This document shows, in pieces, positions 1 to 64,000 of a stretch of DNA of 64,000 bases (the first letter of the stretch is position 1; each line of letters opens with the position of its first letter). A model generated the notes under the pieces. The model did no database searches. It had not been told where the DNA came from and saw only the letters and a program-made list of their open reading frames with translations. The position numbers were made by a program, and so were the translations under genes. The stretch is from contig JAHECA010000002.1 in the NCBI GenBank assembly GCA_024642005.1, forward strand, positions 2,756 through 66,755, in the 5' to 3' direction. This stretch comes from Robiginitalea sp. GTDB taxonomy: Bacteria; Bacteroidota; Bacteroidia; Flavobacteriales; Flavobacteriaceae.

Positions 1-2
1 AA

Positions 3-36
3 AGCCTGCCCGCCATGCGGGCAGTGCTTTTTTGTT
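3..36. terminator. Rho-independent terminator-like hairpin (CTGCCCGC-cat-GCGGGCAG followed by a T-run; possibly bidirectional)
   Basis: Perfect 8-bp stem with 3-nt loop followed by TTTTTT on the + strand; flanking AAAGC/GCTTT extends the symmetry. Confidence 0.7.
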
Positions 37-80
37 TTTCGCCCTTTCGCTCAAACAAGTTTGGCTCAGGGCGTAAAAAC

Positions 81-110
81 AAAAAAGTCAGAGCATGCGC
101 TCTGACTTTT
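81..110 (-). terminator. Terminator hairpin downstream of tRNA-Leu
   Basis: AAAAGTCAGAGC-ATGC-GCTCTGACTTTT, 12-bp stem; T-rich run on the minus strand (TTTTTTGTTTTT). Confidence 0.75.
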
Positions 111-121
111 CCTCTTATCCG

Positions 122-207
122 TACTCGGGACGGGACTTGAACCCGTACGGCCGTTATGGCCATTGGATTTTAAGTCCAACGTGTCTACCAATTCCACCAC
201 CCGAGCA
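122..207 (-). tRNA. tRNA-Leu (anticodon TAA)
   Basis: Minus strand TGCTCGGGTGGTGGAATTGGTAGACACG...TTGGACTTAAAATCCAA...GGTTCAAGTCCCGTCCCGAGTA: acceptor, D, anticodon, long variable arm and T-arm recognisable. Confidence 0.93.
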
Positions 208-219
208 GGGCACAACAAA

Positions 220-243
220 AAAACGCTGACGGGCAGCGTTTCT
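220..243 (-). terminator. Hairpin plus T-run between tRNA-Gly and tRNA-Leu
   Basis: Minus strand AAACGCTGCCCGTCAGCGTTTTTTT. Confidence 0.55.
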
Positions 244-253
244 TTGGGCTTGA

Positions 254-325
254 GCGAAAAACGGGATTCGAACCCGCGACCTCCACCTTGGCAAGGTGGC
301 GCTCTACCAACTGAGCTATTTTCGC
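254..325 (-). tRNA. tRNA-Gly (anticodon GCC)
   Basis: Minus strand GCGAAAATAGCTCAGTTGGTAGAGCGCCACCTTGCCAAGGTGGAGGTCGCGGGTTCGAATCCCGTTTTTCGC. Confidence 0.94.
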
Positions 326-425
326 AGTAAAATAAGAACGGATGCATCTCGAAAGATGCGGAGGCAAATTTAATACTTTTTAGAGCAATCGAACAAATAT
401 TTCAGAAAATTTGCTCGGATGCAAC

Positions 426-3041
426 TCAGGAAGTAGCCCGTTTTTTGGCCGAAAGCAACCGCTTGATTTCATTGAGTTTCATAAGCGCTTCCACTGGGGT
501 AAGCGTGTCGATATCCAGGTGCAGGATTTCTTCCTTGATCTGCTCCAGCAGGGGGTCGTCCAGGTTGAAAAAGCTCAGTTGCAGGTCGTTGCCGGCCGAC
601 TGCAGCCGGTCGGTGAGCTCCTCGGAGGCATGTGACTTCTCCAGTTTTTTCAGGATTTTCTCGGCTTTCCCCACCACCTGCTGCGGCATGCCGGCCATCC
701 GGGCCACATGGATACCGAAGCTGTGCTCGCTGCCTCCGGCTTCCAGCTTCCGCAGGAAAAGTACCTTGTCCTTCAATTCCTTAACCGAAACGTTGTAGTT
801 GCGGATGCGCGGAAAGGTTGCAGACATCTCGTTGAGCTCGTGGTAATGGGTGGCGAAAAGCGTCTTGGCCCTGGAGGGATGTTCGTGCAGGTATTCAGCA
901 ATGGCCCAGGCAATGGAAATACCGTCGTAGGTGCTGGTGCCCCGGCCAATCTCGTCGAGCAAAATGAGGCTGCGCTCCGAGAGGTTGTTCAAAATCGAGG
1001 CTGCTTCGTTCATCTCCACCATGAAGGTCGATTCGCCCAGCGAAATGTTGTCGCTGGCCCCCACCCGGGTAAAGATCTTGTCGACCAGCCCCAGCCGGGC
1101 CGACTGTGCAGGCACGAAGCTGCCGATCTGGGCCAGCAGCACAATGAGGGCCGTTTGCCGCAAAATCGCCGATTTACCGCTCATATTGGGGCCTGTGATC
1201 ATGATGAGCTGCTGCTCTTCGCGGTCGAGCCACAAATCGTTGGGGATGTACGATTCCCCGGCCGGCAGTTGCCGTTCGATAACCGGGTGGCGCCCCTGTA
1301 CGATGTGCAGTGTGGTGTCCTGGGTCATTTCCGGGGCAACGTAGCCGTGGTCTCGCGCCAGGGTGGCAAAGCCGCAGAGGCAGTCGAGCTCGGCCAGGGT
1401 CTGGGCGTTGCGCTGCACCGGGGCGATGTATTCCTGCATCCAGACCACCAGCTGGGCAAACAGCTGTTGCTCCAGCTCCAGGATGCGTTCTTCGGCCCCA
1501 AGGATCTTGCTTTCGTATTCCTTGAGCTCCTCGGTAATGTACCTTTCAGCGTTGACCAGGGTCTGCTTGCGGATCCAGTTTTCAGGAACCTTGTCTTTAT
1601 GGGTGTTGCGCACCTCGATGTAGTATCCGAACACATTGTTGGAGGCTATTTTCAGGGAAGTGATGCCGGTGCGGGCCGATTCGCGCTCGAGCATCTGGTC
1701 GAGGTAGTCTTTCCCACTGTGTGCCAGCCCGCGCAGCTCGTCGAGTTCGGCTGAGAAACCCGGGGCGATGGTGCGCCCTTTCCCAATGCCCACGGGGGCT
1801 TCTTCGCAGAGCATGGCCTTAATGCGCTCCCGCAGGGGGTCACACGGGTCCAGGGCCTCGGCCAGGCGCCGCAGGGCGGCGGGTTCTGTTTGCCCCAGCT
1901 GGCTTTTTACAGGGATCACGGCTTCCAGGGAATTCTTCAGCTGCACCGTTTCGCGCGGGCTCACCTTGCCGGCGGCCACTTTGGCGATGAGGCGTTCCAG
2001 GTCGCCCATTCGCCTCAGGTGATCCTGAATGCGCACCAGTTCGCTATCGCGGGCCACGTAGTGGGCTACCACCTGGTGCCGGCTGCGGATGGCCTCCAGC
2101 TCGAGCAGCGGCAGGGCCAGCCAACGCCTTAACATGCGACCCCCCATGGGGGAACGGGTCTTGTCAATTACTTCCAGCAGGGGCACCCCTTTGGAGTCGC
2201 GGGTGCGGAAGAGCTCCAGGTTCTGGATGGTAAAGCGGTCCATCCAGACGAAATCGTCGCTGGCCAGCCGCCTCAGGGTGCGAATGTGGCCGAGCTGCCG
2301 GTGCTGGGTTTCGCCCAGGTAGTGCAGCACGGAGGCTGCCGCTATGATGCCCAGGGGCAGGTTCTCGACCCCGAAGCCCTTGAGGCCGCCGGTCTTGAAA
2401 TGACCGGTCAGGGTTTCCCGGGCGTAGTCTTCCTGGAACACCCAGTCTTCCAGGTAAAAGGTGTGGTATTCGGGCCCGAAGCGTTCGGCGAATTCGGAGC
2501 GGTGGTTTTTGGAGAGGAGCACTTCTTTGGGTGCAAAATTCTGGAGCCATTTGTCTATGCCTTCCGGGCTGGCTTCGGCCACGAAGAATTCCCCGGTGGA
2601 AATATCCAGAAAAGAGACCCCCATGCGATGGCGGTCGTAGTGCACGGCTGCCAGAAAATTATTGGCCTTGGCCTGCAGCAGTTCGTCGCTGAGCGACACC
2701 CCGGGGGTAACCAGTTCGGTAACCCCGCGCTTCACAATGGTTTTGGTCTGTTTGGCGTCTTCGAGCTGGTCGCAGATAGCCACCCGCAGCCCGGCTTTGA
2801 CCAGTTTGGGCAGGTAGGTGTTCAAAGCGTGGTGCGGGAAGCCCGCCAGGGCGGTCATATCGCCCCCGTTGTTGCGCTGGGTGAGCACGATGTCGAGGAT
2901 GTCTGCGGCTTTTTCCGCATCGGTGCCGAAGGTCTCGTAGAAATCGCCCACGCGGAACAACAGCAGGGCGTCCGGATACCGGCTCTTGATGCTGTTGTAT
3001 TGCTGCATCAGCGGGGTTTCTTTCTTGCTTTTGGCTGCCAA
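426..3041 (-). CDS. mutS: DNA mismatch repair protein MutS
   Basis: 871 aa; TPLMQQYNSIKSRYPDALLLFRVGDFYE mismatch-binding N-terminus, Walker A GPNMSGKSA, LLDEIGRGTSTYDG. Confidence 0.97.
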   Translation of the reverse strand: MAAKSKKETPLMQQYNSIKSRYPDALLLFRVGDFYETFGTDAEKAADILDIVLTQRNNGGDMTALAGFPHHALNTYLPKLVKAGLRVAICDQLEDAKQTKTIVKRGVTELVTPGVSLSDELLQAKANNFLAAVHYDRHRMGVSFLDISTGEFFVAEASPEGIDKWLQNFAPKEVLLSKNHRSEFAERFGPEYHTFYLEDWVFQEDYARETLTGHFKTGGLKGFGVENLPLGIIAAASVLHYLGETQHRQLGHIRTLRRLASDDFVWMDRFTIQNLELFRTRDSKGVPLLEVIDKTRSPMGGRMLRRWLALPLLELEAIRSRHQVVAHYVARDSELVRIQDHLRRMGDLERLIAKVAAGKVSPRETVQLKNSLEAVIPVKSQLGQTEPAALRRLAEALDPCDPLRERIKAMLCEEAPVGIGKGRTIAPGFSAELDELRGLAHSGKDYLDQMLERESARTGITSLKIASNNVFGYYIEVRNTHKDKVPENWIRKQTLVNAERYITEELKEYESKILGAEERILELEQQLFAQLVVWMQEYIAPVQRNAQTLAELDCLCGFATLARDHGYVAPEMTQDTTLHIVQGRHPVIERQLPAGESYIPNDLWLDREEQQLIMITGPNMSGKSAILRQTALIVLLAQIGSFVPAQSARLGLVDKIFTRVGASDNISLGESTFMVEMNEAASILNNLSERSLILLDEIGRGTSTYDGISIAWAIAEYLHEHPSRAKTLFATHYHELNEMSATFPRIRNYNVSVKELKDKVLFLRKLEAGGSEHSFGIHVARMAGMPQQVVGKAEKILKKLEKSHASEELTDRLQSAGNDLQLSFFNLDDPLLEQIKEEILHLDIDTLTPVEALMKLNEIKRLLSAKKRATS

Positions 3042-3188
3042 GGCGTCTCAAAATTAGTGGATAGACGAAAATACGGGATTCGCCCGGCCCCGTCAAAGGC
3101 TGTTGATATCTTCGGATAACTTGGCATGCCCCGGGCCGGCCTTTACAAATGGCCCCAAAAGAGTACCTTTGCCTCAAGCTGCCCGCCC

Positions 3189-3722
3189 ATGCGCAAACTG
3201 AGCAACCCCGAACTGAACCGACTCGATGTGGACGCCTTTAAAGAGGCGCCCAAGACGCCTATTGTGGTGGTGCTCGACAACATTCGCAGCCTGCACAATG
3301 TAGGCTCGGTTTTCCGCACGGCCGACGCCTTCCGCATCGAAAAAATCATCCTTTGCGGCATTACGGCCACCCCACCCCACAAGGATATCCGTAAAACGGC
3401 CCTGGGGGCCACTGAAAGCGTGAACTGGTCGTACGCGAAAGACACCCTTGAAGCCATCGGCCAACTGGAGGCCACCCACCAGTGCTGGGCTGTGGAACAG
3501 GCCGAAAAATCGATCTCCCTTGAAGCCTTTGAGCCGCAGAAAGACGCGGCCTATGCCTTTGTTTTTGGCCACGAGGTGAAAGGCGTGTCTCAGGAGGTGG
3601 TAAACCGCTGCCGGGGGGTGGTGGAAATACCCCAGGGCGGCACCAAGCATTCGCTGAATGTCTCGGTGGCAGTGGGGGTGGTGCTCTGGGATCTGTACGC
3701 CAAACTGGCCCAAAAAAAATGA
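3189..3722 (+). CDS. TrmH/SpoU-family RNA 2'-O-methyltransferase
   Basis: VVVLDNIRSLHNVGSVFRTADAF and FGHEVKGVSQEVV...EIPQGGTKHSLNVSVAVGVV are SpoU family motifs; internal ATG 3189 preferred over 3126. Confidence 0.9.
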   Translation: MRKLSNPELNRLDVDAFKEAPKTPIVVVLDNIRSLHNVGSVFRTADAFRIEKIILCGITATPPHKDIRKTALGATESVNWSYAKDTLEAIGQLEATHQCWAVEQAEKSISLEAFEPQKDAAYAFVFGHEVKGVSQEVVNRCRGVVEIPQGGTKHSLNVSVAVGVVLWDLYAKLAQKK

Positions 3723-3742
3723 CCCCGGCACGGATGCCGGGG
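3712..3742 (-). terminator. Minus-strand terminator for the folK-dNK transcript
   Basis: Hairpin CCCCGGCA-cgga-TGCCGGGG (3723-3742) followed on the minus strand by T8 (3719-3712). Confidence 0.75.
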
Positions 3743-3827
3743 CCAACTTGAGCGTTTGAGTTAGTTTGTTCCTTTTTGAAAGGGAGGCGCAAGAAAGGCA
3801 ATCGCCCCGTGATTTACAAAAAATCCC

Positions 3828-5033
3828 TTAAAATTTAACACCCGGGTCGGGGAGGGTATACTCGGCCATCCGGTCGAGCACCCACTCGTAGTCGGCCGGC
3901 CTGGCTACAAAGTCTATTTCGGCCAGGTCGATGACCAAAGACGGCAGTTGCGGGCTGTTTTTCATGAAATCGAAGTAGCCCCGGTGGATGCTCTCGAGGT
4001 ATTCGGCCGGGATGCCGCGTTCGTAGGCCCGTCCCCGGCGCGCGATCTGCTCCAGCAGACGCTCGGTGTGCTGGTAGAGGTACACGTACAGACGGGGCTT
4101 GCGCACGTCGGAATACATGAGCCCGAAAAGCCGGCGGTAGAGTTTGTATTCGTCTTCCTGCAGGGTAATCTTGGCGAAGATGAGGCTTTTGTAGATGTCG
4201 TAGTCGCTCACCATAAAGCGCTTGAAAAGGTCGAGCTGGCGGGTATCTTCAATGTATTGCTGGTAGCGGTCTGCCAGAAAGGACATCTCCAGCGGAAAGG
4301 CATAGCGCGACCGGTCTTCGTAGAACTTGGGCAAAAAGGGGTTGTCTGCAAACCGCTCCAAAATAAGCTTGGCCTGCATCTGTTCGGCCATGAGGGTAGC
4401 CAGGGTGGTCTTGCCTGAGCCGATATTGCCCTCAATGGCCACAAAGCCGAGTTCTGCAAAGAGGGAAGCCCGGTCGGGGTGGAGTTTCAGGTCGGTTTTC
4501 TGCACGGTTGCCCGGTCGTGGCAGGCCTGCAGCAGGTTTCGGGTGTCTTTGTTCAGCACCGGGTGGTAAACCTGGGGGGCAATGTCGGCCAGTGGCTTCA
4601 AGACGAACGCCCGCTCAGCCAGGCGGGGGTGGGGGAGTTCCAGCCCTTCTTGCCTCACCACTTCGCGCCCGTAGTAAACGATGTCGATATCGAGGGTGCG
4701 AGACCGGTACCCCCCTTCGGGCAGGCGCTCCCGCCCCAATTGCTGTTCAATATCGAGCAGGGTTCCCAGCAGGTCGGCCGGGGAGAGTCCGGTTTCCAGG
4801 GCCAGGCAGAGGTTTAAAAATTCCCCTCCGGCAAAACCCCAGGCAGGGGAGGCGTAAACCGGGCTGATGGCCGAAATGCGGCCGGCCCGTTGTCCGATTC
4901 GGAACAGGGCCTGCTGCAGGGTAAAAGCCCGGTTTCCCAGGTTGCTGCCCAGGGAGAGGTAGACGGTTTCTGCGGCTTTGTTCACTGGGGAAAGGTACGC
5001 AAAATCCCACCGATCCGCAGGCCGGAATGACAC
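3828..5033 (-). CDS. folK: FolK (HPPK) - deoxynucleoside kinase fusion protein
   Basis: N-term VYLSLGSNLGNRAFTLQQAL...RTLDIDIVYYG (HPPK); C-term FVAIEGNIGSGKTTLATLMAE...FLADRYQQY (dNK P-loop). The start may be an internal GTG near 4985. Confidence 0.9.
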   Translation of the reverse strand: MSFRPADRWDFAYLSPVNKAAETVYLSLGSNLGNRAFTLQQALFRIGQRAGRISAISPVYASPAWGFAGGEFLNLCLALETGLSPADLLGTLLDIEQQLGRERLPEGGYRSRTLDIDIVYYGREVVRQEGLELPHPRLAERAFVLKPLADIAPQVYHPVLNKDTRNLLQACHDRATVQKTDLKLHPDRASLFAELGFVAIEGNIGSGKTTLATLMAEQMQAKLILERFADNPFLPKFYEDRSRYAFPLEMSFLADRYQQYIEDTRQLDLFKRFMVSDYDIYKSLIFAKITLQEDEYKLYRRLFGLMYSDVRKPRLYVYLYQHTERLLEQIARRGRAYERGIPAEYLESIHRGYFDFMKNSPQLPSLVIDLAEIDFVARPADYEWVLDRMAEYTLPDPGVKF

Positions 5034-5142
5034 CGGCTGTGACCGCCCGGCATGCCGCTGAAAGCCAGAGATCAGTGGGCTTCTGATGGTCGCTGCAAGT
5101 TCGGGGGCGAATGGTTATATTTGCCTGTATACTTGATTAGCC

Positions 5143-6897
5143 ATGGCTTTTTTGCGAAACCTGCTTGCAGCGATACTCGGCACTCTGGTGGCCTTCGGGA
5201 TCGTCCTGTTTATGTTCTTCCTCTTCCTGAGCCTGGCCGGTTCGACCGAACAGGTCCGCATCCAGCGGCATTCGGTACTCGATTTGAATTTCCCGTATCC
5301 GATCAGCGAATACAGCGGGTACGATGCCGAAGACCCCTTTTCGGTTCTCTTCGACCCCAGCATGGGCCTCAACGAGATTACCAAGGCCATCGCCATTGCC
5401 AGGACCGACGACCGCATCGACGGCATTAGCCTGGGCAGTTCCTACCTTATGGCGGGCCTTTCCCAGACACGGGCCATTCGTGAGGCACTGGCCGATTTCA
5501 AAAAGTCAGGCAAATTCGTTTATGCCTATGCCGACTTTTACATGCAAAAAGATTACTACCTGGCCAGCGTTGCCGATAGCGTTTTTATAAATCCGGCCGG
5601 CAATTTCGACTTTAAGGGCCTGGCCGCCGAAATTCTGTATTTCGGCGATTTCCAGGAAAAGTCGGGCCTGAAGATGGAGGTGGTGCGCCACGGTCGTTAC
5701 AAGAGTGCCGTGGAGCCCTTCCTGGGCAATGCAATGAGCCCGGAGAACCGGACGCAGCTGCAGGAATTGCTCGGCTCGATATGGGAGAGCATGCGGGCCG
5801 AAATGGCCGCAAGCCGGGATCTGCAACCCGATTCGCTCGACCGCATTGCCGACCAGCTGGGCGCGCGCGACCCGCAGCGGGCTTTGGCCACAGGGCTGGT
5901 CGATGGCATTATCTATGAAGACCAGTACGAAGCAAAGCTGCATCGCGAGAGCGGGGGAAGCGGGGACAAGCCTGAACGCCTGCCCCTGACGGAATACCTG
6001 CGCTACACCAAAAACAAGCGGCAATACGAGGGCACCGACCGCATTGCGGTGATCTATGCCCAGGGCGAGATTCTTTACGGCTCGGGAGGGCCTGCCTACA
6101 TCGGTCCTGAACAGATGCGCAAGGCCCTGCGCAAGGCCCGCGACGACAAGCAGGTAAAGGCTGTGGTGCTCCGCATCAACTCCCCTGGGGGCAGCGCCCT
6201 GAGCTCAGAGCTCATCTGGAGGGAAATCCAGCAGCTCAGGCAGAACAAGCCGGTGGTGGTCTCATTTAGCGACCTGGCCGCATCGGGCGGGTATTACATC
6301 GGGGTTGGCGCCGACATGATCGTAACCGAACCCACCACGCTTACGGGGTCTATTGGGGTGTTTGCCACCATCCCGAATATGAGCGGCCTGGCCGGAAAAA
6401 TAGGCATCAACTCCGAACAGGTGGGAACGCACCGGCAATCGGTAGACTATTCCTTTTTCGAGCCCATGAGCGACGACTTTCGCGACGTGCTGCGGCAGGG
6501 CATCGAAACGACCTATAACACCTTTTTGCAGCGGGTGGCCGAAGGCCGCAACCTTACCCTGGCACAGGCCGACAGCCTGGCGCAGGGTCGGGTGTGGAGC
6601 GGTACCGATGCCGTACGGCTGGGCCTTGCGGACCAGCTGGGGGGCATGCCCGAAGCCCTGGCATCGGCAGCCGGGCTGGCCGGTATCGACACCTACCGGA
6701 TTTTATCGCTGCCCAAATACAAATCGGGCCTGGAACGCCTGATGGACGACCTGCAAGGGGTTGGCGCAAAAGCGACTGAAAAGGCCCTCGAAGAAGAGCT
6801 TGGCGCCGACTGGGCCGGGTTGCTCCGCGAGATAAAGGCACAGCTCAGGCAGGAAGGCCTGCAGGCCCGACTGCCTTTCACCCTGAAAATCCATTAA
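5143..6897 (+). CDS. sppA: Signal peptide peptidase SppA, 67K type
   Basis: 584 aa; GIVLFMFFLFLSLAGS TM, tandem peptidase domains, LRINSPGGSALSSELIWREI, SFSDLAASGGYYIGVGAD. Confidence 0.95.
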   Translation: MAFLRNLLAAILGTLVAFGIVLFMFFLFLSLAGSTEQVRIQRHSVLDLNFPYPISEYSGYDAEDPFSVLFDPSMGLNEITKAIAIARTDDRIDGISLGSSYLMAGLSQTRAIREALADFKKSGKFVYAYADFYMQKDYYLASVADSVFINPAGNFDFKGLAAEILYFGDFQEKSGLKMEVVRHGRYKSAVEPFLGNAMSPENRTQLQELLGSIWESMRAEMAASRDLQPDSLDRIADQLGARDPQRALATGLVDGIIYEDQYEAKLHRESGGSGDKPERLPLTEYLRYTKNKRQYEGTDRIAVIYAQGEILYGSGGPAYIGPEQMRKALRKARDDKQVKAVVLRINSPGGSALSSELIWREIQQLRQNKPVVVSFSDLAASGGYYIGVGADMIVTEPTTLTGSIGVFATIPNMSGLAGKIGINSEQVGTHRQSVDYSFFEPMSDDFRDVLRQGIETTYNTFLQRVAEGRNLTLAQADSLAQGRVWSGTDAVRLGLADQLGGMPEALASAAGLAGIDTYRILSLPKYKSGLERLMDDLQGVGAKATEKALEEELGADWAGLLREIKAQLRQEGLQARLPFTLKIH

Positions 6898-6900
6898 CCG

Positions 6901-7611
6901 ATGCAGCTCTCAGACCAAAAAGCGGCCTATCGCATTTACTTGTTTCTGGGGGCGCTCTTTATTACCTCCCTGGTGGTTTCCAACCTGATATTTCAGAAAT
7001 TCTTCTTCTGGAAGCCCTTCGGCGACGCCCATCTTTTTGGCGCTCCCCTGTTCGAGCTGTCGGTAGGCATTTTGCCGTATCCGGTCACCTTTTTGATTAC
7101 CGACCTGATTTCTGAGATCTACGGCCGCAAAAAGGCCAACCAGGTGGTCACGGCCGGCATTTTCGCCTCCTTTTTCTCCATGGGGATTATCCTGCTGGCC
7201 CACGTGGCCCCTGCCATCTCCGATTCCCCCGTAGACGACGCCACCTTCGGCCGGGTTTTTGCCCTGTCGCCCATTGCCGTGCTCGCTTCCATGATGGCCT
7301 ACCTCTTTGCCCAGTACATCGATATCGCCATCTACCATTTCTGGAAAAACCTCACAGGGGGAAGGCACCTGTGGCTGCGCAACAACTTTTCCACGTTTTC
7401 GTCCCAGACGGTCGACACCTTTACTGTGGTCTTTTTGCTCTGCACCTTCGGCGTACTGCCCTGGGACAAGTTTTACGGCCTGTTTGTGGCCGGGGTTATT
7501 TTTAAGATCATGATAGCCGTGCTCGACACCCCTTTCCTGTATTTGTTCGTATATATCTTCAGAAGGAGGTTTGGCCTGAAGCCTGCCGAAGAGCTCGCCC
7601 TCGAATTTTAA
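6901..7611 (+). CDS. Queuosine precursor transporter (YhhQ/DUF165 family)
   Basis: Multi-TM; VGILPYPVTFLITDLISEIYGRKKANQVV and SQTVDTFTVVFL motifs. Confidence 0.9.
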   Translation: MQLSDQKAAYRIYLFLGALFITSLVVSNLIFQKFFFWKPFGDAHLFGAPLFELSVGILPYPVTFLITDLISEIYGRKKANQVVTAGIFASFFSMGIILLAHVAPAISDSPVDDATFGRVFALSPIAVLASMMAYLFAQYIDIAIYHFWKNLTGGRHLWLRNNFSTFSSQTVDTFTVVFLLCTFGVLPWDKFYGLFVAGVIFKIMIAVLDTPFLYLFVYIFRRRFGLKPAEELALEF

Positions 7612-7704
7612 TAAATATTTGGCGGTGGCCGCACACGTTTCGCCCCCTCTTCGGCGTTATTTACTTGCCGTAAGGCCTGTTCGGCCCAAATCCGCTGAGG
7701 CGCT

Positions 7705-10410
7705 ATGAAAAAAAAGAAATGGCTTAAAATAGTGGGGGGCCTGCTGGGGCTCGTCCTGTTGCTCCTGATCGCTGCCCCATTTTACCTGGAAGCCAAGTTT
7801 GGCACCCTGCTAAGAACTACCGTAAACAAATCCATTACCGGTCATTTTGACTTCGACAAGGCCGACCTGAGCCTGCTGAGCGATTTTCCGAACGTTCGGG
7901 TGTCGTTGAGTGGGATGCGGATTACAACCGCGGCCCCGTTTGAGGGAGATACCCTGCTCACCGCTGCTGAGGTACGCCTGGTGATGGGCCTGGGGGAGCT
8001 GTTCAGGGATGCCGGTGAGCCCCTGGGCCTGAGGGAAGTATATGTGGGCGGGGCCGATCTGCGGCTCAAGGTAAATGCCGATGAGGAGGTAAACTACCTG
8101 ATCGTGCGCGAAACCGAGCCTGCCACTGCTGCCGGAAGTACCGGGGAAAGCTACCGCCTCGAGCTGCAGCGGTACGACCTTGCCGACTCGCGCATCGCGT
8201 ATGACGACCTGGGTTCGGGCATGCAATTTGTACTGGAAGCCATCGGCCATTCAGGGAAGGGCGACCTTTCCCTCGATGCCTCCCAGCTCGATACCCATAC
8301 AGAGGCGCTTGTTTCCTTTCGCATGGACAGCGTGGATTACCTGCGCAAGAACCGCCTGAGCCTAGACGCCCTGATCGGGATCGACCTAAGCACCGACACC
8401 TACACTTTTTTGAAAAACGCGGGGACCATCAACCAGATGCCACTGGTCTTCACGGGCAGCCTGCAGCTCCTCGAAGACGGCCAGCAGGTAGACCTGCAGT
8501 TCAGCACGCCCGATTCGGACTTCAAAAACTTCCTGGCGCTGATTCCCGAGGCCTACTCCAAAAACCTGGACGGGGTGCAAACCACCGGGCAGTTTCGCCT
8601 GGAGGGCACGGTGAGCGGGAGAAACGACGACACCCGAATCCCGGGCTTCGACATCCAGATGGAGGCAACGGGGGCTTCTTTCAAGTACCCCAACCTGCCC
8701 ATGGGGGTAAACGATATTGCCTTTAAAGCCCAGTTGTTGAACACTACCGGCCAGACCGAAGATACCTTTCTCGAAATCCCGGAGGCCCGCTTTGCCATAG
8801 ACCGGGATGCCTTTGGGCTGCATGCCAGCATCAGGGAACTCACCGGCAACCCCCGGGTGGAAGGGGGAGTAAGGGGAACCATCAACCTGGCCAACCTGAG
8901 CAAAGCTTACCCCGTAGACCCCGGGCAGCAGCTCAGCGGCCTGCTGAAGGTCGACCTGCAGTCGGCTTTCGATATGGCTTCGGTAGAACAGGGTAAATAC
9001 GAAAACACCCGTACCTCGGGAACATTGCAGCTCACCAATGCCACCTTCCGCACGGCCTCTTTTACTGCGCCTGTGAACCTGCAGCAGGCCAGCCTGAGTT
9101 TCGATCCCAGGACCGCCCGGCTCGAAAGCCTGAAGGGGGGGCTGGGCAGCAGCGACTTTGATCTGACCGGCCGCCTGGAGAATTACCTTGGGTATTTTCT
9201 GAGCGAAGGCCTGCTTAAAGGGGACTTCAGCCTACGCGCCAAGCGCCTGGTTGTGGCCGATTTCCAGAGCCCCGAGGTGACGGATACCCAGGCAGAGGTG
9301 GCTGCGGCAGAGCCCTTCGCTATCCCGGCCAACCTCGATTGCACCATACGGGGACAGGCAGCCACCGTTATATACGACAAGCTGCCCCTGCAGGATGTTA
9401 CGGGCACCCTGCTGATCCGGGATCAAAGCCTTCTTTTTCAGGAGGTGCGCTCCCGTGCCCTCGAAGGGGCCCTCGCCCTGAACGGGGCACTAAGCACACG
9501 CACCGGGAAGCCGGAATTCCGCATGGACCTGGGAATTGACGGGTTCCAGATACAGGAAGCCCTGGCCTCAATCGATTTGTTCACTACCCTGGCCCCAATT
9601 GCCAAATTACTGGACGGCAAGCTCAATTCGCAGGTAAGCCTGAGCGGCCTGCTGAATAACGATTTTAGCCCCGACCTGATGAGCTTGGGGGGACGGGTGG
9701 TAGCCGAAGTGCTGGCGGCAAAGCCCAGCGGGCAGAAAGCCGAGGTGTTGCAGGCCCTGGACGATCGCATGAATTTCATAAACCTGCAGGAGCTTGACCT
9801 GAAGGGCCTTAAAACCTACCTGTCTTTTGAAAAGGGGAAGGTGGCCGTGAAGCCCTTTACCTTTAAATACCGCGACATAGGCGTTACTGTTGAGGGGAGC
9901 CATACTTTTGATCAGCAGCTCACCTACCAGGCCAACTTCGATGTGCCGGCCCATTACCTGGGCCCCGAGGTAAACCGCCTGCTTGCCCAAATCAAGGAAC
10001 CAGGCCTGGAGCAGACCACCATTCCCGTGGCGGCGCGAATTGGCGGCACCTATACCCAGCCCACGGTAGAAACCGACCTGCAGGCGGTCGTCAAGAACCT
10101 GACCGTTCGCCTGGTAGACTACCAGAAGCAAAAATTGCTGGCCGGCGGGCAGGCGAAGGCCGGGGAATTGCTGGGCAACCTGATGGGAGGGAGCCGCGAC
10201 AGCACGACTGCCGCCGATACCGCCCAAACAGATCTGGGCAATGTGGTAGGCGACGTGTTGGGTGCCGCCACCCAAAAGGCCCCTAAAGCAACAGATTCTG
10301 CGGCCGCCTCCGGGAACGATGCCGTTAAGGAGGCTGCCCGCAACGTCCTGGGCGGCCTTTTGAAAAAGAAGAAGGAGCCGGCAACTACTAAAAAAGACAG
10401 CGTGCAGTAA
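7705..10410 (+). CDS. AsmA-family protein
   Basis: 901 aa; N-terminal TM, repeated beta-rich AsmA-like sequence, long C-terminal linker. Confidence 0.8.
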   Translation: MKKKKWLKIVGGLLGLVLLLLIAAPFYLEAKFGTLLRTTVNKSITGHFDFDKADLSLLSDFPNVRVSLSGMRITTAAPFEGDTLLTAAEVRLVMGLGELFRDAGEPLGLREVYVGGADLRLKVNADEEVNYLIVRETEPATAAGSTGESYRLELQRYDLADSRIAYDDLGSGMQFVLEAIGHSGKGDLSLDASQLDTHTEALVSFRMDSVDYLRKNRLSLDALIGIDLSTDTYTFLKNAGTINQMPLVFTGSLQLLEDGQQVDLQFSTPDSDFKNFLALIPEAYSKNLDGVQTTGQFRLEGTVSGRNDDTRIPGFDIQMEATGASFKYPNLPMGVNDIAFKAQLLNTTGQTEDTFLEIPEARFAIDRDAFGLHASIRELTGNPRVEGGVRGTINLANLSKAYPVDPGQQLSGLLKVDLQSAFDMASVEQGKYENTRTSGTLQLTNATFRTASFTAPVNLQQASLSFDPRTARLESLKGGLGSSDFDLTGRLENYLGYFLSEGLLKGDFSLRAKRLVVADFQSPEVTDTQAEVAAAEPFAIPANLDCTIRGQAATVIYDKLPLQDVTGTLLIRDQSLLFQEVRSRALEGALALNGALSTRTGKPEFRMDLGIDGFQIQEALASIDLFTTLAPIAKLLDGKLNSQVSLSGLLNNDFSPDLMSLGGRVVAEVLAAKPSGQKAEVLQALDDRMNFINLQELDLKGLKTYLSFEKGKVAVKPFTFKYRDIGVTVEGSHTFDQQLTYQANFDVPAHYLGPEVNRLLAQIKEPGLEQTTIPVAARIGGTYTQPTVETDLQAVVKNLTVRLVDYQKQKLLAGGQAKAGELLGNLMGGSRDSTTAADTAQTDLGNVVGDVLGAATQKAPKATDSAAASGNDAVKEAARNVLGGLLKKKKEPATTKKDSVQ

Positions 10411-10446
10411 GGCAGAAATTGGGCCAGACCCTGGATTGAGATTGGT

Positions 10447-11241
10447 TTATCCGACTTCCAGTCCGACGAAATACCCCTCGCTGCCTCGCACATTAAATAC
10501 CGTATCGTCTTCGAAGAGCAGGTATTGCCCCTTGATGCCCATAAGCCTGCCTGCATACTCGGGCTGCTTGTCGAGGTTGAGGCTCTTTATCTTGCCCGGA
10601 TGCCGCAATACGGGGAATTCCAAATGGGTTTCCCGGGTCGATTCGATAAAGTAAGGCCGGGCTTCTTCCGGAATGTAGTCTTTCAGTCGGGCCCGCCAGG
10701 CGAACAGGTCTATATCTTCCAGCTTCCCGGTAAGCATGCTGCGCCAGTTGGTTTTGTCGCTCACATGTTCTTTCAGGGCCACCTCCGTAATACCCGCCAG
10801 GTAGCGGTTGGGGGTTTCCACGATTTCGATGGCTTCGTGGGCGCCCTGGTCGATCCAGCGGGTCGGGATTTGCGATTTGCGCGTTACCCCCACCTTTACG
10901 CTGCTGGAGTTGGCCAGGTACACCACATGGGGCTGCAGCTGGATTTTTTGCTCGTATGCCAGGTCGCGGTCTTCCTGCCCCAGGTGGGCCCGGCTCAGTT
11001 CGGGGTGCATGATCCAGTCGCCTGCCCGGGGCGTTTCAAAAAAGCAGCTCCGGCAGAAGCCCTGCCTGAAAATGGGTTTGTCTTCCCCGCATTGCAGGCA
11101 CTGGTATTTCAGAAAACGGATGACGAGGCGGCGTTCCAGCAGCTGGTTTACATGTACGAAGTCGTCGGGGAAGAGCAGGTAGTACTGGATGGGTTGGTCC
11201 CATTCGGTTTGCATTTTCTGTAAAACACCTTCGTATTGCAT
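10447..11241 (-). CDS. DUF2797 domain-containing protein
   Basis: Four Cys (CLQCGEDKPIFRQGFCRSCF) and VYLANSSSVKVGVTRKSQIPTRWIDQGA typical of the family. Confidence 0.82.
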   Translation of the reverse strand: MQYEGVLQKMQTEWDQPIQYYLLFPDDFVHVNQLLERRLVIRFLKYQCLQCGEDKPIFRQGFCRSCFFETPRAGDWIMHPELSRAHLGQEDRDLAYEQKIQLQPHVVYLANSSSVKVGVTRKSQIPTRWIDQGAHEAIEIVETPNRYLAGITEVALKEHVSDKTNWRSMLTGKLEDIDLFAWRARLKDYIPEEARPYFIESTRETHLEFPVLRHPGKIKSLNLDKQPEYAGRLMGIKGQYLLFEDDTVFNVRGSEGYFVGLEVG

Positions 11242-11273
11242 GCCGGTCTGGTTTTTGGCCCGCGGAATATTCC

Positions 11274-11306
11274 TATCTTTAGCCTTCGCTAAAGCGTCTA
11301 AAGATA
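11274..11306. promoter_or_regulatory. Symmetric divergent promoter region TATCTTTAG...CTAAAGATA
   Basis: 9-bp inverted repeat, 15-bp spacer, between divergent DUF2797 and GH3 genes. Confidence 0.5.
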
Positions 11307-11313
11307 CCCAAAA

Positions 11314-12840
11314 ATGCCCATTCCGCTGTTCAATTCAATCGCCTCTTGGTTGCTGAAAAAGCGGTTCCATCAGATCGAGCTCTTCCTGAAATACCCGGCA
11401 GAGGTACAACAGGAAGTACTGCAGCAGTTGCTCGATTTCGCCGACGAGACGGAAGTTGGAAAAAGCTATGGTTTTGAGGGGATTACCGATTACGAAACCT
11501 TTGCGGGCCGTCTGCCTATTGTTACCTACGAGGAATTTGAACCGCTTATCGAGCGCAGCCGCAGGGGCGAACAAAACCTGTTCTGGCCAACTGAAATCAA
11601 GTGGTTTGCCAAAAGCAGCGGTACCACCAACGCCAAGAGCAAATTCATTCCGGTGAGCAGCGAGGCGCTGGAAGACTGCCATTACAAGTCGGCCAAAGAC
11701 CTGCTCTGCCTTTATTTGAACAACAATCCGAATTCCCAGTTGTTTACCGGCAAAAGCCTGAGGCTGGGGGGGAGCATGCAGCTGTACGAAGACAACGGCT
11801 CTTTTTTTGGCGATTTGTCTGCCATTCTGATCGACAACATGCCCTTCTGGGCCGAATTGAGCAGCACCCCCGGCAGCCGGGTTTCCCTGATGAGCGAATG
11901 GGAGAGCAAGCTCAAGGCCATCATCCAGGAAAGCATTCAGGAAAATGTAACCAGCCTGGCCGGCGTGCCCTCGTGGATGCTGGTTTTGCTTACCCAGGTA
12001 TTGAAAGATACCGGGAAGGGGCACTTGCTTGAAGTCTGGGATAACCTGGAGGTGTACTTTCACGGCGGGGTCAACTTCAACCCGTATCGCGAACAATACC
12101 GGCGTCTGCTGCCCCGCGATTCCTTCCAGTACTACGAAATCTACAACGCCTCCGAAGGATTCTTTGCCATACAGGACCGCAACAACAGCCAGGATTTGCT
12201 GCTCATGCTCGATTACGGCATCTTCTATGAATTCATCCCCATGGAATCGTACGGGACGCCCCACCAGCGGGTTATTCCGCTCTGGGAGGTGCAGACCGGA
12301 GTAAACTACGCCATTGTAATTACCACCAATGCGGGCCTGTGGCGTTACCAGGTGGGCGACACCGTGCGCTTTACCAGTACCGATCCTTACCGCCTGCGCA
12401 TTACCGGCCGCACCAAGCACCACATCAATGTTTTCGGGGAAGAACTCATCATTGAAAATACGGAGGACGCCCTGCGGAAAACCTGCGAACTCTGGCATGC
12501 CAGCATCAGGGACTACACGGTGGCTCCTGTTTTTATGTCGGAATCAGACAAAGGGGCCCACGAATGGCTCATCGAGTTTCGCCAGCCACCCAGCGACCTG
12601 CAGGCTTTCGGACGCGACCTGGACAAGGCCCTGCAGAGCCTCAATTCTGATTACGAGGCCAAACGCTATAAAAACATGACCCTTAACCCGCTGCTGCTCC
12701 ACCAGGCGCGGGAGGGCCTTTTCTACGACTGGCTCAAATCCAAGGGAAAACTCGGCGGGCAGCACAAGGTACCCAGGCTTTCCAACACCCGCGAATACCT
12801 GGAAGAACTCCTGGAGCGAAACCAGGAAGTGACCACCTGA
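11314..12840 (+). CDS. GH3 auxin-responsive promoter family protein (acyl-adenylating)
   Basis: 508 aa; FAKSSGTTNAKSKFIPVS, YNASEGFFAIQ, GLWRYQVGDTVRFTSTDPYRLRITGRTKHHINVFGEEL. Confidence 0.9.
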   Translation: MPIPLFNSIASWLLKKRFHQIELFLKYPAEVQQEVLQQLLDFADETEVGKSYGFEGITDYETFAGRLPIVTYEEFEPLIERSRRGEQNLFWPTEIKWFAKSSGTTNAKSKFIPVSSEALEDCHYKSAKDLLCLYLNNNPNSQLFTGKSLRLGGSMQLYEDNGSFFGDLSAILIDNMPFWAELSSTPGSRVSLMSEWESKLKAIIQESIQENVTSLAGVPSWMLVLLTQVLKDTGKGHLLEVWDNLEVYFHGGVNFNPYREQYRRLLPRDSFQYYEIYNASEGFFAIQDRNNSQDLLLMLDYGIFYEFIPMESYGTPHQRVIPLWEVQTGVNYAIVITTNAGLWRYQVGDTVRFTSTDPYRLRITGRTKHHINVFGEELIIENTEDALRKTCELWHASIRDYTVAPVFMSESDKGAHEWLIEFRQPPSDLQAFGRDLDKALQSLNSDYEAKRYKNMTLNPLLLHQAREGLFYDWLKSKGKLGGQHKVPRLSNTREYLEELLERNQEVTT

Positions 12841-13020
12841 CCGGGCCTTGGCGCGCTGCCCAATTGCGCCAGGCCTTTGAAAGCCCGTGCCCGGGCACCC
12901 CACCAATTGGGATTTTATCGACGAATTGCACCCGGTAATCAAATAAAAATGGATATCTGAAGCCATTTCCGCAACTTCACATCCCTCATTAACCTACTTC
13001 TTCTTGTAATTCAAGCGATT

Positions 13021-13590
13021 ATGGCAAACAGACTGGTTATTTTATCCGACATGTGGGGTTCCCGACGGGGGCTCTGGGTTACGTCCTACCTGGGCTATTT
13101 ACAGCAATATTTCGATATCGTTTACTACGACAGCCAGGAGCTGGCGGGCCTGGAGCGGGTTGTCAAGACACGCGAAGACCTGTGCCAGGCCCTGATTGAA
13201 GGCGGGTACGACACAGCCGTAAACCAATTGCTTAAGAAGGAGAAAACCCCCAGCCACTACCTGACATTCTGCGCGGGGGGCACCGTCGCCTGGAGGGCTG
13301 CCCTGAAAGGGCTGCCCATGAAATCGCTTTACGCCATTTCGCCCCTCTGGCTGGAACGTGAACAAGAAAGGCCTGATTGCCCGGTAAAACTCCTTTTCGG
13401 GGAATTGCATAAAGAACGCCCCACAGAGGAATGGGCCGAACAACTTGAAGTGCCGATGAAGGTCGAGCCGCTTTTTGGCCGGGAACTCTATTCAGATGAA
13501 AAAATCATCCGCAAGGTAAGTCTCGAATTGCTGGAAGATTTCGTACGGACGAAACACAAGTCGTTTACGAGACCGCTTTCAATTTTTTAA
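13021..13590 (+). CDS. Alpha/beta hydrolase-fold-like protein (nucleophile elbow reads F-C-A-G-G)
   Basis: [17 protein letters not shown]-term; [33 protein letters not shown] resembles a hydrolase elbow. Confidence 0.6.
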
Positions 13591-14800
13591 TCGTCTCAAA
13601 GGAAAGCTTCTCTTCTGCATAAGGCTTGGTAACCTTGAACTCGGTTTCATCTGAACTGGGCAATTCGAACATGGCATCTGTGAAGATGGCCTCGCAGAGG
13701 GAGCGAAGCCCCCTGGCGCCCAATTTGTATTCCATCGCCTTGTCGACAATGTAATCGAGAGCCTGCTCGGTAATGCTGAACGTAATGCCGTCCATGGTGA
13801 AGAGTTTCTCGTACTGCTTGAGGATGGCGTTCTTGGGCTCGGTGAGGATGGCCCGCAGCGCTTTGCGGTCGAGTGGATTCATATGGGTAAGGACCGGCAG
13901 GCGCCCGATGATTTCGGGAATAAGGCCGAACTCCTTGAGGTCTTTCGGGATGATGTACTGCAGCACATTCTCGGCATCGAGGCTCTCTTCCCGCCGGGAA
14001 GCGCTGTAGCCGATGGCCTGCATGTTGAGTCGTTTGGTGATGATGCGCTCGATACCGTCGAACGCCCCCCCGGCGATGAACAGGATGTTCTCGGTATTCA
14101 CCTCAATAAACTTCTGGTCGGGGTGCTTGCGACCGCCCTTTGGCGGAACGTTTACCAGGGTGCCCTCAAGCAGTTTCAGGAGGCCCTGCTGCACCCCCTC
14201 CCCGGAAACGTCTCGGGTAATGGAAGGGTTGTCGCTCTTGCGGGCAATCTTGTCGAGTTCGTCAATGAACACGATGCCCCGTTCTGCCTTTTCCAGGTTG
14301 TAATCGGCCGCCTGCAGCAGGCGGGTCAGGATACTTTCGACATCTTCGCCCACATAGCCAGCCTCGGTGAGCACTGTGGCGTCCACGATGGCCAGGGGCA
14401 CATTCAGCATACGAGCTATGGTTTTGGCCATCAGGGTTTTGCCGGTACCGGTCTGGCCTACCATAACGATATTGCTCTTCTGGATCTCAACCTCGTCTTC
14501 CTTGCTTGAAGGCTGCAACAATCTTTTGTAGTGGTTGTAAACAGCCACCGAGAGCACTTTCTTGGTACGTTCTTGCCCGATTACATAGGTGTCAAGAAAA
14601 TCCTTGATTTCCTGGGGCTTGCGCAGGGTGAGCTCTGAGCTGAGGTCGCTGGTGCGCGACTGGCGCGACTCCTCGGCAACAATGCCATGGGCCTGCTCGA
14701 TACACCGGTCGCAGATATGTGCATCCAGCCCGGCGATGAGCAGATTAGTCTCGGGTTTCTTCCTGCCGCAAAATGAACATTCTAAATTTTCCTTTGCCAT
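13565..14800 (-). CDS. clpX: ATP-dependent Clp protease ATP-binding subunit ClpX
   Basis: 411 aa; Cys4 zinc finger [54 protein letters not shown]. Confidence 0.97.
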
Positions 14801-14882
14801 GGGTTTGAAGTCCTGCTACTAAACTAACGTTTTATATGAAAAAAATTGCCTTCTGGCACGAAGCGCGGCGGCTTTGCCGTGT

Positions 14883-15614
14883 TTAAGAGGAACGCTCCCG
14901 TTCCAGGATTTCATCTATCATACCGTATTCCATCGCTTCGCCCGACCGCATCCAGTAATCGCGGTCGCCGTCTTCGTAGATCCGCTCATACGATTGCCCG
15001 CTGTGCTTGGCGATGATGCGGTAGAGTTCGTCTTTAACCTTGAGGACTTCCTGGGCGGCAATTTCGATATCGCTGGCCTGTCCCTGAGCTCCTGAAAGGG
15101 GTTGGTGAATCATCACCCGGCTGTGTTTCAGGCCGCTGCGCTTGCCTTTTTCGCCGGCGCACAACAGGACGGCGGCCATAGAGGCAGCCATGCCGGTACA
15201 GATGGTGGCCACGTCGGGCTTGATAAACTGCATGGTATCATAAATACCGAGGCCTGCATAAACGCTACCTCCCGGGGAGTTGATGTAAATCTGAATGTCT
15301 TTGGAAGAATCGGCGCTGGCCAAAAAGAGCAGCTGGGCCTGGACGATATTGGCCACCTGGTCGTTTATGGCAGTCCCCAGGAAAATGATGCGATCCATCA
15401 TCAGACGCGAAAATACGTCCATGGCGATAACGTTCAGCTGGCGCTCCTCAATGATGTTGGGGGTCATGCCCACCGGATACATGCTTGTAAGCCCGCGCTC
15501 GAGCTGCAGGCTGCCAATACCCCGGTCGAGCAGGGCGTATTTCTGGAATTCTTTGGCGTAATCCATCTGTGCTATACTACGGCTAAGGGCCTCCGGACCA
15601 ATCGAATCGGGCAT
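14883..15614 (-). CDS. clpP: ATP-dependent Clp protease proteolytic subunit ClpP
   Basis: YINSPGGSVYAGLGIYDTMQFI, CTGMAASMAAVLLCAGEKGKR, MIHQPLSGAQGQASD. Confidence 0.97.
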   Translation of the reverse strand: MPDSIGPEALSRSIAQMDYAKEFQKYALLDRGIGSLQLERGLTSMYPVGMTPNIIEERQLNVIAMDVFSRLMMDRIIFLGTAINDQVANIVQAQLLFLASADSSKDIQIYINSPGGSVYAGLGIYDTMQFIKPDVATICTGMAASMAAVLLCAGEKGKRSGLKHSRVMIHQPLSGAQGQASDIEIAAQEVLKVKDELYRIIAKHSGQSYERIYEDGDRDYWMRSGEAMEYGMIDEILERERSS

Positions 15615-15657
15615 TCCCTCTGGGAATTTCCACTTCGGTGCTCCCAGGGAGACCGGT

Positions 15658-15693
15658 TAAAAAAAAGGTGCCGAAACCTGCGTATTCGGCACC
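15658..15693 (-). terminator. Terminator between tig and clpP
   Basis: Minus strand GGTGCCGAATACGCAGGTTTCGGCACCTTTTTTTT. Confidence 0.8.
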
Positions 15694-15756
15694 GTAAAGA
15701 TACTCATTTTACAGCTACCAAGGACTTGTAGCCTGATTTTTGAAATGGCCTCGGGC

Positions 15757-17079
15757 CTATCCGTAAACCTCTTTTACGAACTCTTCGTATGTAACTTCCT
15801 TGGTCTTCAGGTTTGCCTTTTCCTTGAACAGCCCAAGCATTTTCTGGCTCATCAGTTGCTCAGAAAGCCGTTTGATCTCGTCCTGGTTTGAAAGTACGCG
15901 CATGGCGATGTTCTCCAGGTCTTCTTCTTTCGGGTTTACCTGGCCGTATTGGGCCATCTGCGAGCGGATAAAGCCTTTGGCGAATTCCTTAAGCTCGTCG
16001 AACTGGATGTTCAGGTCGTGCTCCTTGATAAGTTTTCCTTCGATGAGCTGGTAGCGCAGGCCCTTTTCGGAGCGCTCGTACTCATCGCTGGCTTCTTCTG
16101 AGCTCAGGGGCTTCTCCCCGGTATTCTGCATCCATTTTTTGAGGAACTCGGCAGGCAGGTCGAATTTCACGGTCTCGATCAGGCGCTCGGTTACGTCATT
16201 GAGCAATTTCTGGTCGGCCTGCTGCAGAAATTGGGCTTCCGAATCGGCCTTGATCTTCTCACGCATTTCCTTTTCCGACTTTACGGCATCTTTTCCGAAC
16301 AGGCGGTCGAACAATTCCTGGTCGAGTACTGCCGGTTGGCGCTCGTTGACCTCGGCTATGGTGAATTGCACCTCGATATCGAGGTTTTCAGCCTTTTCGC
16401 GCGGAATGCCCAGCATGCTCGGCAAGAGGTAGTCCTCCTTGAGCAGTCCCTTGGTCTTCAGGCTCACGGTGTCGCCCACCTTTTTGCCTTTCAGGGCGTC
16501 GAGGGCCTTTTTGCTCTTGACCTTGCCCATTTCGAGGGTGGTCTTGTGCTCGATCGCTTCCGCTTCGTTAACAAAGGTGCCGTTAACCTCATCGGCGGCT
16601 CCTATCGCAGGGCGGGCAACCAGTTTGCCATACTGCCTGCGGATGCGGTCAACCTGCTCGTCGATCATTTTCTTGTCGGCAACGATCTGGTAGTGGGTAA
16701 TGGCTTTCTTGGTCTTCAGGGGTACTTCGAAGTCTGGGGCCAGCCCGAGTTCGAATTCAAAGGCCAGTTCTTCGGCATCCCAGTTAAAGTTGTCTTGCTG
16801 TTTGGGCAGGGGATTGCCCAGCACATCCAGCTTTTCCTCCACGAGGTACTTGTTCAGGTTGTCCTGCAACAGCTTGTTTACCTCGTCTACCAGCACGGCT
16901 TTCCCGTACTGTTTCTTGATGAGCCCCATGGGCACCTGTCCTTTGCGAAACCCCGGAATGTTGGCGTTTTTGCGGTAGTCTTTCAGGATCTTTTCAACTT
17001 TATCCTGGTAGTCATCTTTGCTTATGGCCACTTTCAGAACGGCGTTCAACGCATCGATCTGCTCTTTGGTGATGTTCAT
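15757..17079 (-). CDS. tig: Trigger factor
   Basis: MNITKEQIDALNAVLKVAISKDDYQDKVEKILKDYRKNANIPGFRKGQVPMGLIKKQYG; internal start at 17079 preferred over 17139. Confidence 0.93.
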   Translation of the reverse strand: MNITKEQIDALNAVLKVAISKDDYQDKVEKILKDYRKNANIPGFRKGQVPMGLIKKQYGKAVLVDEVNKLLQDNLNKYLVEEKLDVLGNPLPKQQDNFNWDAEELAFEFELGLAPDFEVPLKTKKAITHYQIVADKKMIDEQVDRIRRQYGKLVARPAIGAADEVNGTFVNEAEAIEHKTTLEMGKVKSKKALDALKGKKVGDTVSLKTKGLLKEDYLLPSMLGIPREKAENLDIEVQFTIAEVNERQPAVLDQELFDRLFGKDAVKSEKEMREKIKADSEAQFLQQADQKLLNDVTERLIETVKFDLPAEFLKKWMQNTGEKPLSSEEASDEYERSEKGLRYQLIEGKLIKEHDLNIQFDELKEFAKGFIRSQMAQYGQVNPKEEDLENIAMRVLSNQDEIKRLSEQLMSQKMLGLFKEKANLKTKEVTYEEFVKEVYG

Positions 17080-17173
17080 TAATTTCCTGTTATGGGTAAA
17101 ATGGGAGGCAAAATTAACGGATTTTACCCGGTTCGCCAAGTTTTCAACCCATTGTCTTTCAAACCCGGCCCGG

Positions 17174-17521
17174 TTAGGCCTTGTCGTCTTTCAGGAAGGT
17201 GAAAAGAATGGCCTGCAGCAGGGAGAGCAACAGGGAGAACAACAGGGCGGTCCAAAACCCGTCGACCGCAAAGCCCGAGACCAGTTTGCTGGCAAGCAAG
17301 ATGATAATGGCGTTGATCACCAGCAGGAAAAGCCCCAGGGTAAGAAGCGTTACCGGGAGCGTCAGGATAACCAGCAGGGGCTTTACGAGCAGGTTCAGCA
17401 AGCTCAGCACCACGGCTACCAGTACGGCGATCCAGTAAGACTCCACCGATACCCCGGGCAGGATGTTGGCCAGCAACAGCACCGCCAGGGCGGTTAGCAG
17501 CATGCGAAGGATAAAGTTCAT
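17174..17521 (-). CDS. Phage holin family / YvlD-like 4-TM membrane protein
   Basis: 115 aa hydrophobic; LLLANILPGVSVESYWIAVLVAVVLSLLNLLVKPLLVILTLPVTLLTLGLFLLVINAIIILLAS. Confidence 0.88.
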   Translation of the reverse strand: MNFILRMLLTALAVLLLANILPGVSVESYWIAVLVAVVLSLLNLLVKPLLVILTLPVTLLTLGLFLLVINAIIILLASKLVSGFAVDGFWTALLFSLLLSLLQAILFTFLKDDKA

Positions 17522-17624
17522 GGCTGTATTAGTTTATTTCGGAAGATTGCTTCAGTGGTTGAATGAGCTAAGTTGCCAATGTGCAAATTAGCGCTTTACT
17601 GCGCTGTAAATTACGGTTAGCAAA

Positions 17625-19133
17625 TTAATTAATATACAACCCGGTATAGGCCAGTGGGTTAACCTTTGGCAGTAAGGCGCCGTATTTGGCTTCTATCACG
17701 GCGATAAACTGGTTGGCCAGCAAGGCAGAGCCCCTGGGGGCAGGATGGATCCCGTCGAGGGAGAACCCGCCTCCGGTGGCATAGGCGTCGGTTACCACAC
17801 TTCCGTCGGCCAGTGGTACACCCGTTTCCACAACCGTGTTGTAGTAACCATAGGCGTCTACCAGGCCTACATTGTAAAGTTGGGCCAGGGCCTCGATGGT
17901 CTGGTTATAGGCGGCGGTAGCCGTTGCAACGGCCTCCTGCTCTTCAGGGGTCAGGACCCACTTGTCGGCCAGGGGAATGGCCACCCCGTTAATGCTGGTC
18001 GGGTCGTTCGGGTTGGCAAGGGTACCGATGATAAGTTGCGAGGTAAATACCATAAGGTCATCAGCTGTGGCCTGACGCATGTTGATCAATCCGGGATTGT
18101 AGGGTGTCAGGTCAGTAAGGTCCTCATCCAAAATAACCACGGCATTCCCTGCTCCGGCCTGGAAGGAGATGGTGCGGCGGGCCAGTTCTTCGGCCGAGAT
18201 CACCCCGAGGCCTGCCAGTTGCGCGAGCCCCCCGTTGTATACGGCGTAGGCCCCGTTGAGCAGGGCGGCGGTGGCCGCGTCGAGCGGTACCGGGTTATGC
18301 GGCACGGTGGTAAAGTAGGGGAGGGTGGTTACATCGGGGATGTTGGCCACCACGCCTTTGGCGCCGTTGGCAGTAAGCGCCTGCAGCAGCGAGTTGTAAA
18401 CGCTGGCAAAGACGTTTGGGTCTGTAATGTCATTGCCCCCGTATGAGCTGGGGTCCAGGTTGCCGGTCTGGTCCACCCCGTTACCTCCTGATGAAGCGAA
18501 CGAGAGTACGTCGTTGCTGCCGATCCAGAGCGTAAAGAAAGAAGGAGACTGTGCCAGGGCATCACCCAGGACGGTCGCGGCAGGACCGGAGGCGAAGCGG
18601 GCGTAATACGGGTTGGCCAGGCCGGGGGCCACCCCGGCTACATTTCCGTAACCCGGGGCTACCAGGTGAAAGATCTTGGCTCCGGGAACCCCCATATTGT
18701 TGAAAGAGCCCGAAAGGGCATTGGTTACCTCTGTGGCGCCCTGCCCGCTAACCGGAACGGGGCTGGGGGAACCTGTGGAAAAATCGAGGTAAAGGCGGTT
18801 GCCCAGGCCAGGGATGGGTTGTCCGCCCAGGGTTAGGCCACCCAGGTTATCTGACATATAGGGAATGCTGAAATCGCCACCGCCGGCTTCGGCAAAACTG
18901 CCGGCCAGCATGTTCGGGTACGACGCATCCTGCCCCATGATGAACAGGGCACCGTCTGAAAATCCGGCAGTGAGCGAATTGCCGATAGCCACGTAATTGG
19001 AAAGGTCGGCGGAACCGCTGGTATATTCAATAGGTGGTTGCGGTTGCCCGGGGCCAGGAACAACGGGGTCGTCATTGTTGCAGGAAACCAGGAAAAGGCC
19101 AAAAACAGCCCAGAGTGCCAGGAGTTTTTTCAT
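17625..19133 (-). CDS. SGNH/GDSL-type lipolytic lipoprotein
   Basis: Lipobox LFLVSC-NN; YVAIGNSLTAGFSDGALF block I; LWIGSNDVLSF; DGIHPAPRGSALLAN. Confidence 0.88.
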   Translation of the reverse strand: MKKLLALWAVFGLFLVSCNNDDPVVPGPGQPQPPIEYTSGSADLSNYVAIGNSLTAGFSDGALFIMGQDASYPNMLAGSFAEAGGGDFSIPYMSDNLGGLTLGGQPIPGLGNRLYLDFSTGSPSPVPVSGQGATEVTNALSGSFNNMGVPGAKIFHLVAPGYGNVAGVAPGLANPYYARFASGPAATVLGDALAQSPSFFTLWIGSNDVLSFASSGGNGVDQTGNLDPSSYGGNDITDPNVFASVYNSLLQALTANGAKGVVANIPDVTTLPYFTTVPHNPVPLDAATAALLNGAYAVYNGGLAQLAGLGVISAEELARRTISFQAGAGNAVVILDEDLTDLTPYNPGLINMRQATADDLMVFTSQLIIGTLANPNDPTSINGVAIPLADKWVLTPEEQEAVATATAAYNQTIEALAQLYNVGLVDAYGYYNTVVETGVPLADGSVVTDAYATGGGFSLDGIHPAPRGSALLANQFIAVIEAKYGALLPKVNPLAYTGLYIN

Positions 19134-19231
19134 CGGATTTGTTTTGAGTTAGTTTGGCCCGGACTGCAAGCGGCCGGGACCCGATCAAAATTAACCAAAT
19201 TTGCGAAACTCGCAATAAGCGGCTGTTAAAA

Positions 19232-19247
19232 ATTATGCATGCATAAT
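19232..19247. promoter_or_regulatory. Perfect 16-bp palindrome ATTATGCATGCATAAT (candidate operator, copy 1)
   Basis: Upstream of the GDSL lipoprotein gene; second near-identical copy at 36370. Confidence 0.6.
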
Positions 19248-19263
19248 AATAAAGGGCCCGCCT

Positions 19264-20034
19264 TCAGGAATTCATAAAATTAAGGCTTATCCTGTAGAAT
19301 TCGGCAGGTTTTTCGGCGTGCAGCCAGTGCCCCGCTCCCGCCACGGTCTCCAGGGCCGCCTGAGGGAAATGGGCCCGTATGCCCGGCAGGTCTTCATCGG
19401 CTATATAGGGCGATTTGCCACCCCTGAGGAAAAGGACCGGCCCGTCGAACCTGGCGCCGGAAGGCAGGGCAGCGCCAATGGCTTCCATGCTCAGGCTCAG
19501 CACCGGCAGGTTCATCCGGAAACCGAGCTGCCCGGGTTTCACCCAATGCAGGTTTTTCAGGAGAAACTGGCGAATGCCCCAGTCCGGGATGGATGCTGAC
19601 AACAGGTCGTCGGCCTGGTTGCGGGTCTCGATTTTGCCTTCGGGCAGGGCACTGAGCGCATCGATAATCCATTTGTGGTGGGGCGGGTAGTATTTGGGGG
19701 CTATGTCGGCCACCAGCAGTCGTTCGACACGTTCGGGGTACATACAGGCAAACAGCATGGCGGTTTTTCCCCCCATGGAATGCCCGATCACAGAGGCCCG
19801 GATGAGCCGATGGTAGTCCATATACTCGCGCAAATCTTCGACCATCGTTGGGTAGTCAAAGCGGTCTGACCAGAAGCTCCGGCCGTGGTTGCGCTGGTCA
19901 ATCAAATGTACCTGGAAGCCTGCTTCCGCGTACTGGCTGCCCAGTGATTTCCAATTGTCTGACATGCCCAGGAAGCCGTGCAGGATTATCAGCGGCCGGC
20001 CGCTGCCCAGTATTTTGGCATGCAGCAGATTCAT
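19264..20034 (-). CDS. Alpha/beta fold hydrolase (YbfF-like)
   Basis: [55 protein letters not shown]; internal start 20034. Confidence 0.88.
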
Positions 20035-20747
20035 GGGCTGAGCCGCTTTTGGTAGAGGGCGATCACGTTTTCCAGGCCCAGGTAGAGCGATTCGCAAATG
20101 AGGGCATGGCCGATGGATACCTCGAGCAGGCCGGTAACCTCCCGGGCGAAGTAGGCCACGTTGTCGAGGTTCAGGTCGTGGCCGGCATTTAGTCCCAAAC
20201 CAGCCCGTGCGGCTGCCTCGGCAGCCTGTACATAGGGGCGCACGGCAGCGGCCGGGTCGGTCCCGAACCGGTGGGCGTAGCCCTCGGTGTAGAGTTCCAC
20301 CCGGTCGGTGCCCGTATCGCGGGCAGCCGTTACGAAGTCCGGATCGGGGTCTACGAAAATGGAGGTGCGAATGCCGGCGGCCTGGAATTCGGCTATGACT
20401 CCACTGAGGAATTTGCCATGGGCCCGGGTATCCCAGCCGGCGTTGGAGGTAACCGCGTCGGGCGCGTCGGGCACCAGGGTTACCTGTTCGGGGCCCACCT
20501 CTAAAACCAGGTCGATGAATTCCGGGATGGGGTTGCCTTCGATGTTCAGTTCGGTAGTGACCACGGCCCTCAGGTCGCGGGCATCCTGATAGCGGATGTG
20601 CCTTTCATCGGGCCTGGGGTGGATGGTGATCCCCGCTGCCCCGAAGACTTCAATGTCCCTGACCGTTTTGACCAGGTCGGGCATGTTTCCGCCCCGGGCA
20701 TTACGCAGGGTGGCAATTTTGTTCACATTCACGCTCAATCGTACCAT
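20031..20747 (-). CDS. pdxJ: Pyridoxine 5'-phosphate synthase
   Basis: [49 protein letters not shown]. Confidence 0.96.
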
Positions 20748-20839
20748 GACGGGCTGTCTTACGTTATTTCTCGGGCAAAAATACGAATTAGGCATGCCTT
20801 TTGCGCTGTAAAATTAGTAATTTGCACCTCGATAAGACC

Positions 20840-21496
20840 ATGGAGATTCAGGACCACATAATCACCACCCTGCCGGTATTCGAACCGGGCGATTCCCTTA
20901 AGGAGGTCATCCTCTTTTTTGCCCAGTCTACCTATTCGCATGTTGCCGTTGCAGAGGAAGGTCGCTTTTTGGGCCTGCTCGGGGAAGCCGATCTCGACAG
21001 CTTTCTCGAGACCAGCCTGGTTGACGAATTCCGGTACCAGCTTGAAAGCTTTTCAGTGCTGCCCGGGGCAACCTGGCTCGATGTGCTGGAGGTCTTTGCG
21101 CGCAATGAGGCCAATGTGCTGCCCGTGGTGGATGCCGGGGGGCTCATCCTGGGATACTACGACCTTACCGAACTGGTGGGAATTTTTCGCGAAATGCCTT
21201 TTTTTAACGAGCCCGGGGCGGTGCTGGTGGTTTCCAAACCCCTGCGCGACTACAGCTTCAGCGAAATTGCCCAGATCGTGGAAGGCAACAATACCCGCCT
21301 TATGGGGGCCTTTATCTCGGCGATCCGCAATGAGGTGGCCGAAGTAACCCTGAAGATGGGCGATACCCATATCAATGAAGTCATCCAGACCTTTCGCAGG
21401 TATGGCTACAACATTCTTTCCGGCAGTGTGGACGACCACTTTATGGAAGACCTCAAGCAGCGCTCCGATTACCTGGATAAATACCTAAACGTTTAA
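20840..21496 (+). CDS. CBS domain-containing protein
   Basis: Two CBS-like repeats (SHVAVAEEGRFLGLLGEADL; NVLPVVDAGGLILGYYDLTELV). Confidence 0.85.
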   Translation: MEIQDHIITTLPVFEPGDSLKEVILFFAQSTYSHVAVAEEGRFLGLLGEADLDSFLETSLVDEFRYQLESFSVLPGATWLDVLEVFARNEANVLPVVDAGGLILGYYDLTELVGIFREMPFFNEPGAVLVVSKPLRDYSFSEIAQIVEGNNTRLMGAFISAIRNEVAEVTLKMGDTHINEVIQTFRRYGYNILSGSVDDHFMEDLKQRSDYLDKYLNV

Positions 21497-21502
21497 TAGC
21501 CG

Positions 21503-22378
21503 ATGAAAGTCGCGCTCTACGGTCAGACCTTCAATAAGGAATCTGCCGGCCCGGCCGGGGAACTCCTCGATGAATTGTCTGTCTTGGGGGCCGAGGCTGT
21601 CCTCGAGGCCGAATTTGCGCAGTTTCTGGGCCTATCCGGCCCGGAGTACCCCACCTTTACCCTTAAAAAGGGCCTCGATCCTTCCTTCGACCTGTTCGTG
21701 AGCTTCGGGGGCGACGGCACCATTTTGCGGGCCATTACCTACATACGCGACCTGGGGATCCCGATAGTGGGGGTGAACACGGGCCGCCTCGGGTTCCTGT
21801 CCACCATCGGCAAGGAAGAGGTGCGCAGCCTGGTGCGCGATTTCAGCAAGGGTGCCTACCGCCTGGTGGAGCGAAGCCTGGTCAGTGCCCGCCTGAACGA
21901 TGCCGCTCCGGAAGCGGGATTTATGAATTTCGCCCTGAACGAGGTTACGGTAAGCCGCAAAGACACGACCTCCATGATTACCGTGGAAACCTACCTGAAC
22001 GGGGAATACCTTACTTCGTACTGGGCCGATGGTCTGATCGTGGCCACCCCAACCGGCTCCACGGGCTATTCATTGAGCTGTGGGGGCCCCGTAATAACGC
22101 CTACGGCACGCTCCCTGGTGATTACCCCCATCGCTCCCCACAACCTGAATGCCCGCCCCCTGGTTATCGCAGACGACACCGAAATCAGGCTTCGGGTATC
22201 AGGCAGGGAGTCGCAACACCTGCTGTCGCTTGATTCGCGCATTACCAGTGTCGAAAACGGCACCGAAATCTGCATCCGCAGGGCGGGCTTTACGGTAAAG
22301 ATGGTAGAATTCGCCTCGGAGAGCTTCCTGAAAACCATTCGCCACAAATTATTATGGGGGGAAGACCGGCGGAATTGA
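21503..22378 (+). CDS. nadK: NAD kinase
   Basis: LFVSFGGDGTILRAITYI, GVNTGRLGFLSTI, WADGLIVATPTGSTGYSLSCGGPV. Confidence 0.96.
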   Translation: MKVALYGQTFNKESAGPAGELLDELSVLGAEAVLEAEFAQFLGLSGPEYPTFTLKKGLDPSFDLFVSFGGDGTILRAITYIRDLGIPIVGVNTGRLGFLSTIGKEEVRSLVRDFSKGAYRLVERSLVSARLNDAAPEAGFMNFALNEVTVSRKDTTSMITVETYLNGEYLTSYWADGLIVATPTGSTGYSLSCGGPVITPTARSLVITPIAPHNLNARPLVIADDTEIRLRVSGRESQHLLSLDSRITSVENGTEICIRRAGFTVKMVEFASESFLKTIRHKLLWGEDRRN

Positions 22379-22480
22379 CCCCCGCCAAGCGCAATAAAAC
22401 CCCCCAATTCCTGTTTATCAATGGAAACCGGATACAGCAAGGCGTTTAAAATTGCTATATTTGCAAACTTTTTGGAATTG

Positions 22481-23176
22481 ATGAGGATTGTTTTTGCCGT
22501 TCTGTGCCTGCTGCTGGCGGGCACCGCTCATGGACAGACTTACGAAGTCGGGCTGTTCGGCGGGGGGGTCAACAACATCGGAGATATTGGAAGGATGAAC
22601 TATATCTACCCTTCCGGCCCTGCGATGGGAGCCCTTTTCAAATGGAACAAAAGCCGTCGGTATGCCTGGAGGGCGCACATGCTGTACGGGCAGTTTACGG
22701 CAGACGACAGCAAATCGGATATGCCATCAAGGGAACAGCGGGGCCTGAGGATGAAGAACAACATCCTGGAAATCTCGGCTGGTCTGGAATTGAATTTCGT
22801 GGAGTACAACCTCCACAAACTGGGGCCGGCGTTTACCCCATATCTGTATACGGGAATTACGTATTTCAGGTACGATTACAATTATTTCGACGCCGGGCAA
22901 TTGATTAATACAAACCAGCGGGACGGGGCGTTTGCCATACCCATGACCGTTGGAGCTAAGTTGCGGCTGAATCAGTTACTGGTACTGGGGGGCGAAATTG
23001 GCGCCCGATACACCTTTACCGACAACCTGGATGCCAGCAACCCGGTGGGCAGCAATTACGAGGCGCAGGCCGACGGCCCGATCGGAAACATATTCAGCGA
23101 TGACTGGTACGTTTTCTCAGGGGTGACCCTTACCTTCACCTTCGGAAGGAAACCGTGCCAGGATTGCTTTGAATAG
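22481..23176 (+). CDS. DUF6089 family outer-membrane-type protein
   Basis: Signal peptide MRIVFAVLCLLLAGTAHGQ; YEVGLFGGGVNNIGDIG; position upstream of uppS-bamA; ATG 22481 preferred. Confidence 0.8.
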   Translation: MRIVFAVLCLLLAGTAHGQTYEVGLFGGGVNNIGDIGRMNYIYPSGPAMGALFKWNKSRRYAWRAHMLYGQFTADDSKSDMPSREQRGLRMKNNILEISAGLELNFVEYNLHKLGPAFTPYLYTGITYFRYDYNYFDAGQLINTNQRDGAFAIPMTVGAKLRLNQLLVLGGEIGARYTFTDNLDASNPVGSNYEAQADGPIGNIFSDDWYVFSGVTLTFTFGRKPCQDCFE

Positions 23177-23184
23177 CATACGAG

Positions 23185-23925
23185 ATGGACACTATAGAAG
23201 TATTGAAACAAGGGCGCATCCCCGTGCACCTGGCCATTATCATGGATGGGAACGGGCGTTGGGCCAAGCAGCGCGGAAAACTCCGGGTCTTTGGCCATGA
23301 AAACGGAGTGCATGCAGTGCGGCGCACCGTCGAATTGGCTGCCAAACTGGGGATCGAATACCTTACCCTTTACGCCTTCAGCACTGAAAACTGGAACCGC
23401 CCCAAACTCGAGGTAGATACCCTGATGATGCTGTTGGTTGCCTCCCTGCGCAAGGAACTTGCCTCCCTTCATGAGAACAATATTCGCCTGCGTGCTATCG
23501 GCCGGTTAGATACCCTGCCCGCTAAGGTGCTAAAGGAGTTGAAAGAGGCTGTGGAACAGACCTCTGTGAACAGCGGCCTAACCCTTACGGTGGCCCTAAG
23601 CTACGGCTCTCGCGAAGAATTGACCTCTGCTTTTAAAGCCCTTGCTTTCAAAGTTAAAAATAACATAATTTCGCCCGAAAAAATTGATGAAACCATTATT
23701 AATGATCATCTTTACACGCACGATTTGCCAGATGTAGACCTGCTTATCCGAACCAGTGGCGAACACCGGATAAGCAATTTTTTATTGTGGCAAATTGCCT
23801 ATGCTGAATTGTACTTTACGGAAGTATTTTGGCCCGATTTCGGGGAAGACGACCTGTTTGAGGCCCTAAAGAGTTACCAGAACAGAGAACGACGATTTGG
23901 AAAAACTAGCGAACAACTCAATTAG
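23185..23925 (+). CDS. uppS: Isoprenyl transferase (undecaprenyl diphosphate synthase)
   Basis: HLAIIMDGNGRWAKQRG, YLTLYAFSTENWNRP, PDVDLLIRTSGEHRISNFLLWQIAYAELYF. Confidence 0.97.
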   Translation: MDTIEVLKQGRIPVHLAIIMDGNGRWAKQRGKLRVFGHENGVHAVRRTVELAAKLGIEYLTLYAFSTENWNRPKLEVDTLMMLLVASLRKELASLHENNIRLRAIGRLDTLPAKVLKELKEAVEQTSVNSGLTLTVALSYGSREELTSAFKALAFKVKNNIISPEKIDETIINDHLYTHDLPDVDLLIRTSGEHRISNFLLWQIAYAELYFTEVFWPDFGEDDLFEALKSYQNRERRFGKTSEQLN

Positions 23926-23929
23926 TGGT

Positions 23930-26557
23930 ATGCCGGCATTCATATCACTGAGAAGGCTCCTCCTTTTTCTTGCTATCTTACTGACCTTTTCCGCTTACTC
24001 CCAGGATGTTGCCACGCCCGAGAGTAAGACCTATATTCTTGGGGGGCTCAAGGTAGTTGGGCTCCAGAGCTACAACGAACAGACAGTTAAGACCTATACA
24101 GGCCTGCGCGAAGGGCAGCCCATCACCATCCCCGGCGACAAGATTAGCGAGGTCATCAAAAAACTTTGGGGGCTCGACCTGTTTAGCGACGTTACCTTCT
24201 ATACCAGCGCCATTCGGGGCGATTCCCTTTTCCTGGAGCTCGAAATCCAGGAGCGCCCCTCCCTGAACAATGTCACCTTTTACGGTATACGCGACCGCAA
24301 GGCCGATGATATCATCGACGACGCCGACCTTAAAAAGGGCAAAAAGATTACCGAAAGCCTGATTGCCACCACGCGCAATTACATCCTCAACAAATACCGC
24401 AAAGAGGGCTACCTGAATACCCAGGTGCAGATTGCCACCAGCCCTGACAGCACAGAGACCAACGCGAGAAACATGGTCGTCAACATCAAGCGCGGCAGCC
24501 GGGTGAAGGTACGGGATATCATATTTGAGGGCAATGAAAAGCTCTCCGACGGCAAACTTCGGGGGGCGATGAAGAAAACCAAGGAAAGGCGCGTGGCGCG
24601 ATTCTGGAAGAAGTCGAAATATATCGAATCCGATTACCAGGAAGACCTTAAGGCCCTTGTAGATAAATATGCCGAGAGCGGGTACCGCGATGCCCGGGTG
24701 CTCTCAGACAGTGTGGTGCGGGTACGCGACAACCGCATCGACATCCGCATAGCCGTGGAGGAAGGCAACAAGTATTATTTCGGGAAAATCGATTTTATCG
24801 GAAACACGGTGTATTCAGACCGGCAGCTTACCCAGGTGCTTGGCATTCGGGAAGGCGACACCTACAACGGGGTGCAGTTGCGCAAGCGGATCGCAGACGA
24901 CACCAAGCCCGATTCCGAAAACCTGACCAACCTGTACCAGAACAACGGCTACCTCTTCTCGCAGATCAACCCGGTGGAGGTTTCGGCCGAGAATGACACC
25001 ATCAATTTTGAGATCCGCATCATCGAGGGTAAGGAGACCTTCCTGAATCGCATCACCTTTAGCGGCAACAACAAGACCAACGACCACGTTATCTACCGCG
25101 ACGCGCGCACACGCCCCGGGCAGCGCTACAGCAAGGACGACATTATCAGGACCATACGTGAACTCGGGCAGCTGGGCTTTTTCGATCCGGAGCAAATCAA
25201 GCCCGAGATCGAGAACCCCAACCCCAACGAGGGTACGGTAGACCTCAAATTCGACCTGGTAGAGTCGGGTGCAAGCCAGATCGAGTTGCAGGGCGGCTAC
25301 GGGGGCGGCGGCTTTATCGGCACCCTCGGGCTATCGTTCAACAACTTCTCGATTCAGAACCTCTTCAAGGGCGAATCGTATTCGCCCGTCCCCATGGGAG
25401 ACGGCCAAACCTTTGCCCTGCGGCTGCAGGCCAGCCGGACCTTCCGGGTATACAGCCTGAGCTTTTCAGAACCCTGGCTGGGCGGGCGAAAGCCCGTGCG
25501 TTTCAGCCTGTCGCTTTCGCGCACGCAACAGTTTGCGGCGAATTACAACAGCAGCGGCCGTATACAGGTAGACAAAAGCCAGCAGTTTTCCATTATGGGC
25601 ATCTCGGCCGGCCTGGCAAAACGGGTACAGTGGCCAGATGACTTCTTTGTGGTTTCGCACGCGGTGAGCTACCAGCTGTACGATTTTAAGAACTACCGCA
25701 CGGGGTTGTTCAACTTTGGGAACGGGCGTTCCAATTCCCTGGCCTATACGATCGGGATAGCCCGAAATTCCTCGGGCCCGGGTCCCATTTTCCCGATGAC
25801 GGGAAGCAATTTTGAGCTTTCGGCCAAGTTTACCCCTCCCTATTCGGCATTCAACGATAAAGACTACGCCTCGCTGAAACAGGAAACTGAGGATATAATC
25901 CTGGAACAGCAGGAGCTCGCCAGACAGGGGCTCGTCGGAAGCCCGGAATATGTGGCACTGTCGATGCGGCTCGAGGAGCTCGACCAGGAGCGGTTCCGCT
26001 GGCTGGAATACTATAAGGTCAAGTTCAGGGCCGACTGGTACACCCGCGTTGTTGGCAAACTCGTGTTGCGTACCAATGCCGAATTCGGATTTCTGGGCAG
26101 TTACAATCCCGATGTGGGCAAGGTGCCCTTCGAGCGCTTCTGGCTTGGCGGGGACGGTCTTGGAAACAACTTTACCCTCGATGGTCGGGAGACCATTCAG
26201 CTCCGGGGCTATGAGAACAACTCCCTTACCCCGCTTGACCCCGTTACCGGACAGGCAGAAGGGGCTATTGCCTATAATAAGTTAACCATGGAGCTGCGTT
26301 ATCCGCTGACCCTGAAACCAACCGCCTCGATTTATACCCTCTTATTTTTGGAAGGAGGGAACGCCTACAACAATTTTCAGGAGTTTAGTCCGTTTCAGTT
26401 AAAAAGATCGGCCGGAGTCGGGCTGCGCATATTCATGCCCGCCTTTGGCCTGTTGGGGATCGACTTCGGTTACGGCTTCGACGACGACTACAGGCCCGAT
26501 AACAATACCGGGCCAAGCGGTTGGCAGACACACTTTGTCATAGGCCAGCAGTTTTAG
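23930..26557 (+). CDS. bamA: Outer membrane protein assembly factor BamA
   Basis: POTRA-like repeats, Omp85 barrel, C-term GLLGIDFGYGFDD...HFVIGQQF; ATG 23930 preferred over the TTG at 23897. Confidence 0.94.
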   Translation: MPAFISLRRLLLFLAILLTFSAYSQDVATPESKTYILGGLKVVGLQSYNEQTVKTYTGLREGQPITIPGDKISEVIKKLWGLDLFSDVTFYTSAIRGDSLFLELEIQERPSLNNVTFYGIRDRKADDIIDDADLKKGKKITESLIATTRNYILNKYRKEGYLNTQVQIATSPDSTETNARNMVVNIKRGSRVKVRDIIFEGNEKLSDGKLRGAMKKTKERRVARFWKKSKYIESDYQEDLKALVDKYAESGYRDARVLSDSVVRVRDNRIDIRIAVEEGNKYYFGKIDFIGNTVYSDRQLTQVLGIREGDTYNGVQLRKRIADDTKPDSENLTNLYQNNGYLFSQINPVEVSAENDTINFEIRIIEGKETFLNRITFSGNNKTNDHVIYRDARTRPGQRYSKDDIIRTIRELGQLGFFDPEQIKPEIENPNPNEGTVDLKFDLVESGASQIELQGGYGGGGFIGTLGLSFNNFSIQNLFKGESYSPVPMGDGQTFALRLQASRTFRVYSLSFSEPWLGGRKPVRFSLSLSRTQQFAANYNSSGRIQVDKSQQFSIMGISAGLAKRVQWPDDFFVVSHAVSYQLYDFKNYRTGLFNFGNGRSNSLAYTIGIARNSSGPGPIFPMTGSNFELSAKFTPPYSAFNDKDYASLKQETEDIILEQQELARQGLVGSPEYVALSMRLEELDQERFRWLEYYKVKFRADWYTRVVGKLVLRTNAEFGFLGSYNPDVGKVPFERFWLGGDGLGNNFTLDGRETIQLRGYENNSLTPLDPVTGQAEGAIAYNKLTMELRYPLTLKPTASIYTLLFLEGGNAYNNFQEFSPFQLKRSAGVGLRIFMPAFGLLGIDFGYGFDDDYRPDNNTGPSGWQTHFVIGQQF

Positions 26558-26643
26558 GCGTGCACGGCTCTTTTCCCGACCAGCTGAAGTGTTAAATGTT
26601 TCATTTTGAAATATTTAATAAATTTGGCACGATATTTTCAAGT

Positions 26644-27483
26644 ATGAAAAGCAGTACGGGTATGATAGGACGAATTGCAACAGCCGTTTTGTTACTGGGG
26701 CTCACGGGAATTACGTGGGCACAGCGGGGCGTGAGAATCGCCTACGTGGATATGGAGTACATTCTGGAGCACGTAGATGAATACCGCGAGGCGAACGAGC
26801 AGCTCGAGAACAAGGTGTTTCAGTGGAAGTCTGATATAGATACCCGACAGGAGGCCGTCGACCAGCAGAAGCAAAACCTGGCGGCCGAGCGGGTGCTGCT
26901 AACCGACGAGCTCATCGCCGAACGGGAAGAAGAAATTGCCGTGCTCGAGAAGGAATTGTTTGATTACCAGCAAAACCGCTTTGGTCCGCGTGGCGACCTG
27001 GTGTTGCAAAAGCAACGGCTCATTCAGCCGATCCAGGACCAGGTGTTCAATGAAGTACAGAAGATCGGAGCCGATAAAAAGTATGATTTTATTTTCGATA
27101 AATCGGCGGATGTCGTAATGTTGTACTCCGAAAAAAGACACGATATCAGCGACTTGGTGCTGCGGGGCATCGCCCGCACGCGCAAGGTGAGCCAGCCCGC
27201 TAAAAAGGCGGAAACCAGGCTGGAGTCTTTTGAAGGGGAGGCCGAGGAACCCGTTTCTGAGGCCGTGCTCGAACGCCAGCAACGGACCGAGCAAGCCGAA
27301 GCAGCCCGCACCCAGGATGCCGAGGCCAGGCGGGCCGAACAATTGAAATTGCGCGAAGAACGCAAAAAAGCATACGAAGCCCGGCGGCAAAAATTGCTCG
27401 AAGAGCGGGAGGCCAAGCGCAAGGCCCGCGAAGAAGAGCTGAAGCCCAACGAGCAGGTAAACGACACTATAGGAAGTAACTAA
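26644..27483 (+). CDS. OmpH/Skp family periplasmic chaperone (long)
   Basis: RIAYVDMEYILEHVDEYREANEQLENKV; long charged coiled-coil tail. Confidence 0.88.
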   Translation: MKSSTGMIGRIATAVLLLGLTGITWAQRGVRIAYVDMEYILEHVDEYREANEQLENKVFQWKSDIDTRQEAVDQQKQNLAAERVLLTDELIAEREEEIAVLEKELFDYQQNRFGPRGDLVLQKQRLIQPIQDQVFNEVQKIGADKKYDFIFDKSADVVMLYSEKRHDISDLVLRGIARTRKVSQPAKKAETRLESFEGEAEEPVSEAVLERQQRTEQAEAARTQDAEARRAEQLKLREERKKAYEARRQKLLEEREAKRKAREEELKPNEQVNDTIGSN

Positions 27484-27527
27484 ACTAAATTCGAAATATT
27501 TTAACTCAAATACGCAAATTTAACATC

Positions 27528-28037
27528 ATGAAACACGTAGTGAAGGTGGCAGTAGCCGTTGTCTTGTTCGTAGCAGCCGCAGGCGTTGCCCGGGCCCAGA
27601 GCAAGACTGCTCATATCAATGTGACGGAGCTTTTGCAAGCCATGCCGGAAATGAAGGCTGCCCAGGCCGAACTCAAGCGCCTGGAAGAGACCTATCGGGC
27701 CGATATCCAGGGCTCCATGGAAGAACTGCAAAACAGATTCACCCAATACAACAACGAAGCCAGCTCTAAATCTGAGGAAGAAAACCAGAAGCGTGCCCTG
27801 GAACTGCAGGGTGCAGAGCGCAATATTGGTGAAGCTCAGCAGGCTGCCCAGCAGGAGCTGTCTAAAAAGCAGGCCGAGTTGTTTGAGCCCATCTCCAAAA
27901 AGGCCAAAACCGCCATTGAAAAAGTGGCAGCGGCGCAGGGCTTCCAGTACGTATTGGATTCGAGCCCGGGGTCTGGCGTTATCGTCGCCACTGGCAAGGA
28001 TCTGCTTGCGGATGTGAAAAAGGAATTAGGATTCTAA
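27528..28037 (+). CDS. OmpH/Skp family periplasmic chaperone (short)
   Basis: KTAHINVTELLQAMPEMKAAQAELKRLEETYRADIQ; signal peptide. Confidence 0.92.
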   Translation: MKHVVKVAVAVVLFVAAAGVARAQSKTAHINVTELLQAMPEMKAAQAELKRLEETYRADIQGSMEELQNRFTQYNNEASSKSEEENQKRALELQGAERNIGEAQQAAQQELSKKQAELFEPISKKAKTAIEKVAAAQGFQYVLDSSPGSGVIVATGKDLLADVKKELGF

Positions 28038-28062
28038 CAGCGCGTCCCAACGAGAAAAAAAA

Positions 28063-28089
28063 ACCGCCCAGCTCCGGGCGGTTTTTTTA
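28063..28089 (+). terminator. Rho-independent terminator after the skp pair
   Basis: ACCGCCC-AGCTCC-GGGCGGTTTTTTT. Confidence 0.85.
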
Positions 28090-28114
28090 TTTTTGAGGGT
28101 AAGCGCATAACCCT

Positions 28115-28903
28115 ATGAACGAAGCCCCCATTGGGATATTCGACTCCGGAGTGGGCGGCCTGACCGTCTGGCACGAAATCGTACAGCTCTTGCCGGCAGA
28201 AGATACGCTCTATCTGGCCGACAGTGCCCATGCCCCATATGGGGAACGGCCTGCCGAAGAGATTCGAGCCCTGAGCCGAAAGAATACGGAATGGCTTCTG
28301 GAGCGGGGCAGCAAGATTATCGTTGTGGCCTGCAATACGGCAACTACCAATGCCATTGCCCAATTGAGGCGCGAATACCAGGTCCCTTTTGTCGGTATAG
28401 AACCGGCCATAAAGCCAGCCGCCCTGAACTCCCGCTCAGGCCGGGTGGGGGTGTTGGCCACCCGCGGAACTCTGGCCAGCGACCTGTTTGCGGAAACTTC
28501 CAAAGCCTATGCCGCGGGCATCCGTATTCTGGAACAGGAAGGGGTGGGGCTGGTGCGCCTTATTGAATCAGGGAATCTAGAAGACCCGGAACTCGCCGGC
28601 CGCCTGGAGACGCTGCTTGCGCCCATGCTGGAGGCCGGCATTGACCAGTTGGTGCTGGGGTGTACCCATTACCCGTTTTTGATACCTGTCCTGCGCACTT
28701 TGCTGCCCGAACAGGTGAAGATTGTCGATTGCGGCCTGCCGGTGGCCCGGCAGACTCAGGCTGTACTGGCGGCAAAAGGGTGGCTGCGCGACGCGGCTCA
28801 CAAGGGCAGTCACCAGTTGTTCACCAATGGTGATCCGGAGGTGATGGGCCGGTTACTGGAGCTGTTGGGGCATAGCGAACAGGCCCGCTTTGCCCCGTTT
28901 TAA
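28115..28903 (+). CDS. murI: Glutamate racemase
   Basis: PIGIFDSGVGGLTVWHEI, VVACNTATTNAI, LGCTHYPFLIPVL. Confidence 0.96.
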   Translation: MNEAPIGIFDSGVGGLTVWHEIVQLLPAEDTLYLADSAHAPYGERPAEEIRALSRKNTEWLLERGSKIIVVACNTATTNAIAQLRREYQVPFVGIEPAIKPAALNSRSGRVGVLATRGTLASDLFAETSKAYAAGIRILEQEGVGLVRLIESGNLEDPELAGRLETLLAPMLEAGIDQLVLGCTHYPFLIPVLRTLLPEQVKIVDCGLPVARQTQAVLAAKGWLRDAAHKGSHQLFTNGDPEVMGRLLELLGHSEQARFAPF

Positions 28904-29397
28904 CACCGGTTGCGGAAGGTCAGAAAAGTAAAGGAAAAGGCGTGTCTGTCATCGGCCGGATGGTCTTCTGAGGCAATCTGCTCCCAGCAGGCCGGATTCA
29001 TATCAGGAAAGTAGGTGTCGGCTTCAAACCGGCCATGCACCCGGGTAAGCTCGATGCCCGTGGCATGCGGCAAGGCCTGCCTGTAAATTTCCCCACCCCC
29101 GATTACATAAACGCGGTCGCGGTCGGCCACCGCTTCAAGAGCCTCTTCCAGGCTGTATACCACCTGGCAGGAAGGATGGTCTACACGGTAGGTTCGGTCG
29201 CGGGTAATGATGATATGGAGCCGGTTGGGCAGGGGCTTCGGGAAGGTCTCAAAGGTTTTGCGGCCCATTACGATCGGGTGGCCGGAAGTCTGCTGTTTGA
29301 AGTGCCTGAAATCGTCGGGCAGGTGCCAGGGCAGCTCCCCTTCGCGCCCCAATTCGTTGCCGTCCCCGGCAGCCGCAATGAGGATGACCTCCCTCAT
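28900..29397 (-). CDS. folA: Dihydrofolate reductase
   Basis: MREVILIAAAGDGNELGREGELPWHLPDDFRHFKQQTSGHPIVMGRKTFETFPKPLPNR; internal start at 29397. Confidence 0.95.
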   Translation of the reverse strand: MREVILIAAAGDGNELGREGELPWHLPDDFRHFKQQTSGHPIVMGRKTFETFPKPLPNRLHIIITRDRTYRVDHPSCQVVYSLEEALEAVADRDRVYVIGGGEIYRQALPHATGIELTRVHGRFEADTYFPDMNPACWEQIASEDHPADDRHAFSFTFLTFRNRC

Positions 29398-29789
29398 GGG
29401 CCGGTCTCTTTTTTTTTGCCAGGCTCGGGCAGGGCCGCTTCGGCTTCTACTTCGGCTTCCAGTTTTTTGATGCGTTCCTGCTGCAGGCGCAATAGTTTTT
29501 CCCGCTGTTCCCGTTCCCAGGCGGGCCCCATAAAGCGGTCGGTGATGTAGACGTTTACCACGTGGAGGGCCAGCAGGAAGGCCCACGCGCCCAGTACCCA
29601 GAGGTACCAGTTGTACTCGGCCCGATATTTCAGGATCTTGTTCAGGGTAACCAGGAACACGGCCCCGACCAGGAAGGCCGAAAAGTGGCGGAAAAGCCTT
29701 TTTTTCTTGCGGATGCGATGCTGGGCGTATTCCAGCTGGGCATGTTGTTCCGCGTTGAGCAGGGGGTCCTTCTTTTTCTTGAAAAACAT
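29394..29789 (-). CDS. 2TM domain-containing protein
   Basis: RIRKKKRLFRHFSAFLVGAVFLVTLNKIL...WVLGAWAFLLALHVVNVYI...WEREQ. Confidence 0.85.
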   Translation of the reverse strand: MFFKKKKDPLLNAEQHAQLEYAQHRIRKKKRLFRHFSAFLVGAVFLVTLNKILKYRAEYNWYLWVLGAWAFLLALHVVNVYITDRFMGPAWEREQREKLLRLQQERIKKLEAEVEAEAALPEPGKKKETGP

Positions 29790-29797
29790 CTGAATAC

Positions 29798-29819
29798 CTA
29801 TCTTTACTAACAAAGATAG
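29798..29819. promoter_or_regulatory. Symmetric divergent promoter region CTATCTTT-actaac-AAAGATAG
   Basis: Perfect 8-bp inverted repeat between the divergent 2TM and aminotransferase genes. Confidence 0.55.
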
Positions 29820-29837
29820 CGAATTCAAAGCCTCCCG

Positions 29838-30938
29838 ATGAAGCCGATTTCCTCCTTCCGCAACCATTTTCCGCTCCTGACCCAAAGCACCTACCTGAAT
29901 ACGGCAGCCTGGGGGCTGCTGCACGAAGACCTGCTCGAATGGCGGCAGGAACAGGACCTCGATTACCTGGTGGGCGGCAGCGACTATAAAATAGAAAGCC
30001 TGGCCTTGCTCGATCAGACCCGGGAGCGCCTGGGAGCCTGCTTCGGCTGCCCGGGACAGCGCATTGCCCTGGTACCCAATTTTTCGCTCGGACTCAACCT
30101 GCTGCTCGAGGGGCTGCCGCGCCATCAAAAAGTGGTGTTGCTCGAAGGCGATTACCCCTCTGTGAACTGGCCTTTTGAGAGCCGGGGTTACCCGTTGCGC
30201 TATGCCAAACTCGGGGCAGGGGTAGAAGAAGAACTGCGGGGACTCATACGGGAGTGGGGGGCAGAGGTACTTGCCCTGAGCCTGGTGCAGTGGGTGAATG
30301 GCCTGCTGATTACCCCCGCTTTTTTAAAGGAGTTGAAGCAGGAATTCCCCGATCTGCTCATCATGGCCGACGGCACACAGTTTTTGGGTGCCTTCACCCA
30401 CGATTTCGATGCCGGGGGCATCGATATTTTAGGCGCCAGCGGTTACAAATGGCTGCTTGGCGGCAATGGCAACGGGTTTGTGATGCACAGCCAGCTCGCT
30501 GAAGCCCGCATCGACCTGCGGTCTTCCGGCTTCAATGCCAGCGGGGGCGACCTCGCTGCCCGCGACCGCATTTCCTTCGCCCGCCGCCTGGAGCCGGGCC
30601 ACCTCGACACCCTGAATTTCGGCAGCCTGCATTTTTCGCTCGGACTGCTGCAAGACCTGGGCCTGGACCGGGTCGAAACCTATAACCGGGAGCTGGTTTC
30701 GAAGGTGAGGGCCACCTTTGCAGAACTCGGCATCCTGGACCCGGAGTTGGAGCAGCGCGAGGCGCACGGCACAATTTTCAACATTCCCGACCCCGGGGGG
30801 CTCTACAAGCACCTGCGCCAAAACGATGTGGTTTGCTCCCGGCGGGGCCAGGGCATTCGTTTTGGCTTCCACTGCTACAATTCGGAGGCCGACCTTGGCC
30901 GGCTCGCAGACTTGATACGGAATTACCGCCCTTCTTGA
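29838..30938 (+). CDS. Aminotransferase class V-fold PLP enzyme
   Basis: YLNTAAWGLL, DGTQFLGAFTHDFDAGGIDILGASGYKWLLGGNGNGF (PLP lysine). Confidence 0.9.
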   Translation: MKPISSFRNHFPLLTQSTYLNTAAWGLLHEDLLEWRQEQDLDYLVGGSDYKIESLALLDQTRERLGACFGCPGQRIALVPNFSLGLNLLLEGLPRHQKVVLLEGDYPSVNWPFESRGYPLRYAKLGAGVEEELRGLIREWGAEVLALSLVQWVNGLLITPAFLKELKQEFPDLLIMADGTQFLGAFTHDFDAGGIDILGASGYKWLLGGNGNGFVMHSQLAEARIDLRSSGFNASGGDLAARDRISFARRLEPGHLDTLNFGSLHFSLGLLQDLGLDRVETYNRELVSKVRATFAELGILDPELEQREAHGTIFNIPDPGGLYKHLRQNDVVCSRRGQGIRFGFHCYNSEADLGRLADLIRNYRPS

Positions 30939-31098
30939 GAAGCTGGCAATGCTGCCTCCTGCTTTTTATCAAGTTGGGGGGTTTGTAATTTCATTTTTAC
31001 GAAATTCATAATTCTTAGTTAACCAATTGTCTATTAGGTTTTTTGTGCGTTGCTTTGCGGCGTGAAACCTGAATTAAATTCACCGAAAATTAAAAATC

Positions 31099-31395
31099 AT
31101 GGCGATTAAAAAACAGTACCTGAAATCTAAGCCCGTATGCAAGGTAACCTTTACCGTACCTGCCGATGAAGCCAAAAAAGTGGCCGTTGTTGGGGATTTC
31201 AACAACTGGAACCCGAAGGGCAGCCTGCTCAAAAAGCTTAAGAATGGCACCTTCAAAGGCACATTTGACCTGCCGGCCGAACAGGCCTATGAATTCCGCT
31301 ACCTGGTAGACGGAAGTTATGTGAACGACGAAGCAGCCGACCGCTATCAGTGGAACGAGTTCGCCGGAGCTGAAAATGCTGTACTCGAGTTGTAA
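31099..31395 (+). CDS. Stand-alone isoamylase early-set / CBM48-like protein
   Basis: 98 aa; CKVTFTVPADEAKKVAVVGDFNNWNPKGSLLKKLKNGTFKGTFDLP...YEFRYLVDG. Confidence 0.9.
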   Translation: MAIKKQYLKSKPVCKVTFTVPADEAKKVAVVGDFNNWNPKGSLLKKLKNGTFKGTFDLPAEQAYEFRYLVDGSYVNDEAADRYQWNEFAGAENAVLEL

Positions 31396-31423
31396 GAAAA
31401 CAAACGATACAAATTGCAAAGCG

Positions 31424-31453
31424 AAAAAGGCCTGCCGTGTGCAGGCCTTTTTA
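31424..31453. terminator. Terminator between CBM48 gene and thyA (convergent)
   Basis: AAAAAGGCCTGC-cgtgt-GCAGGCCTTTTT, near-symmetric and probably bidirectional. Confidence 0.85.
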
Positions 31454-31478
31454 TTTGCCACAGGCCCTGCTGAGCGGC

Positions 31479-32303
31479 CTAAACCGCCACGGCCCCCTTG
31501 ATATGCGGGTGCGGGTGGTAGTCTTCAAGGGTGAAGTCTTCGAAGCGGAACGCAAACAGGTCGGATACCTCCGGGTTGAGTTTCATGCGGGGCAGGGGTC
31601 GCAGCTCCCGGCTCAGTTGCAGCCTGATCTGCTCCATGTGGTTGTTGTAGATATGGGCGTCGCCGAAGGTGTGGACGAATTCTCCGGGCTGCAACCCGCA
31701 AACCTGAGCGATCATCAGGGTGAGCAGGGCGTAGGAGGCGATGTTGAACGGCACCCCAAGAAAAATGTCGGCCGAGCGCTGGTAGAGCTGGCAGGAAAGC
31801 CGCCCGTCGGCCACGTAAAACTGAAAAAAGGCATGGCAGGGGGGCAGGGCCGCCTTGCCTTCGGCGACGTTCCGGGCAAACGACTTGGACGTGTCGGGCA
31901 GTACCGAGGGGTTCCAGGCTGCCACCAGCATGCGCCGGCTGTCGGGGTTGTTGCGGATGGTGTCCACCACCTCGCTGATCTGGTCGAGATGCTCGTTGTT
32001 CCAGTTGCGCCACTGCTGCCCGTACACCGGGCCCAGCTCGCCGTTTTCGTCGGCCCATTCGTTCCAGATACGCACCCCGTGCTCCTGCAGGTAGCCGATA
32101 TTGGTATCGCCCCTGAGGAACCAGAGCAATTCGTAGATAACCGACTTCAGGTGGATTTTCTTTGTCGTGACCAGGGGGAATCCCTCAGCCAGGTCGAACC
32201 GCATCTGGTATCCAAAAACGCTCAGGGTTCCCGTGCCGGTGCGGTCGGCTTTGGCCTGTCCGTTTTCAAGCACGTGTCTCAGCAGGTCGTGGTATTGTTT
32301 CAT
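31479..32303 (-). CDS. thyA: Thymidylate synthase
   Basis: [56 protein letters not shown]. Confidence 0.97.
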
Positions 32304-32404
32304 GAGGTTGCGGGTTAGGAAAGGCCTCCTTGTTGGCCGGGCTTAAAAATACGGATTCGACCCGGTTCAGCCGGCCGGGATGCCCGGCTTTTTTCCACAG
32401 CTTA

Positions 32405-33829
32405 TCAACCCAGGATCATCCCGGCGATGGTAGCCGAGAGGAGGGAGGCCAGGGTGCCCCCCAGTACGGCCCGCATGCCAAATTCCGACAGGGTGCGGCG
32501 CTGGCCCGGGGCAAGGGAGCCGATGCCCCCGATCTGGATGCCAATAGAGGCAAAATTGGCAAAGCCGCATAGCATGTAGGTGGCCATGATCACCGATTTC
32601 TGGTAGGCCAGGTGGGGCGCCTGCGCAGCGTCTTTGAGCTCTGCCAGTTGGATGTAGCCCACAAATTCGGAAGCTGCCAGCTTGATCCCCAGCAACTGTC
32701 CCATTTGCATGATATCGGCTCCGTCTACCCCGATAAGCCACATCAGGGGGGCGAAAACGGCCCCGAGCACGGCTTCGAGCGAGAGTTTTTCGTAAGGGGT
32801 GTGGGCAGCGATTACCTCGTTCAAAGCGGTGAGGCCACCGACCCACTCCAGGATGCCGTTGATCATGGCGATAAAGGCTACGAACACCAACAGCATGGCG
32901 CCCACGTTCACGGCCAGTTTCAGGCCCTCCGTAGTGCCATTGGCAATGGCGTCCAGCAGGTTGCTGCCAATTTTATCGGTGCTGATGCGTATTTCGGTGT
33001 CGATGGGTTCGGTTTGCGGATAGAGCATTTTGGAAACCACTATGGCCCCCGGGGCCGCCATAACCGAGGCGGCGATAAGGTGGCGTGCAAATTCCAGGCG
33101 CAATTCAGGGTCGTTCCCGCCCAAAAAGCCGATGTAGGCCGCCAGTACGCCCCCGGCCACCGTGGCCATACCGCCAACCATGACCAGCAGCATTTCAGAG
33201 CGGTTCATTTTTTCGAGATAGGCCTTGATCAGCAGGGGTGCCTCGGTCTGCCCCAGGAAGATATTGCCGGCGACGCTAAGGCTCTCGGGTCCTGAAATGC
33301 CGAGGGAGCGGGTGAGGAGCCAGGCCAGGCCGCGCACGATTTTCTGGATAATCCCCAGGTAGTAAAGCACCGAGGTCAGGGCCGAAAAGAAGATGATGGT
33401 GGGCAGAATCTGGAAGGCGAATACATAGCCGATGTTGGCGTTTTCGAGGTCCATCAGGCTGCCGAACAGAAAGGTGCTCCCGGCTGCGGTAAACTCCAGC
33501 ACCCCGTTGAAAAAGCGCCCCAGCTGGTTAAAGACCCATTGTACGGCAGGCACCTTCAGTACCCCTATGGCCAGGACCAACTGCAACCCGAGGCCAATGC
33601 CAGTAGTCTTCCAATTGATGCGCTTTCGGTTGTTGCTGAACAGGTAGGCGAGTAGCAGCAGCACAGCCATGCCAAGGGCACCACGCCCCAGGGATACCAG
33701 TCCGAAGCCGCTATTAGGGGCGATTGCTTCCCCCCCGGTTTGCTGCGCGCCCAGGCTTAAGGGCAAGAGCAGCAGCAGGCCTGTGCAGGCGAGGGAAAGG
33801 AGGATGGGGATTGACGACCGCGCCCTCAA
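32405..33829 (-). CDS. NupC/CNT-family nucleoside transporter
   Basis: 474 aa; SVAGNIFLGQTEAPLLIKAYL, GGMATVAGGVLAAYIGFLG, GFANFASIGIQIGGIG. TTG start assigned; the true start is uncertain. Confidence 0.92.
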   Translation of the reverse strand: MRARSSIPILLSLACTGLLLLLPLSLGAQQTGGEAIAPNSGFGLVSLGRGALGMAVLLLLAYLFSNNRKRINWKTTGIGLGLQLVLAIGVLKVPAVQWVFNQLGRFFNGVLEFTAAGSTFLFGSLMDLENANIGYVFAFQILPTIIFFSALTSVLYYLGIIQKIVRGLAWLLTRSLGISGPESLSVAGNIFLGQTEAPLLIKAYLEKMNRSEMLLVMVGGMATVAGGVLAAYIGFLGGNDPELRLEFARHLIAASVMAAPGAIVVSKMLYPQTEPIDTEIRISTDKIGSNLLDAIANGTTEGLKLAVNVGAMLLVFVAFIAMINGILEWVGGLTALNEVIAAHTPYEKLSLEAVLGAVFAPLMWLIGVDGADIMQMGQLLGIKLAASEFVGYIQLAELKDAAQAPHLAYQKSVIMATYMLCGFANFASIGIQIGGIGSLAPGQRRTLSEFGMRAVLGGTLASLLSATIAGMILG

Positions 33830-33830
33830 G

Positions 33831-34466
33831 TTATTTGGCTCGTTTGGAAATTTCGTCCCTGATCTTGGCGGCTTTTTCGTAGTCTTCGCTGGCTACGGCC
33901 TTTTCGAGTTCCTGGTTGAGTTCTTCAAGGCTGAATTCGCGGTAGGGTGCGGCTGCCCCCGGGTCGATCTCGACCGTTTCGCTTTCCTGCAAAATCTCAT
34001 CAACCACAATGCTGCTTTCATCTGAGTCTTCCTTCTCACTATCCTTGGAAGAGAACTTCAGGTATATGCCGGCCTTGTCGAGAATGGTCTTGTAGGTGAA
34101 AATCGGGGCGTTAAAGCGCAGGGCCAGGGCAATGGCGTCGCTGGTGCGCGCATCGATAATCTCCTCGATTTTATCGCGCTCGCAGATAATGCTCGAATAG
34201 AAGACCCCGTCTACCAGTTTGTGGATGATTACCTGTTTGATCACGATGTCGAAGCGGTCGGCAAAGTTTTTGAACAGGTCGTGGGTGAGGGGGCGGGGCG
34301 GTTTGATTTCCTTTTCCAGGGCAATGGCGATAGACTGCGCCTCAAATGCTCCGATTACGATAGGGAGTTTCCGGTCTCCGTCCACCTCATTCAGGATAAG
34401 CGCATAGGCCCCATTCTGGGTCTGGCTGTAGGATATGCCCTTTATTTTAAGTCGTACCAGGCTCAT
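33831..34466 (-). CDS. Bifunctional nuclease (BFN/DUF151) domain protein with C-terminal UVR-like motif
   Basis: GAYALILNEVDGDRKLPIVIGAFEAQSIAIALE; C-term LNQELEKAVASEDYEKAAKIRDEI. Confidence 0.9.
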   Translation of the reverse strand: MSLVRLKIKGISYSQTQNGAYALILNEVDGDRKLPIVIGAFEAQSIAIALEKEIKPPRPLTHDLFKNFADRFDIVIKQVIIHKLVDGVFYSSIICERDKIEEIIDARTSDAIALALRFNAPIFTYKTILDKAGIYLKFSSKDSEKEDSDESSIVVDEILQESETVEIDPGAAAPYREFSLEELNQELEKAVASEDYEKAAKIRDEISKRAK

Positions 34467-34552
34467 AGTCAATTTGAAACCAAATCAGGGCTACCGGGCT
34501 CCGGGGGGAACGAGGCCTTGAACCGCCGTGCAAAGGTACAAATTAACAAAAA

Positions 34553-35521
34553 TTAGGCGTTTTCGGCTTTAAATTGCTTTAATTTTTCGATGAGTTCGGG
34601 CACAACCTGGAAGGCGTCTCCCACCACTCCATAGTCGGCTGCTTTGAAGAAGGGCGCCTCCGGATCGTTGTTGATGACCAGCTTCACCTTTGAGGCGTTT
34701 ACCCCGGCCAGGTGCTGGATGGCCCCTGAGATGCCGATGGCTATATACAGGTTGCTGGCAACCGGGCGCCCGGTTTGGCCTACGTGTTCGCTGTGGGGCC
34801 TCCACCCCATATCGGAAACCGGCTTGGAACAGGCAGTGGCAGCCCCCAACACCTGGGCGAGCTCTTCGATCATGCCCCAGTTTTCAGGCCCTTTCAGCCC
34901 CCTGCCGCCGGAGACCACGATGTCTGCATCGGCGATGGAGATTTTATCGGTGGCCTTGTCGGTGGCCGTTACCTTGGCCCGGAAATCGGAATCCGGAAGC
35001 TGAGGGGCAAACGGACTGGCTGTGGCTGCCCCGGTGCTTTCCTCAAGGCCGTAAGCGTTGTTCGACAGGCCGATAATGGCCAGGGACCCGTCGACCTGGG
35101 TATGTGCGAAGCCTTTGTTGCTGAAGACGGTGCGTTTGACCACCAGGGGCTCGGTGCTGTCGGGCAGGGCCACCACGTTGGGGGCATACCCGGCCTTGAG
35201 TTTGCCGGCCAGCAAGGGGGCCATAAAACGGGCATCGGCGCTGGAACTCACCACAATCACCTTCGCTCTGTTGCTTTCGGCTGCCTGTTGCAGGGCCGTG
35301 GCCAGGGCACGGGGGTTGAAGCTTTCCAGGCGCGCGTCGGTCAGCTGCAGCACTTTGGCGATGCCGTGTTGGCCCAGAACGGCCGTATTTTCGGCATTTA
35401 CGGCAAGGGCGACGGCCTCGGTGCCCATTTGCCGGGCCAGGGCGCTGGCATAGCTGGCTACTTCGAGGGCGCTTTTCTTGAATTTCCCTTTTTCAGATTC
35501 GGTATAGACGAGTACAGACAT
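34553..35521 (-). CDS. etfA: Electron transfer flavoprotein subunit alpha
   Basis: VVSGGRGLKGPENWGMIEELAQVLGAATACSKPVSDMGWRPHSEHVGQTGRPVASNLYIAIGISGAIQHLAG. Confidence 0.96.
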   Translation of the reverse strand: MSVLVYTESEKGKFKKSALEVASYASALARQMGTEAVALAVNAENTAVLGQHGIAKVLQLTDARLESFNPRALATALQQAAESNRAKVIVVSSSADARFMAPLLAGKLKAGYAPNVVALPDSTEPLVVKRTVFSNKGFAHTQVDGSLAIIGLSNNAYGLEESTGAATASPFAPQLPDSDFRAKVTATDKATDKISIADADIVVSGGRGLKGPENWGMIEELAQVLGAATACSKPVSDMGWRPHSEHVGQTGRPVASNLYIAIGISGAIQHLAGVNASKVKLVINNDPEAPFFKAADYGVVGDAFQVVPELIEKLKQFKAENA

Positions 35522-35564
35522 GTGATTCTCTTTTTGGGTGGGTGTGCGGCAAGTGCTGCGGGGC

Positions 35565-36311
35565 TCAGATTACCTTGGCCTCTTTGTGCAACAGGTTTAT
35601 CAATTGGTCCAATTGGTCGGGGGCCACCAGCTTAACGGCCCCTTTGGGGGCGGGCTTGTCGAAGCGCTGGTCTTGAGTGCCGGGGTTGGCATCCACAGGG
35701 GGCACCACGTTGAGCTTTTTCTGCCGGGCCATCATGATGCCGCGCATGTTCGGGATGCGCAGGTCGCTTTCCTCGACCAGGCCCTTCTGCCCGCCGATAA
35801 CCAGGGGCAGGGTGGTTTCCAGGGTTTCTTTTCCGCCGTCGATCTCACGCATGCAAACGGCTTTGTTGCCGTCCACTTCCAGGCCGATACAGTTGTTCAC
35901 GAAGTTCATATCGAGCAGGGCTGCCATCATGCCCGGCACCATGCCGCCGTTGTAGTCGATAGACTCCCTCCCGGCAATTACCAGGTCGTAGCCCCCGTTC
36001 TTGACCACTTCGGCCAGTTGCCGGGCCACAAAAAGCCCGTCTGCAGGCTCAGCATCAATGCGGATGGCCTCGTCGGCCCCTATAGCCAGTGCCTTGCGCA
36101 TGGTGGGCTCAACGGAGGCACCTCCAACTGTGGCCACATGCAGGGCTGCGCCCTGTTTTTCTTTCAGCCACATGGCGCGCGTCAGGCCGTATTCGTCGTT
36201 GGGGTTGATCACAAATTGCACCCCCGTGGTGTCAAAGGCCGTATGGTCGGCGGTGAAGTTGATCTTCGACGTGGTATCCGGCACATTGCTGATACAGACT
36301 AATATTTTCAT
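35565..36311 (-). CDS. etfB: Electron transfer flavoprotein subunit beta
   Basis: MKILVCISNVPDTTSKINF, NPNDEYGLTRAMWLKE, VIAGRESIDYNGGMVPGMMAALL. Confidence 0.95.
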   Translation of the reverse strand: MKILVCISNVPDTTSKINFTADHTAFDTTGVQFVINPNDEYGLTRAMWLKEKQGAALHVATVGGASVEPTMRKALAIGADEAIRIDAEPADGLFVARQLAEVVKNGGYDLVIAGRESIDYNGGMVPGMMAALLDMNFVNNCIGLEVDGNKAVCMREIDGGKETLETTLPLVIGGQKGLVEESDLRIPNMRGIMMARQKKLNVVPPVDANPGTQDQRFDKPAPKGAVKLVAPDQLDQLINLLHKEAKVI

Positions 36312-36369
36312 AAGACCTTGGTTTAGGTGTGGAAAATGGCCGTAAAGATAGCCAAATATTTTCTAAAAT

Positions 36370-36385
36370 ACTATGCGTGCATAAT
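36370..36385. promoter_or_regulatory. Imperfect palindrome ACTATGCGTGCATAAT (candidate operator, copy 2)
   Basis: 14/16 identity to the perfect palindrome at 19232-19247; lies in the etfB/PDH-beta divergent intergenic region. Confidence 0.55.
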
Positions 36386-36491
36386 AAAAAAACCGCTTTT
36401 TTTGAGGTCCCGCAAACCGGTTATGAACGAACTTTTTCTATTTTTGTGCGCACTTAAATACGAACGCCACACCGGCAGAACCAAGCAGCCA

Positions 36492-37469
36492 ATGCGTACC
36501 ATACAGTTCAGAGAAGCCATTGCCGAAGCCATGTCGGAAGAGATGCGCCGTGACCAGTCCATTTACCTGATGGGCGAAGAAGTGGCCCAGTACAACGGGG
36601 CCTACAAGGCCTCCAAGGGTATGCTCGACGAGTTCGGGGCCAAGCGCGTGATAGACACCCCCATTTCGGAGCTCGGCTTTGCCGGGATTGCGGTCGGTTC
36701 GGCCATGATAGGCAACCGGCCCATCGTGGAGTTTATGACCTTTAACTTTTCGCTGGTGGGCATCGACCAGATTATCAACAACGCGGCCAAGATCCGTCAA
36801 ATGTCGGGCGGGCAGTTCAATTGCCCCATCGTGTTCCGCGGGCCCACGGCCTCTGCCGGCCAGCTGGCCGCCACGCACTCTCAGGCCTTTGAGAGCTGGT
36901 TTGCCAACTGCCCGGGCCTCAAGGTAGTGGTGCCCTCGAACCCCTACGACGCCAAGGGCCTGCTCAAATCGGCCATACGCGACAACGACCCCGTTATTTT
37001 CATGGAATCGGAACAGATGTACGGCGACAAGGGCGAGGTGCCCGAAGGGGAATACACCATCCCACTGGGGGTGGCCGAGATCAAGCGCGAAGGCACCGAC
37101 GTGACTATCGTCTCGTTCGGGAAAATCATCAAGGAGGCCTATGTGGCGGCCGACAAACTCGCCTCAGAAGGTATTTCCTGCGAGGTCATTGACCTGCGCA
37201 CCGTGCGGCCACTTGACATCGAGACCGTTTTGAAATCGGTCAAAAAAACGAACCGCCTGGTGGTGCTCGAAGAGGCCTGGCCTTTCGGCAACGTGGCAAC
37301 CGAAATCACCTATCAGGTGCAGCAACACGCCTTTGACTACCTCGACGCCCCGGTGGTGAAGCTCAACACGGCCGATACCCCTGCCCCGTATTCGCCGGTC
37401 CTGCTAGAGGCCTGGCTGCCCAACAGCGACGATGTGATCAAGGCTGTTAAGAAAGTGTTATATAAATAA
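36492..37469 (+). CDS. Pyruvate dehydrogenase complex E1 component beta subunit (alpha-ketoacid DH E1 beta)
   Basis: MRTIQFREAIAEAMSEEMRRDQSIYLMGEEVAQYNGAYKASKGML, transketolase pyrimidine-binding and C-terminal domains. Confidence 0.93.
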   Translation: MRTIQFREAIAEAMSEEMRRDQSIYLMGEEVAQYNGAYKASKGMLDEFGAKRVIDTPISELGFAGIAVGSAMIGNRPIVEFMTFNFSLVGIDQIINNAAKIRQMSGGQFNCPIVFRGPTASAGQLAATHSQAFESWFANCPGLKVVVPSNPYDAKGLLKSAIRDNDPVIFMESEQMYGDKGEVPEGEYTIPLGVAEIKREGTDVTIVSFGKIIKEAYVAADKLASEGISCEVIDLRTVRPLDIETVLKSVKKTNRLVVLEEAWPFGNVATEITYQVQQHAFDYLDAPVVKLNTADTPAPYSPVLLEAWLPNSDDVIKAVKKVLYK

Positions 37470-37496
37470 TCCGACTCGGGCGCGCACCGTAACTTT

Positions 37497-37532
37497 AGCT
37501 TCCCCGGCCCGTTTCCGGAGAGGCTTTTTTTA
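37497..37532 (+). terminator. Terminator-like hairpin plus T7 after the E1-beta gene
   Basis: AGCTTCCCCGG...CCGGAGAGGCTTTTTTT (imperfect stem). Confidence 0.55.
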
Positions 37533-37616
37533 TTTGAAGACTACCCTGCGATCCCCGATTGCCCCCCATGACAGTGAACCGACCTGTCGCGGGCACCTGG
37601 CCCTAACACCACCTGC

Positions 37617-40112
37617 ATGAGAAACGCCATCCTCCTGCTACTGTTCTGCTGCAGCCTGCTGACGGCCACGGCCCAGACCAAGGTCGGAGGGGTGGTGCTC
37701 GACGAGCAGGACGAGCCGGTGGCCTTTGCCAACGTGGTTTTCAAGAATGGCGCCCAGGGCACCATCACCAACGAAAATGGCCGGTTCTATATGGAATCGG
37801 AACAGGTTTACGATACCCTGATGGTTTCCTTTGTGGGCTATGCCCGCCAGGAAATTGCCCTGCCCGGCCGCACGAATACCGACCTGCGCATTGTGCTGGT
37901 GTCTGGGGAGCAGCTCAAGGAAGTTGTGGTGTATTCGGGCCGCATGCCCAAAAAGAACAACCCGGCCGTGGAGATCTTGCGCAAAATATGGGCCAAGAAG
38001 CGGGTGAACGGCCTGCGGATGTTTGACCAGTACGCCTACGACGAATACGAAAAGGTGGAGTTCGACCTGAATACCATCGACAGCGCCATGATGAAGAGCC
38101 GCCTCTTCAAGGGGATGGAGTTTGTGTTCGAAGACCTCGATACCTCAAACATCACCGGAAAAACCTACCTGCCCGTATTTATCAACGAGAAGCTTACCAA
38201 GGTGTACGGCGACAACCCCCTCGGCCTTGAGAAAAAGGAGGTGCAGGCCAACAAGAACTCGGGCTTCAGCAACAACCAGGCCATCATCGCCTTTGTGCAG
38301 GACCTCTACTCCGACTACAACATCTACAACAACTACCTGGAATTCTTCGACAAGGCCTTTACCAGCCCGCTCTCGACCACCGGAATAGACACCTATAATT
38401 ACGTGCTGGCCGACAGCGCCTTTCTCGGCAACAAATGGTGCTACAACATCGTCTATTACCCGCGCCGCAAAAGCGAGCTCACCTTCCGGGGCGATTTCTG
38501 GGTAAACGATACCACCTTCGCCATCAAGAAGATCAACCTGGCAGTAACCCGCAGCGCCAATGTCAACTGGGTTAAAGACATCTATATCGAGCAGGAATTC
38601 GAGGTGCTCTCCGATTCGGTGTTCCTGCTCAGGCGCGATTACATGCTGAGCGATTTCGCCCTCACCAAGAAGGAAGATTCCAAGGGGGTATACGGAAAGC
38701 GCACCACCGTATACGACAACTACCGCTTTAACGTGCCCAGGCCAAGGGAGTTCTACAAGGTGCCTCCCGACCCCTTCGACCCGAGCGTGTACGAGCGGGA
38801 CGACGCTTATTGGGAGGCCAACCGCCTGGAGCAGCTCAACAAAGACGAAAAGGGGATCTACCAACTGCTCGACACCTTAAAAACAGTACCGCGGTTTAAG
38901 ACCTATTACGACATTGCCAGCATTTTGGGGTCGGGGTATATCGAGATCGACAAATGGAATATCGACCTGGGCGACATTTACAGCGGGTTCGGGTACAACA
39001 ATGCCGAGGGGATCAGACTCAGGGGCGGGGCCCGCACCTTCTTCAGCCAGAATGACCCGTGGCGGCTGGAGGGCTACGGGGCCTACGGTTTCCTGGATAA
39101 AAAATTCAAATACGGCCTGGCCGGGAAGTGGCTGCTCGACCGCAGGATGCGCCTGATCGTCTCGGGCGGGAACCGCCGCGATATCGAGCAGATGGGGCTG
39201 AACCTGACCGCCACCACCGACGTGATGGGGCGCAGCATCGCCTCGGGGTCAATCCTCACGGTGGGCACCAACAACCGGCTTACGAACATCAACCTGAGCA
39301 CCCTGGCATTCGAGGCCGAACCCGTCAACAACCTGCGGGTCGAGGCAGGGGCTTCGTTTCGCACGCTGCGGTCGGCCCTGCCCGAAGAATTCAGCCTCGA
39401 TTACCTGGACCCCGGGGCCCCGGGTGGTATTTCGTCAGAGATCAGGCAACTCGACCTGACCACCACCCTGGTGTATACCCCCGGCCGCCGAACCGTCGGC
39501 TTTGGGGTGGAACGCTATGAGGTCAACGACGAGTACAGCCGTCTTTTCTTGAGATATACCCTGGGGGTGAGCGGGTTTTTCCGAAGCGATTTCGACTACA
39601 CCCGCCTGCAATTCTCCTATACCCAACCCTGGCAGGTGGGCAGCCTTGGCCGGTTGTACACCACCCTCGAAGCCGGGAAGACTTTCGGGGCGGTACCCCT
39701 GGGCCTGCTGAGCGTGGTGCCTGGCAACCAGACCTACTTTACCATCTACACCACCTTTCCGAACCTCGATTTCTACGAGTTCGTGACCGACACTTACGTG
39801 GCCGGGCATATCGAGCATAATTTCAACGGCCGATTCTTTTCGCGCATCCCCCTGCTGCGCAAGTGGAACCTTCGGGAGATCGTTGGCCTGCGCGCGGTGT
39901 GGGGTGAGCTTTCCGAGGCCAACCGCGAGCTGAGCAGCCCGACCAACATCCCCCTGCAGGCCCCCACCGACCGCGTTTACTGGGAATACTCTTTCGGGGT
40001 GGGCAACATCCTGAAGATCTTCCGCATCGACTTCAACTTCCGGGGGAATTACCTGGACGATCCGGGTGCGCGCGACTTCAGCGTTACCGGCGCCTTCGGC
40101 TTTCAATTCTAG
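37617..40112 (+). CDS. DUF5686 / carboxypeptidase-like regulatory domain outer membrane protein
   Basis: Signal peptide, TKVGGVVLDEQDEPVAFANVVFKNGAQGTITNENGRFYME, large beta-barrel C-term ending in FQF. Confidence 0.85.
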   Translation: MRNAILLLLFCCSLLTATAQTKVGGVVLDEQDEPVAFANVVFKNGAQGTITNENGRFYMESEQVYDTLMVSFVGYARQEIALPGRTNTDLRIVLVSGEQLKEVVVYSGRMPKKNNPAVEILRKIWAKKRVNGLRMFDQYAYDEYEKVEFDLNTIDSAMMKSRLFKGMEFVFEDLDTSNITGKTYLPVFINEKLTKVYGDNPLGLEKKEVQANKNSGFSNNQAIIAFVQDLYSDYNIYNNYLEFFDKAFTSPLSTTGIDTYNYVLADSAFLGNKWCYNIVYYPRRKSELTFRGDFWVNDTTFAIKKINLAVTRSANVNWVKDIYIEQEFEVLSDSVFLLRRDYMLSDFALTKKEDSKGVYGKRTTVYDNYRFNVPRPREFYKVPPDPFDPSVYERDDAYWEANRLEQLNKDEKGIYQLLDTLKTVPRFKTYYDIASILGSGYIEIDKWNIDLGDIYSGFGYNNAEGIRLRGGARTFFSQNDPWRLEGYGAYGFLDKKFKYGLAGKWLLDRRMRLIVSGGNRRDIEQMGLNLTATTDVMGRSIASGSILTVGTNNRLTNINLSTLAFEAEPVNNLRVEAGASFRTLRSALPEEFSLDYLDPGAPGGISSEIRQLDLTTTLVYTPGRRTVGFGVERYEVNDEYSRLFLRYTLGVSGFFRSDFDYTRLQFSYTQPWQVGSLGRLYTTLEAGKTFGAVPLGLLSVVPGNQTYFTIYTTFPNLDFYEFVTDTYVAGHIEHNFNGRFFSRIPLLRKWNLREIVGLRAVWGELSEANRELSSPTNIPLQAPTDRVYWEYSFGVGNILKIFRIDFNFRGNYLDDPGARDFSVTGAFGFQF

Positions 40113-40283
40113 GGAATCCTGCCTTCTTAAAGCGTTCCCGGGAAACCGGCTTCACGGTGGCGGCAACAACCTGCATTCTTGTTCCTTCCCGGCTGGCGGG
40201 GCGATTTTTTATTGTCGGGTATTTTACTACATTTGCAGCCGCTGAATTTTGATAAGAAAAACAGAAACAATAACAACTTGATT

Positions 40284-42674
40284 ATGGAACAAATCGTGAA
40301 TTTTTTGTGGGCATTCGGAATCCTGGGCCTGCTCTTTGTGTTTGTGAAGAACGCATGGGTATCCAAACAGGAAGAAGGTGACCCCAAAATGGCCCGTATT
40401 GCCAAAAACATCGCCGACGGGGCCATGTCTTTCCTCAAGGCTGAGTACAAGATTCTGGGCATCTTCGTGGCGGCGGTAGCCGTTCTGCTCTATTTCAAAG
40501 GGCAGAGTGAACCCGGCTCCAACGGGCTGGTCGCCCTCTCCTTTGTGGTAGGGGCCATTTGTTCGGCCCTGGCCGGCTTTATCGGGATGCGCGTGGCGAC
40601 CAAAGCCAACGTGCGCACCACCCAGGCCGCGCGCACCTCACTGAGCAAAGCCCTGGAAGTGGCCTTTGCCGGCGGTGCCGTGATGGGGATGGGCGTGGTA
40701 GGGCTTGGCGTGCTGGGTCTGAGCGGTTTGTTCATGTTCTATAGCGGGCAGGGCTGGGAAATCTCCGAGGTCCTGAACGTACTTTCGGGCTTCTCTCTGG
40801 GAGCCTCTTCCATCGCCCTCTTTGCCCGTGTGGGCGGGGGTATCTACACCAAGGCTGCCGACGTGGGAGCCGACCTGGTTGGCAAAGTGGAAGCCGGCAT
40901 CCCCGAAGACCACCCCCTGAACCCTGCCACCATCGCCGACAACGTGGGCGACAACGTTGGGGATGTAGCCGGGATGGGCGCCGACCTCTTTGAATCGTAT
41001 GTAGGTTCCATTATCGGTACCATGGTACTGGGAGCCTCTTTTGTGGGGCTGCCCGAATTCCAGGCGGCTTTTGACGGCCTGGGCGCCGTTTACCTGCCCC
41101 TGGTCCTGGCCGGAGCGGGGATCGTAATGTCGATCATCGGCACCTTCTTTGTGAAGGTTAAAGATGGCGGATCGCCCCAGAAAGCTTTGAACATCGGTGA
41201 ATTCGGTTCTGCCGGCCTGATGCTGGTAGTGTCCTATTTCCTGATTCAGGCCATGCTGCCCGAAACCTGGGTAGAAGGTGGCAAAACCTTCAGCTCCCTG
41301 GGCGTGTTCTGGGCCACCATCGCCGGTCTTATCGCCGGGTTGCTGGTAGGGAAGGTTACAGAATACTACACAGGAACGGGAACCAAGCCTGTGAACAATA
41401 TTGTCCGCCAGTCTGAGACCGGATCGGCTACCAACATTATAGCCGGTTTGGGTGTGGGCATGATGTCTACGGCCATCCCGATTCTGCTGATCGCTGCATC
41501 TATCCTGGTTTCGCATTACTTCGCCGGGCTCTACGGTATCGCCATTGCAGCCGTGGGCATGCTGGCCAATACCGGAATCCAGCTGGCGGTTGATGCCTAT
41601 GGCCCGATCTCCGACAATGCCGGAGGGATAGCCGAAATGGCCGAACTGCCCAAGGAAGTGCGCAAGCGTACCGATAAACTCGATGCCGTTGGGAATACCA
41701 CTGCTGCAATCGGAAAAGGTTTTGCCATCGCTTCGGCTGCCCTTACCGCCCTGGCTCTGTTCGCCGCCTTCATGAAGACCGCCAATGTGCGTACCATCGA
41801 TGTTTCGCAACCCGACATCATGGCCGGACTGCTGGTAGGGGCCATGCTGCCTTTCGTGTTTTCGGCCCTGGCGATGAATGCCGTTGGCCGGGCTGCCATG
41901 GCCATGATCGAGGAAGTGCGCCGCCAGTTCCGCGATATCCCGAAACTCAAGGCTGCCCTGGAGGTCATGCGGAAATACGATTCCGATATGACCAATGCCA
42001 GTGCCGAAGACCGCAAAATCTTTGACGCGGCAGACGGAGCGGCCGAATATGACAAATGCGTGGCCATATCTACCAAGGCCTCCATCAAAGAGATGGTATT
42101 GCCGGGGTTGATGGCTATTGCCGTACCGGTTGCCGTTGGTTTCATCGGGGGCGCCGAAATGCTCGGGGGCCTGCTGGCCGGGGTAACTTCTGCGGGAGTA
42201 CTGATGGCCATCTTCCAGTCGAACGCCGGAGGTGCTTGGGACAACGCCAAAAAAATGATCGAGGAGCAGGGCCGCAAGGGTACCGATGCTCATAAAGCTG
42301 CTGTGGTGGGAGATACCGTGGGTGACCCGTTCAAGGATACTTCAGGCCCATCGCTCAACATCCTGCTGAAACTCATCTCTGTGGTGGCCCTGGTAATCGG
42401 ACCGAGCATTGCGCTGTCGGCCGAGTCTGTTGCCGCCTACACCGAGCAAAAAGTGGAAGTGAGCAAAAAGGTTGAGGTGAACATGGAGCCGCACGAAGAC
42501 GGTACCGTTACGGCTTACATTACCATCACTAGCGAGAATAACGGGGAAACTTCCGTAACCGAGGAGTCTTTCACCGGCACGATTGCTGAAGTGAAGGCCA
42601 AGGTAGCCGAATTTCGCGATGGTGATACAGACATCAGAATCGAGCAGGAGCCGCGTGCTGAAAACAACCCCTGA
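40284..42674 (+). CDS. hppA: Membrane-bound ion-translocating pyrophosphatase
   Basis: [102 protein letters not shown]. Confidence 0.96.
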
Positions 42675-42695
42675 TCTGGTTTATTATCATTCATG

Positions 42696-42724
42696 ACCCC
42701 CGCCGAAAGGCGGGGGTTTTTTAT
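42696..42724 (+). terminator. Terminator after hppA
   Basis: ACCCCCGCC-gaaa-GGCGGGGGTTTTTT. Confidence 0.9.
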
Positions 42725-42826
42725 GCCCTTTGCAAAAATCAATGGATCGGTGTTGTAGGGATAGCACAGGAGTGCTAACTTCAAACTTTATGGAAAGAAT
42801 CCCGACTTTAATTCGCAGGGGCTGAG

Positions 42827-43831
42827 ATGGGCTGGCTGGGCAGAATCGATCCGCTGCAAATCGTGGCATTCCAGAGCTACGGTTCCCCCGGCAAGCTATA
42901 TGTTCGGGGCAGGGCGCTTGAAGACGAGGCCATTGACCTTGCCCAGAAAGGGACCGTGCAACTCCTGCTAAACACCTGGAAGCGCTTCGAGACCGATGAA
43001 ATCCGCAATACCCCCCTGGAGTTGTGCCTGCCCGACGGGCGCCGCTTTGACCTGAGCACCGATGCCGACGGCTACTATTTGTTGGATTTACCGGTAGATG
43101 GCCTGGAGCAGCTTGCCGATGGCGAAGGATGGGTGCCCTACCGGGTCTCGTACCGGGAAGAGTCGCTCAGCAGGCCCATTTTGCGGGAGAACAGTTTTGC
43201 GGGCGATTTTTTGATCCCTCCGGCAACGGCGCAGTACGGGATCATCACTGACATCGACGACACCATCCTGCACACGGGCGTTACCTCGTACCTGAAATGG
43301 CGGGTTATAGCCAACACCTTGTTCAAACGGGCCGAAAGCCGCATCGCCCTGCAAGGGGCCCCGGAGCTGTACCACCGGCTTCATTGGGGAAAGGGCGGCA
43401 AGGAGGCGAACCCCGTGTTTTACGTGAGCCACAGCCCGTGGAACCTTTACAGGTACCTGGAGTTTTTCCTGAGCCGCAACCGATTTCCGAAGGGCCCTAT
43501 CTTGCTGCGGTCGATGGCCAGCGTGCTGGGCCGCACCAGAAAGGGGAGCGTTCCCCACAAGCACCGCGAAATCGTAAATATCCTGAAAACGTATCCTGAG
43601 CTGCCCTTTGTACTGATCGGCGACAGCGCGGAGCGCGATGCCGACATCTACCTGGACCTGGCCAAAGCCTATCCTGGCCGCATTTTGGCCATATACCTCC
43701 GTTCGGTGCGCCACCCCGGGCGCATGAGGCGGGTGCGCAAGCTGTTGGCTGGCGCGCGCGATGTGCCGGCCGTGGTGGTTGACCACTCCGAAGAAGTGGC
43801 CCGGCATGCTGAGGGGCTTGGGATTTTGTAA
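42827..43831 (+). CDS. App1 family protein (DUF2183, phosphatidate phosphatase-like)
   Basis: GIITDIDDTILHTGVTSYLKW (DxDxT), FYVSHSPWNLYRYLEFFL, FVLIGDSAERDADIYLDLA. Confidence 0.9.
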   Translation: MGWLGRIDPLQIVAFQSYGSPGKLYVRGRALEDEAIDLAQKGTVQLLLNTWKRFETDEIRNTPLELCLPDGRRFDLSTDADGYYLLDLPVDGLEQLADGEGWVPYRVSYREESLSRPILRENSFAGDFLIPPATAQYGIITDIDDTILHTGVTSYLKWRVIANTLFKRAESRIALQGAPELYHRLHWGKGGKEANPVFYVSHSPWNLYRYLEFFLSRNRFPKGPILLRSMASVLGRTRKGSVPHKHREIVNILKTYPELPFVLIGDSAERDADIYLDLAKAYPGRILAIYLRSVRHPGRMRRVRKLLAGARDVPAVVVDHSEEVARHAEGLGIL

Positions 43832-43840
43832 GCCTGGAGG

Positions 43841-44455
43841 CTAAAACAAGCCGTGGATTTCGGCGTCGATCCTGTTGATTACCTCGCCCAGGTCTTCGGG
43901 CTTGTCAACAAAGTTGATCTTGTCTACATCGATGATCAGCAGTTTGCCTTTTTCATAGTGGTGAACCCAGGCCTCATACCTTTCGTTAAGTCGGCTCAGG
44001 TAGTCGATGGAGATGGAATTCTCGTACTCCCTGCCCCGTTTGTGGATCTGGTCTACCAGGTTGGGAATGGAGCTGCGCAGGTAGATGAGCAGGTCGGGAG
44101 GCTGTACCAGGCTCTCCATGAGTTCGAAGAGGCTGGTGTAATTCTGGTAATCACGGTTGGTCATCAGGCCCATCGCGTGCAGGTTGGGCGCGAAAATGTG
44201 GGCGTCTTCGTAAATGGTGCGGTCTTGTATCACGTTCTTCCCGCTTTCACGAATGCGGAGTATCTGGCGGTAGCGGCTGTTCAGGAAGTAGATCTGGAGG
44301 TTAAAGCTCCACCGCTCCATTTGGGTATAGAAGTCGTCCAGATAGGGGTTGTCGACCACATCCTCAAAGTGGGCTTCCCATTTGTAGTGTTTGGAGAGCA
44401 GGTTGGTGAGCGTGGTTTTTCCGGCGCCGATGTTGCCGGCAACAGCGATGTGCAT
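43841..44455 (-). CDS. Deoxynucleoside kinase
   Basis: MHIAVAGNIGAGKTTLTNLLSKHYKWEAHFEDVVDNPYLDDFY; QDRTIYEDAHIFA; start at 44455. Confidence 0.92.
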   Translation of the reverse strand: MHIAVAGNIGAGKTTLTNLLSKHYKWEAHFEDVVDNPYLDDFYTQMERWSFNLQIYFLNSRYRQILRIRESGKNVIQDRTIYEDAHIFAPNLHAMGLMTNRDYQNYTSLFELMESLVQPPDLLIYLRSSIPNLVDQIHKRGREYENSISIDYLSRLNERYEAWVHHYEKGKLLIIDVDKINFVDKPEDLGEVINRIDAEIHGLF

Positions 44456-44638
44456 AAGGCGATTCTTTACGGTTGGTCCCCCTCGAAAAGGGCACACAAT
44501 ATACGAAGTAATCAAGCGTATCAAAAGGGAAGTTCGGCATTTTTATGTGGAAAAAATCCGGCAAATGAGTGCGGCCGCATGCGGAAAAAAGGCATTCCCG
44601 TTAAACCTTGGGATGTTACCTTTGTCTAACATCCGTAA

Positions 44639-45553
44639 ATGTATAAACCGATGCGAAACCAATTCAAAATCATTTGGGTGGCCCTTTGGTTCGCCTCAGG
44701 TGTCCAGGCACAGGAATTCCAGGGCGTGGCCACCTATCAGAGCAAAACCAGCGTCGATTTCAATTTCGAAGGGCGCAACATTCCTGAAGCCCGCCGGCAG
44801 GAGATTTTGGAAAACATGAAAAAGGCGATGGAACGCACCTACCAGCTCACCTTCGACCGCACCTCGAGTCTGTACGAGCAGGAGGCCTCCCTGGAAACCC
44901 CGGGGGCAAGTGGTCCCGGAGGGTTCCGCATGGCCTTCGGGCGAATGGGGGATGGCCTGTACTATAAAAATTTGCAGGAACAGGGCTATCGCAACCAAAC
45001 CGAACTCTTCGGAAAGGTATTCCTGATTCGCGACAGCCTGCAGAACTGGCAGTGGAAACTCGGGTCGGAAACCAAGAAAATCGGGAATTACACCTGTTAT
45101 AAGGCCACAGCCATCCGCAAAGTGGATACCGCGCGCATAAACCGCATGCAGCGGCGCTTTGGGCCACCCCCGCCCGAACCGGGAGCTGCCCGGGACAGTG
45201 TGAGCAAAGACAGCACCCGTGGCAATTCGCTCCTCTCGCGCCTGGAGTCCCCCAAAGACCAGGAAATCGTGGCCTGGTTTGCCCCTGAAATTCCTGTTAG
45301 CCAGGGGCCGGGGCCTTACTGGGGCCTGCCGGGCCTCATCCTGGAGGTAAACGACGGTACTACGGTTGTGCTCTGTTCCAAAATCGTCCTGAACCCGGAA
45401 GAAAAGGTGCGCCTCGACCCGCCTGACAAGGGGAAGGAAGTTAGCCAGCAAGAGTACGAAGACATCATGGAAGAGAAGATGGCCGAGATGGCCGAACGGT
45501 TCCGCTCGCGCGGTGGCCGGGAAGGGGGTATGCAAATCCGGATCCAGAACTAA
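44639..45553 (+). CDS. GLPGLI family protein
   Basis: QEFQGVATYQSKTSVDF, GPYWGLPGLILEVNDGTTVV. Confidence 0.9.
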   Translation: MYKPMRNQFKIIWVALWFASGVQAQEFQGVATYQSKTSVDFNFEGRNIPEARRQEILENMKKAMERTYQLTFDRTSSLYEQEASLETPGASGPGGFRMAFGRMGDGLYYKNLQEQGYRNQTELFGKVFLIRDSLQNWQWKLGSETKKIGNYTCYKATAIRKVDTARINRMQRRFGPPPPEPGAARDSVSKDSTRGNSLLSRLESPKDQEIVAWFAPEIPVSQGPGPYWGLPGLILEVNDGTTVVLCSKIVLNPEEKVRLDPPDKGKEVSQQEYEDIMEEKMAEMAERFRSRGGREGGMQIRIQN

Positions 45554-45556
45554 AGG

Positions 45557-48244
45557 GTGCGGGCCCGGAGGTTTATTTTGTGGGCGGCCCTCCTGCTTAC
45601 CCTTGGTGGGGTAAGCGCACAGCGTATTACCCTCAGCGGCACGGTGCGCGACAGCCTGCAGAACCCCCTTGACATGGCCAATGTGGTGGCGGTGAACCAG
45701 GCCGACCAGACCCTGGAGGGTTTCGGCATTACCAGCCCCGAGGGGCTTTACCGCCTGCAGCTCAAAGCCAATGCTTCTTACCTGCTCAAAATAAGCTACC
45801 TCGGTTTTGAGCCTGTCGAAATAGCCATTGCCACCGGCACCGATGACCAGGTGCAGGATGTTTCCCTGCAGCCCAGGTCTGAGCAGCTCGAAGAGGTAGA
45901 GGTGGTCTATGAGATCCCGGTGAGCATCAGGGGCGATACCCTGGTGTACAACACGGATTCCTTTGTAACGGGCACCGAGAAAAAACTGGCTGACGTACTG
46001 GAAAAACTGCCGGGCATCGAGGTGAACGACGAAGGGGAAATAGAGGTGGAAGGCAAGCGGGTGACCAAGGTAATGGTCGAAGGGGAAGACTTCTTCGACG
46101 GCGATTCCAAGCTGGCTTCCAGGAATATCCCGGCCAAGGCCCTCGACAAGGTTGAGGTGCTGCGCAATTACAGCGAAGTGTCGCAGCTCTCGGGCGTTAC
46201 CAACAACCAGGACAATGTGGCCCTGAACATCAAGTTGAAGGAGGGGAAAAAGAAATTCTGGTTCGGGGAGGTCAGCGCAGGGGCAGGCCCCGATTCGCGC
46301 TATACCGTGAATCCCAAGCTCTTTTACTACAGCCCGCAGTACAGCATAAACCTGCTGACCAACCTGAACAACACTGGCGAAATCCCGTTTTCGGGCCGCG
46401 ATTACTGGAACTTTACCGGGGGCATGCGCGGGGCCACCCGCGCCGGAACGGGCACCCAGTTCACCACCAGTGCGTCGGGCCTGGGCCTTTCCATGCTGCA
46501 GAACAACCGGGCAAAAAACATCATTTCCCGCTTCGGGGCCCTAAACCTCAGTTACCAGCCTGCCGAGGCCTGGAGGCTTTCGGGTTTCGGCATCTATTCC
46601 CAGGCCAATACCCTCATGGAAACCCGGGCCTCACGCACCTTTATCAGCAGTAACGAGACCGAACAAACCACGGCCAAAACCGACCAAAACACCCGTTTGG
46701 GGTTGGTTAAGTTCGGGTCGAGCTACAAGGCCTCAGACCGGCTGCAGTGGAACTACGACGCCCTGTTGCGCCTTTCGGACGAGCAGGAGGGCGAGAACAC
46801 GCTTTCGGTGTCGTCGGTTACCGATTCCATCGCCGAGAAGCGGCGCCAGAAACCGCACCGGCTCACCCAGAATTCGAACCTGTATTACACGCTGTCTGAA
46901 TCGCATATTTTCGCCCTGGAGAGCCAGTACGAATACGCCGACGAAGACCCGTTTTACAATGCCATACGCGAGCAGCAGCCCTTTGCGGGCATCTTGCCCC
47001 TGGACGATACCCAGTCGCGCTACGACATCAGCCAGCGGCAGTATACCCAAACCCACCGGGTCGACGCCAAGCTCGATTATTTCTGGGTAACCAGCCCCAA
47101 AAGCCACCTGAACCTGAGCCTGGGCACTTTGCAGAGCAGCCAGCGCTTCAACTCCGCCATTTTCCAGACCCTCGATTCGGGGGCCGAGCAGACCCTTGAC
47201 GGTCCAGAGTTCGGCAACCAGGTGCAGTATTATTTTTCAGACCTTTTTACCGGGGTGCATTTCAAGTGGATCTCGGGGAAATTCACCTTTAACCCGGGCT
47301 TCCACATCCACCACTACCTGGCGCGCAACCGGCAGCTGGGCTCGGAGGTGAGCGACCGCCTGACCAACCTGGTGCCCGACCTTTTTGTAAACTGGCAGAT
47401 GAAGCAGTCGCAAAGCCTGCGCCTGAATTATTCGGTAGACCGCAATTTTACCGATATCAACAACCTGGCCCGGGGCTATGTCTTCAGCAACTACAATGCC
47501 CTGTACACCGGAAACCGCGACCTGGAAAGCGCCCTGTACCACAACCTGTCACTGAACTTTTTCAGCTTCAACATGTTCAGCATGCAGAACATTTTCGCCA
47601 GCCTGGCCTACAGCAAACGCATCGACTCGTTCAAAAGCAGTACGGCCATCGCGGGCATCAACCAGGTGAACACCACCATCAACTCGGCCCTGGACGATGA
47701 AACCCTGAGCGGCTCGGGCAACTTCCAGCGCACCTTCGGCCGGGTCAAGGTAAGCACGGCCGCCATCCTGAGCTATGCCAACACCAACAACATCGTGAAC
47801 AGCCAGCCCCAGAATTCGCGCTCGTTCACCCAGAATTACACGGCCTCTGTGGGGAGCAGTTTCCGGAAGGCCCCCAACCTGGAAGTGGGCTACCGCTATA
47901 ACGTGAACCGTTACCAGGCGGGTTCCACCACCTCTACCTATTTTACCGACCGCCCCTTTGCAAAGCTCGACGCCGCTTTCCTGAACAGGTTCATCTTCCT
48001 GGCCGATTACGATTACTACTTTTACCGCGACCGGGCGGGTACCATCGACAACCGTTATGGCTTTTTGAATGCCAGCCTGTCGTACCAGAAAAAGGACAGC
48101 AAATGGGAATACAGCGTGGAGGCACAGAACCTGACCGACAACCGCCAGCTGAACCAGGACAGCTACAACGACCTGTACTACCGCACTTCGGCTTATGTGG
48201 TGCAACCGTTTATTCTGGTGTTCAAGATCAAATATGAGTTGTAG
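45557..48244 (+). CDS. TonB-dependent receptor-like outer membrane beta-barrel protein with carboxypeptidase-like regulatory domain
   Basis: LSGTVRDSLQNPLDMANVVAVN, plug-like ADVLEKLPGIEVNDEGEIEVEGKRVTKVMVEGEDFF; GTG start. Confidence 0.87.
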   Translation: MRARRFILWAALLLTLGGVSAQRITLSGTVRDSLQNPLDMANVVAVNQADQTLEGFGITSPEGLYRLQLKANASYLLKISYLGFEPVEIAIATGTDDQVQDVSLQPRSEQLEEVEVVYEIPVSIRGDTLVYNTDSFVTGTEKKLADVLEKLPGIEVNDEGEIEVEGKRVTKVMVEGEDFFDGDSKLASRNIPAKALDKVEVLRNYSEVSQLSGVTNNQDNVALNIKLKEGKKKFWFGEVSAGAGPDSRYTVNPKLFYYSPQYSINLLTNLNNTGEIPFSGRDYWNFTGGMRGATRAGTGTQFTTSASGLGLSMLQNNRAKNIISRFGALNLSYQPAEAWRLSGFGIYSQANTLMETRASRTFISSNETEQTTAKTDQNTRLGLVKFGSSYKASDRLQWNYDALLRLSDEQEGENTLSVSSVTDSIAEKRRQKPHRLTQNSNLYYTLSESHIFALESQYEYADEDPFYNAIREQQPFAGILPLDDTQSRYDISQRQYTQTHRVDAKLDYFWVTSPKSHLNLSLGTLQSSQRFNSAIFQTLDSGAEQTLDGPEFGNQVQYYFSDLFTGVHFKWISGKFTFNPGFHIHHYLARNRQLGSEVSDRLTNLVPDLFVNWQMKQSQSLRLNYSVDRNFTDINNLARGYVFSNYNALYTGNRDLESALYHNLSLNFFSFNMFSMQNIFASLAYSKRIDSFKSSTAIAGINQVNTTINSALDDETLSGSGNFQRTFGRVKVSTAAILSYANTNNIVNSQPQNSRSFTQNYTASVGSSFRKAPNLEVGYRYNVNRYQAGSTTSTYFTDRPFAKLDAAFLNRFIFLADYDYYFYRDRAGTIDNRYGFLNASLSYQKKDSKWEYSVEAQNLTDNRQLNQDSYNDLYYRTSAYVVQPFILVFKIKYEL

Positions 48245-48289
48245 CCCGGCAGCGAGCGCGGAGGGTTGCTGCTAATTTTCTCCCAGGAT

Positions 48290-48320
48290 TTTGACGGGAA
48301 TTTGAATTGCCGTATTTTTG
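48290..48320 (+). promoter_or_regulatory. Bacteroidetes-type promoter TTTG-N19-TATTTTTG upstream of metK
   Basis: TTTG at 48290-48293, 19-bp spacer, TATTTTTG at 48313-48320. Confidence 0.6.
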
Positions 48321-48483
48321 ACCCCACAATTGAGGATAGATTTGACTGATTGCAACCTCTGGTCCCGCACAGGCGGGGCCGCAAAAAATGCTAAAGCAGT
48401 TGGCTGTTCCCTTTACGGGAGTTAGCCATTCTACTGTCTGGCATCGCAATCATCCCAAGCCTGTCTTCCGAAAGAAAAGAGCA

Positions 48484-49740
48484 ATGCCGTACCTGTTTAC
48501 TTCAGAATCTGTCAGCGAGGGACATCCCGACAAGATAGCCGACCAGATCAGTGACGCCCTGTTGGATAATTTCCTGGCTTTCGACCCCGAAAGCAAGGTG
48601 GCCTGCGAAACCCTGGTGACCACCGGGCAGGTAATCCTGGCCGGGGAGGTGAAGAGCCATACCTATGTAGACCTGCAACAGATCGCCCGCGAGGTGATCA
48701 ACCAGATCGGGTATACCAAGGGCTCCTATCAGTTTAGCGGCGATTCCTGCGGGGTGATATCCCTTATCCACGAGCAGTCTCAGGACATCAACCAGGGCGT
48801 AGACCGCGGCAGCAAGGAATTGCAGGGGGCCGGCGACCAGGGCATGATGTTCGGGTATGCCTGCCGGGAGACCGACAATTACATGCCACTGGCCCTGGAA
48901 CTCTCGCACCGCATCCTTCACGAGTTGGCCGAGCTGAGGCGGGAGGCCCGGGATATCCCCTACCTGCGGCCCGATGCCAAGGCCCAGGTAACCGTGGAAT
49001 ACTCTGACGATCACCAGCCCCTGCGCATCGATACCGTCGTGATCTCGACCCAGCACGACCCCTTTGATGCAGACGATGCCCGCATGCTCGCCAAAATCAA
49101 GCTCGACATGCTGCAGATCCTGATGCCGCGGGTCATTGCCGGCCTGCCCGAGCGGCTGCACGAATTGTTTGACGGGAAAGTGACCTACCACATCAACCCG
49201 ACCGGGAAGTTTGTGATCGGCGGCCCGCATGGCGACACCGGCCTGACCGGTCGCAAAATCGTAGTAGATACCTATGGGGGCAAGGGCGCCCACGGGGGCG
49301 GGGCATTCAGCGGAAAGGATCCGAGCAAGGTAGATCGCAGCGCGGCCTATGCCGCCCGCCACGCCGCCAAGAACCTGGTGGCCGCCGGGGTTGCCGATGA
49401 AATTTTGCTGCAGCTGAGCTACGCCATCGGCATTGCTGAGCCGACCTCCCTCTACGTGAACACTTACGGCACAGCCAAAGTGGGCCTGAGCGACGGGGAG
49501 ATTGCAGAGCGGGTGGCCGAATTGTTCGACATGCGCCCCTTCGCGATCGAGCAGCGGCTGAAGCTGCGCCATCCGATCTACCTGGAAACGGCGGCCTACG
49601 GCCATATGGGCAAGGCGCCCCGTACCGTTAAAAAGATATTCGAATCGCCGTACAACGGGCGGGTGGAAACCGAGGTGGAGCTTTTTACCTGGGAGAAGCT
49701 CGACACCGTAGCGGCGGTTAAGTCGGCCTTCGGGCTGTAA
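48484..49740 (+). CDS. metK: S-adenosylmethionine synthetase
   Basis: [66 protein letters not shown]. Confidence 0.98.
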
Positions 49741-49814
49741 AATTTTGGGCAGCAATGGGAGGAATCGCACGACTCCACCTATATTTGCCCAGACGTTCAA
49801 ACAAATATTGACCG

Positions 49815-49948
49815 GTTATCAAGAAAGGCGGAGGGAGTAGACCCTGTGAAGCCTTAGCAACCCTTCAGCTTCCCTGAAGAAGGTGCTACATTCTAACCCG
49901 GTGCGGACCCCTGCCTGCAGGCGGTCTTCACTCCCCGGGAAAGATAAC
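49815..49948 (+). ncRNA. SAM-I (S-box) riboswitch
   Basis: P1 GTTATC/GATAAC; core ATCAAGAAAGGCGGAGGGAGTAGACCCTGTGAAGCCTTAGCAACCCTTC...GAAGGTGCTACATTCTAACC. Confidence 0.93.
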
Positions 49949-50044
49949 GCATGGGCTCTGCCCCCTGTCCTTTCTTTTTAACTTAACTTATTGAGCCTGC
50001 GCCCCGGGAAAAAACCCCTTGTCGGCAGGCGCAACGCAGTAGTT

Positions 50045-53000
50045 ATGGAAACTTCGAACTTGCAACATATCAGGCTGGACGCCTACACTACCCTGAGCGG
50101 GTCAACCCAGCCCATTAACCTGTCGTACCAGTTGTTCGGCCGCCCCCTGCATGAGGCCCCCGTAGTGCTGGTGAACCACGCCCTTACCGGCAATTCAAAC
50201 GTGGCCGGCCCCGACGGCTGGTGGTCGTCTTTGGTGGGCCCGGGCAAATGCATAGATACCGAGACCTATACCGTGCTGTGCTTCAATGTGCCCGGCAACG
50301 GGTACGACGGCTTTATGATCGAGAATTACAAAGACTTCGTGGCCGCCGACATAGCCCGCATTTTCCTGATGGGGTTGGAAACCCTGCACATCCGCTCGCT
50401 TTTCGCCCTGATCGGCGGATCCCTGGGCGGGGGCATCGCCTGGGAAATAGCGGCATTGCGGCCCGGGCTGGCCGAGCACCTGATCCCGGTTGCTTCCGAC
50501 TGGAAATCGACCGATTGGCTCATCGCCAACTGCCAGATCCAGGAGCAGTTCCTGGTCAATTCCAAACAACCAGTGCACGATGCGCGCATGCACGCCATGC
50601 TCTGTTACCGCACACCCGAATCGTTCAAACAGCGTTTCCAGCGGAGCACGAACCAGGAGCGGCAGTTGTTCAACGTGGAGAGCTGGCTGCTCCACCACGG
50701 TGAAAAACTGCAGGAGCGTTTCCAGCTGGCCGCCTACAAGCTCACCAACCAGCTGCTGAAGACCATCGACATTACCAGGGGAGGGGAGGAGGCATTCTTT
50801 GAATTGCAGCAGAGTGACACCAACATCCACATTATCGGGGTAGACTCCGACCTGTTCTTCACCGCTTCTGAAAACAAGGAAACCTATAAGCAGCTGGCTC
50901 AGGCCAGCGGCAACGTGACCTATGGGGAGATCCATTCGGTACACGGGCACGACGCCTTCCTGATCGAATTCGAACAGATGGAGCAGCTGCTGCAACCGGT
51001 GTTCAGCCCGCCAGACCCAACCCGGGCGCTCAAGGTGCTCAAATTTGGCGGTAAATCGCTGGCCAACGGGGAAGGTATTGATCGTGTGCTCGATATCGTG
51101 ACCGGCAAGTTAGCCGCCGGCGGGCGCATCGTGCTGGTGCTTTCGGCCCGTGAAAAGGCTACCGACCAGTTGGAGGAGTTGCTGGATCTTGCCTCGGCAG
51201 GCAAAGACTACAAGACGGCTTTCGACCGGTTCGAGAAATACCAGCGGCACAGCTTTTCCCAGGTAAACCTCGGGCAGGGCTTTGTGGAACTGGCCCGTTT
51301 GTTGGAAGGGGTGCGCCTGTTGGGCGATTACAGCCCCAAGATCAAAGACCAGGTGCTCTCTTACGGGGAGCTGATCTCGGCGAACCTGGTCACCAAACTG
51401 TTGATTGGCCGCGGGGTGGATGCCCGCATGGTAGATACGCGCCCTTTGATCAAAACCGATTCCGCCTTCGGCAACGCCCAGGTGCACGAAGAGGTGTCGC
51501 GTGAAAACGTAAACCACTTTTTCGCATCGATCCCGCCCGGCACAGTGCCGGTGGTAACGGGCTTTATCGGCTCGAACCAGCTGGGAGAAACCACGACCCT
51601 GGGCCGCAACGGCAGCAATTATTCGGCCTCCCTGCTGGCCAATTTCCTGAATGCAGACGAATTGCAGAACTACACCCATGTAGACGGCATATTCACCGCC
51701 AATCCGGAACTCGTGCCCGGGGCACAACGCATCGCCCAGCTGTCGTATGGGGAGGCCAACGAGCTGGCCAATTTCGGGGCTACCATTCTGCACGCGAAGA
51801 CCATCATCCCGCTGCTGGAAAAAAATATTCCGCTGCGTATCCTGAATACCTTCGGGGGAGACGGAGAGGGGACCCTGATCAGCGCCAAGCCGAGCCGCCA
51901 CGGCATTCGTTCGCTTTCGGTGATCGAGAACGAGGCCCTGATCCACCTCGAAGGCAGGGGCCTGCTCGGAAAAGTCGGGGTCGATGCCCGCATCTTCCGG
52001 GCCCTGGGCCAGGCCGGGGTAAGCGTGGGAATTATTTCCCAGGGCTCATCCGAACGAGGTATCGGCCTGGTGGTGAAAGCCGAAATGGCCGAGCGGGCCA
52101 GAGCCGCCCTGGAAGCCGAATTTGAGGAAGATTTCCGCCGCAAAGACATCAATCGCATCCACAGTACCTCTGACGTGTCGGTGATCTCTATCGTGGGGCA
52201 AGACCTGAGTACCTTCCACAAACCTTACAATGCCCTGATCCGCAACCAGGTGGTGCCGCTGTTGTTCAACAATGCCGTGACGGGCCGGAACGTGAGCCTG
52301 GTGGTGCGCAAGGCTGACATGCTCAAGGCGCTGAATGTGATCCACGGGCAAATCTTCGGCATCAGCAAGAAGATTAACCTGGCCGTGATGGGCATCGGCA
52401 ACGTGGGGGGCACCCTGCTGGGGCAGATGCTGGAGTCGGCCGACAAGATCGAGGCGCGCAAGGGCATTCGCCTGAATGTTTTTGCCCTGGCCAATTCGCG
52501 CCAGCTGCTGCTCGACCACAAAGGCATTGGCCGAAACTGGAAGACGCGCCTGCAAAAACAGCCCGAAGGCTACCAGCTCGGCGAGCTGTTCGATTACGCC
52601 CGGGCCCACCACCTGGAAAACCTGATCATGGTCGACAATACGGCCAGCGCCGATTTTGTGGCCCATTACTTTGAATTCATCGAAAACGGCTTCGACCTGG
52701 TCTCGTCGAACAAGATCGCCAATACCCTGGGCTACGACTACTACCGACTGCTGCGCGACGAGCTGCAGAAATACCAGAAGCAATACCTGTACGAGACCAA
52801 TGTCGGGGCGGGCCTGCCGCTGATCGACACCATCAGGCTGCTGCACCTTTCGGGGGAGAACATCACCCGTATCAGGGGGGTCTTTTCCGGTTCCCTGAGT
52901 TATATTTTCAACACCTTTTCGAGTCAGGAGGTCGCCTTCTCGCAGGTTGTGCGGGAGGCCATGAACAAGGGGTTTACCGAACCCGACCCTCGCGAAGACC

Positions 53001-53455
53001 TCTCAGGCAGCGATGTGGGGCGGAAGTTGCTCATTCTGGCCCGGGAGCTCGACCTCCAGAACGAGTTTGCCGATATCCGGATACATAACCTGATCCCCGA
53101 GCCCCTGCGAAACGTCGGGCTGCCCGATTTTGAGCGCGAAATGGGGAGGCTTGATGCCGTGTATGCAGGCGTGAAGCAGGAGCAGCCTGCCGGCCAGGTA
53201 CTGCGCTACGTAGGAGAACTCTCCGGCGACTTGCAGCAAGACAAAGGGGTGCTGGAGGTAAAACTGGTATCGGTGCCCGACTCCAGCCCGCTGGGCCAGG
53301 TGAAGGGGGCCGATTCCCTCATTGAGATCTACACCGAAAGTTACGGCGAACACCCCCTGGTAATCCAGGGCGCCGGGGCCGGGGCGGCCGTTACCGCCCG
53401 GGGCGTTTTCGGGGATATTTTGCGCATTGCCGAAAAAGGCCATGCCGATTCGTAA
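50045..53455 (+). CDS. Homoserine O-acetyltransferase (MetX-like) - aspartokinase - homoserine dehydrogenase fusion
   Basis: MetX-like: GGSLGGGIAWEIAALRPGLAEHLIPVASDWKSTDWLIA, HGHDAFL. AK: VLKFGGKSLANGEGIDRV, VPVVTGFIGSNQLGETTTLGRNGSNYSASLLA, ACT-like region. HSD: NLAVMGIGNVGGTLLGQML, YLYETNVGAGLPLIDTIRLLHLSGENITRIRGVFSGSLSYI. Confidence 0.95.
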   Translation: METSNLQHIRLDAYTTLSGSTQPINLSYQLFGRPLHEAPVVLVNHALTGNSNVAGPDGWWSSLVGPGKCIDTETYTVLCFNVPGNGYDGFMIENYKDFVAADIARIFLMGLETLHIRSLFALIGGSLGGGIAWEIAALRPGLAEHLIPVASDWKSTDWLIANCQIQEQFLVNSKQPVHDARMHAMLCYRTPESFKQRFQRSTNQERQLFNVESWLLHHGEKLQERFQLAAYKLTNQLLKTIDITRGGEEAFFELQQSDTNIHIIGVDSDLFFTASENKETYKQLAQASGNVTYGEIHSVHGHDAFLIEFEQMEQLLQPVFSPPDPTRALKVLKFGGKSLANGEGIDRVLDIVTGKLAAGGRIVLVLSAREKATDQLEELLDLASAGKDYKTAFDRFEKYQRHSFSQVNLGQGFVELARLLEGVRLLGDYSPKIKDQVLSYGELISANLVTKLLIGRGVDARMVDTRPLIKTDSAFGNAQVHEEVSRENVNHFFASIPPGTVPVVTGFIGSNQLGETTTLGRNGSNYSASLLANFLNADELQNYTHVDGIFTANPELVPGAQRIAQLSYGEANELANFGATILHAKTIIPLLEKNIPLRILNTFGGDGEGTLISAKPSRHGIRSLSVIENEALIHLEGRGLLGKVGVDARIFRALGQAGVSVGIISQGSSERGIGLVVKAEMAERARAALEAEFEEDFRRKDINRIHSTSDVSVISIVGQDLSTFHKPYNALIRNQVVPLLFNNAVTGRNVSLVVRKADMLKALNVIHGQIFGISKKINLAVMGIGNVGGTLLGQMLESADKIEARKGIRLNVFALANSRQLLLDHKGIGRNWKTRLQKQPEGYQLGELFDYARAHHLENLIMVDNTASADFVAHYFEFIENGFDLVSSNKIANTLGYDYYRLLRDELQKYQKQYLYETNVGAGLPLIDTIRLLHLSGENITRIRGVFSGSLSYIFNTFSSQEVAFSQVVREAMNKGFTEPDPREDLSGSDVGRKLLILARELDLQNEFADIRIHNLIPEPLRNVGLPDFEREMGRLDAVYAGVKQEQPAGQVLRYVGELSGDLQQDKGVLEVKLVSVPDSSPLGQVKGADSLIEIYTESYGEHPLVIQGAGAGAAVTARGVFGDILRIAEKGHADS

Positions 53456-53471
53456 TCAGAATGCCAAAGCC

Positions 53472-54650
53472 ATGAAAAAACTGCAACCAGAAACCGAGGC
53501 CATCCGCACCCAGATCCCGCGGAGCGAATTCCAGGAACACTCAGCCCCTCTTTACCTGAGTTCCAGCTTTGTCTTCGACGACGCCGAAGACATGCGGGCC
53601 TCCTTTGCCGAAGAGAAAGACCGCATCATCTATTCGCGCTACTCGAACCCCAATACCTCCGAATGGATCGAGAAGGTGTGCAAGATGGAAGGGGCCGAGG
53701 CCGGCTTTGCCTTTGCCTCCGGCATGGCGGCCGTCTTTTCGACCCTGGCCGCCCTGCTCGACAGCGGCGACCATATTATCTCGTCACGCTCGGTCTTTGG
53801 TTCTACCTCCACCCTGTTTGCCAACATTTTTCCGAAGTGGCAAATCAGCCATTCCTATTTCCGGCACGACCGGCTGCAAGACATCGAGGGGCTTATCCGG
53901 CCCACTACGCGTCTGATCTACGCCGAATCGCCCACCAACCCGGGGGTCGACGTGCTCGACCTTGAGGCCCTGGGACGCCTGGCCAAAAAGCACGGCCTGC
54001 TGCTGGTGGTAGACAACTGCTTCGCTACCCCTTACCTGCAGCAGCCCCTGCGCTTCGGGGCCGACCTGGTAATCCATTCGGGCACCAAGCTCATGGACGG
54101 GCAGGGCCGCGTTTTGGCTGGCATTACCGTGGGGAGTGCCGCCCTGATCGATAAGATATACCGCTTTGCACGCATTACCGGTCCGGCGCTCTCACCCTTC
54201 AATGCCTGGCTCCTCTCCAAGAGTATGGAAACCCTGGCCGTAAGGGTAGACCGGCATTGCGAGAACGCCCTCAAGGTGGCCGAATTTTTGGAAGGTCACC
54301 CAAAGGTTAACTGGGTCAAATACCCTTTCCTGAAATCGCACCCTCAGGTCGAACTGGCCCGCAAGCAGATGAAGGCGGGCGGCTGTGTGGTGGCCTTTGA
54401 AGTGCAGGGAGGCGTAGATGGGGGGCGCACCTTTTTCGACGGCATAGGCCTGCTGTCCCTCTCGGCCAACCTGGGCGACACCCGCAGCATCGTCACGCAT
54501 CCGGCCTCGACCACCCACAGCAAACTAACCCCGGAAGAGCGCCTGGAAAGCGGCATTACAGACGGTATGGTCCGCATTTCTGTGGGCCTGGAGCACCCCG
54601 ACGACATCTGCGCCGACCTGGCCCGTGCTTTGGATGGGGTTGGGGCCTGA
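53472..54650 (+). CDS. metZ: O-acyl-homoserine sulfhydrylase / trans-sulfuration PLP enzyme
   Basis: Cys/Met metabolism family: SRYSNPNTSEWIEKVCKMEGAEAGFAFASGMAAVFSTLAALL, VIHSGTKLMDGQGRVLAG. Confidence 0.9.
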   Translation: MKKLQPETEAIRTQIPRSEFQEHSAPLYLSSSFVFDDAEDMRASFAEEKDRIIYSRYSNPNTSEWIEKVCKMEGAEAGFAFASGMAAVFSTLAALLDSGDHIISSRSVFGSTSTLFANIFPKWQISHSYFRHDRLQDIEGLIRPTTRLIYAESPTNPGVDVLDLEALGRLAKKHGLLLVVDNCFATPYLQQPLRFGADLVIHSGTKLMDGQGRVLAGITVGSAALIDKIYRFARITGPALSPFNAWLLSKSMETLAVRVDRHCENALKVAEFLEGHPKVNWVKYPFLKSHPQVELARKQMKAGGCVVAFEVQGGVDGGRTFFDGIGLLSLSANLGDTRSIVTHPASTTHSKLTPEERLESGITDGMVRISVGLEHPDDICADLARALDGVGA

Positions 54651-54679
54651 GGCACAGGTATTTTTGCTACCTTAGCAGT

Positions 54680-55087
54680 ATGCTTTCCAAAAAGACCAAA
54701 TACGGGCTCAAGGCGCTCACCTACCTGGCTCGTCGCAAAGACCGCAGCCCCGTTCAGATTGCGGAGATTGCCCGGCACGAAAACATCTCTCAGAAGTTCC
54801 TGGAGAGCATATTGCTGACCCTTCGCAAGAACGGCTACCTGGGTTCCCGAAAAGGGAAGGGCGGCGGGTATTACCTGATCAAGGACCCGGCTGAAATCCC
54901 CATGACCGGGGTTATGCGCGTGTTGGAAGGCCCCATTGCCATGGTGCCCTGCGTGAGCCTCAATTTTTACGAAACCTGCGATGACTGCCCCGATGAAGCG
55001 ACCTGCTCGGTGCACAAGCTCATGCTGCAAGTCCGCGACAGCGCCCTGGAGGTGTACCGCAACAACTCCCTGGCCGACATTATCTAA
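54680..55087 (+). CDS. Rrf2 family transcriptional regulator
   Basis: MLSKKTKYGLKALTYLARRK...ISQKFLESILLTLRKNGYLGSRKGKGGGYYL wHTH; CDDCPDEATCSVHK cysteine cluster. Confidence 0.95.
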   Translation: MLSKKTKYGLKALTYLARRKDRSPVQIAEIARHENISQKFLESILLTLRKNGYLGSRKGKGGGYYLIKDPAEIPMTGVMRVLEGPIAMVPCVSLNFYETCDDCPDEATCSVHKLMLQVRDSALEVYRNNSLADII

Positions 55088-55148
55088 TTCCCAAACGTGC
55101 AGGCATTTCCTTGCCAAATAAGAAATTTGCGCCGTTTTCTGTTATAAA

Positions 55149-55165
55149 ACTAGTAAAACGATGGG
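55149..55165. promoter_or_regulatory. Operator-like motif copy 1 (ACTAG-TAAAACG-ATGGG)
   Basis: Part of the three-copy motif around cysH/sir. Confidence 0.5.
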
Positions 55166-55192
55166 GTAAATCGAAAAATTGAGTAAATTTAG

Positions 55193-55223
55193 TTTGCACG
55201 ATTCGGAAAGTGGCCTATATTTG
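55193..55223 (+). promoter_or_regulatory. Bacteroidetes-type promoter TTTG-N19-TATATTTG upstream of cysH
   Basis: TTTG 55193-55196, 19-bp spacer, TATATTTG 55216-55223. Confidence 0.7.
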
Positions 55224-55228
55224 TAAAC

Positions 55229-55245
55229 TCTAGTAAAAAGATAGG
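55229..55245. promoter_or_regulatory. Operator-like motif copy 2 (TCTAG-TAAAAAG-ATAGG)
   Basis: Just downstream of the predicted -7 box, overlapping the expected start of transcription. Confidence 0.55.
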
Positions 55246-55255
55246 ATAATAAATC

Positions 55256-55879
55256 ATGTCATTCAGCCCGCAGCTAATCGACCACCTGAACCCCCAGCTT
55301 AAGGGGATTGCTCCTGAAGAAATCATTTCATGGGCCGTTGAAAGAGCCCGAAGGCCAGTTATTACGACCAACTTCCGCCCTTATGAGGTTGCCATTTTGC
55401 ACGCAGTTTCTGGCGTATTCCCGGAAATACCGGTCATCTGGTGCGATACCGGGTACAACACCCCCCAGACCTACCGCCATGCAGAAGAACTCATCGGGCG
55501 CCTGGGCCTGAACGTGCATTTGTACGTCCCCCGGCAAACTGCCGCTCATCGCGATGCCGTTATGGGGATGCCAGGGGTAGACGATCCCCGCCACCGCGAG
55601 TTTACCGAACAGGTAAAGCTGGAGCCCTTCCGCCGTGCCATGCAGGAGCACAAGCCCGATGTGTGGTTCACCAACCTGAGGCGCGGGCAAACTGCACATC
55701 GCGACAGCCTCGATATTTTAAGCCTGGACCGCTCCGGCATGCTGAAAGTGAGCCCCTTCTATTATTGGAGCGATACCCAGCTCGACGCATACCTGCACTC
55801 GTTCGGGCTACCCAATGAGCACCACTATTTTGACCCGACCAAAGTATTGGAAAACCGGGAATGCGGCCTGCATACCTAG
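55256..55879 (+). CDS. cysH: Phosphoadenylyl-sulfate (PAPS-type) reductase
   Basis: RPVITTNFRPYEVAILHAVSGVFPEIPVIWCDTGYNTPQTYRHAEEL; C-term ENRECGLHT. Confidence 0.9.
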   Translation: MSFSPQLIDHLNPQLKGIAPEEIISWAVERARRPVITTNFRPYEVAILHAVSGVFPEIPVIWCDTGYNTPQTYRHAEELIGRLGLNVHLYVPRQTAAHRDAVMGMPGVDDPRHREFTEQVKLEPFRRAMQEHKPDVWFTNLRRGQTAHRDSLDILSLDRSGMLKVSPFYYWSDTQLDAYLHSFGLPNEHHYFDPTKVLENRECGLHT

Positions 55880-55910
55880 GTGAAGGTCCCCTATTTTTTT
55901 ATTTATAAAA

Positions 55911-55927
55911 CCTATATAAACGATAGG
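55911..55927. promoter_or_regulatory. Operator-like motif copy 3 (CCTAT-ATAAACG-ATAGG, perfect inverted repeat)
   Basis: 5-bp inverted repeat with 7-bp spacer in the cysH-sir gap. Confidence 0.55.
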
Positions 55928-55941
55928 AATACTATAATATT

Positions 55942-58035
55942 ATGAAAAGCTTCCGCTCCGAACTTGAAAATCCGGTTGTCGAAAAAGATATCATTGCACT
56001 CGAACGCAAAATTCGGGAGTTTCGCGAGGGCGGCCTTCCCGAAGAGCGGTTTCGCAGCCTGCGGCTCGCCCGCGGGGTATACGGCCAGCGTCAGCCGGGC
56101 GTGCAGATGGTGCGGATCAAACTGCCCTACGGCAAGGTGAGCTCCCGTCAGCTTCGGCGGATCGCCGGGGTATCAGATACCTTTTCCACTGGAAAGCTCC
56201 ATATTACCACCCGCCAGGACATCCAGATCCACTATGTAGACCTCGAACGCACCCCCGAACTCTGGGCCGAACTGGAGCGCGACCAGGTAACCCTCCGGGA
56301 AGCCTGCGGCAATACGGTGCGCAACGTGACCGCCAGTGAAACGGCCGGGATCGACCCTTCGGAGCCCTTCGATGTTTCCCCCTATGCCCAGGCCGTGTTT
56401 GACTATTTTCTGCGCAACCCCGTCGGCCAGGAAATGGGCCGTAAATTCAAGGTTTCCTTCTCGGCCAGCGAGTCAGACACCGGCCTTTCCTATATGCACG
56501 ACCTGGGGTTCATCGCCAGCCTGCGAAACGGGGAGCGTGGGTTCCGCGTGTTGCTGGGAGGCGGCCTTGGAGCCCAGCCCCGCCACGCCGACCTGCTGTA
56601 CGATTTTTTGCCCCAGCAGGAGATCATCCCCCTGATGGAATGCGTGGTGCGGGTATTTGACCAGTACGGGGAGCGCAAAAACCGATCCAAGGCCCGCCTG
56701 AAATTTCTGCTGAAAGACCTGGGCCTGGAAGGCTTCAAAGCCCTGGTTGAGCAACAGCGGCTTGCCCTTCCCCTGCAGGAACTGGGTATCGAACATGGGA
56801 ACTACCCTGAGGTGAAACCGGCTGAAACAGCGCCGGAAATACCTGAGGTAAAAGACCAGGCCGCTTACCGGGCCTGGATGGCTACCAACGTGCTTCCCCA
56901 AAAGCAGGCCGGTTTCAAGGCTGTCGGGGTTCGGGTGTTCCTCGGGAATTTCACCACCGATCAGGCCCGCAGCCTGGCCAACCTTGCCGAGGGCCACGGG
57001 GCAGGCGAACTGCGTTTCTCCCTGCGGCAAAACCTACTGATCCCCTATGTAAGGGAGGCCTGGCTACCTTATTTTTATCAGGAATTATCGGCCATGGGCC
57101 TGGCTGCCCCCGGCTACAATTCGGCTGCAGACATCACGGCCTGTCCCGGCACCGATACCTGCAACCTCGGTATTGCCAGCAGCACGGGTATCGCCTCCGA
57201 GCTGGAACGGGTCATTGCCCGCGAATATCCTGAATTTCTTTACAACCCCGACGTGGTGATCAAGATAAGCGGCTGCATGAATGCCTGCGGCCAGCACACC
57301 ATGGCCCATATCGGCTTTCAGGGCATGTCGGTGCGCACCCCCGACCAACGGGTTGCCCCGGCCCTTCAGGTGCTTTTGGGAGGCGGCAACCTCGGGGGCG
57401 GGCAGGGCCTGTTCGCCGACAAGGTCGTCAAAATTCCCTCCAAGCGCGGGCCTATGGCGTTGCGGCTCATCCTGGACGATTATCTGTCACAGGGCAACAG
57501 GCGCCCGTACCATGAGTATTACCGGGAACAGGGCCAGCTCTATTTTTACGACCTGCTCAAGCCGCTTACAGCGGTAGACGATCTGGAGGAGGAAGACTTT
57601 ATCGACTGGGGAAACCGGGAAAAATACCAAAAGGAGATTGGAGTGGGCGAATGCGCCGGGGTGGTGATCGACCTGGTGGCCACCTTGTTATTCGAGGCTG
57701 AAGAAAAATTGGCGGAGGCCGCCGAGGCCCTGGTAGCCGGCAAATGGGCGGCAGCAATCTACCTGGCCTACAGTGCCCGGGTGCAGGCGGCCAAGGCCCT
57801 GCTAACGGCCGAGGACCACCCGGCCAATACGCATGCCGGCATTGTGGAAGACTTCGACAGGCGCTTCGGGCATACCGAAGCTTTCAGTGGAATCCCCTCC
57901 CTGGGCAGCCAGGTAGCGCTGATGCAGGAAACATCGCCTGCCGAATCCTTTGCCCGCCGGTACACGGAAGAGGCGCGGGCCTTTGTGAAACAGGCTGAGG
58001 CCTTCCGCCGCCAAACACTGAGTCATGCGTCCTGA
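55942..58035 (+). CDS. Ferredoxin-type sulfite/nitrite reductase with C-terminal HEPN-like domain
   Basis: Siroheme/4Fe4S motifs TACPGTDTCNLGIASS and KISGCMNACGQH; ~120-residue helical extension ECAGVVIDLVATLLFEAEEKLAEAAEALVAGKWAAAIYLAYSARVQAAKALL. Confidence 0.93.
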   Translation: MKSFRSELENPVVEKDIIALERKIREFREGGLPEERFRSLRLARGVYGQRQPGVQMVRIKLPYGKVSSRQLRRIAGVSDTFSTGKLHITTRQDIQIHYVDLERTPELWAELERDQVTLREACGNTVRNVTASETAGIDPSEPFDVSPYAQAVFDYFLRNPVGQEMGRKFKVSFSASESDTGLSYMHDLGFIASLRNGERGFRVLLGGGLGAQPRHADLLYDFLPQQEIIPLMECVVRVFDQYGERKNRSKARLKFLLKDLGLEGFKALVEQQRLALPLQELGIEHGNYPEVKPAETAPEIPEVKDQAAYRAWMATNVLPQKQAGFKAVGVRVFLGNFTTDQARSLANLAEGHGAGELRFSLRQNLLIPYVREAWLPYFYQELSAMGLAAPGYNSAADITACPGTDTCNLGIASSTGIASELERVIAREYPEFLYNPDVVIKISGCMNACGQHTMAHIGFQGMSVRTPDQRVAPALQVLLGGGNLGGGQGLFADKVVKIPSKRGPMALRLILDDYLSQGNRRPYHEYYREQGQLYFYDLLKPLTAVDDLEEEDFIDWGNREKYQKEIGVGECAGVVIDLVATLLFEAEEKLAEAAEALVAGKWAAAIYLAYSARVQAAKALLTAEDHPANTHAGIVEDFDRRFGHTEAFSGIPSLGSQVALMQETSPAESFARRYTEEARAFVKQAEAFRRQTLSHAS

Positions 58036-58792
58036 AGGCAAACTCACCCTGGTGGGGGCGGGCCCCGGCGATGCGGAACTGATCACCCTGAAGGGCCTGC
58101 GCGCTTTGCGCGAAGCCGACGTGGTACTGTACGATGCCCTGGTGAACCCGGAATTGCTGGAATACGCTCCGCGGGCCGAACAGCTGTTTGTGGGCAAACG
58201 ACTGGGCTGCCAGGCCTATGCCCAGCAACAGATCAATGAACTGATCGTGCAGCGGGGCCGCAGCTGCGGCCACGTGGTGCGCCTAAAGGGAGGCGACCCA
58301 TTCGTGTTCGGGCGCGGCGCAGAAGAAATGGAGTATGCCCTTTCGCAAGGCATGGAGGTGGCGGTGGTACCCGGGCTCTCGTCCTGTCTGTCGGTGCCTG
58401 CCTCCCTGCACATTCCGGCAACCCTGCGCGGGGTTGCCGAGAGCTTCTGGGTTATTACCGCCACCACACGCGATCACCGGCTAAGCGCCGATGTGGCCCT
58501 GGCGGCCCGTTCGTCGGCTACGGTGATTATTCTGATGGGCATGTCCAAATTGCAGGAGATCATGGCTTGTTTTGAGCGTGCCGGGAAGCCCGATACCCCG
58601 GTAGCCGTTATCCAGGAGGGAACTACGGCCCGCGAGCGCTCTGCCACAGGCACGGTACAGACAATAGCCAGCCAGGTAAACCGCCTGGGCTTGCGCAACC
58701 CGGCCGTGATTGTGGTGGGCGAAGTGGTAACAGCGGCCAAGGGGCTCGGCGTCTTGCAGCCCAAAGTCTTGAAGGCGCTTCAAACAACCTGA
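58025..58792 (+). CDS. cobA: Uroporphyrinogen-III C-methyltransferase
   Basis: LTLVGAGPGDAELITLKGLRALREADVVLYDALVNPELL; VVRLKGGDPFVFGRGAEE. Confidence 0.96.
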   Translation: MRPEGKLTLVGAGPGDAELITLKGLRALREADVVLYDALVNPELLEYAPRAEQLFVGKRLGCQAYAQQQINELIVQRGRSCGHVVRLKGGDPFVFGRGAEEMEYALSQGMEVAVVPGLSSCLSVPASLHIPATLRGVAESFWVITATTRDHRLSADVALAARSSATVIILMGMSKLQEIMACFERAGKPDTPVAVIQEGTTARERSATGTVQTIASQVNRLGLRNPAVIVVGEVVTAAKGLGVLQPKVLKALQTT

Positions 58793-58794
58793 CC

Positions 58795-59388
58795 ATGGAA
58801 CGAAATAACCTGTATCCGATTTTCCTGAAGTGCAGCCAGCTTGAAATCTTGCTGGTGGGAGGAGGCCATGTGGCTGCCGAAAAGCTCCATTTCCTGATCA
58901 AATCGAGCCCCGACGCCCGGATAACCCTGGTGGCCCCGCTCGTTCGCGAAAATACGGCCGACCTTGCCGAGGCCCATGATGTCAGGATAATCAGGACCGA
59001 ATACCATGCCGGCTATTTGCAAGACAAGCACCTGGTAATCGCCGCTACCGACAACCCGGCGGTGAACCAGGCCGTGTACCGTGACTGCCGCCGCATCAAC
59101 CTGCTCGTGAATGTGGCCGACAACCCGCCCCTTTGCGATTTCTATATGGGGGGCATTGTAACCAAGGGTCACCTGAAGGTGGCCATCAGCACCAATGGCC
59201 AGTCGCCGACCACTGCCAAGCGGCTGCGTGAATTTTTCGAAGACATACTCCCAGACGACCTGAGCCGGCTGGTCGAAAACCTGCATGCCTACCGCCAAAC
59301 CCTGAAATCCGATTTCGAGGCCAAAGTACGCGAAATGAACCGGGTGACCCGGAAACTGGTCGCCCCAAAAACCGTGAAGGAATCATGA
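58795..59388 (+). CDS. Precorrin-2 dehydrogenase / sirohydrochlorin ferrochelatase (CysG-N/Met8p type)
   Basis: LYPIFLKCSQLEILLVGGGHVAAEKLHFLIKSSPDARITLVAP; INLLVNVADNPPLCDFYMGGIVTKGHLKVAISTNGQSP. Confidence 0.93.
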   Translation: MERNNLYPIFLKCSQLEILLVGGGHVAAEKLHFLIKSSPDARITLVAPLVRENTADLAEAHDVRIIRTEYHAGYLQDKHLVIAATDNPAVNQAVYRDCRRINLLVNVADNPPLCDFYMGGIVTKGHLKVAISTNGQSPTTAKRLREFFEDILPDDLSRLVENLHAYRQTLKSDFEAKVREMNRVTRKLVAPKTVKES

Positions 59389-60446
59389 TTGAAACCGATT
59401 TGCTCATTATTGGCGCCGGGCCTACCGGCCTGTTTACGGTCTTTGAGGCCGGACTGCTCAAGCTGCGCTGCCACCTGATAGACGCCCTGCCCCAGCCGGG
59501 CGGACAATGCGCCGAAATCTACCCGAAAAAACCCATTTACGACATCCCGGCCTACCCGGAAATACTGGCTGGAGACCTGGTGGAACGGCTCCTGGAGCAA
59601 ATTCGCCCCTTCCAGCCCGGGTTTACCCTGGGGGAACGGGCCGAAACACTGAAAAAGCTGGAAGACGGCCGTTTCGAGGTAACCACAAACCAGGGGACTC
59701 GCCACAGGGCCCCGGTGGTAGTCATTGCCGGCGGGCTGGGGTCGTTTGAACCCCGCAAGCCCGAGATAGCCAACCTGACCGATTTTGAGGGCAGGGGGGT
59801 GGCCTACATGGTGAAAGACCCGGAAGTCTACCGGGGCGGGAAGGTGGTCATCGCCGGTGGGGGTGATTCAGCCCTGGACTGGGCCATTTTCCTTTCAGAG
59901 GTGGCCGCCGAGGTTAGCCTGGTGCACCGCCGCAATGAATTTCGGGGCGCCCTCGACTCGGTGGAAAAAGCAGCTGCACTGGCTGCGGCCGGCAGGATCC
60001 GCCTGATAACAGAGGCCCAGGTAGACCGGCTCTACGGTGACACCCACCTGGAGGCCGTTGTAGTGCGGTACAATGAGGCCGAAAAAGGGGAAGCCTATGT
60101 AGAGGCCGACCACCTGATCCCGCTATTCGGGCTGTCGCCCAAACTCGGGCCCATTGGCGACTGGGGGCTGCAGATCGAGAAGAACGCCATCGTGGTGAAC
60201 AATGCCTACGACTACCAGACCAGCATTCCCGGGGTTTACGCGGTGGGCGATGTTAACACCTACCCGGGCAAGCTCAAGCTCATCCTCTCGGGTTTCCACG
60301 AAGCCGCGGTTATGTGCCAGAGCGCCTACCAGATTGTGCACCCCGGCAAGCGTTACGTGATGAAATACACCACCGTGGGAGGCATTGCCGGCTTTGACGG
60401 CAGCCTGAAGGAAGCCGCCAAAGAAGTGGTCCAGGCCCTGGGCTAA
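59385..60446 (+). CDS. Thioredoxin reductase-like ferredoxin-NADP reductase
   Basis: DLLIIGAGPTGLFTVFEAGLLKLRCHLIDALPQPGGQCAEIYPKKPIYDIPAYPEI; VVIAGGGDSALDWAIFLSEVA; VYAVGDVNTYPGKLKLILSGFHEAAVM. Confidence 0.92.
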   Translation: MIETDLLIIGAGPTGLFTVFEAGLLKLRCHLIDALPQPGGQCAEIYPKKPIYDIPAYPEILAGDLVERLLEQIRPFQPGFTLGERAETLKKLEDGRFEVTTNQGTRHRAPVVVIAGGLGSFEPRKPEIANLTDFEGRGVAYMVKDPEVYRGGKVVIAGGGDSALDWAIFLSEVAAEVSLVHRRNEFRGALDSVEKAAALAAAGRIRLITEAQVDRLYGDTHLEAVVVRYNEAEKGEAYVEADHLIPLFGLSPKLGPIGDWGLQIEKNAIVVNNAYDYQTSIPGVYAVGDVNTYPGKLKLILSGFHEAAVMCQSAYQIVHPGKRYVMKYTTVGGIAGFDGSLKEAAKEVVQALG

Positions 60447-60536
60447 CCCGGGGCAGGGGGCCAAAAAAGCCCATGACCGCTTGCTTTTGAGCGGGGCTTG
60501 CCGTTTCTTTGCGGCAGTTCATTGCCACCCTGTCGA

Positions 60537-60669
60537 GTTATCAGGAAAGGTGGAGGGAATAGACCCGGTGAAACCTTAGCAACCCTTCGACCCCAGAGGC
60601 CCGGAGAAGGTGCTACATTCTAGCCTGCGGTTCCCAGCCACGCCGGGAAGACCCGCACGGACAGATAAC
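60537..60669 (+). ncRNA. SAM-I (S-box) riboswitch
   Basis: P1 GTTATC/GATAAC; core ATCAGGAAAGGTGGAGGGAATAGACCCGGTGAAACCTTAGCAACCCTTC...GAAGGTGCTACATTCTAGCC. Confidence 0.94.
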
Positions 60670-60772
60670 GATCCCGCAAGGGTTCTGCCCAAAAAAAGTC
60701 CCATTCCTGTTCTACCTGCCTGTCAGCCCCTGAGGCCTGAAGGCTGGACGGCACTGGCAAAAATGGAATGCG

Positions 60773-61786
60773 ATGCCCGATTTGAATACCATACTGCGAG
60801 AACGTATCCTGGTCCTTGACGGGGCCATGGGCACCATGCTGCAGCGCCATAAGTTCGGGGAGGCCGATTTCCGGGGCGAACGCTTCCGAGACTGGCCCCA
60901 ACCCCTGCAGGGGAACAACGACCTGCTCTCGCTTACCCAGCCCGAAGCCGTGGCCGGGGTGCATCGCCTGTACCTCGAGGCCGGGGCAGATATCGTCTCG
61001 ACCAATACCTTTTCGTCAACAGCCGTGGGGATGGCCGATTACGGTATGGAATCGCTGGTGGGAGACCTCAACAGGGCGGCGGCCCGCCTGGCCCGGCGCG
61101 AAGCCGATGCCATGACAGCCCGCACCCCGGACAAACCCCGTTTTGTAGCGGGAAGTATCGGCCCTACCAACAAGACCGCCAGCATGTCGCCCGACGTGAA
61201 CGACCCCGGGTACCGGGCCATTTCCTTTGAAGCCCTGAAGGCCGACTACCGCGAGCAGGTAGATGCCCTGCTCGAAGGAGGGGTCGACCTGTTGCTGGTA
61301 GAAACGGTTTTCGATACCCTCAACGCCAAGGCAGCCCTGTTTGCCATTGAAGAAGCCAAAGAGGCCCGGGGCCTCGATACCCCGGTGATGGTGAGCGGCA
61401 CCATTACCGATGCTTCGGGACGCACCCTCTCCGGGCAGACTGCCGAGGCCTTCCTGATTTCGATTTCACACGCGACCTTGCTCTCAGTCGGGCTCAACTG
61501 TGCCCTGGGGGCCAGCCAGCTTGTCCCGTACCTCGAAGTTTTGGCATCCCGGGCCGACACAGCCATATCTGCTCACCCGAACGCCGGCCTGCCCAATGCC
61601 TTCGGCGCCTACGACCAGGGCCCTGCACAGATGGCCGGGCAGATCCGCGAATACCTGGAAAAGGGCCTGGTGAACATCGTCGGGGGTTGTTGCGGGACTA
61701 CGCCAGACCACATCAAAGCCATAGCCGAGCTTGTCAAAGAGTTCGAGCCCCGGGCGATTCCAAATTCCAAAAAGGTTAAGGGATGA
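60773..61786 (+). CDS. metH: Methionine synthase N-terminal half: homocysteine S-methyltransferase
   Basis: [66 protein letters not shown] zinc-Cys motif. Confidence 0.94.
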
Positions 61787-64000
61787 CACAACGCGCCTCC
61801 AGGTATTTGAAGTTGGCGGGCCTCGAGCCCCTTGTGGTTACCCCTGAAAGCAATTTCATCAACGTGGGGGAACGCACCAACGTGGCCGGGTCGCGCCTGT
61901 TTTTGCGTTTGGTCAAGGAAGGTAATTTCGAGGAGGCCCTCGAAATTGCCCGCAACCAGGTGGAGGGCGGGGCCCAGATTTTGGATGTAAACATGGACGA
62001 CGGCCTGATTGAAGGCAAACAGGCTATGGTTACCTTCCTGAACTTGCTCATGGCCGAGCCCGACATCGCCCGGGTGCCCATCATGATCGACAGTTCCAAA
62101 TGGGAAATCATCGAGGCGGGGCTGCAGGTGGTACAGGGCAAGTGTGTGGTCAATTCCATCAGCCTGAAGGAAGGGGAAGCCGTCTTTCTTGAGCAGGCCA
62201 AAAAAATAAGGCGCTACGGGGCGGCGGTTATTGTGATGGCTTTCGACGAAGCCGGGCAGGCCGACACCTACGAGCGGCGCATTGCAATTGCCCAACGCTC
62301 ATACCGCCTGCTTACCGAAAAGGTGGCGTTCCCGCCAGAAGACATCATTTTTGACCTGAATATCTTCCCGGTGGCCACCGGGATGGAGGAACACCGCCGC
62401 AACGCGGTAGATTTCATAGAAGCCACCCGCTGGGTGCGGGATAACCTCCCCTATTGCAGCGTAAGCGGGGGGGTGAGCAACGTTTCCTTCAGCTTCCGCG
62501 GCAACAATACCGTGCGGGAGGCCATGCACAGCGCCTTCCTGTACCACGCCATCAAAGCCGGCATGAATATGGGGATCGTGAACCCGGCCATGCTGGAGGT
62601 TTACGACGACATCCCCGAGCCCCTGCTCACCTATGTGGAAGACGTGTTGCTCGACCGGAAGGCCGACGCCACGGAGCGGTTACTGGAGTACGCCGAAACC
62701 GTACAGGGCAAGCAGAAAGAGCGCAGCGCCGACCTGAGCTGGCGCGAAGAACCCCTGCAAGACCGGATTACCCGGGCCCTGGTAAAGGGGATAGACCAGT
62801 ATATCGAGCAAGATGTGGAAGAGGCGCGTCAGGCGGCGGCCCAGCCCATCGAAGTGATCGAAGGCGCCCTGATGACCGGCATGAACGTGGTGGGCGACCT
62901 ATTCGGCAGCGGGAAGATGTTTTTGCCACAGGTGGTAAAATCGGCCCGGGTCATGAAGAAGGCCGTAGCCTACCTGACCCCGTATATCGAAGAGGCCAAC
63001 GCCATCTCGGGGGGCGGGCATGCAGCGGGCAGGGTACTGCTGGCCACGGTTAAGGGTGATGTGCACGACATCGGCAAAAACATCGTGAGCGTGGTGCTGG
63101 CCTGCAATAACTACCACATCGTGGATCTGGGGGTCATGGTTCCCCCGGAGCGTATCCTGGAAAAAGCCCGGGAAGAACGGGTAGACATCATAGGCCTCAG
63201 CGGCCTGATTACCCCTTCCCTCGACGAAATGGTGCACCTGGCCAAAGAAATGCAGCGGCAACAGTTTACCCTGCCCCTGCTCATTGGTGGGGCCACAACC
63301 AGCAAGGCGCATACGGCCGTAAAGATCGACCCGGAGTACGCTTCGGCTGTAGTATACGTGCCCGATGCGAGCCGGGCCGTAACCGTGGTGGGCGACCTGT
63401 TGCAGGCCGAGAGGTCCGAAGGCTACAAGCGGGCCCTTAAGGAGGAGTACAATACCTTCCGCAGCAAATTCCGGCAGCGGGCGCGCGCCAAAGACTACCT
63501 GAGCCTGGCCGAGGCCCGGGCCAATAAACTGCGCCTCGACTGGAAGCCTGAAGCTATACCCGTTCCCCGCCAGCTGGGGGTACAGGTGCTCGAGACACTC
63601 GACCTGAGGAAACTGGAACCCCTGATCGACTGGACCCCCTTTTTCCGCTCCTGGGACCTGCACGGCAAATTCCCGGGTATTTTGGAAGATGAGGTGGTGG
63701 GGGCACAAGCCACCCAATTGCACAAAGATGCCCGCGAGATGCTGCGGCAGCTGATCCGCGACCATTCCCTGACGGCCAGGGCAGTGTTCGGCTTGTTTCC
63801 GGCCAACACGGTAGGAGACGACGATATTGAAATCCGCCGACCGGAGGGTGCCACGGCACGCTTTCTGACACTGCGCCAGCAGGGCGACAAGCGGGATGGC
63901 GTGCCCAACCTGGCCCTGGCCGACTTCATTGCCCCGGCCGAAACCGGCATACAGGATTATATGGGCTGCTTTTGCGTTTCTGCGGGCTTCGGGGCAAAAG
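61783..64000 (+). CDS. metH: Methionine synthase C-terminal half (pterin-binding, cobalamin-binding, AdoMet-activation domains), truncated by window end
   Basis: Not in the ORF list because it runs off the window. Translation begins [37 protein letters not shown]; cobalamin motif [31 protein letters not shown]; ends [15 protein letters not shown]. Confidence 0.94.

Follow-up and report, generated by a model that had tools for sequence, protein, structure and literature searches.

A conserved operator-like motif around cysH and sir in Robiginitalea sp., probably recognised by the Rrf2 regulator encoded next door

The cysH-sir locus

In the 64,000-nucleotide stretch of Robiginitalea sp. DNA analysed here (the window), an O-succinylhomoserine-sulfhydrylase-like gene is followed by a gene for an Rrf2-family transcription factor (rrf2), a promoter with one copy of a repeat on either side (copies 1 and 2), cysH, a third copy (copy 3), sir, cobA and a sirohaem-synthase-like gene. 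The genes from rrf2 onwards lie on the forward strand. The rrf2 gene (54680-55087) encodes 135 aa and was assigned to the family by PF02082 (124.2 bits, cut-off 30) and by TIGR00738 (115.1, cut-off 73.3). The product of cysH (55256-55879) is a PAPS-reductase-family protein of 207 aa (PF01507, 81.7 bits), for which the best NCBIfam model, PRK02090, gave 119.8, under its cut-off of 154. The sir gene (55942-58035) encodes a sulfite/nitrite-reductase-family protein of 697 aa (PF01077, PF03460), and its end is overlapped by a cobA/cysG-type uroporphyrinogen-III C-methyltransferase gene (58025-58792; TIGR01469, over the cut-off). Next comes a gene for a sirohaem-synthase-like NAD-binding protein (58795-59388; PF13241, PF14824). 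Both of these last genes are likely to belong to the same operon, in which the cobA/cysG-type product probably makes sirohaem for Sir.

The locus is flanked in the window by a SAM-II riboswitch (48326-48404) and two SAM-I riboswitches (49813-49950 and 60535-60671); thus, the surrounding genes appear to be under RNA-based control of their own, and cysH-sir under the predicted operator control described below. Although cysH and sir are present, CysD and a PF01747 ATP sulfurylase were not found in this genome, and CysD is present in six other genomes of the genus. Sulfate activation has either been lost here, or is absent from the draft assembly, or is done by another enzyme.

Three copies of the motif and their conservation

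The copies, all on the forward strand, are ACTAGTAAAACGATGGG (copy 1, 55149-55165), TCTAGTAAAAAGATAGG (copy 2, 55229-55245) and CCTATATAAACGATAGG (copy 3, 55911-55927), the last being located in the cysH-sir gap, 14 nt 5' of the sir start codon. The sequences and coordinates reported in the initial annotation are exact, as is its description of copy 3 as a perfect 5-bp inverted repeat with a 7-bp spacer. The string ATAAAAC, which it described as preceding both copies 1 and 3, is present in both; however, it overlaps the motif and is one base out of register (TTATAAA-ACTAG compared to TTATAAA-ACCTAT).

Across the 3.4-Mb genome, the pattern CTANNNAAANGATRGG matches exactly at four places, namely the three copies and a position within a coding sequence; its reversed control matches nowhere. 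Because this pattern was derived from the copies themselves, the independent test is a weight matrix trained only on genera other than Robiginitalea, which was scanned over the 64-kb window. The copies rank first to third (30.1 bits for copy 2, 21.4 for copy 1 and 20.0 for copy 3), and the next unrelated site scores 5.1; in 60 simulated windows, the highest score was 16.4, with a mean of maxima of 6.9. It should be noted that the genome-wide scans of the Robiginitalea genome itself were pattern searches; patterns with up to three mismatches produced 25 matches versus 36 for the reversed control, i.e., only noise, and weak genome-wide matches were therefore left out. Another pattern, CTANNNAAAACGATNGG, was out of register, and its matches did not exceed chance level.

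Orthologues of rrf2 are present in family-level relatives, and 80 named loci of Flavobacteriaceae contain one. The motif obtained from the matrix trained on the relatives is YCTAYTAAATCKATAGGRTAA, a CC-N13-GG dyad, and in 1.4 Mb this matrix had 141 matches compared to none for a column-permuted matrix at the same threshold. In 74 of the 80 loci, a site follows the rrf2 orthologue and lies at the cysH promoter. It was not found downstream of rrf2 in the other six (L096, L123, L134, L138, L141 and L142); L134 is on a short contig and L123 has a site upstream of rrf2 instead. Many genera have a longer operon, with a DUF2061 gene ahead of cysH and about 2.4 kb separating cysH from sir, and there the promoter sites precede the DUF2061 gene. 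Other families of the class have a more symmetric site, resembling CCTATTAAATTAATAGG, adjoining rrf2. Several two-mismatch sites in relatives were located within coding sequences and were discarded. The initial annotation had made its proposal depend on conservation of the motif at cysH and sir orthologues, and the motif is conserved there. Judged by this comparison of sequences, the three repeats are genuine regulatory sites, which about 30 Flavobacteriaceae genera retain at fixed positions around the promoter of sulfur-assimilation genes.

Of 70 loci, 29 have a site before sir that scores over 10 bits. A pre-sir site is also present in the other Robiginitalea species (L033-L036), two of them at 19.9 and 26.2, and most single-copy genomes are without copy 3. 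Like copy 3 itself, pre-sir sites nearly always have no -7 box ahead of them (one exception, L092). The distance from their end to the start codon of sir is 9-14 nt in Robiginitalea and in most loci of Flagellimonas, and 50-60 nt in Maribacter, Arenibacter and Zobellia; this varying distance speaks against a ribosome-binding role and fits a DNA-bound block within the operon. Conservation before sir thus backs the role proposed earlier for copy 3, a second control point.

Sites also occur at separate loci in Flavobacteriaceae, at most 50 nt from the start codon of a 1-Cys peroxiredoxin gene in 14 of 22 genomes, and several of these promoters have the -7 box inside the site. In five more distant peroxiredoxins a site was looked for and none was found. 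Upstream of cysD in the other Robiginitalea genomes, there is no clear site except one 19-bit match (L251).

Promoter geometry and candidate modes of action

The predicted cysH promoter, read from the forward strand as in the initial annotation, consists of a -33 element TTTG (55193-55196), N19 and a -7 box TATATTTG (55216-55223), with copy 2 beginning 5 nt past its end and the transcription start predicted at 55228. In F. psychrophilum, TAnnTTTG is placed at -12 to -5 (PMC9723704); on this placement, copy 2 spans roughly +2 to +18, and copy 1 roughly -79 to -63 with its centre near -71. In 67 of 84 loci, the TAnnTTTG box begins exactly 14 nt ahead of the downstream CTA, and in 40 of the 44 two-site loci that were scored, the upstream and downstream copies are 79-81 bp apart. 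Among the 80-bp loci, the spacers have a mean identity of 47%, compared to 33% when shuffled, and form 17 groups below 60% identity, suggesting that length is held while the sequence drifts.

The position of copy 2 over the predicted start, together with the -7 box inside several peroxiredoxin sites, is a repressor-like placement. We consider the three copies to be almost certainly the binding sites of the product of the neighbouring rrf2 gene, as predicted from comparative data. Taken as a whole, the best explanation, and in our view a very probable one, is that they are operators of the adjacent Rrf2 protein, which in Flavobacteriaceae would be a regulator dedicated to assimilatory sulfur reduction and would repress cysH-sir. 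Such repression had been proposed at the outset, and the proposal is supported in so far as the putative operators are conserved at orthologues, are positioned for repression and follow the operon. In the scheme that we infer, an Rrf2 dimer would read the 17-bp dyad CCTAY-N7-RTAGG and, at copy 2, would block initiation or escape at the cysH promoter; cysH-sir would be shut off when reduced sulfur, or a cluster or redox state reporting it, suffices. Copy 1, in promoter register, would either reinforce repression or let Rrf2 touch RNA polymerase, and copy 3 would be the second control point ahead of sir, most likely through an elongation block. Repression from the start-overlapping operator is the simplest reading, and it is common to single- and multi-copy genomes.

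The same Rrf2 protein could instead be mainly an activator, with copy 1 as a class I site and copy 2 serving only feedback repression at high occupancy, which we regard as possible but rather unlikely. The centre of copy 1 matches a class I activator position, as known for CRP near -71.5. In 38 of 43 two-site loci, the -7 box follows the CTA of the upstream copy at a distance of exactly 66 bp, and this constancy points to more than simple repression. In L033 and L034, copy 2 is shifted by 6 bp and copy 1 is still 66 bp from the -7 box, whereas the sole large exception, L072, has a distance of 55, shorter by one helical turn. These cases suggest phasing of copy 1 to RNA polymerase and not to copy 2, although there is one evolutionary event of each kind, and a spacer identity above that of shuffled sequences indicates that some descent remains. 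The -33 TTTG is rarer in two-copy promoters (3/41 versus 8/30, p = 0.04 uncorrected), which, with the class I position of copy 1, points to possible activation; conversely, about half of the genomes have the start-site operator only. Under the preferred reading, repression from copy 2, the upstream copy may add activation, i.e., dual action.

A broader version would give one Rrf2 protein three like operators with three jobs, phased activation near -71, start-site repression and a block before sir, in a regulon that couples sulfite reduction to 1-Cys peroxiredoxin, so that sulfide, persulfide or redox state would be sensed and not cysteine alone. We offer this as a speculation that is unlikely to hold in full.

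It is quite improbable that the sites are bound by another regulator, for example a further Rrf2 paralogue or some unrelated factor, and that the adjacency of rrf2 is incidental. A distant Rrf2 paralogue with 33% identity is encoded in the same genome, but the sites track this rrf2 group, adjoining rrf2 in several families and standing upstream of rrf2 itself in some loci (L214, L057). In a locus of another family (L278), the site lies between rrf2 and a peroxiredoxin gene. Adjacency by itself could be misleading, but in G020 (L213), rrf2 is about 7 kb off, and the sites remain with cysH, 80 bp apart, plus one before sir. The sir gene is present in 15 of 19 genomes with an rrf2 orthologue and in 0 of 12 without (p = 2e-5, relatedness not corrected).

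That the motif works in mRNA, as a hairpin or ribosome-binding element, is very hard to sustain. Copy 3 folds into a 5-bp hairpin (-3.4 kcal/mol) and copies 2 and 3 sit 9-14 nt from start codons in Robiginitalea; however, copy 1 precedes the promoter, copy 2 shows no folding (-0.2), the distance from site to sir start ranges from 9 to 60 nt, and the peroxiredoxin sites that contain the -7 box are difficult to reconcile with such a role. The hairpin was rejected because copy 2 is unfolded and the arms do not covary, with C-A or G-A at positions 5/13 in 48 of 97 distinct cores. A chance likeness of three AT-rich stretches, conceivable for a motif first built on just three copies, has a negligible probability, being contradicted by conservation and already refuted by the other-genera matrix.

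Relation to known Rrf2 regulators and further sites

The predicted winged-helix fold of the Rrf2 protein matches CymR, IscR and RsrR, the best match being CymR (PDB 2y75, TM 0.82). The equivalog models of the characterised regulators scored below their cut-offs: CymR NF047409 at 77.5 versus 195 bits, IscR TIGR02010 at 71.7 versus 207.55 and NsrR NF008240 at 48.1 versus 182. Four cysteines, C91, C100, C103 and C109, are invariant in an alignment of 20 orthologues, so a bound metal or Fe-S cluster is plausible; residues 90-98 are the least certain region of the model, with pLDDT below 50.

CymR, the cysteine-metabolism repressor of Bacillus and Staphylococcus, is likewise an Rrf2 protein acting on sulfur-assimilation genes, and the sites described here fall at such genes, cysH and sir. 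Unlike the protein with four invariant cysteines, CymR binds no Fe-S cluster (PMC9338935). It works together with CysK (PMC3828012), and the regulon predicted here is a local and not clearly a global one.

The E. coli IscR type 2 motif is xxWWWWCCxYAxxxxxxxTRxGGWWWWxx (PMC4055776), and the operator resembles it in the CC-N13-GG dyad, 5-bp arms, 7-bp centre and W-rich flanks. The geometry of CCTAY-N7-RTAGG is that of a type 2 site; however, the inner arm bases differ, the arms being CCTAY here and CCxYA in IscR. The predicted targets are in sulfur reduction, compared to isc and suf for IscR, and the C92/C98/C104 pattern of IscR is replaced by C-x8-C-x2-C-x5-C, with one cysteine more. IscR, which has the same fold, represses as well as activates. 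Among the Fe-S regulators NsrR and RsrR, the NsrR dimer makes no base contacts with the central 7 bp of its operator (PMC9338935), a likeness to the 7-bp centre here, whereas the targets of NsrR are different.

In open-access papers, we found no description of sulfate assimilation being controlled by an Rrf2 protein in Bacteroidota; subscription papers or regulon databases may contain an earlier prediction. For about 30 genera, the analysis yields a regulator together with its predicted operator, the geometry of the promoter and a short list of targets, and it extends the initial annotation by the fixed promoter distance of copy 1 and the inclusion of a peroxiredoxin in the predicted regulon. 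The protein is very probably a local Rrf2 regulator of sulfur genes that has an operator of its own, and the promoter architecture may be a dual-use one. The fixed positions near -71 and +10 would allow a clean test of dual action, activation and repression of one promoter by one Rrf2 protein, in a phylum with an unusual promoter (TAnnTTTG).

Several further sites were observed. A strong one (32.7 bits; L195:2622-2642, on contig C71 of the same Robiginitalea genome) immediately precedes a 164-aa ORF without a match in Pfam and is also upstream of a divergent S10-peptidase gene, at a distance of 156 bp; on the ORF strand, the site is preceded by TACTTTTG, and homologues of the ORF (L246, L247) are without a site. 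In G015, a 26.5-bit site (L203:2431) is located about 80 bp upstream of a ferredoxin-like gene that neighbours a gene for a NUBPL/Mrp-type Fe-S carrier, hinting at Fe-S targets in some genomes. Across genera, the peroxiredoxin promoters of L215, L218, L219, L233 and L237 have a second element like TTTAATAnAnTTTAACC about 40 bp upstream of the operator, possibly the site of another regulator. In three loci of a related family (L275, L276 and L279), the rrf2-sir gap has no recognisable operator and contains a short Cys-containing ORF before sir (MCSCCKTM, MYSCSKTK and MMCCCHNSIR), followed in L275 and L279 by a stable hairpin with a T run; as read from these sequences, the arrangement looks like a cysteine leader-peptide attenuator.
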